Positions 1-37,318 of a stretch of 37,318 bases of DNA are shown here, piece by piece (position 1 is the stretch's first letter; each line of letters begins with the position of its first letter). The stretch covers positions 1-37,318 of the forward strand of contig CAIQQJ010000049.1 of the NCBI GenBank assembly GCA_903873905.1. Reading direction: 5' to 3'. The stretch is from an uncultured Flavobacteriales bacterium (GTDB lineage: Bacteria; Bacteroidota; Bacteroidia; Palsa-965). The position numbers and the translations under genes are program-made. The notes under the pieces were generated by a model. That model was given only the letters and a program-made list of their open reading frames with translations, did not search any database and had not been told where the DNA came from.

Positions 1-1
1 A

Positions 2-292
2 GTTGGATTGACAAGCGGCATCAACGATTATATTCTGACCAACCAATTGGACTTAAATGTTTATCCAAATCCAACAGACGGACATGTTTTCATTGATGTC
101 AATTTGTTGAAGCGCGATGATGGCTTGATTGAAATTTACGATATGTTAGGTAATAGCGTTTACACGCACGAATTCAAATCACTCACTGCAGAAAGTGTGG
201 AGGTTGATCTTTCATCCTTCAGCAGCGGCATGTATTTCGTGAAATTGAATACCGGTGATCAATCGGTGACGAGGAAATTGATTCTGCAATAA
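2..292 (+). CDS. C-terminal part of a T9SS-exported protein (type A sorting domain)
   Basis: The reading frame is open to the left edge of the window, so only the C-terminal 96 or so residues are visible. They form a complete type A C-terminal sorting domain: a VYPNPT motif near the start, an IEIYDMLG segment, a SGMYFVKL segment and a terminal TRKLILQ. In Bacteroidota this domain sends proteins out through the type IX secretion system and is usually cleaved at the surface. What the missing N-terminal part does cannot be told. A strong terminator follows the stop codon. A TTG at position 8 is in frame but is very unlikely to be the real start, because the domain never stands alone. Confidence 0.9.
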   Translation, partial: VGLTSGINDYILTNQLDLNVYPNPTDGHVFIDVNLLKRDDGLIEIYDMLGNSVYTHEFKSLTAESVEVDLSSFSSGMYFVKLNTGDQSVTRKLILQ

Positions 293-304
293 AATTCAAA
301 CAAC

Positions 305-346
305 GAAACAAAAAAGCATCTCATAATTGAGATGCTTTTTTGTTTC
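305..346. terminator. Bidirectional intrinsic terminator
   Basis: A 19-bp perfect stem (305-323 with 328-346) with a 4-nt loop carries an A-run on its left arm and a T-run on its right arm, so it can act on both strands. It lies between two convergent genes, the T9SS protein ending at 292 and the ABC transporter ending at 375. Confidence 0.9.
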
Positions 347-350
347 CTTA

Positions 351-379
351 AATCTGAAATCAGATAATCTGAAATCACT
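351..379. repeat. Short 7-bp-period array A (AATCTGA-like)
   Basis: Units AATCTGA (351-357) and AATCAGA (358-364), then after one extra base AATCTGA (366-372) and AATCACT (373-379). The array runs into the stop codon of the ABC transporter gene on the minus strand. It resembles the other heptad arrays of this window in period and placement but not in sequence. Confidence 0.55.
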
Positions 380-2144
380 TCCCCTTCAATTCTTCCACTT
401 GCTTCCTATACAATTCCCTATAAACGCCATTCTGTTCGATCAATGAAGCATGTGTTCCTGATTCCACCATTTTGCCTTCATCCAAAACAATAATTTGATC
501 TGCATTTCTAACAGAAGAAACACGATGGGAAATAATCACTGTAGTTTTTCCCTTCATGATCCTTCGAAGATTTCCTAGAATCTCATCTTCTGTTTCGGTA
601 TCAACTGCGGAAAGGCAATCATCAAAAATCAGAATCTGTGGTTGTTTTAAAATGGCTCTTGCAATGGAAATGCGTTGTTGTTGTCCGCCTGAAAGTGTAA
701 CACCACGTTCTCCAACAAGCGTGTCAAATTTTTCCGGAAACTCCATGATGTTGGAATAAACGGCCGCATCTTTTGCCGCTTGTTCTATTGCGGAACGGTT
801 GCTTTCAATTTCACGCAAATCATGTGCGCTGAATCCAATATTCCCTGCAATGGTTTCGGAAAAAAGAAAAACTTCTTGCGGAACATAACCTGTACGATCG
901 CGCAATTCATCCAGATTTATTTTTCGAATGTCTTTGTTGTCAATTTTTATTTCACCAGAACTCGCATCAAAGAGTCGAACCATTAATGTTGCAATGGTGG
1001 ATTTTCCAGAGCCAGTTTTTCCTACAAATGCAACCGATTGTCCCGGTTCCACAAGGAAGGAAAGTTCATTCAAAGCTTTCACACCTGAATCAGGATAAAC
1101 AAAAGAAACATTTTTGAATTCGATTTTTCCTTTCAGATTTAAGGCCTCTTCAGTAGGATTTACGATTTCTGATTTTGTTTGAAGAAATTCATTGATGCGT
1201 TGTTGCGATGCCGCCGCACGTTGAACGAGTGATGTCACCCAACCCAAAGAAGCAATTGGCCAAGTGAGACGAATGACAAAAAGTACGAACGCAGTAATCA
1301 TTCCCTCGCTTATTTTTCCATCAATTGCCTTTGAGCCACCAATGAAAATGGTGATAATGATACTCACACCAATTAACAACATCATGAATGGCTGGAATAG
1401 TGATTCCGTTTTTGCCAATGACATATTGCGTTTCAAATACTCATTCGAATCAGCAGCATATCGTTCCTGCATTGTTTCTTCCCGCGCAAAAGCTTTCACG
1501 ACACGAATCCCAGAAAATGTTTCCTGTGCAGATGTGGAGAGCAGTGAAAGTTGTTCTTGAACCTTTAAACTTTTTTTATTAATGAGATTACTTACATAAT
1601 AAATGGAGAATGCGAGTACGGGGAGAGGCGCAAGAACATAAAGTGAAAATTCAAGATCGGCACGGAACATAAAATAAATGGTCATGATCAAAGTGATCAA
1701 AGTTGTTGTTGCGTACATCACGGCTGGCCCTACATACATTCGTACACGACCAATATCCTCACTGATGCGATTCATTAAATCGCCTGTATTATTGGTCTTG
1801 TAAAATTTCTGATCAAGTTTTTGATATTGTTCGAACACTTCATTTTTCATGTCAAATTCAATTAATCGCGACATGACAATAATGGTTTGCCGATTCAGAA
1901 AAAGGAAAAATCCGTAGGCAAGTGTGTAAAGAATTATTTCCATTCCAAACTGAAGCAGAATATGTACTACCACATCACGATTCAAATTATGGACAGAAGC
2001 AAATTTTGCAAAATCAAGTCCACGACCGACCAAATCAATAGGGCGTAAGCTGAAGTAAGTCGAAATGAGGATGAAGAGTATTCCTGAAAAGAACCGCAAT
2101 CGGTATTTCCAAAAGAATTTATTGAGACGGGCTAATGCTTTCAC
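375..2144 (-). CDS. ABC exporter half-transporter (type IV exporter fold, MdlA/YheI/BmrC-like)
   Basis: This 589-residue protein has an N-terminal six-helix transmembrane domain (about residues 15-310) and a C-terminal nucleotide-binding domain. The Walker A GKTGSGKST lies near 375, the signature LSGGQQQR near 485, the Walker B ILIFDDCLSAVD near 505 and the H-loop ISHR near 538. Such half-transporters dimerise and export lipids, drugs or peptides. The residue after the Walker B Asp is Asp, not the usual catalytic Glu; in this family that marks the degenerate member of a heterodimer (BmrC, TM287). No partner half is adjacent. The substrate cannot be read from the sequence. The gene diverges from leucine dehydrogenase and ends at a shared terminator. 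Confidence 0.93.
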   Translation of the reverse strand: MKALARLNKFFWKYRLRFFSGILFILISTYFSLRPIDLVGRGLDFAKFASVHNLNRDVVVHILLQFGMEIILYTLAYGFFLFLNRQTIIVMSRLIEFDMKNEVFEQYQKLDQKFYKTNNTGDLMNRISEDIGRVRMYVGPAVMYATTTLITLIMTIYFMFRADLEFSLYVLAPLPVLAFSIYYVSNLINKKSLKVQEQLSLLSTSAQETFSGIRVVKAFAREETMQERYAADSNEYLKRNMSLAKTESLFQPFMMLLIGVSIIITIFIGGSKAIDGKISEGMITAFVLFVIRLTWPIASLGWVTSLVQRAAASQQRINEFLQTKSEIVNPTEEALNLKGKIEFKNVSFVYPDSGVKALNELSFLVEPGQSVAFVGKTGSGKSTIATLMVRLFDASSGEIKIDNKDIRKINLDELRDRTGYVPQEVFLFSETIAGNIGFSAHDLREIESNRSAIEQAAKDAAVYSNIMEFPEKFDTLVGERGVTLSGGQQQRISIARAILKQPQILIFDDCLSAVDTETEDEILGNLRRIMKGKTTVIISHRVSSVRNADQIIVLDEGKMVESGTHASLIEQNGVYRELYRKQVEELKGK

Positions 2145-2172
2145 AGTTTATTTTAGAATAATCAACAGAGCG

Positions 2173-2199
2173 TTTGGTCTTAAAAAACCGCTATTTTTG
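2173..2199 (+). promoter_or_regulatory. Candidate promoter of the leucine dehydrogenase gene
   Basis: TATTTTTG (2192-2199) matches TAnnTTTG, with TTTG at 2173-2176, 15 nt upstream, slightly shorter than the usual 17-23 nt. The transcript would start near 2206, about 60 nt before the ATG. Confidence 0.45.
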
Positions 2200-2221
2200 T
2201 GCCCTCGGAACAAATCCGACA

Positions 2222-2254
2222 CAAACTTAAGTATTTCATCAGGGAAACCTTTCA
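2222..2254 (-). promoter_or_regulatory. Candidate promoter of the ABC transporter gene
   Basis: On the minus strand, TAAGTTTG (complement of 2222-2229) matches the Bacteroidota -7 consensus TAnnTTTG exactly, with a TTG 23 nt upstream. The transcript would start near 2215 and have a leader of about 70 nt. Confidence 0.45.
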
Positions 2255-2264
2255 ACCTTAACAC

Positions 2265-3371
2265 ATGTTGACAGCAAACGAAACAAAAGCGGCTTTAGCT
2301 GCGAACGGACCTCTCGGACAAATGTCCACTTTTGATCATGAGAATGTTGTTTTTTGTAACGACAACGTAACTGGTCTTAAAGCAATTATTGCTATTCATA
2401 ATACGGTTCTCGGACCAGCGCTTGGTGGTACAAGAATGTGGCCTTATGCTACAGAAGCTGAAGCATTGACCGATGCGCTTCGTCTTTCCAGAGGAATGTC
2501 CTATAAAGCTGCGGTTGCTGGATTGAATTTGGGTGGAGGAAAGGCTGTTATCATTGGTGATTCTCGCACACAAAAAACCGAAGGAATGATGCGTCGTTTC
2601 GGAAAGTTTGTAAATAGTTTGAATGGAAAATACATTACTGCAGAAGATGTTGGAATAGGTACAAAAGACATGGAACATGTTTTCATGGAAACAAAACATG
2701 TAACTGGAATTCCCCCAGCATTAGGTGGCAGTGGCGATCCTTCACCTGTTACTGCATATGGCGTTTATGTATCAATGAAGGCTTCTGCAAAAGAGCGTTG
2801 GGGAAATGATTCTTTAGCTGGTAAAAAAGTGGGAGTGCAAGGCGTTGGTCATGTTGGTGCTGCACTTGTAGATTATTTAATGAAAGAAGGAGCAAAGGTT
2901 ACCATTACAGATATTTACGAAGACAAAATTGCAGAGGTAATAAAGCTTCATCCAACAGTTGAAGTTGTTGCTGGCGACAAGTTTCTTGATTTGGATATGG
3001 ATATTTATGCGCCGTGTGCTTTGGGAGCCACTGTCAATAACGATTCGCTATCACGTTTGAAATGTTCCATTATTTGTGGAGCAGCAAATAACCAATTGGC
3101 CGATGAAAATGTTCACGGGAAAATAGTGATGGAAAAGGGAATCATTTACGCTCCTGATTATGTTGTGAATGCTGGTGGATTGATCAATGTTTATTCTGAA
3201 GTTGCAAAATATGGTCGTGATAACGCGATGGCGCAGACGGAGAATATTTATCATACAACTGCAGCCATCTTTGCACTTGCTAAAAAAGAAAATATCCCTA
3301 CGTTCATGGCTGCAAATCGTACCGCTGAGGCTCGTATCGCTGCGATTGCGCATTTGCGCACCAAACGTTAG
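2265..3371 (+). CDS. Leucine dehydrogenase (Glu/Leu/Phe/Val dehydrogenase family)
   Basis: A cytosolic NAD-dependent oxidative deaminase converting leucine and other branched-chain amino acids to 2-oxo acids and ammonium. The 368-residue length fits the family. The two active-site lysines known from Bacillus leucine dehydrogenase sit in MSYK (K81) and GGGK (K93), with the conserved 12-residue spacing, preceded by GGTRMWPY. A Rossmann GVQGVGHVG motif lies at 190-198. The near-C-terminal DYVVNAGGLINV segment is also typical. The ATG at 2265 is used; the protein begins with about 20 extra residues before the usual family start, so an internal ATG (Met20, MSTFDHE) remains possible. It stands alone, diverging from the ABC exporter. 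Whether it serves leucine breakdown or branched-chain fatty acid primer supply is not shown. Confidence 0.95.
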   Translation: MLTANETKAALAANGPLGQMSTFDHENVVFCNDNVTGLKAIIAIHNTVLGPALGGTRMWPYATEAEALTDALRLSRGMSYKAAVAGLNLGGGKAVIIGDSRTQKTEGMMRRFGKFVNSLNGKYITAEDVGIGTKDMEHVFMETKHVTGIPPALGGSGDPSPVTAYGVYVSMKASAKERWGNDSLAGKKVGVQGVGHVGAALVDYLMKEGAKVTITDIYEDKIAEVIKLHPTVEVVAGDKFLDLDMDIYAPCALGATVNNDSLSRLKCSIICGAANNQLADENVHGKIVMEKGIIYAPDYVVNAGGLINVYSEVAKYGRDNAMAQTENIYHTTAAIFALAKKENIPTFMAANRTAEARIAAIAHLRTKR

Positions 3372-3441
3372 GAGAAGGATTATTTTTCAGTTCTTTTTTT
3401 GTAACTATTAAGTACTACAAATCTCTTACAATTCTGAATTA

Positions 3442-3449
3442 TACTTTTG
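3442..3449 (+). promoter_or_regulatory. Candidate -7 promoter element for nusB
   Basis: TACTTTTG matches TAnnTTTG exactly and lies 53 nt before the nusB ATG. No TTG is seen at the expected -33 position, so support is partial. Confidence 0.35.
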
Positions 3450-3502
3450 TAAAATTCTGATTCAATGATAGTGTATGTTGTTAAAACAAAAAGCGAAGTA
3501 GT

Positions 3503-4453
3503 ATGTTGAATAGAAGATACCTGCGTATTCAGGCTATGCAAGCACTTTATGGATTTTTCCAGAGTGATGATGCTAATATGCCTCGTGGTGAAAGGGAATT
3601 GTTGCGAAGTATTGACAAGACCTATGAACTTTACATTTACCTGCTGCTCATTTTCGAGGAGTTGCAACGTGTAGCATCCAACCGAATTGATATTGGGAAA
3701 GAAAAGCATTTGCCTACGGCAGAGGAGCTCGATCCAAATTTGCGTTTTGTAAATAATCGGGTGATTGCGCAGCTGGTCAATCATAACAGACTGCATGTAG
3801 AAGCGAATAATCGCAAACTCACCTGGCAAACGGATGATGAAATGTCATTGGTGCGCAAAATGTGGGAACAAATAAAAGTGTGGGACGAATACAAGGCCTA
3901 CATGTCTTCTGAAGTTGATTCCTACAAACGTGATCAGGATTTCATCATTGAGCTTTTCAAAACTTTTATTGCTGATGATGATTCCACCGAACAATTTCTT
4001 GAAGAAAAAAACATGCATTGGCCCGGTGATCTGAACATGGCCGTTGCACCTTCCATTATCAAGACTTTGGAAACTGGCAATGAATTGCACGAACCGCAAT
4101 TAGCACCTTTGTTCAAAGATCCAGAAGATGACAAGCAATTCATCCTTGATCTTTTTCGCAAGACCATTATCGACAATGATCTTTGTGAGAAGTTGATTTC
4201 TGAAAAAACAAAAAATTGGGAAGTGGATCGTATTGCTGTGATGGATGTGATTCTGATGAAAATGGCTATTTCAGAATTAATGCATTTTTCAAGCATTCCT
4301 GTGAAAGTGACTTTGAACGAATACATTGAAATTTCAAAAACCTACAGCACGCCCAAATCCAAACAATTCATTAATGGGATTCTGGATAAAATTGTCATGG
4401 ATTTCAAGAAGGACGGAACCATGAAAAAAACAGGCCGCGGACTGATGGAATAG
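3503..4453 (+). CDS. nusB: Transcription antitermination factor NusB (long Bacteroidota form)
   Basis: NusB binds boxA RNA with NusE/S10 and supports rRNA antitermination. The C-terminal part (about residues 180-312) is the NusB helical fold: the run around WEVDRIAVMDVILMKMAISE, then IPVKVTLNEYIEISKTY and SKQFINGILD is the conserved end of the family. The protein is 316 residues, about twice the size of Escherichia coli NusB; the N-terminal half is a helical extension usual in Bacteroidota homologues. It heads a gene run (nusB, DUF1573 lipoprotein, yajC, YbbR-like) that I recognise as a common Bacteroidota arrangement. Confidence 0.93.
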   Translation: MLNRRYLRIQAMQALYGFFQSDDANMPRGERELLRSIDKTYELYIYLLLIFEELQRVASNRIDIGKEKHLPTAEELDPNLRFVNNRVIAQLVNHNRLHVEANNRKLTWQTDDEMSLVRKMWEQIKVWDEYKAYMSSEVDSYKRDQDFIIELFKTFIADDDSTEQFLEEKNMHWPGDLNMAVAPSIIKTLETGNELHEPQLAPLFKDPEDDKQFILDLFRKTIIDNDLCEKLISEKTKNWEVDRIAVMDVILMKMAISELMHFSSIPVKVTLNEYIEISKTYSTPKSKQFINGILDKIVMDFKKDGTMKKTGRGLME

Positions 4454-4458
4454 TTAAA

Positions 4459-4493
4459 AATTACCAATTACGGATTGCCAATTACCAATTTAA
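4459..4493. repeat. Short 7-bp-period array B (AATTACC)
   Basis: Five consecutive heptads in perfect register: AATTACC, AATTACG, GATTGCC, AATTACC, AATTTAA. The array starts 5 nt after the nusB stop codon. Array C after yajC uses nearly the same unit. Confidence 0.75.
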
Positions 4494-4510
4494 AAGCAAA
4501 ACAAACGGAA

Positions 4511-4534
4511 ATTGATATTTCCCTCGTAATTTAG
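4511..4534 (+). promoter_or_regulatory. Weak candidate promoter for the DUF1573 gene
   Basis: ATTGATATT (4511-4519) is followed by TAATTTAG (4527-4534), one base off TAnnTTTG. The same ATTGATATT word precedes a TAGTTTG before the YbbR-like gene (5479-5504), which suggests a shared promoter type. The spacing is shorter than usual. Confidence 0.25.
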
Positions 4535-4555
4535 TAGTCGCATAAAATAATTTAC

Positions 4556-5032
4556 ATGAAGACCGTTTACATTTTCGTTTTAGCATTCGTCATTGCCGCA
4601 GGAATTTCTTCCTGTGCACCGAAAAGCGATAAAATAACAACTGATTTGGTGGACATCACCACTACAGCAAGTGGTACTACTCCTTCTGGAAAAGATCCAG
4701 TTATGAAATTTGAAATCGAAGAGCATGATTTCGGAAAAATTTCACAAGGTGAAAAAGTGAGTTATGCTTTCAAATTCAAAAATGTTGGAGGTTCTGACCT
4801 TATTATTTCCGAAGCGCATGGAAGTTGTGGTTGCACAGTTCCAGTTTATCCTCACAAGCCAGTTGCACCAGGTCAAGAAGAAGTGATCAATGTTGAATTC
4901 AACAGTGAAGGAAAACATGGTGTTCAAGAAAAGACAGTCACACTCACTACAAATTGTACCCCAAATACCAAAGTAATCACAATTCATGCTGAAGTGCTCG
5001 TTCCGGTTGAACGTGGCGGCACAGGCAATTAA
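4556..5032 (+). CDS. DUF1573 domain lipoprotein
   Basis: A 158-residue lipoprotein with a hydrophobic signal ending in a lipobox whose acylated Cys is residue 20 (GISSCAP). The remainder is one DUF1573 beta-sandwich domain: it opens with FEIEEHDFGKISQGEKVSYAF, continues with an FKNVGGSDLII strand and the SCGCTVP signature, and ends in the beta-strands of an Ig/ASPM-like fold. The domain is very common in Bacteroidota envelope proteins and its molecular role is unknown. The gene lies between nusB and yajC, 20 nt before yajC, so co-transcription with the translocase subunit is likely. Confidence 0.9.
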   Translation: MKTVYIFVLAFVIAAGISSCAPKSDKITTDLVDITTTASGTTPSGKDPVMKFEIEEHDFGKISQGEKVSYAFKFKNVGGSDLIISEAHGSCGCTVPVYPHKPVAPGQEEVINVEFNSEGKHGVQEKTVTLTTNCTPNTKVITIHAEVLVPVERGGTGN

Positions 5033-5051
5033 TTTAATCTAAAACCACTCT

Positions 5052-5426
5052 ATGTCATTTCATCAAATTTTATTGCAAGCAGCAACAACTCCAGCAGCTG
5101 GCGGCGGCGGACTTTTCGGAAGCCAAGGAATGAGCAGTTTCCTCATGATCGGTCTTGTAGTTGTTGTGTTTTATTTTTTCATGATGCGTCCGCAAATGAA
5201 AAAGCAAAAAGAACAAACTAATTTCTTGAGTGAAATTGGAAAAGGCACAAAGATTGTCACCATCGGTGGAATCTGCGGAAAAGTATTGGAAGTTCGTGCG
5301 AAGTCTTTTCTAATTGAAGTTGAAGGTGGAAATCGTTTGCAAATTCTTAAGTCGGCAATCTCTCTTGAAAATTCCAAAATATTCAATGCAGAGACAGACG
5401 ATTTGATTTCCGATAAGAAAGATTAA
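5052..5426 (+). CDS. yajC: Sec translocon accessory subunit YajC
   Basis: YajC associates with SecDF in the inner membrane and aids preprotein export. The 124-residue protein has a short Gly-rich N-terminus, one transmembrane helix (about residues 29-45), the MMRPQMKKQKE segment directly after it and a small cytoplasmic domain with the family's KIVTIGGICGKV motif. Length and layout are typical. The ATG lies 20 nt after the DUF1573 gene, consistent with one operon. Confidence 0.95.
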   Translation: MSFHQILLQAATTPAAGGGGLFGSQGMSSFLMIGLVVVVFYFFMMRPQMKKQKEQTNFLSEIGKGTKIVTIGGICGKVLEVRAKSFLIEVEGGNRLQILKSAISLENSKIFNAETDDLISDKKD

Positions 5427-5433
5427 TAAATTG

Positions 5434-5461
5434 GATTACCAATTACCGATTATCAGTTGCT
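5434..5461. repeat. Short 7-bp-period array C (GATTACC/AATTACC)
   Basis: Heptads GATTACC, AATTACC, GATTATC, AGTTGCT follow the yajC stop codon by 8 nt. The unit matches array B behind nusB. Confidence 0.5.
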
Positions 5462-5479
5462 ATAACTAAAAAAATGCAA

Positions 5480-5504
5480 TTGATATTCGGTCTTTTGTAG
5501 TTTG
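5480..5504 (+). promoter_or_regulatory. Candidate promoter of the YbbR-like gene
   Basis: TTG (5480-5482) and TAGTTTG (5498-5504) are 15 nt apart. The start would fall near 5511, giving a leader of only about 10 nt before the TTG start codon at 5521. Confidence 0.35.
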
Positions 5505-5520
5505 AAATCTTCCAATCAAC

Positions 5521-6507
5521 TTGGCTGAAAAAGATTCCATCATAAAAGATAAGCATTCACGGAAATCTCCTTTTCTGAGCAGACGTGTTTCTTCTTATGT
5601 GATTTGTCTTTTTGTTGCTGGAGTTTTTTGGTTGCTCCATTCGCTTTCAAAAGAATATACAATCACGATTCGTGTTCCGGTTTCCTATTCTCATTTACCA
5701 GAACAGAAATTAATTGCAGTTGACCTTCCCGATTCTATCGATGCAAAAGTGATTGGTAGTGGATTTACAATTTTAGCCTACCAATTTACCCACAAATCAA
5801 GTTCACTTGATCTTGATGCACGTGACGCACGTTCACTTGGTGGTGGAGATTTTGCACTTGCTACCAATTCCCATTCAGATCGAATAGAAGGATCGGTAGG
5901 ACATGGTTTGCAAATTCTTCGTGTGATGCCCGATACGATTGTTTTGAGTTTTGAAGGCAGAGCCGAGAAAAGAATTCCTGTTCGACCGCACGTAACCATA
6001 AAATGTGCTCCACTTTTTAGATTAGGAGATAGCATAAAAACATATCCTCAATTTGTATTGGTGAGTGGGGCAGAAGCGCTGGTGAAAAGAATAAATTGGA
6101 TTGAAACAGAACCCAAAAGTTATATTGGCTTGAACCATGCCGTGAATGAGTCGGTTCAATTAATTCTTCCTGTCGACTTAAAACAATTAATAGTTTATCC
6201 ATCGAAAGTAAATCTCATTGTTCCTGTTGGACAATACACGGAAAAAAAATTCAGTATTCCTGTTGAATCCATAAATGTCCCACCGAATATTATCCTCAAA
6301 ACATTTCCTGATAAAGTGGATGTGATTTTTCAAGTTCCAATTCAGGACTACGCTACAATCACTTCGGATATGTTTCGCATTGTTGCAGATTATTCCAAAG
6401 TGGATCCGAAAGGAAATACGATTGAAGTTGAATTTTTACGACAACCTCTCAATGTTCAGAATCTGAAAACTGAACCGCAGCGGGTGGAATTTCTTATTAG
6501 AAAATAA
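5521..6507 (+). CDS. YbbR-like (CdaR-related) membrane protein
   Basis: A 328-residue protein with a basic N-terminus, one transmembrane helix (about residues 27-44) and an extracytoplasmic region built of YbbR-like beta domains: strand pairs such as YTITIRVPVSYSHLP near 46-60, EKRIPVRPHV near 139 and EKKFSIPVESINVPPN near 240. In Firmicutes the YbbR protein CdaR regulates the c-di-AMP cyclase CdaA; no cyclase gene is adjacent here, so that role is not implied. The start is TTG at 5521: there is no in-frame ATG before the transmembrane segment, and the leader would be short. In many Bacteroidota coaE follows this gene; here an acyl-CoA synthetase does, 24 nt downstream. Confidence 0.82.
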   Translation: MAEKDSIIKDKHSRKSPFLSRRVSSYVICLFVAGVFWLLHSLSKEYTITIRVPVSYSHLPEQKLIAVDLPDSIDAKVIGSGFTILAYQFTHKSSSLDLDARDARSLGGGDFALATNSHSDRIEGSVGHGLQILRVMPDTIVLSFEGRAEKRIPVRPHVTIKCAPLFRLGDSIKTYPQFVLVSGAEALVKRINWIETEPKSYIGLNHAVNESVQLILPVDLKQLIVYPSKVNLIVPVGQYTEKKFSIPVESINVPPNIILKTFPDKVDVIFQVPIQDYATITSDMFRIVADYSKVDPKGNTIEVEFLRQPLNVQNLKTEPQRVEFLIRK

Positions 6508-6531
6508 TTTACAAATAGGAATTCATACACC

Positions 6532-8010
6532 ATGACCTTTCCAGAAAGATTTTCAGAAGTAGTAGTTGATTTTCCTCGAAAAAAAATTCTTACAGACAAA
6601 AACGGTTCTTATACTTCTGATGAAGTTTTTAGAACGGCGCAATTTGTTGCTGCGGAAATACTAAATCACCAATCTTTTAAAGGCGAGCGGATTTGTTTGC
6701 TTGCACCTCCTGGATTATCATACGTTTCTGGTATGCTGGGAGGAATGATGAGCGGTGCAATGATGGTTCCACTTTGTATTGATCATCCGAAGGCGGAATT
6801 GGAACATGTTATTGAGGACAGTAGTGCGAAAATAATTTTGGTACATCCTGATCTTATTCATTTGTTGGATGGAATAGTTTGTCAAAAGAAAAAATTGATT
6901 GCTGATTCTCCTCCGAAAGAACCTGTTCCTTACAATTGGGATTATCCAAAACCTTCCGACAATGCCTTGATGCTTTACACTAGTGGTACTACAGGAAAAC
7001 CAAAAGGAGTTGTTCATACGCATGCATCGCTTGCGTCTCAAATTTCGTGTTTGGTGGAAGCTTGGGAATGGACTGATGAAGATTCCATTTTGCATTTTCT
7101 TCCACTGCATCACACGCATGGAATTATCAATAAACTTTTTTGCGCACTGAGTGCAGGAGCGCATTGTGAAATGCTTCCAAAATTTGATGCGAAAATTGTT
7201 TGGGAGAAAATTGTGAATGGAAAATATTCCTTGTTCATGGCAGTGCCAACAGTATATTCCAAAATGATTTCTTATTGGGAAAGTGTTGGAGATACTACGA
7301 AAATAAAATATTCAGAGTCCTGCTCACCATTCCGATTGATGGTTTCTGGTTCTGCCGCATTACCTGTTTCCGTTTTAGAAAAATGGAAAACAATTTCCGG
7401 ACACATTTTATTGGAACGTTATGGAATGACAGAAACAGGAATGGTTTTGTCGAATCCATTGCAGGGTGAAAGAATTGCAGGGTTTGTGGGAAAACCATTG
7501 CCAGGAATGGAAGTGAGGATGGTGAATGCAGAGGAGAGTTCCGATTCTGTTATTGGGGAATTGGAAGTGCGAGGTGCAAATATTTTTAAGGAATATTGGA
7601 AGAAAAATTCGGAAACGAAAAAAAGTTTTACCGAGGATGAATGGTTCAAGACTGGCGATTTGGTTACCGAGGTGAATGGGAATTATAAAATTGTTGGAAG
7701 ATTATCTACTGATATCATTAAAAGTGGCGGATATAAAATCTCCTCCTTGGAAATTGAAGCTGTTTTGTTGCAACATCCCGCTATTGGAGAATGTTGTGTT
7801 TTAGGATTACCAGACGAAACATATGGCGAAGTGATTGCAGCCGCAGTAGTTTTGAAAAACAATTTACAAGTGAATTTGGAAGAAATTCGAGAATGGATGA
7901 AAGACAAATTGGCGAATTATAAATTATTAACAGTGCTGAAAATTCAGGATTCGCTCCCAATGAATTCGATGGGAAAAGTGCTTAAAAGTGAATTGAGGAA
8001 ATTGTTTTAA
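6532..8010 (+). CDS. AMP-forming acyl-CoA synthetase, malonyl-CoA synthetase (MatB/ACSF3)-like
   Basis: An ANL-superfamily ligase activating a carboxylic acid to acyl-AMP and then acyl-CoA. The P-loop YTSGTTGKPKG is near 148-158, the adenylate motif RYGMTETG near 297, the ribose-binding KTGDL near 373, the hinge region GRLSTDIIKSGGYK near 389-402, and the catalytic Lys is K482 in MNSMGK. The substrate-pocket stretch LPLHHTHGI with the following FCALSAGAH, and the IIKSGGYKISSLEIE segment, match ACSF3/MatB malonyl- and methylmalonyl-CoA synthetases better than acetyl- or long-chain enzymes; this is recognition from memory, not an alignment. At 492 residues it is full length. It probably shares a transcript with the YbbR-like gene. 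Confidence 0.88.
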   Translation: MTFPERFSEVVVDFPRKKILTDKNGSYTSDEVFRTAQFVAAEILNHQSFKGERICLLAPPGLSYVSGMLGGMMSGAMMVPLCIDHPKAELEHVIEDSSAKIILVHPDLIHLLDGIVCQKKKLIADSPPKEPVPYNWDYPKPSDNALMLYTSGTTGKPKGVVHTHASLASQISCLVEAWEWTDEDSILHFLPLHHTHGIINKLFCALSAGAHCEMLPKFDAKIVWEKIVNGKYSLFMAVPTVYSKMISYWESVGDTTKIKYSESCSPFRLMVSGSAALPVSVLEKWKTISGHILLERYGMTETGMVLSNPLQGERIAGFVGKPLPGMEVRMVNAEESSDSVIGELEVRGANIFKEYWKKNSETKKSFTEDEWFKTGDLVTEVNGNYKIVGRLSTDIIKSGGYKISSLEIEAVLLQHPAIGECCVLGLPDETYGEVIAAAVVLKNNLQVNLEEIREWMKDKLANYKLLTVLKIQDSLPMNSMGKVLKSELRKLF

Positions 8011-8045
8011 ATCATAGTTTTCATTTGGTAGGTTTCATTGAAATG

Positions 8046-8074
8046 TTTGAGGTATTTAGCAATTCTTATATTTG
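8046..8074 (+). promoter_or_regulatory. Candidate promoter of the DUF4920 gene
   Basis: TTTG (8046-8049) and TATATTTG (8067-8074), an exact TAnnTTTG, are 17 nt apart. The start would fall near 8081, leaving a leader of about 10 nt before the ATG at 8092. Confidence 0.6.
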
Positions 8075-8091
8075 CGTAAATTTTAAAACCG

Positions 8092-8592
8092 ATGAAAAAC
8101 ATTTCAATTCTTTTCGCTGCGGCGATCTTCACATTAACATCTTGCGGAAATTCCAATGCAGGAAAATCTAATTCCGATTCAGCAAAAAAAGATTCCATTC
8201 AAGGAGCTTATTATGGTGATTCCATTTCACCTGCTGGTGCAATCAAAGCATCAGAAGTGAAAGCGAAACTTGGCAAGCAAGATTCTGCTGCAATGGTGGT
8301 GGAAGGAAAAATCATGGAAGTGTGTCAGAAAAAAGGTTGCTGGATGCAAATTCAATTACCAGATTCTGAAACCATGCGTGTTACCTTTAAAGACTACGCT
8401 TTTTTCGTTCCTAAAGATGCTGCAGGAAAAACGGTAGTTATTGATGGTTATGCTTACAACGATACCACAACAGTTGCCATGCTTCGCCATTATGCAGAAG
8501 ATGGTGGAAAATCGAAAGAGGAAATTGCCAAAATTACAGAACCTGAAGTGTCGGTTTCTTTTGAGGCTCGTGGTGTATTGATTAAGAATTAA
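8092..8592 (+). CDS. DUF4920 domain lipoprotein
   Basis: A 166-residue lipoprotein: the signal ends in a TLTSCGN lipobox with Cys18 as the acylated residue, followed by a Ser/Asn/Lys-rich linker. The rest is a DUF4920 domain (about residues 40-163) with its VEGKIMEVCQKKGCWMQI core. The two cysteines in that core (EVCQKKGC) are conserved in the family as I know it and could bind a metal or form a disulfide. No enzymatic role is established. The last codons and the stop lie inside a 7-bp-period array. The next gene, a cytochrome-like lipoprotein, starts 23 nt downstream and is likely co-transcribed. Confidence 0.87.
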   Translation: MKNISILFAAAIFTLTSCGNSNAGKSNSDSAKKDSIQGAYYGDSISPAGAIKASEVKAKLGKQDSAAMVVEGKIMEVCQKKGCWMQIQLPDSETMRVTFKDYAFFVPKDAAGKTVVIDGYAYNDTTTVAMLRHYAEDGGKSKEEIAKITEPEVSVSFEARGVLIKN

Positions 8593-8608
8593 GAATTAAT
8601 AATTAGGA
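8581..8608. repeat. Short 7-bp-period array D (ATTAAGA), overlapping a stop codon
   Basis: Four heptads in perfect register: ATTAAGA, ATTAAGA, ATTAATA, ATTAGGA. The array begins inside the DUF4920 gene and supplies its last codons (Ile-Lys-Asn) and its TAA stop. Confidence 0.75.
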
Positions 8609-8615
8609 CTTCGAA

Positions 8616-9068
8616 ATGGCTAGGCTAGCAGTATTTATTTTCTTGTTAGGTGTTTGTATTGCTTCCTGTAATGGAGCGGGTGGGGAAGAAGCTGAGAAAA
8701 AAGGATCGGCATGCAAAATGGATTCAGTGAATCCGAATGGAAACAGTGAGTTGGCTATTCTAATGCGGAAAATGGCCGCGGGTCTCGATTCTGCCAAACA
8801 GGGTATTTTGAATCATCGTGAAGTTCGTCCTTTGCCTGATAACATTGCAACGATACTCACTGCAAAGAAGACTGATCCAAATTTAGACTTAACGGTTTTT
8901 GATCCACTGGCTCAAAAGTATTTGGCGAGTGTAAAAGATTATTATTCATCAACAGCAGAAACAAAAAATCATAATTACAATTCAGTTGTGAAAGCATGTG
9001 TTACTTGTCATGAAAGTTTTTGTGGTGGACCAATTAAGCGGATTAAAAAGTTGCTTTTGCCAGAATAA
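8616..9068 (+). CDS. Monohaem cytochrome c-type lipoprotein (class II / c'-like)
   Basis: A 150-residue lipoprotein with a lipobox IASCN (acylated Cys18). It carries a single haem-attachment motif CVTCH at residues 128-132, close to the C-terminus, after predicted long helices (including LAILMRKMAAGLDSAKQGIL). A C-terminal CXXCH behind a helical bundle is the layout of class II cytochromes (c' or c556). A second Cys follows in SFCGGP. It should face the periplasm tethered to a membrane and carry electrons or bind a small ligand; the partner is unknown. It follows the DUF4920 lipoprotein and ends at a terminator. Confidence 0.8.
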   Translation: MARLAVFIFLLGVCIASCNGAGGEEAEKKGSACKMDSVNPNGNSELAILMRKMAAGLDSAKQGILNHREVRPLPDNIATILTAKKTDPNLDLTVFDPLAQKYLASVKDYYSSTAETKNHNYNSVVKACVTCHESFCGGPIKRIKKLLLPE

Positions 9069-9106
9069 TATTTTGAAATTTTGTTTCCAATTTGAAAAGT
9101 ATTTCC

Positions 9107-9137
9107 ACCCCAACCTGTTAGGTTGGGGTTATTTTTT
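9107..9137 (+). terminator. Intrinsic terminator after the cytochrome lipoprotein gene
   Basis: A 9-bp perfect stem ACCCCAACC/GGTTGGGGT (9107-9115 with 9121-9129), a 5-nt loop and then TATTTTTT. Its T-run overlaps the first bases of structured repeat copy 1. Confidence 0.85.
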
Positions 9138-9243
9138 GCGTGAGGGATAGTAGAGAAAAGCCCGGAAGACGCGGTGTTGGGTTTTCAAACCCGACACTGC
9201 GGCTGAGGACTTGGAACGGATAGCCCGACCGTAGGGCACGCCC
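9135..9243 (+). repeat. Structured intergenic repeat, copy 1 (GGATAGCCCG element)
   Basis: Shares with copy 2 (14571-14690) a 5' block TTTGCGTGAGGGATAG, a central GCCCGGA and a 3' block ACTTGGAACGGATAGCCCG. GCGTG (9138-9142) can pair with CACGC (9237-9241) to close the element. Inside are a long hairpin (9170-9183 with 9188-9201) and a short one (CCC 9224-9226 with GGG 9234-9236). Hairpin sequences differ from copy 2 but pairing is kept, which points to a conserved RNA fold. I recall similar repeats in other Bacteroidota; Rfam Flavo-1 is a candidate that I could not test. It lies between convergent genes. Confidence 0.85.
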
Positions 9244-9287
9244 ATTGCTAATTGTGCTAAAAGACAATATTATTTTTTATTCACCAA

Positions 9288-9587
9288 TCAATTCTTCTCG
9301 TATTTTCCTGTTTTTTCCTCCATAAAAACATCGGCATTTGGTCGGCGCTGAATCTTTACATAAACCAATACTTCTTCAGCACCAGCAATGAAACAAGCTT
9401 GTTGCGCATCTTCTATGACCGTAAGAATTTTATCGTATGGTCCTTCCATAACCGTTTCAAAAGGACAAACTTTATATTTCAAACCTGATTTTTGAATCAC
9501 CTCAATTGCCTTATCGATGATTGGATAAATTTCTTTTCCTGTCGCTTTAGGAATAATCTGTAATGCGACATTAGCAATGTGTGCCAT
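9288..9587 (-). CDS. MTH1187/YkoF-family thiamine-binding protein (DUF77)
   Basis: A 99-residue cytosolic protein spanning the whole MTH1187/YqgV domain (PF01910): an N-terminal beta strand (NVALQIIPKA), the DKAIEVIQKSGLKYKV helix-turn, the FETVMEGPYDKIL motif and a final VYVKIQRRP strand. Family members form ferredoxin-like tetramers and are annotated as thiamine-binding; an enzymatic role is not established. The gene is monocistronic, with structured repeat copy 1 downstream of its stop codon. It is divergent from the beta-propeller gene. Confidence 0.9.
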   Translation of the reverse strand: MAHIANVALQIIPKATGKEIYPIIDKAIEVIQKSGLKYKVCPFETVMEGPYDKILTVIEDAQQACFIAGAEEVLVYVKIQRRPNADVFMEEKTGKYEKN

Positions 9588-9663
9588 GTTGTTTGTTTAG
9601 TTCATAACGAATGTACATAATCGCCTTTGATACTTGCACAAATGCCATTTGGCTTCGTTTTCC

Positions 9664-9671
9664 TAACTTTG
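9664..9671 (+). promoter_or_regulatory. -7 promoter element that decides the start of the beta-propeller gene
   Basis: TAACTTTG matches TAnnTTTG exactly. The frame is open upstream from 9627, but with transcription starting near 9678 translation must begin later; the ATG at 9705 fits and opens directly into a signal anchor. A clean -33 TTG at the usual spacing is not seen. Confidence 0.5.
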
Positions 9672-9704
9672 AATGTTTCCATTGAAGCAAATAGGGTATC
9701 CAGA

Positions 9705-11732
9705 ATGCGATTTTCAATAGTTTTTTTTCTGCGAATAATTTTGTTTCTCGTTATTTTATTCGGGATAGAAACTTTATGTGTTTATTTATCGGGAAAGAAT
9801 CCGGATAAAGTTGTAATAAAAAGCAACAAGCCTTCAGTTCCAATAAAATTGGTGATTCCCGATTCCATTCAAATTAGGGTAGGAACATTTCTGGGTAATG
9901 GATCACGCAATTATTATGGTGACAGTATCGGAAATGGCTTGAATATCATTTGGAAAACCTTTCTTGGAAAAGGCACAACCATTGTTAATGCAAAAAAAGG
10001 ATTGGAGACTTGGTTTGGAGCAGGATGGACAGGGCAACCCTTGGTTGTAAAAGAAAACAACAAGACCTATTTGATTCAAGGTGCATTTGACCATCATCTA
10101 AAAAAAATTGATGCTTCCACTGGAGAAGTTATTTGGAATTACGAATATGATGATATTCTAAAAGGCACAGGAACGATTTGGGTAAATGACAGTGCAAAAA
10201 ATCCCTTGAATAGAATTGTGATTTTGCAAGGCAGTCGCAAGGGTGTGCAGAATTCCATGGAGAGTGACAATTGTTCCAGTTTTCGCGCAGTATCTTTTTT
10301 TACAGGAAAAGAATTGTGGAGAATGAATGTGACGCACACTGCAAGTTACAGTCGCGATTGTGATGCATCTGCTTTGATTTTTTCTGATACGGCATACATC
10401 GGTTTGGAAAATGGGAAATTTGTTCGCTTTGATCCAGGGAAAATTGTGGTGAATGAGGATTCTTTGAATCATCCAACTATTTATGCCGAGTTACCCTTAT
10501 ATAATGCGGAGGACAATGCCCATCATGGGGGAAATCTGGTGACAGAAAGTTCTCCTGCACGTATTGGTGATCATATTTACATCACTGCAGGTTCTGGGCA
10601 TGTTTATGGTTATAATGTTCGAACGAAAGTCATGGATTGGGATTTTTTCATTGGATCTGATATGGACGGAACGCCTGTTGTTACTTCAGATTCATGTATC
10701 CTCGTGGAAGTGGAGAAACAATATATTTCAGGTAAAGGTGGGATTTTCAAACTGAATCCACGTCGAGCTGTTTCTTCTTGCGTGGATTGGTATTATCCAA
10801 CGGGAGACATTCATTTTGCAGATTGGGAAGGAGGTGTGATCGGAAGTGTTTCGGTGAATGATGCTTATAATGATGGTTCATTTCCAAAGATGGCAGCGTT
10901 TACAGGAATTGATGGGAATTTATGTGTTGTACAATATGACAACATAAAGGCAGACACTTCTGTTTTTGGGCCAGATGGAAAAACAAAATACCCAACTCCA
11001 GTTTTAGAATTTCGCTATCCTATTGGACCATCCATTTCAACTCCTGTTTTTACGAAGAATAAATTGGTTGCTGCGGGTTATAATGGGATAAATTTATTTT
11101 CTTATGACGCTTCTGGCAAATTCAAATTGATGGAAACTTTTGTCAACGATTTTGAGTCAAGTCCTGTTGCGGATAATGGACGTGTGTATATAGCTTCACG
11201 TGATGGATACTTATATTGTTTTGGCGACACCAATAAATGTGCTATTGTACCTATTAGCAAAGGTGCAGATTCAAATAAAGCAATAGAAAAAGTTGCTGTT
11301 GTTGTTCAAAAAGAGAAGAAGGAAATTCTTTATGTACCAAAAGCCAATAAGTCTTTTGCTTCATTGGCAATTCCTAATGCTAAGAAGAGAATTATTGATC
11401 ATCCGAAACCCGATCTTGTTGCTGCGATTCAGGAACCAAAAGTGCAGGTTGTAATAAAAGACAAGCCTATTTTAGTAGATAAACCGATTGTCATTTCAAA
11501 ACCAATATCAGGACATTGCCATTTGATTGCTGGTGTATTCCGTTCGAAAGAAAACGCGACCAATTTTAATAAATTATGGAAGAGTAGAGGAATGGATTCT
11601 CAAATTTTCGTAGCGGAAAATGAATTGTATTATGTTTCGATAGGAAATGCTGAAAATCAAAATGATTTGATGGACTTGCAATTGCAAGTTAAAACGAAAT
11701 ATAAATTAGATGCGTGGGTATTTGTGAAATAA
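9705..11732 (+). CDS. Membrane-anchored PQQ-like beta-propeller with C-terminal SPOR domain
   Basis: With the ATG at 9705 the protein is 675 residues and starts with MRFSIVFFLRIILFLVILFG, a signal anchor or uncleaved signal. The middle (about residues 50-510) has PQQ/WD-like beta-propeller strands, for example KIDASTGEVIWNYEY, FFTGKELWRMNV and VYGYNVRTKVMDWDF. No quinoprotein dehydrogenase active site was recognised, so a binding rather than enzymatic role is more likely. A Lys/Val/Pro/Ile-rich linker (about 530-595) leads to a SPOR domain at the C-terminus (CHLIAGVFRSKENATNF to LDAWVFVK). SPOR domains bind denuded peptidoglycan at division sites. The combination suggests a periplasmic scaffold held to the wall; this is inference. 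Confidence 0.8.
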   Translation: MRFSIVFFLRIILFLVILFGIETLCVYLSGKNPDKVVIKSNKPSVPIKLVIPDSIQIRVGTFLGNGSRNYYGDSIGNGLNIIWKTFLGKGTTIVNAKKGLETWFGAGWTGQPLVVKENNKTYLIQGAFDHHLKKIDASTGEVIWNYEYDDILKGTGTIWVNDSAKNPLNRIVILQGSRKGVQNSMESDNCSSFRAVSFFTGKELWRMNVTHTASYSRDCDASALIFSDTAYIGLENGKFVRFDPGKIVVNEDSLNHPTIYAELPLYNAEDNAHHGGNLVTESSPARIGDHIYITAGSGHVYGYNVRTKVMDWDFFIGSDMDGTPVVTSDSCILVEVEKQYISGKGGIFKLNPRRAVSSCVDWYYPTGDIHFADWEGGVIGSVSVNDAYNDGSFPKMAAFTGIDGNLCVVQYDNIKADTSVFGPDGKTKYPTPVLEFRYPIGPSISTPVFTKNKLVAAGYNGINLFSYDASGKFKLMETFVNDFESSPVADNGRVYIASRDGYLYCFGDTNKCAIVPISKGADSNKAIEKVAVVVQKEKKEILYVPKANKSFASLAIPNAKKRIIDHPKPDLVAAIQEPKVQVVIKDKPILVDKPIVISKPISGHCHLIAGVFRSKENATNFNKLWKSRGMDSQIFVAENELYYVSIGNAENQNDLMDLQLQVKTKYKLDAWVFVK

Positions 11733-11772
11733 AAAACTTTAATTTTTGTTGCAAAAATGTAATTAATTTAAA

Positions 11773-12261
11773 ATGGAACTAATTATCATTCGTGGCACAC
11801 CAGGTTCAGGTAAAAGTTCTCTGGGAAGACGCTTGAAGAAAAGTTATCCTGCTGGCGTTTTGCTTGAGGTAGACAATTTTCGTGGTATGATGAACGATGT
11901 GAATTGGGAAGATGAGCATCAGCATTTAGTGGCATTGGATGTGATTGCGTCTAGCGCGAAGAAATTTTTGGAATTGAAACGATCTCCAATTATTATTGTA
12001 GATATGTTCTTGCCCGAAAAATTGGAATGGTTTCTTGAAAAGGTTAAAGGAATTAATTATACAGTTATATCACTTTTAGTAAATGAACCTGTTTTGCAGA
12101 AGCGATTGGCTGAACGCAAGGAAGGATTTAAAAATATTTCAAAAGGAATTCTGATAAATAAATTCATTCAGGATAATCCTTGCGATAAGGAATTGATTAT
12201 TGACACGAGCGATCTCGACAAAAATGCAATATCAGAAAAGTGCAAGGTTTTTCTGAAATAA
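11773..12261 (+). CDS. Small P-loop kinase / AAA-type ATPase (zeta-toxin/adenylate-kinase-like)
   Basis: A 162-residue protein with a Walker A motif at the very N-terminus (GTPGSGKSS, residues 8-16), a hydrophobic strand ending in Asp near 78 (SPIIIVDMF) and a lid-like Arg-rich stretch near 115 (LQKRLAERKEG). This is the compact nucleoside/small-molecule kinase fold seen in adenylate kinase, chloramphenicol phosphotransferase and zeta toxins. The substrate cannot be called. No antitoxin-like gene lies beside it, so a toxin role is not supported. It starts 40 nt after the beta-propeller gene and may share its transcript. Confidence 0.75.
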   Translation: MELIIIRGTPGSGKSSLGRRLKKSYPAGVLLEVDNFRGMMNDVNWEDEHQHLVALDVIASSAKKFLELKRSPIIIVDMFLPEKLEWFLEKVKGINYTVISLLVNEPVLQKRLAERKEGFKNISKGILINKFIQDNPCDKELIIDTSDLDKNAISEKCKVFLK

Positions 12262-12331
12262 ATTACCAAGACTTCATTCCAGTTTTTGTAAGGGAATTCT
12301 AATTCAAGACAGATAGATTACAGTAAACAAT

Positions 12332-12383
12332 AAACACTCAGTCCGACATGTTAAATTATAACTATGTCGAATTGAGTGTTTTT
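12332..12383. terminator. Terminator between convergent genes
   Basis: A long interrupted hairpin: AAACACTCA (12332-12340) pairs with TGAGTGTTT (12373-12381), CGACAT (12344-12349) with ATGTCG (12364-12369), and GTTA (12350-12353) with TAAC (12359-12362). It ends in a T-run on the plus strand. It separates the P-loop kinase (ends 12261) from the FHA gene (ends 12428). Confidence 0.75.
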
Positions 12384-12427
12384 CATTCTTGCCGCTTAGC
12401 AGATTTCATTTGGAATTTGCAATCATT

Positions 12428-14413
12428 TTATCTGTGCATATTTTGGACATAAATATCATTGCCAACTTTCATAAATGTATTCAGGCAATTTCCTTTGTCT
12501 GTAAAATAAACATCCAGATTTTGTTTCACGCCATTGCCTGTTAATTCTACATAATCGAACATGGAAATTAACGTATTGAATATCTCATTTTCCCTTTTTC
12601 CCATTTTTGATTCCAAATATTGCGGGAGAACAGCAGGGTATTTTGTGATATTCAAATTGAAGTAGGTGTACAAAGGATCATTGGAAATAACATCTGACAT
12701 CTTTGGTGTTAGCGGATTTGTTGCTTTGATATTTGAATTCAATTGTTGTGCAATATCAAAATCATTACTGAAAAAATAATTGGCGCCATGATGTGTCATG
12801 TAATAATTTCCCATCATAAAAAGATCCCAAGATTTTATTCCATCAGTTGTATCTGTTGGATTTGATCGATTGATGATTCTATCGATTGTTTTGGTATCAT
12901 TTACTGTTATTCCAAAAATCAATGAAGGAGCAACAACTGTGTCAAGAATTGTGGTATAGGAAAATTGATCTGATTCATAATCATAAACCATGTCTTGTTT
13001 TTCCTTGACAGTTTGTTTTATATCAGCCAAAGCTAAATAAGCTTCACCCGATAAAATACCTGCAAGTTGTGTTCGATCGATGTCAAGTTCTCTTGCCATT
13101 TCGTCAAGTCCTTCAGACATTTTTGAGTCTTTGTTCATATAGTCATAAAGTGCTTTCAAATCGATTGACATTGTTGCAACACCATAAGCATTTCCTGGGA
13201 TGGAATTTTTGAGTTCATCGTTGATTCCTTTTTGGCCGAAGAAATTGGATGTGTTGGCTGATGTATTTGATTTCGAAGGAAAAAATTCTGAAGCATAAGA
13301 TAATTTTCCATCATTAAAATCAATTGTAGCCATTGTACTTGCGCCACGCATATAGGAAGGTAGTGTAACGCCTGGAATGGAATGAATTCCATCGAAATTC
13401 ACAAAGAATCCAATATCGTATTTGGCATTCTTGAATTTATCGAATGATTCCACGGAAAGAATACTTGCATCGGCATCTTGTTCCAAAAGACTCTTGCAAT
13501 AATTTTCCTTTCTAGAGCTGGAACGATCGGAATAGTAAATTATTCCACCGGCTTTATTCCAAGCAATACAAGAACCACTTTCAAGATCTAAATAATTATA
13601 GTTACCTGTTGAGCGGATGTCACCATTTTTTGAAAGACGCATTACGAATTTGTGAAAATCATCTTCGTTCTTAATGGAAAATACAATTCCGCCGCTGAAT
13701 TGTGGGGAATCGTTGCCTTCAAAACAGGCAAAAGCATAGGGCTGTGAAAATATATCTACACCTGAGGATAATGGTTCACTCATTGCTTTCGACAAAATTT
13801 CATTCTCATCTCTCGCGTGATCTTTCATGTCCATGTAAAAATCAAGCTTCTGCATTTTGTCTACATCAATTTTTTCTGAAATGTTTTTGAAATTGATGGA
13901 GGATACTACAAATGCATTTGATGGAATGTATTTCAGATGAACGTAGGATGGTCTGGTGTAGAAATAGAGGAAGGCTATAATAATCAGCACGACGAGTAAA
14001 ACACTTCCCCCAACTAAAGCAATTATTTTCTTTTTGTTTTTTGGCTTTTGTACCGGAGGCATATTTGTGTCAGTTGGTATTGTGCCATATTGTGGGTTTT
14101 GTGTTGCACTAAAAACAGGAGGAACATAATTTGTTTGTGGTGCTTGATTGGTATTTGGTGGTGGAGTTTGATACATAAAATAATTTCTCCAAGGCAATGG
14201 AACTTGTCCTGCATTGACAACATCGGTTGGGCGCAACTGCACAATTCCTTGCACGCGATAACCATTTACAAAAGTGCCATATTGGGAATTATAATCTGTC
14301 AGTAAAAAATTCCCTTGATCATCCTGAACAATTTCCAAATGAACAGGAGATACCGAAGGATGATTAAGTACAATATTATTTGTAGGGGCGGTACCAATTG
14401 TCATTTTGATCAT
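12428..14413 (-). CDS. FHA domain - transmembrane - DUF4836 protein
   Basis: A 661-residue protein in three parts. Residues 1-80 are an FHA domain (NNIVLNHPSVSPVHLEI, then LTDYNSQYGTFVNGYRV), a fold that binds phosphothreonine peptides. A Pro/Gln/Asn-rich linker leads to one transmembrane helix (about 128-151). The remaining 500 residues outside the membrane start with YVHLKYIPSNAFVVSSINFKN, which I recognise as the DUF4836 family of Bacteroidota envelope proteins. The topology puts the phosphopeptide reader in the cytoplasm and the large domain in the periplasm. Met4 is an alternative start. The gene is monocistronic. No Ser/Thr kinase of the Hanks type is in the window. Confidence 0.82.
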   Translation of the reverse strand: MIKMTIGTAPTNNIVLNHPSVSPVHLEIVQDDQGNFLLTDYNSQYGTFVNGYRVQGIVQLRPTDVVNAGQVPLPWRNYFMYQTPPPNTNQAPQTNYVPPVFSATQNPQYGTIPTDTNMPPVQKPKNKKKIIALVGGSVLLVVLIIIAFLYFYTRPSYVHLKYIPSNAFVVSSINFKNISEKIDVDKMQKLDFYMDMKDHARDENEILSKAMSEPLSSGVDIFSQPYAFACFEGNDSPQFSGGIVFSIKNEDDFHKFVMRLSKNGDIRSTGNYNYLDLESGSCIAWNKAGGIIYYSDRSSSRKENYCKSLLEQDADASILSVESFDKFKNAKYDIGFFVNFDGIHSIPGVTLPSYMRGASTMATIDFNDGKLSYASEFFPSKSNTSANTSNFFGQKGINDELKNSIPGNAYGVATMSIDLKALYDYMNKDSKMSEGLDEMARELDIDRTQLAGILSGEAYLALADIKQTVKEKQDMVYDYESDQFSYTTILDTVVAPSLIFGITVNDTKTIDRIINRSNPTDTTDGIKSWDLFMMGNYYMTHHGANYFFSNDFDIAQQLNSNIKATNPLTPKMSDVISNDPLYTYFNLNITKYPAVLPQYLESKMGKRENEIFNTLISMFDYVELTGNGVKQNLDVYFTDKGNCLNTFMKVGNDIYVQNMHR

Positions 14414-14456
14414 AAGAGAAAGTTTTGAGAGTGGGAATTAGTTATTTAAGCGGGTG

Positions 14457-14463
14457 CAAAATA
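14457..14463 (-). promoter_or_regulatory. Weak candidate -7 element for the FHA gene
   Basis: On the minus strand TATTTTG (complement of 14457-14463) resembles TAnnTTTG with one base fewer. It lies 43 nt upstream of the ATG. Confidence 0.3.
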
Positions 14464-14570
14464 GCGAAATTATGTGGAAAAATGCTTGGTTGACACTATG
14501 GTGTTCTAATGTTTGATCTGTTTTTTTTGTGTTTGGTTTTTCAGCGAATTAGTTATGGGATCGTTGGCTT

Positions 14571-14690
14571 TTTGCGTGAGGGATAGAAGAGGAAAGCCCG
14601 GATCCTCCCAATCCCAACAATGCTGTTGGGATTGGGAGAGGACTTGGAACGGATAGCCCGACCCCCACAGTACTGTGGGGGACACGCCCC
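14571..14690 (+). repeat. Structured intergenic repeat, copy 2 (GGATAGCCCG element)
   Basis: Same conserved blocks as copy 1 (9135-9243). The closing stem is GCGTG 14574-14578 with CACGC 14683-14687. The central hairpin is a perfect 15-bp stem (14605-14619 with 14624-14638, loop ATGC) and the second is CCCCACAG/CTGTGGGG (14663-14670 with 14673-14680). Compared with copy 1 the stems have wholly different sequences yet pair perfectly. It lies 7 nt after the SRAP stop codon, in antisense orientation to that gene. Confidence 0.87.
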
Positions 14691-14696
14691 AATCGT

Positions 14697-15416
14697 TTAT
14701 ATTTTTTCCAACTCAGGATAATCAAACCTTATTTTCACTTCAGGAACATTTGTTTCCTCTTTTCGAGAAGTGATCAATTTCGAAATGCTTGTAGCTTCCA
14801 ATAGACCATCTTCGAGAGGGTTCTGCAATTTTTGTATTTGCTCCTTTGCCAAACCATTATTTAGCCACTCCATCATTTTGTTTTTTGTGAAGATCAAAGG
14901 CATTCGTAATTTGATGTTGTGGATTTTCGAAAGCAATTCGTTTGATGGGGTAGTAACAATCGAACACGTATTGATGATTTCACCCGTTTCTTTATTTACC
15001 CATGATTCATGGATTCCTCCCATTGCAAAAACCTTTTGATTTTTCATGGTGATGAAATAGGGATATTTCTTTTTGTTGAAGTCTCTCCATTCAAAAAAGC
15101 CATTGACAAAAATGAGACAACGTTTATGTTCGATGGAACTTTTGAAAGATGGTTTTTCGAAAATAGTTTCTGATTTTGCATTCAAGGTCATTCCCATCAA
15201 TTCTTTCGCTTGTGTTTCATCCTTGCACCAATGTGGAATCAATCCCCAGCGAATTGCTTGCACGCGTGTATGATCTTCCTGCGTCATGACAGGTATTTTT
15301 GCGAATGAAAATGCGGAGAGGTGATGGTAGAAAGTTGTCCAATCATTCACGTTCACACCGAGACCGAGAAATTCTTCAAGCTGTGCCTTGTCGGGAATGG
15401 AAACGTGGTAACACAT
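14697..15416 (-). CDS. SRAP-family abasic-site DNA-protein crosslinker (YedK/HMCES-like)
   Basis: SRAP proteins sense abasic sites in single-stranded DNA and form a stable covalent bond through a cysteine at position 2. The start is therefore set by function: the ATG at 15416 gives Met-Cys-Tyr-His, with Cys2 next to the initiator, although the frame is open for 82 further codons upstream. Other conserved residues fit: Asn79 in TLNAKSE, Glu109 in GFFEWR and His166 in KIHNIKLRMP. The resulting 239-residue length is normal for the family. The gene stands alone and is divergent from the heparin-lyase-like gene. It lies about 2.5 kb from the dnaE2-like/dinB pair. Confidence 0.93.
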   Translation of the reverse strand: MCYHVSIPDKAQLEEFLGLGVNVNDWTTFYHHLSAFSFAKIPVMTQEDHTRVQAIRWGLIPHWCKDETQAKELMGMTLNAKSETIFEKPSFKSSIEHKRCLIFVNGFFEWRDFNKKKYPYFITMKNQKVFAMGGIHESWVNKETGEIINTCSIVTTPSNELLSKIHNIKLRMPLIFTKNKMMEWLNNGLAKEQIQKLQNPLEDGLLEATSISKLITSRKEETNVPEVKIRFDYPELEKI

Positions 15417-15510
15417 GAGAATTAATGATGAATAAATTATTAATCTGTTTTGTAGAAATTGGAATATGAAAGTAAGAAAATTTGTGTCTGAAATTCGGGA
15501 ATTATTAATG

Positions 15511-15541
15511 TTGTTTCTCTGCTCTTGAATTGGTACTTTTC
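15511..15541 (+). promoter_or_regulatory. Weak candidate promoter of the heparin-lyase-like gene
   Basis: TTG (15511-15513), a 20-nt gap, and TACTTTTC (15534-15541), one mismatch to TAnnTTTG. Confidence 0.3.
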
Positions 15542-15588
15542 GGAAAGCAAAAATACCTGCAACGCAGATGCAAATGAATACAAATTTT

Positions 15589-16407
15589 ATGCGGAGCATG
15601 AATGAAACAAAAACAGCATTTCTGTTTTTACTGACAGTTATATTTATGGCTTCCTGTGGCAAAGTTTCAACTGCAGAGCCAAATCAATCATTCGATCACT
15701 TCATTGGTGATTTTGAAAATGGAAATTTGAGTGGTTTTCATTTTTTGGTTGTGGACACGAATGTCAATACAATTATTGTGAATAACCCGGTTCGCAAGGG
15801 AAATCATGCATTGAAAAACACTTTGCGTCCCGATAATTATATTTTTAATGGTTATCGCACTGAGCTTTCTGTTTACAACTGTGCGAAATATAAAACCGAT
15901 GTATATTATGGATTCAGTGTAATGATTGACACTTCCTATTCCGATAACCAATATAATTTGGTTTGTCAATGGCAGGATTTGCCGAATTATTTACAAGGTG
16001 AAAATTGGGAACCAAGTCCTGTGTTACATGGGTCCCCTCCACCTGTTCAACTCACGTATGTTAATGGCACATTTGAATTGCGAATGAATGATAATCCTAA
16101 TTCAAGTAACCAAACTTTTTTGGTGGGCAATGCACAAACGATCAATAAAGGACAATGGTATGATTTGGTTTTTCACATTTATTGGTGTGATGATGCTGCT
16201 GCTTTCATTGAGGCATGGTTGAATGGAAATGTTTTTACACCATTTAATGGAACCGATAATAAATATTACAAGCGAAATCTCTACACACGTGATGGGAACT
16301 ATTTCAAGTTTGGGCAATATCGCGGAAAGGATCAACCCTTGCACACGAATGTCATTTATTTTGATGAGATAAAAGTTGGATCCTCTTATAGTGAAGTTGC
16401 TCCATGA
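15589..16407 (+). CDS. Heparin lyase I-family lipoprotein (polysaccharide lyase fold)
   Basis: A lipoprotein of about 272 residues with a lipobox ending in MASCGK, followed by a single jelly-roll domain. Segments such as NGYRTELSVYN, DVYYGFSVMID, the GQWYDLVFHIYW strand and the C-terminal FKFGQYRG with VIYFDEIKVG are typical of the heparin lyase I / PL20-like family (PF14099). It would act on an anionic polysaccharide at the cell surface; the substrate and whether all catalytic residues are present were not established. In-frame ATGs at 15568, 15574, 15589 and 15598 are possible; 15589 gives a basic n-region before the hydrophobic core. The stop overlaps the next start (ATGA), so the two are translationally coupled. 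Confidence 0.8.
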   Translation: MRSMNETKTAFLFLLTVIFMASCGKVSTAEPNQSFDHFIGDFENGNLSGFHFLVVDTNVNTIIVNNPVRKGNHALKNTLRPDNYIFNGYRTELSVYNCAKYKTDVYYGFSVMIDTSYSDNQYNLVCQWQDLPNYLQGENWEPSPVLHGSPPPVQLTYVNGTFELRMNDNPNSSNQTFLVGNAQTINKGQWYDLVFHIYWCDDAAAFIEAWLNGNVFTPFNGTDNKYYKRNLYTRDGNYFKFGQYRGKDQPLHTNVIYFDEIKVGSSYSEVAP

Positions 16408-17012
16408 AAAAAGTGATCTCGTTCTTCTTTTTTTTCCTGTTGATTCAATCTGCATTTGCACAAGAAAAATCGGACTTTTCCAATCCGCAGTTTTCCATTG
16501 ACTTTGGAAGTTTCCGCAACCGGTATTTGTATCCGATCACCAATCTGAAATATGTTTCTCCACTTTTGAAAAAGGCGAATGTGAAGTTTTCAGCAAGGCT
16601 TCGTTCTTATGGAACACTTTACTTTTTCAGCAAGAGTGCTTATGATTTTACGCCACAAGCTGAATATTATTTCACAAAGGAGATGAAACCTCTTTATTTT
16701 TCAACAGGCTTAGGAGCGGATGTACGTTTGCGCTTTGTTGGTGATCCACGTAGTTTTGCAACAAGTAGTGTTGAACCAATTTTCAGTTTGTCCTTTCATG
16801 GTAATTATAAAAAAATATATTTGGACATGCCTTTGTGGACACGCTTTTATTCCAATGGCATTTCACTTGCACTTTTACCTGAGTTTTCTGTTCATGCAAG
16901 CAACAGTATTTCTATTTTTCTTCGAGAGGAAGTTAGCTATTTGAGTATCTATAAGATGCAAACGCATGAATGGCGACAAGATGTTTTTCTTGGTGTGAAG
17001 TATTTGTTTTGA
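16404..17012 (+). CDS. Predicted outer-membrane beta-barrel protein
   Basis: A 202-residue protein with a cleavable signal peptide (MKKVISFFFFFLL, cleavage after AFAQ). The mature part is rich in alternating aromatic and polar residues (LYFSTGLGADVRL, SVEPIFSLSFHG, IYLDMPLWTRFY) and ends in VKYLF with a terminal Phe, the classic outer-membrane insertion signal. I do not recognise a family. Its 4-nt overlap with the heparin-lyase-like gene suggests that the two products act together at the outer membrane, for example in binding or processing a polysaccharide; this is inferred from context only. Confidence 0.7.
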   Translation: MKKVISFFFFFLLIQSAFAQEKSDFSNPQFSIDFGSFRNRYLYPITNLKYVSPLLKKANVKFSARLRSYGTLYFFSKSAYDFTPQAEYYFTKEMKPLYFSTGLGADVRLRFVGDPRSFATSSVEPIFSLSFHGNYKKIYLDMPLWTRFYSNGISLALLPEFSVHASNSISIFLREEVSYLSIYKMQTHEWRQDVFLGVKYLF

Positions 17013-17055
17013 TTGAGAATAAAAGTATTAGATAAAGAATTTAAAAAAAAGCATT

Positions 17056-17838
17056 ATGAAAAAGGTAGCATTGATTACCGGTGCATCGAGTGGAATCGGG
17101 ATGGAGTTGGCAAGAGTTCATGCTTCAAAAGGCAATAATCTGGTTTTGGTTGCAAGACGCAAATCAAAATTGGATGAATTGAAAAAGGAATTAGAGCATC
17201 AATTCAAGATTTCCGTTTATGTCATTGCGAAAGATTTGTCGGAACAAAATTCCGCTCAGGATGTTTATGATGAATTGAAGCAGCAAGATATTCAGATTGA
17301 ATATCTTGTTAACAATGCAGGTTTCGGTGATTATGGAATGTTTTACGAGGCAGATTGGGTGAAGGAATCGCACATGATTAATTTGAACATTTTCACACTT
17401 ACGAATTTTTGCAAATTGTTTTTGAAAGACATGGTTGCGAATGGTTCTGGAAAAATCATGAACGTAGCATCGACTGCTGCTTTTCAACCTGGTCCTAGCA
17501 TGGCTGTTTATTTTGCAACGAAAGCTTATGTGTTGAGTTTTTCTGAAGCGATCGGCAATGAAGTTCTCGATATGGGAATTACTGTAACTGCACTTTGTCC
17601 AGGCGCAACTGAAAGTGGATTCATGGCTGCAGCTTCATTGGAAAAAAGCAAATTATTCAAAGGAAAAAATATTGCGACATCGAAAGAGGTTGCTGAATTT
17701 GGCTATGCGGCGATGATGAAGGGGAAAGCTGTTGCAGTTCATGGCATACTGAATTCCTTTTTGACCAACATGATAAAGTTTGCTCCACGTTCTCTTGTTG
17801 TGAAAGTGACTAGGAAGATGTTGGATAAGGTGAAGTAG
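17056..17838 (+). CDS. Short-chain dehydrogenase/reductase (classical SDR)
   Basis: A 260-residue cytosolic NAD(P)H-dependent oxidoreductase. It has the TGASSGIG cofactor loop (residues 8-15), VARR after the second strand (suggesting NADP(H) preference), NNAG near 88-91, the catalytic Ser in MNVASTAAF, the YFATK Tyr-Lys pair and the PG motif of the substrate loop (LCPGATES). The sequence resembles the DltE/YqjQ-like ketoacyl-reductase-type SDRs. The substrate is unknown. It starts 43 nt after the outer-membrane protein gene and may or may not be in that operon. Confidence 0.9.
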   Translation: MKKVALITGASSGIGMELARVHASKGNNLVLVARRKSKLDELKKELEHQFKISVYVIAKDLSEQNSAQDVYDELKQQDIQIEYLVNNAGFGDYGMFYEADWVKESHMINLNIFTLTNFCKLFLKDMVANGSGKIMNVASTAAFQPGPSMAVYFATKAYVLSFSEAIGNEVLDMGITVTALCPGATESGFMAAASLEKSKLFKGKNIATSKEVAEFGYAAMMKGKAVAVHGILNSFLTNMIKFAPRSLVVKVTRKMLDKVK

Positions 17839-17839
17839 G

Positions 17840-17901
17840 AAATAATTTTGAATTTTGTTCCATAGGAATCCCTACGGGAAATTCTAAATTTTGAATTATT
17901 T
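17840..17901. terminator. Hairpin-rich junction between convergent genes
   Basis: Between the SDR stop and the dnaE2-like stop lie TTCC, TAGG, CCTA and GGAA in an interrupted stem (about 17867-17890), flanked by AT-rich imperfect complementary arms. It could stop both transcripts, but the T-run is weak. Confidence 0.4.
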
Positions 17902-20825
17902 TAAATTCTCGGATCTGGAAAAATTGGAAGCTTTGCCATTTTCTCCACCTCGATAGAGGGAAAGCCAAATTCCTCCACCACTTTTCCTAGAATCAAATAA
18001 ACGCCAGTTCCACTGAAAGGGAATTTGCTCAGACTTGGTGGAAAATTTACGGTGTCGAAAAAATCGCCGTTCTCGTCGAGAAAAGTTCCGAATGCCATGT
18101 AATCGCCTCGCACGGTGCGCACACCTTTGTAGGTGACGTAGGAACCCATGATGCGTATTTTCTTTCCAACGTTCTGCATTAAATCTATGGCCATATAATC
18201 GCCACGTTTTTTTGTTTTCAGCAAATCGAAGTAGGACATGGTTACAGGGAATTCCAACAATTCTATTTCGTCATATACATTTTCGATTGGATTGATTTCA
18301 AAATGGGGAAGCTCGTAGGTTTTACTGGTGACGGTGAAGAGCATTGTTTTACTCGCGTAACTTTTTTCGTTGAATTGCAAATGTGCATCCCAAAGCAATT
18401 GCCGTTTGTTCTTTCCCGTGAAACGGAGTGCATCTATGCGAATGAGAATGATTAATTGTTCGAGACTCACAGAGGTTCTGCGAATGAAATCTTCTAGGCT
18501 TGCGAAAATTCCATTTTGTCTTTCGATTTCAATTTCCTGTGCAATTTTTTGTTCGAGACTTTTGATGTGAACAAATCCGAGATAAATGTCGGTGTCGTAA
18601 ATCGTCGTGAAGTAGGTGCTCTTGTTCACACACGGCAAATGAATGTTAGCGCCTGTCTTCCGCGCTTCGTTCACATACACACGCGTGTTGTAAAATCCAC
18701 CGAAGTTGTTGATCACGGCAACCATGAATTCCATTGGGTAATGCGTTTTCAAATACAAACTCTGATACGATTCCACAGCGTACGAAGCGGAATGCGCTTT
18801 TGAAAAACTGTATCCGGCGAATGATTCTATCTGTCGCCAAACTTCTTTTGCCAATCCTTCCGGATAATTTTGTTTCAAGCAATGCGCAAAATATTTTTCC
18901 TGAATTTCCTCGAGGTGTTTTTTGTTTCTGCTTTTACCACTCATCATTCTTCTCAACACATCCGCATCAGCCAAATCCAATCCACCGAAATGATGTCCGA
19001 CTTTCAAGACATCTTCCTGAAAGACCATCACACCATACGTTTCCTTCAATTGTTCTTCCATCACAGGATGCAAATACTTGAAATCATTCTGGTGATGAAA
19101 ACGATGAATGTATTCCTTCATCATTCCGCTTTTCGCAACACCTGGACGAATGATGGAACTTGCCGCAACAAGTGTGATGTAATTATCACAATGTAATTTC
19201 TTCAATAGGCCACGCATAGCAGGACTCTCGACATAAAAACAACCAATCGTATCACCAGAATACAATTGCTCTCGGACTTTTTCATCTTTCTTGAATTTGT
19301 CGAAAGCAAAAACATCAACGGTAATTCCACGATTCTGCTTGACAATGTCAGCGCATTCCTTGATGTGACCGATTCCACGTTGGGAAAGAATATCGAGCTT
19401 TTCGAAATTGATATCTTCAGCTAGATACATATCGAATTGTGTGGTTGGAAATCCTTTTGGAGGAAGATCGAGTGAAGTGTAAGTAGTGATGGGTTCTTCG
19501 GAAATCAAAATGCCTCCAGCGTGAATCGTGCGCGAGTTGGGGAAATCTTCAATCGATTCGTAAATGTCCAACACTTCCCTGCAAAGTTCATTGTCGTTGA
19601 GTGGAGAATTCGGATTTTTTATCAAGCGATCGATATCATTCTTGGGAAGTCCATGCACTTTCCCCATTTCCCGAATGATGGAACGATCCTTGAATGTATT
19701 CATTGCTCCAAGTAAGGCAGTGTGTTTATGACCGTAACGTTTGAAAATATAATCGATCACATCATCACGTTCTTTCCAGGAATAATCAATATCAAAATCG
19801 GGAGGAGATTTTCTTTTCGGATTCAGGAAACGTTCGAAGTACAAATCCAATTCAATCGGACAAACATCCGTAATGCGCAAACAATATGCGACAACCGAAT
19901 TAGCACCGCTTCCTCGACCCACATGATAAAAATTCCTCGCCATGGAATAACGAATGATATCCCACGTAATGAGAAAATAGGAAGAGAAACCCAATCGATC
20001 GATGATTTCCAATTCTTTCTGCACACGCGCTTTCGCTTCCTTGTTTCGATTGCCATAACGAAAACGCATTCCGTCATAAGCGAGCTTTTCCAACAATTGT
20101 TTATCGTCGCGCGCATTGCCAGTGAAAGTTTTTTTGTTTTTTACCGTGATGAAATCAAAATCAAAAGAACAGTCGTCAAGAATCCGTTTTGCATTTTCGA
20201 GCAAGTGGGGGAGAGCAGCATACAATTTGTCAAATTCCTCTCGTGGAATGATGGAAGCATCGGGATCAGAAGTTTGTGCGATTTGGACTTGTGAAAGCAA
20301 GAGATTGTGGTGAACCGCGCGCAGTTTTTTGTGCGTGAGAAAATCGGAAGTGTTGCCGAAGACAATTGATCTTAATGCAAGATATTTTTTCTGATCAATG
20401 GTTTTTCCCATTCGCAAACGATTGATCAGTTTGGGAGGAATGCCGACGTATTCATTTTCCTTCAGATCGAAGGGGTATTTTTCATAGGGAAAAATGACAT
20501 AACACTGTAAAAAGTTCGGCCGATCAGGAAGTTTTTCTGAATTCAGATTGCAATGTGTCCGCAGTTCATTGATTTCCTGAAATCCATTTTTATTTCTCGC
20601 GATGACAATATATTTCAATTCATCATCCTCACGGAATTCCATTCCCACAATGGGTTTGATTCCTTGCTGATTGCAAATTTTTACAAACTCCAGCGCTCCG
20701 GAAGAATTATTGATATCAGTAAGAGCAAGCGAATCGTACCCGTTTTCTTTCGTAAGCCTGACTAATTCCTCAATAGATAAAGTCCCGTAGCGCAAGCTGT
20801 AATAGGAATGCGCATTTAATAACAT
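17901..20825 (-). CDS. dnaE2: Second DNA polymerase III alpha subunit (DnaE2/ImuC-like, short form)
   Basis: A C-family DNA polymerase of 974 residues, much shorter than replicative DnaE. It has an N-terminal PHP domain (LNAHSYYSLRYGTLS at the start), the palm with the PDFDID acidic pair near 341-346 and a third Asp near 477 (EKLDILSQRG), fingers, helix-hairpin-helix segments and a C-terminal OB fold (about 895-950). It ends there, with no recognisable tau-binding domain. The first metal-binding His of the PHP HxH motif is Asn here (N-A-H), suggesting loss of PHP nuclease activity. It lies 153 nt behind a Y-family polymerase on the same strand. That pairing and the short form point to translesion or damage-induced synthesis, not bulk replication. 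Confidence 0.88.
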   Translation of the reverse strand: MLLNAHSYYSLRYGTLSIEELVRLTKENGYDSLALTDINNSSGALEFVKICNQQGIKPIVGMEFREDDELKYIVIARNKNGFQEINELRTHCNLNSEKLPDRPNFLQCYVIFPYEKYPFDLKENEYVGIPPKLINRLRMGKTIDQKKYLALRSIVFGNTSDFLTHKKLRAVHHNLLLSQVQIAQTSDPDASIIPREEFDKLYAALPHLLENAKRILDDCSFDFDFITVKNKKTFTGNARDDKQLLEKLAYDGMRFRYGNRNKEAKARVQKELEIIDRLGFSSYFLITWDIIRYSMARNFYHVGRGSGANSVVAYCLRITDVCPIELDLYFERFLNPKRKSPPDFDIDYSWKERDDVIDYIFKRYGHKHTALLGAMNTFKDRSIIREMGKVHGLPKNDIDRLIKNPNSPLNDNELCREVLDIYESIEDFPNSRTIHAGGILISEEPITTYTSLDLPPKGFPTTQFDMYLAEDINFEKLDILSQRGIGHIKECADIVKQNRGITVDVFAFDKFKKDEKVREQLYSGDTIGCFYVESPAMRGLLKKLHCDNYITLVAASSIIRPGVAKSGMMKEYIHRFHHQNDFKYLHPVMEEQLKETYGVMVFQEDVLKVGHHFGGLDLADADVLRRMMSGKSRNKKHLEEIQEKYFAHCLKQNYPEGLAKEVWRQIESFAGYSFSKAHSASYAVESYQSLYLKTHYPMEFMVAVINNFGGFYNTRVYVNEARKTGANIHLPCVNKSTYFTTIYDTDIYLGFVHIKSLEQKIAQEIEIERQNGIFASLEDFIRRTSVSLEQLIILIRIDALRFTGKNKRQLLWDAHLQFNEKSYASKTMLFTVTSKTYELPHFEINPIENVYDEIELLEFPVTMSYFDLLKTKKRGDYMAIDLMQNVGKKIRIMGSYVTYKGVRTVRGDYMAFGTFLDENGDFFDTVNFPPSLSKFPFSGTGVYLILGKVVEEFGFPSIEVEKMAKLPIFPDPRI

Positions 20826-20878
20826 TTAATTCTCTTTCTCTAAAAATATAAACTCAATTAAAATTCAAATCCCTTTTG

Positions 20879-20954
20879 AAATCCGCGCAATTCGCTTAAT
20901 CCGCGGCAATAATTATTTCAGAATCATTTTGCCACAGCGGCACGGCGGCACAAA
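20879..20954. repeat. Short tandem words between dinB and dnaE2
   Basis: Two ATCCGCG words (20881-20887 and 20899-20905) are 18 nt apart. They are followed by three 8-bp units GCCACAGC, GGCACGGC, GGCACAAA (20931-20954). The stretch is GC-richer than its surroundings. No gene or terminator is seen in this 153-nt gap. Confidence 0.5.
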
Positions 20955-20978
20955 GGGCTTCAGAAACATGTAAACGTT

Positions 20979-22139
20979 TCAACTCTTTTTGTTTTTCAAA
21001 CTAATAGATCTCATAATAGAATCTTCCCCAAAACGATTTCGGATTTTATCCATCGCTTGGTACAATTTTATTTTTTCTTCCGTATCATCAAACAAATCGA
21101 TTTGATTGAATCCGGAAACGATGTGGGAGAATTTCACGCCAATCAAACGAATGAGTACACGACGGGAATAATTTTTCTCGAAAAGTTCCAATGCCTTTTT
21201 CAATAACATATGATCGGCAGCGGTGTAGGGGATTCTTGCCTGGAATGTATGCGTTTGGAAATCGGAATAACGGAGTTTTATTGTAACACAACCACATACT
21301 TTTCTTTCCTTGCGCAATGAATAAGCAAGTTGATCAATCATCGTGACAATGCTTCTTCTGATTTGTAAGATGTCTGTTGTGTCCTTGTCATACGTATTTT
21401 CGGAACTGATGCTTTTTCTTTCGCCATAAGGTTCAACTGGATTATTGTCAATGCCATTTGCCTTTTTCCAAATTGCACCGCCATTATCGCCCAAGACTTT
21501 CTGCATCATTTCAATCGGCATGACTTGAATGGTTTCCACGCGTTCAATTCCCATGTTGCGGAGAATCATATATGTTTTATCGCCAATCATTGGGATTTTC
21601 TTGATTGACAAAGGCGCGAGAAAGGATTTTTCCATTCCTGGATCAACCACTTTTTCTCCATCTGGTTTCGCTTCACCGGTTGCAACTTTCGAAACGGTTT
21701 TGTTGATCGACATTCCTGACGAAATCGGAAGTCCTGTTTGTTTCATGATGTACAAGCGCAATTCATGTGCCCAAATGGAACTATGCTTGACGTATTTTCC
21801 CATTCCCGAAATGTCGAGATAATGTTCATCGATGGAAGCTTTCTCCACAACTGGCGCTTTCTCTTCGAGAATTTCTGTGATGATGTTGGAATATTTAGAG
21901 TATTGATCCATATCGCCCCGCACATAAATTCCTTGCGGACACAATTGTTTCGCCATTCGAATAGGCATGGCAGAATGGACTCCAAATTGCCGCGCTTCAT
22001 AACTACAGGAAGCCACAACACCACGATCGGAAGTTCCACCAATGATAACGGGCTTCCCTTTCAGCGAATCGTCGAGCAAACGTTCAACGGAAACGTAGAA
22101 GGAATCTAAATCAAGATGGACAACGGTACGCTCAGACAT
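20979..22139 (-). CDS. dinB: Y-family DNA polymerase IV (DinB)
   Basis: A 386-residue translesion polymerase. The catalytic acidic residues are intact: Asp10 in HLDLDSFYVSVE and the Asp-Glu of SIDEHYLD near 104. The palm/finger segment VVASCSYEARQFGVHSAMP, the thumb helix-hairpin-helix (IKKIPMIGDKT) and a little-finger domain follow. A beta-clamp-binding motif QIDLF lies near residue 345. Because the active site is complete this is an active DinB and not the inactive ImuB that partners ImuC in proteobacterial mutasomes. A 21-nt perfect palindrome lies 19 nt upstream of the ATG. The dnaE2-like gene follows on the same strand. Confidence 0.94.
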   Translation of the reverse strand: MSERTVVHLDLDSFYVSVERLLDDSLKGKPVIIGGTSDRGVVASCSYEARQFGVHSAMPIRMAKQLCPQGIYVRGDMDQYSKYSNIITEILEEKAPVVEKASIDEHYLDISGMGKYVKHSSIWAHELRLYIMKQTGLPISSGMSINKTVSKVATGEAKPDGEKVVDPGMEKSFLAPLSIKKIPMIGDKTYMILRNMGIERVETIQVMPIEMMQKVLGDNGGAIWKKANGIDNNPVEPYGERKSISSENTYDKDTTDILQIRRSIVTMIDQLAYSLRKERKVCGCVTIKLRYSDFQTHTFQARIPYTAADHMLLKKALELFEKNYSRRVLIRLIGVKFSHIVSGFNQIDLFDDTEEKIKLYQAMDKIRNRFGEDSIMRSISLKNKKS

Positions 22140-22146
22140 TTTTAAT

Positions 22147-22181
22147 TCAGTTGTCAGTTGTCAACTTTAAGTTGACAATGA
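22147..22181. repeat. Short 7-bp-period array E (TCAGTTG)
   Basis: Heptads TCAGTTG, TCAGTTG, TCAACTT, TAAGTTG, ACAATGA start 8 nt from the dinB start codon. The last three units contain the palindrome at 22158-22178, so repeat and operator explanations compete. Confidence 0.55.
22158..22178. promoter_or_regulatory. Perfect palindrome upstream of dinB (candidate operator)
   Basis: Arms TTGTCAACTT (22158-22167) and AAGTTGACAA (22169-22178) surround a single T. A partial extra half-site TTGTCAG (22151-22157) adjoins it. A -7-like TAATTTTTG reads on the minus strand at 22183-22191, which would place the transcription start inside the palindrome. Confidence 0.55.
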
Positions 22182-22562
22182 TCAAAAATTAAATACAATA
22201 ACAATAAATTATTCTGCGCGTGGCGCTAATGTACGACAGGGAATTGCATTTGTCAAGAGGGAATTTGTATTGACTTGATGTTGAATTGATAAAAGGATGA
22301 ACTTTTGAAAAGTTCCAAGAAATGTTGGAAGAAAAGTGATTTGTCAAAAATATCTTAATGCCAAAATAGCTCAAGTAAAAAAAGTGAAAAAATCTTCTAG
22401 AAATTATTCTATCTGATTCCCATCTACTGCATTTATATATTTTACCAATTCATAAAATTGATTTGTATTTTCTCTCACGCTCTATTTTGATTAGGGTCAT
22501 TGAATAAATATGTTTTGATATATTAATTTGTACTGAAAAAAATAAATATCAATAATTGTATT
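22182..22562. other. AT-rich gene-free region between dinB and the His/Cys-rich gene
   Basis: No convincing gene is seen. Besides the operator candidate at its left edge it holds a perfect palindrome at 22299-22315 (GAACTTTT, G, AAAAGTTC). A possible plus-strand promoter is TTG 22500-22502 with TAATTTG 22524-22530, spaced 21 nt, serving the gene at 22563. Confidence 0.5.
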
Positions 22563-23045
22563 ATGGAATTTTTATCATCCAAAGAGTTTTTCGAACAACT
22601 CAATACCAATACGCTGAAACCGTCATTTGTTTTGCTTGGAACGGTAATGAAGTCAGAAAATGATTCTGAAGTTCTATTCGCAAGAAAGGGCGAATTTGGC
22701 AATTGGGTGAAAATCCCTTCTTCTATGGTTGATTTGGCGCAAGTGCTAAAAAGTTTTACCAAGGATGGAGAAACGTATACTGTTGTAAAACTCAAATTGA
22801 AAAGTCCTACAACACCTGAAGGAAAAGTTTTACAGGAGCTTCTTGCAAAAGGTCATGAAGATGATAGGCATGAGCATGTTTCCAGTTGGAAACACAAGAT
22901 AATGGGCTTGTTTGGTCATTGCAAAATGTGCGGATGTGCATTTGGAAAGAGAGAAGGCCTTATGGGACATCATTGTAAATGTGCATGTCATCATATGCAT
23001 CATGATGAAGTGGAGAATGGTCACGAAAATGTTGAGAAAAAATAA
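22563..23045 (+). CDS. Small protein with a His/Cys-rich C-terminal metal-binding-like tail
   Basis: A 160-residue protein without signal peptide or membrane segment. Residues 1-90 look like a small globular domain (FVLLGTVMKSEN, then EVLFARKGEFGNWVKIPSSM, a strand-rich pattern). From about residue 118 there are six Cys and at least seven His in under 35 residues: HCKMCGC, then HHCKCAC and HHMHH, with a short basic spacer between. Such a cluster is suited to binding zinc, copper or nickel, or to a zinc-ribbon-like fold. I do not recognise the family. It stands alone; the gene on its right is convergent. Function unknown. Confidence 0.75.
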   Translation: MEFLSSKEFFEQLNTNTLKPSFVLLGTVMKSENDSEVLFARKGEFGNWVKIPSSMVDLAQVLKSFTKDGETYTVVKLKLKSPTTPEGKVLQELLAKGHEDDRHEHVSSWKHKIMGLFGHCKMCGCAFGKREGLMGHHCKCACHHMHHDEVENGHENVEKK

Positions 23046-23060
23046 TACCCGCTCAAAACT

Positions 23061-23101
23061 TGAAAATTCTAGATTAGAATTCAGGGTTTTCCATTTTTTT
23101 A
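23061..23101 (+). terminator. Possible terminator after the His/Cys-rich gene
   Basis: AATTCT (23065-23070) pairs with AGAATT (23076-23081) around a 5-nt loop, followed by TTTT and TTTTTTT runs. The stem is short and AT-rich. Confidence 0.35.
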
Positions 23102-23167
23102 TTCGGAGAAATTATTTCATTTTAAATGAATAAGGAATCCAACAACAAATTCTTTTGAAGAATAAAA

Positions 23168-23908
23168 TTAAGGAACTCTAATTAATTTACCTGTCGAGGT
23201 AATTGCACCTTCTACAATTTGGGAAGGATTTCCGTGAAGAATGATATTTCCTGCACCCAAAATACTATAGTCCAATTGCCCTGTCACATTCACTTCACAA
23301 TCTGTTTTTGCATTGTTATCTACTAAGGCAAATCCTGTTGTCAATGCACTTGCATCTACTTGCATGAGTGCAAAATTCCACAACTTAAGTTCGTTGCATT
23401 GTCCATGCAAAGTCAATTTACCACCGCAAGGATGAACATTCCAGAAGAAAAAAGTATGGCAATTCAAATCAAGATCGGCTTCCTGCAATTTTCCGCCCAT
23501 TACGATTCCAAATTCAGGTGACACGATTGGAGTAAGTGTGGTAACGTAGCTTGTTTCGTTTGCCCAAATGATATGGAGACTGTCGGAGTTGATATATACA
23601 TTGACGCTATTTTGTTTGGGATGCAACCAAAGATTCCTTCCGTTCATTTTGATGTAGAGCTTAGAATTCTCTATGTGATAAGACACTTGGTCAACAAATT
23701 CCTTGCTGCCTTCTAGTCGGATGGAATAGGTGGTGTCCTGTGTCAAATAAACATTGAAGGTGCTTTCTATGACGAGTTCTTTAAATGGATCGAGATTTTC
23801 CTGACGCGAAATGTTTTCAAATTTGTTTTTGTTGCAGAATGAAAATAAAACCCCCACTGCAATTAGCAGCACAGTTAATAATTGGGATTTATATTTATGT
23901 AATGACAT
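23168..23908 (-). CDS. Head-GIN domain (DUF2807) lipoprotein
   Basis: A 246-residue protein with a hydrophobic signal and a Cys at the end of LFSFCNK, consistent with lipidation. The mature part starts with the DUF2807/head-GIN pattern (PFKELVIESTFNVYLTQDTTYSIRLEG) and continues as a right-handed beta-helix-like run of short strands to ILGAGNIILHGNPSQ, the typical end of the family. These proteins are abundant in Bacteroidota envelopes; some are called putative adhesins, without direct proof. It starts 9 nt after the PagL-like gene and is almost certainly co-transcribed with it. Confidence 0.87.
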   Translation of the reverse strand: MSLHKYKSQLLTVLLIAVGVLFSFCNKNKFENISRQENLDPFKELVIESTFNVYLTQDTTYSIRLEGSKEFVDQVSYHIENSKLYIKMNGRNLWLHPKQNSVNVYINSDSLHIIWANETSYVTTLTPIVSPEFGIVMGGKLQEADLDLNCHTFFFWNVHPCGGKLTLHGQCNELKLWNFALMQVDASALTTGFALVDNNAKTDCEVNVTGQLDYSILGAGNIILHGNPSQIVEGAITSTGKLIRVP

Positions 23909-23917
23909 GATTTGAAT

Positions 23918-25015
23918 TTATTTCCAATTGATTCCAATTCCTAATTCTGGATAATCCAGAATATGCAAGTGTGTTTTCATAGCCATGGATACAAAAAAAC
24001 GATCGGAGAGGTTGTATTTTATGATACCCCGATTATAAATGTGATGGCCGTTTATTTTATCTGTCAATCCAACATAAATTCCTTCCTGAACGATGAGACT
24101 GATTTGGTTGTAAATCAGTTCCTGGGAGATATGTATTCCAGAACTCCAGGCATATGATTTTTCATAGGGAATCGGATTGGTGGTTTGCATTTCAATTTTT
24201 GTCGAAGAGTCGTAGAATAAATCGGTTCCAATTCCCATGTGAAATGCGCGAGATGCAAAATATTTATATTCCAAGGCAATGGATGAGGTCATATAAATAT
24301 TTGATTGTAAGGAACGCGTATGTTTTCCGCCGAATGAATAGACAAAATCAAAAACGTGATCTTTTTTATAGGGTTCGATTTCTCCCATTTCTTTTTCAGA
24401 TGCCTTTCCAATGAGGTAGGAAATTCCAGCATAAAGTCCAACAACATTAATTCCCTCATTGGGTTCCTGCAAATTCCCATTGGAGAAATGGCTGAAACCA
24501 ATGCCCGTTCCAAAGTCGAACTTCGGTGTAAATTGATAATGCATGCCCAGTCGCATCGTGAAATGACAATTCAAGTGAGATCCAACGGCAACATTTTCAA
24601 AATTTGTTTGTGGATCAAAACATTTAGTAACGTAGCCAAAGCCAATTCCAATTTCCTGATCGATGTGAAAGCGATCCGTTTTGAGATAATGAAAAACAGC
24701 AAAAGGTACGATCGCAAATTCACGTCCATGAACACGGTCATTTCCCAATGTGGAATAATAGGCGGAAATACCGTAGGAAGGGTAATTGTATAATTTCTCC
24801 CAAATGTTTTTTCCAGTAGTTTGTTTAGATGCAGTCAATTCAAATGCCTGGGTATTTTTTTCAACGAGATAGGTAAAGTTGTTGTATTCTGGCACAACAA
24901 GACCGCAATGATAATTTCCTGAGATTCTCAGATCGTCGGTGAACGATTGAGAAAGTCCGTTAACTCCTAAAAGGATAAGGCAAGAAAGGAATAGGTGGCG
25001 GAACTGATTTGGCAT
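23918..25015 (-). CDS. Acyloxyacyl hydrolase / lipid A 3-O-deacylase-like outer-membrane enzyme (PagL family)
   Basis: A 365-residue protein with an N-terminal signal (cleavage after GLSQ) and a beta-barrel-like mature part. The PagL active-site His-x-Ser is present as H176-F-S178 in GFSHFSNG, followed by the family's NLQEPNEGIN; Glu187 is a candidate for the third catalytic residue. PagL enzymes remove an acyl chain from lipid A in the outer membrane. The protein is longer than Pseudomonas PagL because of extra C-terminal strands, which is usual in Bacteroidota homologues. It is the first gene of a two-gene operon with the head-GIN lipoprotein and diverges from siaB. Confidence 0.87.
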   Translation of the reverse strand: MPNQFRHLFLSCLILLGVNGLSQSFTDDLRISGNYHCGLVVPEYNNFTYLVEKNTQAFELTASKQTTGKNIWEKLYNYPSYGISAYYSTLGNDRVHGREFAIVPFAVFHYLKTDRFHIDQEIGIGFGYVTKCFDPQTNFENVAVGSHLNCHFTMRLGMHYQFTPKFDFGTGIGFSHFSNGNLQEPNEGINVVGLYAGISYLIGKASEKEMGEIEPYKKDHVFDFVYSFGGKHTRSLQSNIYMTSSIALEYKYFASRAFHMGIGTDLFYDSSTKIEMQTTNPIPYEKSYAWSSGIHISQELIYNQISLIVQEGIYVGLTDKINGHHIYNRGIIKYNLSDRFFVSMAMKTHLHILDYPELGIGINWK

Positions 25016-25163
25016 AATTTAGCAAATGTCATTTACTTAGCGTGAATGAAACATGGCTGTAAACATAGGCATTTCAGAACAAATTGAAAGGGTCAGATGT
25101 TCCTTTTTGCAAATGAAATCTACTTTAAGTGCAACACAATGGAGATTTTCACAGCGTTGAAAA

Positions 25164-25190
25164 TTTGCGTTTTATAAATATGTATATTTA
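25164..25190 (+). promoter_or_regulatory. Candidate promoter of the siaB-siaC operon
   Basis: TTTG (25164-25167) and TATATTTA (25183-25190, one mismatch to TAnnTTTG) are 15 nt apart. The transcript would begin within a few bases of the ATG at 25202, making it nearly leaderless. Confidence 0.4.
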
Positions 25191-25201
25191 GTGTCAGAAA
25201 T

Positions 25202-26287
25202 ATGCACGCCCCACGCTTCCCAGTTTTAGCTAAAAATTTTCCTTTCATTTTGTATTACCGCGGTAAATACAAAACAGATCTTTCCATTAATATTTTCGAA
25301 ATTGTCAATGCCAATCTTTCGCTACATTTCAAGAAAAGTTTTGTTACACGCTTGTCGTATCTCGTAATCGAATGTATTCAGAATGTTATTAAGTACAGCG
25401 AAAGCAAGGATTCTTCAAGTGATTATTGTCTCATTTATTCCGATGAAAATTTCTGTCATGTTGTTACTGGAAATAGGATTTCCTTTAACAACGTGGAAAA
25501 TTTGGAGAACAGATTGTTTACATTAAAAAAACAAACAATTGAAGAAATTGAAGAAGCATACAATTCAGTTCTTCGCTCAAAAACTTATACGACTAAAGGA
25601 GCTGGCTTAGGATTGATTGACATTGCCCGAAAAACGGGGAAGCGAATGGAGTATACGCTTCAAAAAGAATCGGAGGAAGAATGGTTTTATTCCCTACATA
25701 TTAAATTGCCACTTCCAAGTCAGGAAATAACTTCACACCATTTCGAAGAGCAAACGGAATCCATTATCAAATCATTGATTGATTCGCATTCACATAATGA
25801 GAATACCTTTTTATATTCTGGAGATTTTTCAAATACATTTCTTATCAATCTACTGGATATGATTACTGGGCAGTATAAAAACGAACGCTCAGTTGTTTCC
25901 TCCATTTTCAATTATGCTCTAATTGAATTGAACCAGAATATTCATCAGCATGCTACCTCGTTTTCGGATGGCAAAATACCTGGATTATTGGCAATCGAAT
26001 GGTTAAAGGAGTCAATGACGCTTTCCACATCTAATTTTATTTCAGAGGGAAAATGCGATCAATTATGCGATCAGTTGAATTTACTTAAACAAGCCAGTAA
26101 AGAAGAACTAAATGCATTGGGTGAAGAAAAAATGAATGATATGAACAGCAATGGTGGCTTGGGGTTAATTGACACAGCTCGCTTGAATTGGCCACGTCCT
26201 ATTCAGCATTCCTTTCATTCGGATGAAAATTTAGGAAAGAGTGTAAGTTTGAAAATTGAATTTGAATATGAACACCGAACTATTTAG
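25202..26287 (+). CDS. siaB: SiaB-family Ser/Thr protein kinase with two tandem ATPase domains
   Basis: SiaB kinases use a GHKL (histidine-kinase-like) ATPase fold to phosphorylate SiaC on a serine or threonine. Here two copies are joined in 361 residues. Domain 1 (about 13-175) has RGKYKTD, the N-box ECIQNVIKY near 56-64 and the G-box GAGLGLIDIAR near 133-143. Domain 2 (about 190-358) has YSGDFSN, the N-box ELNQNIHQHA near 243 and NGGLGLIDTAR near 316-326. Each copy is close to the full length of a usual SiaB protein. Both keep the N-box Asn and the glycine-rich box, so both could bind ATP. The siaC start codon lies inside this gene's 3' end. Confidence 0.82.
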   Translation: MHAPRFPVLAKNFPFILYYRGKYKTDLSINIFEIVNANLSLHFKKSFVTRLSYLVIECIQNVIKYSESKDSSSDYCLIYSDENFCHVVTGNRISFNNVENLENRLFTLKKQTIEEIEEAYNSVLRSKTYTTKGAGLGLIDIARKTGKRMEYTLQKESEEEWFYSLHIKLPLPSQEITSHHFEEQTESIIKSLIDSHSHNENTFLYSGDFSNTFLINLLDMITGQYKNERSVVSSIFNYALIELNQNIHQHATSFSDGKIPGLLAIEWLKESMTLSTSNFISEGKCDQLCDQLNLLKQASKEELNALGEEKMNDMNSNGGLGLIDTARLNWPRPIQHSFHSDENLGKSVSLKIEFEYEHRTI

Positions 26288-26651
26288 AATAGATGAAACA
26301 TTTGACTCACCATTGGTTGTAATAAAATCAGATTCGCCACAGATTTTATTAAAGGGAGTCTCCATGCCAGAAAATTCTTTTGAGTTTTATAATCCAATAG
26401 AAAATAAAATTCTGGAATTCCTCAATGCTATGGGGGACAAGGTGGAGATGGAAGTTGAATTGAATTATTTGAACTCTATGTCTGGCAAACAGATTTTACA
26501 ACTCATAAAAAAAATAAAAGCTGCTAAAAATAATTTCAGTGTATTGTGGAGACATAAAAATAATGACGACTTGATCCGGATAAAAGGCGAAGACATAAAA
26601 AAGATTTGTCCGAATGTGATGGTTGAATTAATTGCAATTATTACAACCTAA
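26268..26651 (+). CDS. siaC: SiaC-family regulatory phosphoprotein (DUF1987)
   Basis: SiaC is the switch protein of the Sia module; SiaB phosphorylates it and SiaA dephosphorylates it. In Pseudomonas aeruginosa unphosphorylated SiaC binds and activates the diguanylate cyclase SiaD. The 127-residue sequence has the family's SPQILLKGVSMPENSFEFYNP opening and the ELNYLNSMSGK phosphosite region. The residue matching the Pseudomonas Thr68 in LNTSS is Ser70 here, also phosphorylatable. The start is taken at ATG 26268, 20 nt inside siaB; an in-frame TTG at 26256 is less likely. Its last 11 nt overlap the convergent phosphatase gene. Confidence 0.87.
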   Translation: MNTELFRIDETFDSPLVVIKSDSPQILLKGVSMPENSFEFYNPIENKILEFLNAMGDKVEMEVELNYLNSMSGKQILQLIKKIKAAKNNFSVLWRHKNNDDLIRIKGEDIKKICPNVMVELIAIITT

Positions 26652-28362
26652 ATCCCATGATGCAGATATCATCAACTTGAAGATTTTGCACTCCCATCCA
26701 ATTCAATAATTCATTTTCAAAAACAGCAGGTGCATTGGAAAGATTCGGTAGTTTTTCCACTTTCAAAATCAATTCCCCAAATCTTTGCACATTGAATTTT
26801 GTTCTCTCTTGATCATTTCCTGCGAACTGATCCGCAAATCCATCAGTAAACAAATAAAAGGAGTCGCCTTTTTTATACAATATTTTTTGGTCGATCAGAT
26901 CTGATTCGAATAAATCGGAGCCAATCGATTTGGGTGTGGCTTTGTAAAATTGAAGATTTCCATCGCTTACCTGATAGAACCCATTTCCTATTCCTGAAAA
27001 AAGCATATCTCCGGTTTTAGTATTCAAGGAGATAATTGAAATGTCGATTCCATAATCCAATTGTTCTTTAGTCGATGAAAAAGTTTCCAAAATTGATAAG
27101 TTCATTTCCAATAATATTTTTGAAGGAAGCACTTCCCCTTTTTCATTTATAATTTCATCGAGAATCCTGTTTCCCAAAACGGTAAGCATTGCACCAGGAA
27201 CGCCATGTCCTGTACAATCTGCAACAAGGATTATTTTATGATTTTCAACTTCAGAGAACCAATGAAAATCTCCTGATAAAATATCTTTCGGCTTACTGTA
27301 TAAAAATGAATCCTTGAATATTTTGGCAAGTCCACTGATAGGCGGTAAAAAACTCTCCTGAATTACTGAAGCATAACGAACGCTGCTGAGAAATCGGGAA
27401 TTGATCTTTGTAATTTTCTCATTGCTGGCTGAAAGCTCAATTGCATGCTTTTTCTTTTCTCTGAAAAAATAATAGGTGAGGCCCAACGAAATGAGCATGA
27501 ACAAAAGGAAAAGACTTAAGAATAAAATTATCCGTTTTGAATTGGACAGTGAGGTTTCCTTTAAGTCAATAATGGATTCCTTGTCTTTAATTTTTTGTTC
27601 TGCAGAAATTATCTGCAAACTCAGGGATTTGTAGTCTTCTGATAAAGGCGATAATTTTTTCAATAAATCCTTCGCAGAAGCGAGGCTTTCCTTCAAGCTA
27701 TCCAAATTGTCACTTCTCATCTTGCGCACCACGGCCAATTTCTTCGCGTCCATAAATGCTCGATTGTTTTGTGTAATAGAGTCTGCATTCAATTCTACTT
27801 TGTCATTTTTAGGTTGAGCATTTGAATTTTCACCATTGTCATGATTATTGATATTCACTGCTTTTTCCAAGAGATGTGCATTGGAATTAAAAACATCAAG
27901 CATGGATGAGTTTTGTGAATTCCCTTCTTGAAATGCCAGACTTCCACTTTTCATTTCAACTTTACCGAGTCTAACATTCGAATTTTCGTCTTGTTTAAGA
28001 ATGAAGAAAAAAGATTCGAAAATAGATTTCTTGCCAGCAGATTTGTAATCCAAATCAAAAGAAACTGAAGAATAACCATTGTGACTAATTGTACACTGGT
28101 AAATGCCTGGGTAATCCAGCCTAATGGAATAGAAGCCGTTAATTCCTGTTGTGTAGGATTTTGCAAAGTCTCTTCCTGTGACGTTCACCAAAGCACCGGC
28201 AAGAGGTCCCTCAAAACTCAAATCCTTTTGCGCTTTTTTTAGCAGTAATATTTTTTTTGCGTTGAATGAAAAAATATTCCCTTCAAGTTGGATGGTTTGT
28301 GCTTTTCCTAGGAATGTTATTCCTGCAATGAAAAGCAATAATATTTCCCAACGTTTGGCCAT
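26641..28362 (-). CDS. Membrane SpoIIE/PP2C phosphatase with extracytoplasmic carboxypeptidase-regulatory-like domain (SiaA role)
   Basis: A 573-residue protein. A signal peptide (MAKRWEILLLF to KAQ) is followed by a CarboxypepD-regulatory-like beta-sandwich (about 25-110; GALVNVTGRDF, TGINGFYSIRL), an Asn-rich stretch, a coiled coil (about 200-275), one transmembrane helix (about 280-302) and a cytoplasmic SpoIIE-type PP2C domain. Metal-binding residues are visible in SGDFHW (near 362), ADCTGHG (near 381), TDGFAD (near 505) and VDDI (near 562). PP2C enzymes of this type dephosphorylate partner-switch proteins. Convergent siaC is the obvious substrate. SiaA of Pseudomonas is also a membrane PP2C but has a different sensor, so the input signal here is probably different. 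Confidence 0.85.
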   Translation of the reverse strand: MAKRWEILLLFIAGITFLGKAQTIQLEGNIFSFNAKKILLLKKAQKDLSFEGPLAGALVNVTGRDFAKSYTTGINGFYSIRLDYPGIYQCTISHNGYSSVSFDLDYKSAGKKSIFESFFFILKQDENSNVRLGKVEMKSGSLAFQEGNSQNSSMLDVFNSNAHLLEKAVNINNHDNGENSNAQPKNDKVELNADSITQNNRAFMDAKKLAVVRKMRSDNLDSLKESLASAKDLLKKLSPLSEDYKSLSLQIISAEQKIKDKESIIDLKETSLSNSKRIILFLSLFLLFMLISLGLTYYFFREKKKHAIELSASNEKITKINSRFLSSVRYASVIQESFLPPISGLAKIFKDSFLYSKPKDILSGDFHWFSEVENHKIILVADCTGHGVPGAMLTVLGNRILDEIINEKGEVLPSKILLEMNLSILETFSSTKEQLDYGIDISIISLNTKTGDMLFSGIGNGFYQVSDGNLQFYKATPKSIGSDLFESDLIDQKILYKKGDSFYLFTDGFADQFAGNDQERTKFNVQRFGELILKVEKLPNLSNAPAVFENELLNWMGVQNLQVDDICIMGFRL

Positions 28363-28379
28363 AACAATTATTAATTGTT
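28363..28379. promoter_or_regulatory. Palindrome abutting the start codon of the PP2C phosphatase gene
   Basis: AACAATTA (28363-28370), T, TAATTGTT (28372-28379): a perfect 8+1+8 palindrome with no base between it and the ATG (complement of 28360-28362). It could be an operator or an RNA hairpin covering the start. Confidence 0.45.
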
Positions 28380-28428
28380 TTGAAATTTACAAAAAAAACG
28401 GATCCTTATTTTCTGCGAATTTGGCAGA

Positions 28429-29073
28429 TCAAAATACCCTTACAAGTTCAAATGATTTCAATGAATTTGTCAGTCGAGTGATATCACCCGCATTTGATTC
28501 AAAAACACTTTGAAATTGCATAAAATGAATTCCAAATCTAATTCCGGTTTTCCCTGCAACAAAAGCAAAAGTTCCACACGGAAGCATGGCAAAAGCTTTC
28601 TCATCGGGGATATGTAAATAAAGCATATCAACTCCTGCTGCCAAAGACATTCCCAATTTTGAATGGAGTGAATTTGATAAGGTGCCGAAACGAAATGCAA
28701 ATTCAATTGGAATTCGACACGGTCCGAAAGTCATTCTAAATTTGGATGAGTAAAGCGGTGGAGCATATTTTGGATCAACGGATTTTTTTAATCGTGTGTA
28801 ATAAAATCCCAATCCGAGTTGCGGCCCCATACAAAATTTACCGGTGAGCGAATTGTGTAATGGAAGTGCATAGAATGCAGTTATCGTTTCACCAAATGTG
28901 AAAAGTTTTCTATCTACTGGTGTTGAAATTAAAAATGTGGTATCATAGGTAGAGGGAACAAGAACAATTCCCTTTTGTTTGATAATAAGAAATCCAAGCC
29001 CTCCCATAACTTGCAATTGAGCAAATGACAAGATTGGGATAAAAATAAAGAGAGTAAAGAGTGCTTTTTTCAA
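28429..29073 (-). CDS. Predicted outer-membrane or secreted protein of unknown family
   Basis: A 214-residue protein with a cleavable signal (MKKALFTLFIF, cleavage after SFAQ). The mature part alternates hydrophobic and polar residues (MGPQLGLGFYYTRL, IPIEFAFRFGTL, KTGIRFGIHFMQF), a beta-barrel-like pattern. No family was recognised. Its start is TTG, overlapping the stop of the upstream Asp-box gene in the sequence TTGA, so the two are translationally coupled. Confidence 0.65.
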   Translation of the reverse strand: MKKALFTLFIFIPILSFAQLQVMGGLGFLIIKQKGIVLVPSTYDTTFLISTPVDRKLFTFGETITAFYALPLHNSLTGKFCMGPQLGLGFYYTRLKKSVDPKYAPPLYSSKFRMTFGPCRIPIEFAFRFGTLSNSLHSKLGMSLAAGVDMLYLHIPDEKAFAMLPCGTFAFVAGKTGIRFGIHFMQFQSVFESNAGDITRLTNSLKSFELVRVF

Positions 29074-30065
29074 AATGTAATTTTCAGAATGGTTGCATTG
29101 TATCCAGTTTCCGGACCGCCTGCTCCAATAATTGTATGATCATCAACGGCAACAAATCCTTTGAAAATATAATGCGAAAAGTCAGTTCCATCTTTAGACA
29201 ATGGGAAATGCCAAGTTTCGCCATTATCAATTGAAATCATGAGACAACGATCGCTACTTGCTACAACTGTTTTACCATCTTCACAATAAGTTAGATTGGT
29301 GAAATTATGCCCAGAATCCACCCACACCTGTGTCCATGTAGTTCCATAGTTTAAGGTTCTATAAATTCCACGATCAGAATAATTTGTTTTAAATGATTTT
29401 CCAGAATGTGCAAAAGGTGTTCTTTCCTGATAATCTCCAAGTGAAGTCCAGGTAGTTCCACCGTCAATTGTCTTGTAAAAGAATCCGTTCGATGTTCCAA
29501 AGCCAATGGAATGATCAAAAAACTGAATGGAGGAAGTATATAATGCAGGTAATGTTCCTGAACTAACAGTCCATGATGTACCTGCATCTGATGTTTCCAA
29601 TAATTGCAAAGAGGCAGCAGGAGGAATAGCAGAAACGGCAAAGCCATGTTTTCCATTATAATAATTCAAGTAACAATTTTGGTTCAATGTAAAAACCTGT
29701 GTCCAAGTTGCACAAGCATCCGTGCTTCTATAACAGAGGCAATGATGATTGGGAGCATCTTGAATTGTGAAAAACGCCGTGTCTTTATTCGGAAATTGAA
29801 TGTTTAGAATTGAACCGATTGATGATGCATCAAAACAACTTGTCCATGTTTCACCTGCGTCGTTGGTCTTCAGCAATTGTGCATTTTCATAGGTGAAAAT
29901 CAAACCATGTTGAGCATCCGAAAAAACAGGAATAGTACTCAGATTGCTCAAATTGTTCCCAACCACCACAGATTTTACATCCACCACAAACAGCTTTGGT
30001 TTAACAATCGTTTTTGTACAACTGCTGATAAGTAAAATAATAAGAAATGGAAGAGAATATTTCAA
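29070..30065 (-). CDS. Asp-box (BNR/YCF48-like) beta-propeller lipoprotein
   Basis: A 331-residue lipoprotein; the lipobox is LLISSCTK. The mature protein is a run of at least six Asp-box-like repeats, each a strand followed by a turn of the form S/T-x-D-x-G-x-T-W: TNDAGETW, STDACATW, TSDAGTSW, TIDGGTTW, TLNYGTTW and SIDNGETW. This gives a beta-propeller related to YCF48 and sialidase propellers. No sialidase catalytic Arg triad was recognised, so it is more likely a binding or assembly protein at the cell envelope. The start is TTG (complement of 30063-30065), chosen because it opens directly into a standard lipoprotein signal and no ATG is near. Confidence 0.8.
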   Translation of the reverse strand: MKYSLPFLIILLISSCTKTIVKPKLFVVDVKSVVVGNNLSNLSTIPVFSDAQHGLIFTYENAQLLKTNDAGETWTSCFDASSIGSILNIQFPNKDTAFFTIQDAPNHHCLCYRSTDACATWTQVFTLNQNCYLNYYNGKHGFAVSAIPPAASLQLLETSDAGTSWTVSSGTLPALYTSSIQFFDHSIGFGTSNGFFYKTIDGGTTWTSLGDYQERTPFAHSGKSFKTNYSDRGIYRTLNYGTTWTQVWVDSGHNFTNLTYCEDGKTVVASSDRCLMISIDNGETWHFPLSKDGTDFSHYIFKGFVAVDDHTIIGAGGPETGYNATILKITF

Positions 30066-30288
30066 TTTATAAGAGGAGTTTTTTACTTACGAATTAGATT
30101 GTTAGGACTCTTAAATGTATTGTATAAAGATCGATCTTTTGTATTTAGACGACAAACTTCTTTCAAAATAATCAGTTCATTTCAAGACTTCCAATAATTG
30201 CATTTGTTGAAGATTAATTTAAACAAATACTGGATGTTAGATGTTTATCATGTTTTTGAAAAAACATTTTGTTGATTTATTTGAAACG

Positions 30289-30322
30289 TTTGCTCTTACA
30301 TGAATGCAGTGTGCTATTTTTC
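30289..30322 (+). promoter_or_regulatory. Weak candidate promoter of the Rcp1-like receiver gene
   Basis: TTTG (30289-30292), 22 nt, then TATTTTTC (30315-30322), one mismatch to TAnnTTTG. The rest of the 293-nt gap from 30066 shows nothing else I can name. Confidence 0.3.
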
Positions 30323-30358
30323 TTTAGTTTAGCTAACTCATTTTAAGTGCAAGGTATT

Positions 30359-30799
30359 ATGAACTACAACGAAATTGAAATCTTATATGCAGAAGATAAT
30401 GCAGATGATGCAGTTTTGACCTTGCGTGCTTTGAAAAAGTGCGGTCTTTCAAATCGAATTTTTCATGTTAATGATGGTGCTGAAGCGCTTGATTTTCTCT
30501 ATTGCAGAAATGCATTTAGTGATCGCAAGCCCAATCACCATTTAAAACTGATTTTATTGGATTTTAATATGCCGAAAGTTTCCGGAATTGAAGTGTTGGA
30601 AGTTGTAAAATCGGACAACTTAATGAAATTAATTCCCGTTGTTATTTTCAGTTCATCCAAGGAGGAGATAGATATAAAACGGGCATATGAAATGGGCTTG
30701 AACAGTTATGTTGTTAAGCCGGTTGATACGGATAAATTCTTCAACACGATTGTTGAGATTTGTACGTATTGGTTGAATGCAAATCAAGCAACTTTATAG
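30359..30799 (+). CDS. Single-domain response regulator (Rcp1-like receiver)
   Basis: A 146-residue stand-alone receiver domain. The acidic pocket is in AEDNADD near the start, the phospho-acceptor Asp near 68 (LILLDFNMP), the switch Ser in FSSS and the conserved Lys in VVKPVD. The acidic loop and DGAEALDFLYCR helix match the Rcp1/phytochrome-type receivers common in Bacteroidota and cyanobacteria. With no output domain it probably carries phosphoryl groups or acts by binding a partner. The ATG at 30359 is preferred over an in-frame GTG at 30347. It is alone on its strand, with the receiver-DHp gene convergent to it. Confidence 0.92.
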   Translation: MNYNEIEILYAEDNADDAVLTLRALKKCGLSNRIFHVNDGAEALDFLYCRNAFSDRKPNHHLKLILLDFNMPKVSGIEVLEVVKSDNLMKLIPVVIFSSSKEEIDIKRAYEMGLNSYVVKPVDTDKFFNTIVEICTYWLNANQATL

Positions 30800-30959
30800 C
30801 TTGTAAATCACATAAGGATATTGTTGATTATAACCAGTACCTCCGGCTAAACCAGTATTGATTGCAATTAAGAAATGTTGGATGAATTTCGGAATACCTA
30901 AACAGGAATACCGCCGCTTCTTTTAATCAACTATTGAAATAATCCTGAAAAAAGCTCCG

Positions 30960-31670
30960 TTATTTCGACGTGTACTCTGATCCAAGCTTTTCAATGGCTT
31001 TGGTTTTCGTTACAATGGTATGAATGACGGCATCAAATTCATTGGCTACAACCTTCAAACGAGAAAACACTTCTAAATTCATTGGATCGGTTAGCTTCTC
31101 ATAATTCATCATGCTAAGCAAACCTTGTAAACTCGCAATAGGACGTCGCACTTGATGTGATTGCATAAATGCTATTTCGAAAAGCTGTTCATTTTGCAAT
31201 TTTAAAATACGTTCCGACTCTTTCTTGTTTTTTCGCATTTCAACTTCTTCCAAAGCTCTTTGGATTTTCGGAATTACCGAATACATTTTGTCCTTCAATG
31301 CATAATCCGTCACACCTTTCTTGATCAATTCTACTGCATTCTCTTCTCCAATAGAACCTGAAATGATTATGAATGGTATTAATGGATATTTTGATTGCTT
31401 GATTCGAAATGCACTAAGACCGTCAAAGGTTGGTAGGGAATAATCTGATAAAATGAGATCTGGAAGAAAGTGGTCCAATTGGTACTCGTAATCTTCACGT
31501 GTCATCACAAACTCGGCCGTGAATGAAATGCCTGATTTCTTCAATTCCCGGTGAAGTAAATCAGCATCTACAGGGTTGTCCTCAACAATTAGAATTTTTA
31601 ATGCGCTTTTAGGCAAATTGGTATTTACAATTGTACCCTTATCTTCCTTCATCATAATGCTCAATTCCAT
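30960..31670 (-). CDS. Receiver domain fused to a histidine-kinase DHp segment without an ATPase domain
   Basis: About 236 residues: a complete receiver (KILIVEDNPVDADLL opening, phospho-Asp in DLILSDYSLP, Ser in IISGSIGEEN, Lys in YALKDK), a coiled-coil linker with many Glu and Lys, then a dimerisation/histidine-phosphotransfer helix pair with the H-box QSHQVRRPIASLQGLL and a second helix (LEVFSRLKVVANEFDAVIHTIV). The protein stops there; no N, G1 or G2 box of a catalytic domain follows in any frame before the next gene. It could pass phosphate between a receiver and a histidine without consuming ATP. In-frame starts at 31676 (GTG), 31670 and 31655 are possible. Confidence 0.8.
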   Translation of the reverse strand: MELSIMMKEDKGTIVNTNLPKSALKILIVEDNPVDADLLHRELKKSGISFTAEFVMTREDYEYQLDHFLPDLILSDYSLPTFDGLSAFRIKQSKYPLIPFIIISGSIGEENAVELIKKGVTDYALKDKMYSVIPKIQRALEEVEMRKNKKESERILKLQNEQLFEIAFMQSHQVRRPIASLQGLLSMMNYEKLTDPMNLEVFSRLKVVANEFDAVIHTIVTKTKAIEKLGSEYTSK

Positions 31671-32263
31671 TTCCACGTAACTGTTTTTTTTATCGTTAAT
31701 ATTTACAATTCGAAACGAATATTTCTTGTTTTATAAATTTGCCCTTATTGCTTTGAAAGCATTAACAATAAGGAATTCGCAAATTACACGTGATGGAACA
31801 TATAAGTATCGTGCCAAATGTTTATGTCTTTGTTATACACTACAATGCAGAATGTCAACAATGCAATAAATTCCATATAATGGAATTATAGTTCCTGTTA
31901 TTGGAATGCAGGTATATCGAACAATTGGAATTATTTATTTTCTAAAAAGAAAAATCACAACATATCATTACTAAAACATCAGAATTAGAATAAGGAAGTT
32001 TGATTTTTTATAAAAAAAGGTAATTTCTTGGCTGAAAATAAATTCCATTCATCGTAAAGAAATTACATCCATGTATTTTTGAATTCTTGCTGAAAAGCAC
32101 CTTGAGGTCACCTAATCAATGGTTTACTAATAATTCGAAATCGTCTATTTATTGGAATTTCAATAATACTTGAGGGGTATTTACCACTCGTCGATTAGTT
32201 GGGAAGCGATTTATATTATGCAGTAATTTCATTGCTAGTGAGGAATAATCAAAATCTAAACAA
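31671..32263. other. Gene-free regulatory region between receiver-DHp and sigma54-activator genes
   Basis: About 590 nt, AT-rich, with no credible gene. It holds, from left to right: an inverted repeat CCTTATTG/CAATAAGG (31743-31773); a sigma54-like TGGCACG-N4-TTATA on the minus strand (near 31803-31817); two TTCC-N7-GGAA dyads (31871-31885, 31892-31906) 21 bp apart with a further TTGGAA half-site at 31925; and an ATTGGAATTTCAAT near-palindrome at 32151-32164. Confidence 0.6.
31871..31906. promoter_or_regulatory. Tandem TTCC-N7-GGAA dyads (candidate activator sites)
   Basis: Dyad 1 is TTCC 31871-31874 and GGAA 31882-31885; dyad 2 is TTCC 31892-31895 and GGAA 31903-31906. The repeat distance is exactly 21 bp, two helical turns, so both face the same side. 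In dyad 1 the symmetry extends to AATTCCAT/ATGGAATT. Confidence 0.5.
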
Positions 32264-33661
32264 ATGAAACCATCTGCTAAACCAACTTTTAAGATTTTTA
32301 TTGTTGAAGATGAAGCTTGGTACAGGCAATTGCTGTACAAGAAGCTCACACTTAATCCGGAATTTTCTGTTCAGGCTTTTGAAACGGCTGAAGATCTTTT
32401 GGATGAGATGGCAAAAAAGCCCGACTTGATTTTCATTGATATCATGCTGCCCGATATGACCGGGGATAAATTATTGAAAATCATTCGCAAGAAAAACAAG
32501 GCGGTAAAAGTTGTAATTATTTCTGGACAGAGTGATATACGATTGGCAATAGATTTATTGAGAAATGGGGGAGATGAGTATTTGGTTAAAGACAAAGATT
32601 CACTCAGCCAAGTTTGGAATTATGCCATGAAAACTTTTCGTGAAAGAGAAGACAGTACCAATCAAAAAACGAGTGAGCCCAGTGAAAATTCATTAAAGGC
32701 AACCTCCATGATTATTGGAAATTCGGATGCCATGAAACAATTGCGATCCTTGATAGAAAAAACTTCACGTTCCTCAATTACCGTTTCTATATCTGGTGAA
32801 ACAGGAACAGGAAAAGAATTGGTTGCAAAAGCTGTTCATCTTTCTTCTCCAAGGGCCGATAAACCTTTTTTAGCAGTGAACGTTGCATCTATTCCAAAAG
32901 ATCTTCTTGAAAGTGAATTGTTCGGACATGAAAAAGGAGCGTTTACGGGTGCGGTTTCCACACGCTTGGGTAAATTTGAAGAGGCAAATGGAGGAACATT
33001 ATTCCTAGATGAAATTAGTGAATTGGATATTTCACTTCAATCAAAATTACTTCGTGTTTTGCAAGAAAAGGAAGTGGTGAGAGTTGGTTCCAATAAGACG
33101 ATTCCACTTAATGTGAGAATCATCATTTCAACCAATAAATCGCTTCTGGCAGAAGTAAAGAAAAAGAATTTCAGGGAAGATTTATATTATCGTTTTTTAG
33201 GTTTTACAATTGAACTTCCTCCAATGCGGGAACGTTTGTCGGATTTGGGGGCATTGTCTGATTATTTCATTGCTGAATTCTGCAAGGAAAATAATATGAA
33301 AATCAAAACCATTTCACCAAAAGGAATTGAAAAACTAATGAAATACAATTTCCCTGGCAATATCAGGGAATTGAGAGCCATCATTGAATTAGCTGCGGCA
33401 CTTTCCGGTGACTCCACAAACATCGGCGAAGATGCAATTGTGTTGGAGGCAACAGAAGAAACTTTTGATGTGCCAAAAGAGGAAATGAGTTTGGACGATT
33501 ATAATAGAAAATTAATACTGCATTACCTCAAAAAATACAACAATAAAGTTTTGGTGGTAGCTGAAAAATTAGGAATTGGTAAAAGCACCATTTATAATCT
33601 TTTGAAGTCAAATGATAAGGCGAAAAAAGATGATGAAAGCTCACCTGAACTTCCAAAATAA
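32264..33661 (+). CDS. NtrC-type sigma54-dependent response regulator
   Basis: A 465-residue transcription activator. The receiver (about 5-125) has the acidic pair in VEDEAWY, phospho-Asp in [10 protein letters not shown] near 58 and Lys in YLVKDK. The AAA+ sigma54-interaction domain (about 150-380) has Walker A GETGTGKE near 180, the sigma54-contacting GAFTGA loop near 226, Walker B GGTLFLDE and the sensor region following. The C-terminal Fis-type helix-turn-helix (about 417-450; [21 protein letters not shown], then KSTIYNLL) binds DNA. All elements for sigma54 activation are present. The hybrid kinase gene begins 12 nt downstream and is its probable partner in one operon. Confidence 0.96.
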
Positions 33662-33672
33662 TTCGAACGGAC

Positions 33673-36600
33673 ATGTTCACCTCTTCTGAGTATCTACATT
33701 TCAGATTGCATAAAGAAAAATATGTTCTTGTAGCAGTAAATCCTGCTGCAGAAAAATTGTTATCGCCCTTTTTATTGAAGATCGAAGATTATGTGTCGAA
33801 AGATTCGAGTGAAAGAAAAACGATTCAGTTTTGTGGAAGTGTTGAATTAGCAGAAACTTCTTATGGCATCATTCAACAGGAAGAGGGAGTTTATTGGGAT
33901 TTGTTTCTAATTCCTTCCAGCGAAAAAACAAAGTCAACTATTCCAGCATACAAGTACAATTCATTTTTCGAAGACATTCTTGATAATTCCTCCATTGATA
34001 TTGCTGTTTTCAATGAAAATTTCCAATACGTTTATGTCAGTAAGTCAGCCATCAAAAACGATGACATACAAGAATGGATTATTGGAAAAACGGATATTGA
34101 GTATTGTGCTTATAGGAATAAGGATGCAAGTGTTGCCTATGAAAGACGAAAGGCATTCGATTCTGCATGGAATTCGCAAAAAGAAATTGAGTGGGAAGAA
34201 GAGCAAATTTTGCCCAATGGTTCAACTAAGTATTTCGTTAGGAGAGTAACTCCTGTTGTAGATAAGAATGGCAAGACAGCGTTTCTGATTGGATACGGAA
34301 TGGACTTTACAGATTTGAAAAAGGCCCGTACCAAATTGTTGATTAGTGAAGGGAAATACAGGCATATTGTAGAAGCCTCTTCCGATATTATTTATTCTAC
34401 AAATGCAGAAGGACAGATCACTTACGTTAACAAGTTCGCCGAATCTATTATTGGTTTTTCGGTTGAAGAAATTGTTGGGCAATATTATTTGAAATTTATT
34501 CATCACGATTTTCGTGATCAAGTTGAGAAATTCTATATCAGTCAAGTGGAATCGCGTCAAGAAAATTCCTATTTGGAATTTCCGATCGCAACAAAAGATG
34601 GCAGTGAAATATGGGTGGGACAAAGAGTGCGGATGGTATTTGGTAGCACTGCGTTTTTAGGCGTTCAAGCTATCGCCAGAGATATTTCAGAGCGGAAAGC
34701 GACGGAGCATCAATTGCTGGCTCTCATTTCTTCACTCGATGATATTGTAATGGAAGTGGATGAAAAATTTCACTTTTTGAATGTGTGGGCAGGTGATGAA
34801 AATGAGTTGTTTGTTCCTAAAGCAGAATTTATAGGAAAGACCATACGGGAAGTTTTGGGTTTTGAATTCTCAAGGCCATTCGAAGTACTTGTTTCTAAAG
34901 TTGTGTCTGATGGAATTTCAAGAACCTTAGAATACAAACATCCTGACAATGAAAAATGGTATTCTGTTAAGATGAATTTGTTAACCATCAACAATGCAAA
35001 TGAGAAACGCATTTCTTTATTGATACGAAATGTTACCGAAATAAAAATTGCACAGGAAAAGTTGATTCAAAGTCAGAAAAATCTTGTTGCTCTTATTGAA
35101 AATACAAATGACATTGTTTATTCCCTCGATACCAATTATTGTTTATTGAGTTTCAATTCAAGGTTTGCTGAAATTGAAAAGGAACTTTACAATTGGAATG
35201 CGGAAATTGGGATGCCGCTCCATTTTCATCTTCAGGAAAACGATTTGAAAATGAAGTGGGTGGATATTTACAACAATACGTTTAATGGTACATCCAATCA
35301 GGTGGATGTCACATTATTTCTAGGAAAGAAAAAATTCATTTTTGAATATTCACTCAGTCCCATTAGAGATAATAATGGAGTGATTGGTATTGCGGTTTTT
35401 GGGCGAGATATTACCAATAGAAAAATGGCAGAGAAACAAATTCTCCGCGCACAAAAAATAGCAGTCCGTTCCATAAAAGCGAGAGAACAGTTTATTGCAA
35501 ACATGAGTCATGAATTGAGAACTCCCATCAACACCATTATGGGAAGTGCTTTGCTTTTGAAGGATAGTCCTTTGGAGGCCAGCCAAAGTCAATATCTTTC
35601 CGTGATCCAGGATTCCTCTCGTTTTTTATTATCCATGATTAACGATGTGTTGGATTTATCAAAAATTGATGCGGGACAAATTACCATTGAAAAAGTCAGT
35701 TTCACTTTCGAAGAAATAAAGCGAGCCTTGATTGCAACTTTTGAAAAGTTAGCAAAGGAAAAAAACATTCGCTTGGAAATTATTTGCCGAGAAGAAACAC
35801 TTTCAAAAAAATATATTGGCGATCCGCAAAAGTTTAAACAGGTATTGATAAATTTAATTGGGAATGCACTGAAATTTACGGAAGCAGGATTCATACAAGT
35901 GACCATTAGTGAATTTCCAGCAGAACCTAATTGGACTGCATTTTCCATTTCAATCAAAGATTCTGGAATGGGAATTTCTCCAGAACAATTGAGTAAAATT
36001 TTCAAGCCTTTTGGACAAGGCAGTGAGCAGATTTCAAAAAAATATGGAGGGTCTGGACTTGGACTAATCATTTCTCAAAAAATTATTGAGGCAATGTTTG
36101 GTACAATTACTGTTGAAAGTAAATTAGGTGAAGGCGCAACATTTCACCTGAATTTTCAATTGCCTTTGGATTTGAGTGTACATGAAACACAATCATTGGT
36201 AGAGACCAATTCTTCCACTGAAAAACACTGCATTCTACTTGTGGAAGATCATGAGTTCAATCGTTTCTTCTTGAAAAAAATTCTTATTCAAAAAGGGTTT
36301 GATGTTTTTGATGCGGATAGCGGTAAGAATGCATTGGAAATTCTTAAACAAAATCCACAGATCAAATTGGTGTTGTTAGATTTAAGAATGCCTGATTGGG
36401 ATGGTTATTACACAAATAGAAAAATAAAGGAATTTTGTGGCGATAAACTTCCTGTGGTTGCTCTTACAGCATACACACTTAAAGAAGAACAAGCCAAATG
36501 TTTTAAAGAAGGATTTGTGGACTTTGTAGTTAAACCTGTGGAGCCTGAAATTTTAGAAGCTATTATTCTTAAAATATTAAAAAAAACTACTATGATAATA

Positions 36601-36948
36601 CAATTTGAACCAGAATTACACAAGTCCACATTTTCATTGGAAGGATTGAAAAATATTTTTGAAACGGAGGAGTCAATGAAGGAAATTGTTTTGTTGTTTA
36701 TCACCAACACAGAACAATTCATTCTTGAGCTCAAAACAATGAATGAAAAAAAGGACTATATCGACTTGTACGCTTTGCTTCATAAATTGAAACCCATGGC
36801 GGCATTATTTAATATTGCGGAATTGGAAGCGATAAATGAAATGTATCATGGCGTAAAAGTTTTTTCGGATGAAGAAGGAGCAAGCATTGCAACAGATTCG
36901 ATTAGGATTTTGAATTCTGTCTGCACTCAACTGAGGAAGGATGATTGA
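33673..36948 (+). CDS. Multi-PAS hybrid histidine kinase with receiver and Hpt domains
   Basis: A 1091-residue phosphorelay protein with no transmembrane segment, so cytosolic. Domain order: a PAS-like N-terminal segment (1-90), four PAS domains (about 95-215, 225-345, 350-460 and 470-585; several end in a DxTERK-like motif such as DISERKATE), HisKA with the phospho-His near 615 in NMSHELRTPI, HATPase (N-box LINLIGNALKFT near 724, DSGMGIS near 762, GGSGLGL near 791), a receiver (VEDHEFNR near 856, Asp near 901 in LLDLRMPDWDG, Lys near 953) and a C-terminal Hpt with His near 1037 (LLHKLKPMA). The complete His-Asp-His chain could pass phosphate to the sigma54 activator encoded just upstream or to the lone receivers nearby. 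Confidence 0.95.
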   Translation: MFTSSEYLHFRLHKEKYVLVAVNPAAEKLLSPFLLKIEDYVSKDSSERKTIQFCGSVELAETSYGIIQQEEGVYWDLFLIPSSEKTKSTIPAYKYNSFFEDILDNSSIDIAVFNENFQYVYVSKSAIKNDDIQEWIIGKTDIEYCAYRNKDASVAYERRKAFDSAWNSQKEIEWEEEQILPNGSTKYFVRRVTPVVDKNGKTAFLIGYGMDFTDLKKARTKLLISEGKYRHIVEASSDIIYSTNAEGQITYVNKFAESIIGFSVEEIVGQYYLKFIHHDFRDQVEKFYISQVESRQENSYLEFPIATKDGSEIWVGQRVRMVFGSTAFLGVQAIARDISERKATEHQLLALISSLDDIVMEVDEKFHFLNVWAGDENELFVPKAEFIGKTIREVLGFEFSRPFEVLVSKVVSDGISRTLEYKHPDNEKWYSVKMNLLTINNANEKRISLLIRNVTEIKIAQEKLIQSQKNLVALIENTNDIVYSLDTNYCLLSFNSRFAEIEKELYNWNAEIGMPLHFHLQENDLKMKWVDIYNNTFNGTSNQVDVTLFLGKKKFIFEYSLSPIRDNNGVIGIAVFGRDITNRKMAEKQILRAQKIAVRSIKAREQFIANMSHELRTPINTIMGSALLLKDSPLEASQSQYLSVIQDSSRFLLSMINDVLDLSKIDAGQITIEKVSFTFEEIKRALIATFEKLAKEKNIRLEIICREETLSKKYIGDPQKFKQVLINLIGNALKFTEAGFIQVTISEFPAEPNWTAFSISIKDSGMGISPEQLSKIFKPFGQGSEQISKKYGGSGLGLIISQKIIEAMFGTITVESKLGEGATFHLNFQLPLDLSVHETQSLVETNSSTEKHCILLVEDHEFNRFFLKKILIQKGFDVFDADSGKNALEILKQNPQIKLVLLDLRMPDWDGYYTNRKIKEFCGDKLPVVALTAYTLKEEQAKCFKEGFVDFVVKPVEPEILEAIILKILKKTTMIIQFEPELHKSTFSLEGLKNIFETEESMKEIVLLFITNTEQFILELKTMNEKKDYIDLYALLHKLKPMAALFNIAELEAINEMYHGVKVFSDEEGASIATDSIRILNSVCTQLRKDD

Positions 36949-37142
36949 ATTTCTGCTTGAGATTAAATGTGGAAGAAGGGAATAAGTGCTAACTCGTTTT
37001 TTTTTAATAGATACATGATTTGTTGTAGTAGGAGCGGAGTAAAATATTTTCTTGTGCATCCAACAATCGCAGAGAAAAAATAAAATAGTTTTATCGAACA
37101 GTTGGAACTTTCATCTGAAATGATTCAAATGTTTTAATAAAA

Positions 37143-37173
37143 AAAAGCGGGAGATTATTCATCTCCCGCTTTT
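37143..37173. terminator. Bidirectional intrinsic terminator
   Basis: A 13-bp perfect stem (37143-37155 with 37161-37173), a 5-nt loop, an A-run on the left and a T-run on the right. It lies between the convergent hybrid kinase gene and the T9SS-protein gene at the right edge. The 190 nt between 36949 and the stem show nothing else. Confidence 0.9.
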
Positions 37174-37192
37174 CATTTTCAATTATTGAAAT

Positions 37193-37318
37193 TTATTTCT
37201 GAACAGAAATTTTTTGTGTTTTCTGTTCTCCATTTGCAATGATGTGCAAAAGATACAATCCTGATGCTTGTGTGTCAAGACTGATTTGTTTTACAAATCC
37301 TGAGTGAACGTTATTCTC
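37193..37318 (-). CDS. C-terminal fragment of a second T9SS-exported protein
   Basis: The frame runs from the right edge of the window on the minus strand to a TAA at 37193-37195 and encodes the last 41 residues of a protein. They read as the end of a T9SS type A sorting domain: VKQISLDTQASGLYLLHI, then a turn with NGEQ and a final KTQKISVQK strand. The pattern of LDTQASGLYLLHI followed by a basic last strand is the same as in the gene at the left edge. The function of the upstream part is unknown. It ends at a strong terminator. Confidence 0.85.
   Translation of the reverse strand, partial: ENNVHSGFVKQISLDTQASGLYLLHIIANGEQKTQKISVQK

Follow-up and report, generated by a model that had tools for sequence, protein, structure and literature searches.

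A putative SiaABC-type partner switch with a double SiaB kinase in an uncultured Flavobacteriales bacterium whose genome has no GGDEF match

Results

The window analyzed here is a stretch of 37,318 nucleotides (contig CAIQQJ010000049.1 of assembly GCA_903873905.1, from an uncultured Flavobacteriales bacterium). It carries two overlapping forward-strand genes, siaBB and siaC, and a convergent gene for a predicted membrane PP2C phosphatase, with two further genes upstream of the latter. The features of this locus are as follows.

25202 to 26287, forward: siaBB, a double SiaB-family (DUF6272, GHKL) kinase of 361 amino acids (two PF19788 matches, NCBIfam SiaB_fam_kinase, AlphaFold2 model, structure 6kko)
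25226 to 25717, forward: N half of SiaBB, residues ~9 to 172 (PF19788, motifs, VIA-align)
25370 to 25372 and 25382 to 25384, forward: codons for E57 and N61 of the N-half N-box, E57-x2-Q60-N61
25598 to 25612, forward: GAGLG (residues 133 to 137) of the N-half glycine box, KGAGLG from residue 132
25739 to 26269, forward: C half of SiaBB, residues ~180 to 356 (PF19788, motifs, VIA-align)
25925 to 25927 and 25937 to 25939, forward: codons for E242 and N246 of the C-half N-box, E242-x2-Q245-N246
26150 to 26164, forward: relaxed C-half glycine box, NGGLG, residues 317 to 321
26256 to 26651, forward: siaC, a STAS-like SiaC/DUF1987 phosphoprotein (PF09345, 79.8 bits)
26475 to 26477, forward: codon for the Ser of the SiaC motif NSMS, aligned with Thr68 and following Asn67
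26641 to 28362, reverse: siaA-like membrane protein with a SpoIIE-type PP2C domain by Pfam, convergent with siaC
PP2C protein, N terminus: hydrophobic, signal peptide-like segment
PP2C protein, residues 53 to 102: periplasmic CarboxypepD_reg-like sensor
PP2C protein, residues 278 to 296: single transmembrane segment
PP2C protein, residues ~309 to 573: SpoIIE/PP2C domain, with intact metal-site motifs GDF (364), DCTGHG (382), DG (507), and DD (564)
28429 to 29073, reverse: gene without a Pfam family, upstream of and codirectional with the PP2C gene, 66 bp away
29070 to 30065, reverse: gene for a Ycf48/BNR-like secreted protein, upstream of and codirectional with the PP2C gene

The original prediction described a protein with two SiaB-like GHKL domains, each with its own N-box and glycine-rich box, together with a siaC gene that overlaps its own and a membrane PP2C phosphatase encoded convergently, and each of these points is confirmed. 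SiaBB gives two domain matches to PF19788 (89.0 and 56.2 bits; curated cutoff, 26.6), which places both halves inside the SiaB/DUF6272 family, and matches NCBIfam SiaB_fam_kinase (NF038262) in two stretches at 149.1 bits (cutoff, 85). It scores below the SiaB equivalog for the Pseudomonas aeruginosa type (NF038264; 72.1 versus 225 bits) and has two domains, not one. The catalytic Glu and Asn of the N-box are present in both halves, and all of the catalytic residues inspected in the kinase and phosphatase of the window are retained. SiaC exceeds the PF09345 cutoff of 24.5 bits and falls below its equivalog, NF038265 (53.6 versus 150 bits); its gene starts at a TTG at 26256 or, more likely, an ATG at 26268 and therefore overlaps siaBB by 32 bp or 20 bp, respectively. 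The PP2C gene, whose end overlaps that of siaC by 11 bp, encodes a protein that scores 41.7 bits against PF07228 (cutoff, 25) and lies below the SiaA equivalog NF038263 (139.8 versus 700 bits), to which the PP2C part alone aligns (residues 307 to 573). Judging from their coordinates, the two genes at 28429 to 30065 may possibly share the PP2C transcript, and we treat them as candidate members only.

An AlphaFold2 model of SiaBB, built from an alignment of 97 double proteins, comprises two domains whose packing against each other is confidently predicted (pLDDT, 88.2; pTM, 0.87). When this model was compared with solved structures by Foldseek, chains A and B of 6kko (SiaB of the P. aeruginosa SiaB-SiaC complex) were the top two matches (best, 9.6e-6), and a profile of the double proteins matches the 6kko SiaB chain at 1.6e-27. 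By VIA-align, the C half (model residues 183 to 354) superimposes on SiaB (6kko_A) with a Z score of 16.3 and an rmsd of 2.4 over 165 residues, and the N half (residues 12 to 172) superimposes on SpoIIAB (1th8_A) with a Z score of 12.4. A search of a viral structure library returned nothing at an E value of ≤0.001. P. aeruginosa SiaB, which forms dimers, phosphorylates SiaC at Thr68, and a SiaB-SiaC crystal structure has been solved (PMC7278518); its residue E61 is the predicted catalytic Glu (PMC7647112). Given the published SiaB dimers and the pTM of the paired halves, a covalent internal dimer, as first suggested for this tandem protein, is plausible and would be the simplest reading of the fusion.

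To place the locus among its relatives, we surveyed 395 genomes of the class with a profile of the double proteins; 144 genomes matched at 1e-50, single SiaB proteins included, and retrieval and gene calling yielded 67 fused doubles, an unbiased set found by hidden Markov model (HMM) search. A named collection supplied 80 further loci from Bacteroidota and Chlorobi, mostly from metagenome-assembled genomes. In a phylum-wide draw, doubles were present in only 2 of 395 genomes, the listed genomes all being highly complete, which indicates a patchy distribution.

The gene arrangement recurs in these relatives. At 47 of 66 double loci, the kinase gene is directly followed on its own strand by siaC, mostly overlapping or within a few bases, and the complete window layout, with a convergent PP2C gene, is found at 19 of the 66; at 14 others the PP2C gene is codirectional instead. 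Among the 19 convergent PP2C proteins, 14 have tetratricopeptide repeat (TPR) regions and 2, including that of the window, match CarboxypepD_reg at 0.001. Sequence comparison assigns the sensor type of the window to convergent PP2C proteins at seven loci (L035, L039, L108, L119, L135, L163, and L184), with Pfam in agreement for L035 and L135. The components also occur as natural fusions, namely, 10 SiaB-SiaB-SiaC proteins and one propeller-PP2C-SiaB-SiaB protein (L043), which argues that the parts act together. A model of one SiaB-SiaB-SiaC fusion (L142) is of moderate quality (pLDDT, 79; pTM, 0.65).

The absence of a nearby GGDEF gene, which had led to the proposal that SiaC needs another target, extends to the whole assembly. 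No match to PF00990 was found in this genome, which is 100% complete, or in any of 59 genomes of the class, and the same search detected GGDEF in 8 of 14 control genomes. Within the 59 genomes, SiaB and SiaC co-occur in exactly the same 43, and the window genome itself encodes three SiaB and five SiaC proteins. From these gene contents, the bacterium appears to make no c-di-GMP, and the target of SiaC in this class is probably something other than a diguanylate cyclase.

By examining the genes that follow siaC in tandem loci, we arrived at an operon for an ABC-2 exporter, which encodes an ABC protein of ~1,030 amino acids with a TerB match that is weak and close to the cutoff, a lipoprotein of ~300 amino acids (p300), and a small secreted protein of ~140 amino acids (p140). 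At 19 loci (8 codirectional and 11 convergent), siaC and this operon are no more than 1.2 kb apart, and at the 8 codirectional loci siaC is upstream of the ABC gene, in the place that siaD occupies in Pseudomonas. The exporter is present in 37 of 43 SiaB-positive versus 1 of 16 SiaB-negative genomes (Fisher P = 1.9e-8, with genomes counted as independent despite their shared ancestry). The linked SiaC proteins are mostly those of the core single SiaB; the operon is also near the double SiaB at L108, L135, L253, L254, L143, and L144. Two cultured bacteria, Cesiribacter andamanensis (L108) and Nafulsella turpanensis (L135), carry siaBB, siaC, a convergent PP2C gene, a small gene, and the genes for p140, p300, and the ABC protein, in that order, the siaC of L108 not being called as a gene; there the exporter operon adjoins PP2C proteins with the sensor of the window. 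In G305, G363, L143, and L144, the exporter is on the divergent side of the double-SiaB locus. On this evidence, the exporter operon is the best candidate that we have for a SiaC target in the class, and we give it distinctly less than an even chance of being the target at the window locus.

That the window SiaC acts on a different target has a probability just short of even; the exporter would then belong to the core single-SiaB pathway only. Such a target could be an ion channel, an anti-sigma or transcription factor, or the secreted proteins whose genes lie upstream of that for the PP2C. In the window genome, the exporter operon is on another contig (C179), and the 10 kb examined there contain no siaC, so that its role in this bacterium must be inferred from relatives. 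Six of the SiaB-SiaB-SiaC fusions precede a family of proteins of 560 to 664 amino acids, and the one member scanned has a C-terminal ion channel. The phosphoacceptors point the same way. The acceptor column holds Ser or Thr in all 145 aligned SiaC proteins, and it is Thr at 25 of 26 single-SiaB loci versus Ser at 69 of 102 double-SiaB loci, as might be expected of insulated pathways, a split that is suggestive only, since one core clade makes up most of the single-SiaB sample and the loci are not independent. Against a different target stand the six double-SiaB loci that do adjoin the exporter operon, two of them with the PP2C sensor of the window. Other neighbors considered as targets, the aspartokinase-like and threonine synthase-like genes beside doubles from the rumen and RlmD-like genes, were rejected because they look like housekeeping genes from the starts of their sequences.

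The two halves of the kinase are conserved to different degrees. In the 67 doubles found by HMM search, the Glu and Asn of the N-box are present in every C half, and in the N halves Glu is present in 66 and Asn in 65, one of the misses being a gap; this near-complete retention argues that the two-domain kinase is not a chance product. The first glycine of the glycine box, in contrast, is kept in 36 of 37 N halves versus 19 of 37 C halves (nonredundant set; P = 6e-6); this count is restricted to HMM-found loci, as those retrieved by N-half motifs would bias it. Pairwise identity is likewise higher among N halves (36% versus 28%), and the window protein fits the pattern, with GAGLG in its N half and NGGLG in its C half. 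These differences favor an asymmetric kinase, in which the N half alone would phosphorylate SiaC and the C half would be a regulatory or scaffold partner that binds nucleotide or SiaC. Without the first glycine the C half may fail to turn over ATP, and one homologue (L042) has lost the motifs from its N half instead, which indicates that loss of one half is tolerated. An ATP-free scaffold, however, would have no need of the N-box residues that are invariant in the C halves, and we judge such asymmetry somewhat less probable than not. The earlier suggestion of a half turned sensor or SiaC-binding antipartner is not supported: with the catalytic Glu and Asn kept in both halves and only the C-half glycine box relaxed, neither half of the window protein looks like a dead kinase or a converted sensor.

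Trees of the separated halves group 63 of 66 N halves together and, in a clade of their own, 64 of 66 C halves, and the main fusion is therefore ancient. A second, independent fusion at L030 and L167 arose from a tandem pair that persists elsewhere as separate genes, including in the genus of the window bacterium (L045). Such events make it conceivable that the window protein is a separate fusion, or a decaying or repurposed copy, outside the true double-SiaB lineage. Both of its halves sit on very long branches. Its N half groups outside the main N clade, nearer to single SiaB proteins (27%) than it is to the remaining N halves (23%), and no fused orthologue was found among its genus-mates. 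It is also by far the most diverged double: it keeps 38 of the 72 positions that are conserved at 70%, against at least 62% of them (median, 88%) in every other double. Against a separate origin or decay, the C half lies within the C clade (support, 92/91), an approximately unbiased test does not reject an N half inside the N clade (P = 0.253), 26 of 32 near-invariant positions are retained, and the gene layout and PP2C sensor are those of other main-clade doubles. We therefore consider such an origin unlikely: the architecture is ancient and widespread in Bacteroidota and Chlorobi, and the window protein is a very diverged example of it that may have drifted in function.

Discussion

Together, these observations suggest that the three genes form a SiaABC-type partner switch with a double SiaB kinase, a PP2C counterpart, and a SiaC target that is not a diguanylate cyclase, a reading to which we assign a probability of about 0.7. 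The double SiaB would be a serine/threonine kinase built as a covalent pseudodimer, and its phosphorylation site on SiaC would be the Ser that aligns with Thr68. Within the kinase, the N half would be the more constrained unit, and the C half would supply a second protomer that binds ATP under a relaxed lid. Dephosphorylation of SiaC would fall to the membrane PP2C, under the control of the periplasmic CarboxypepD_reg-like sensor that it carries, and unphosphorylated SiaC would then bind and switch its target, for which the TerB-domain ABC-2 exporter is a candidate. The kinase and phosphatase activities, the geometry of the dimer, and the direction of the switch are predictions from homology and modeling. 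In a broader version for Bacteroidota and Chlorobi, which we hold tentatively and at clearly less than even odds, fused SiaB and a sensor PP2C would set the phosphorylation of SiaC independently of c-di-GMP, and SiaC would gate the exporter together with p300 and p140.

The locus was first put forward as a candidate for an undescribed system. No open-licence literature was found on DUF6272, the SiaB family protein kinase, or the SiaC family regulatory phosphoprotein, and the double form is undescribed there; for DUF1987, the same literature yielded a single paper, that on SiaC-SiaD, and those of the listed papers that deal with this SiaABC system concern Pseudomonas. The double SiaB is no curiosity of the window: such kinases make up a large, old, and overlooked family, mostly from uncultured lineages. 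SiaC is known in the literature that we found only as an activator of a diguanylate cyclase, yet it accompanies SiaB in 43 of the 59 surveyed genomes of the class, none of which has a GGDEF domain. If our reading is correct, the link to SiaD in Pseudomonas would be one among several SiaC outputs. The exporter neighborhood makes output without c-di-GMP a testable question, and C. andamanensis and N. turpanensis are cultured carriers of the double kinase beside the exporter operon. A classical SiaABCD circuit, in which SiaC would switch on a diguanylate cyclase from another locus, has homology to the Pseudomonas system as its one argument and is very improbable given the lack of GGDEF in a complete assembly and across the class, and we rejected a SiaD-type output.

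Like SiaABCD of P. aeruginosa (6KKO), the locus clusters a SiaB-family GHKL kinase, a SiaC/DUF1987 protein, and a membrane PP2C; the catalytic Glu is kept, and the phosphoacceptor follows the same Asn. Unlike in P. aeruginosa, where SiaB is a single domain and the acceptor is Thr, SiaB is doubled and fused and the acceptor is Ser. The PP2C is convergent and has a CarboxypepD_reg-like sensor, SiaD and all other GGDEF proteins are missing from the genome, and all three proteins score under the NCBIfam equivalog cutoffs.

The combination of a GHKL serine/threonine kinase, a STAS-like substrate, and a PP2C phosphatase is also that of the SpoIIAB/SpoIIAA and RsbW/RsbV systems, and each half of the window kinase has the GHKL fold (VIA-align Z scores of 11 to 13 to 1th8_A, 6m36_G, and 8ih8_C). 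SpoIIAB and RsbW, however, are of the anti-sigma factor family, whereas the window kinase is a fused pair of the SiaB family; no sigma factor gene was identified among the Pfam-scanned open reading frames of the window, and none is in the cluster. Finally, Rv1364c of Mycobacterium tuberculosis, an RsbU-RsbW multidomain protein (3KE6), differs from SiaBB in the family of its kinase and in joining a kinase to a phosphatase rather than two kinases. Judging from the title of that structure, it likewise unites components of a partner switch in one protein, and it parallels the PP2C-SiaB-SiaB and SiaB-SiaB-SiaC fusions found among the relatives of the window protein.

Fusion and multiplication of switch proteins

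At one retrieved locus (L043:5322-9944, minus strand), a 1540-aa polypeptide combines a two-component-regulator propeller sensor, a PP2C domain and a double SiaB, and its gene is followed by siaC. It unites phosphatase and kinase in a single polypeptide. Two or three consecutive siaC genes follow one double siaB at L109, L115, L122, L123, and L149, loci drawn mostly from Chlorobi MAGs. One 262-residue open frame (G035:C120:5792-6529) holds two SiaC domains, a doubling of the substrate that parallels the doubled kinase.

Candidate outputs and partners, and an FHA protein of the window

A family of proteins of ~560 to 664 aa lies directly 3' of SiaB-SiaB-SiaC fusions at L106, L094, L110, L113, L139, and L142. 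The one member scanned ends in a C-terminal Ion_trans_2 channel, and the family is another candidate SiaC output. At L253 and L254, a ~1500-aa secreted-looking protein, for which no Pfam match was found, separates the double siaB from the TerB-ABC exporter operon and could be a cargo or partner. In the window itself, an FHA and DUF4836 protein has a putative phosphothreonine-reader architecture.

L106:2592-6175, SiaB-SiaB-SiaC fusion and downstream protein
L253:1410-5978, ~1500-aa secreted-looking protein
L254:10080-14606, ~1500-aa secreted-looking protein
Window 12428-14413, minus strand, 661-aa protein, N-terminal FHA domain and DUF4836

Switch genes in the window's genome

MgtE-like and dehydrogenase-like genes adjoin both an orphan siaC of this genome and a relative's siaB-siaC pair; these two common neighbors suggest that siaB was lost beside the orphan.

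L200:5785-6162 (G000:C131), orphan siaC
L206:6076-7016 (G007:C21), siaB-siaC pair of a relative

With the window PP2C as the query, the same genome returned 27 matches, against 3 SiaB and 5 SiaC genes, and relatives returned up to 42. These sets of SpoIIE-type phosphatases are very large beside such SiaB and SiaC gene numbers.
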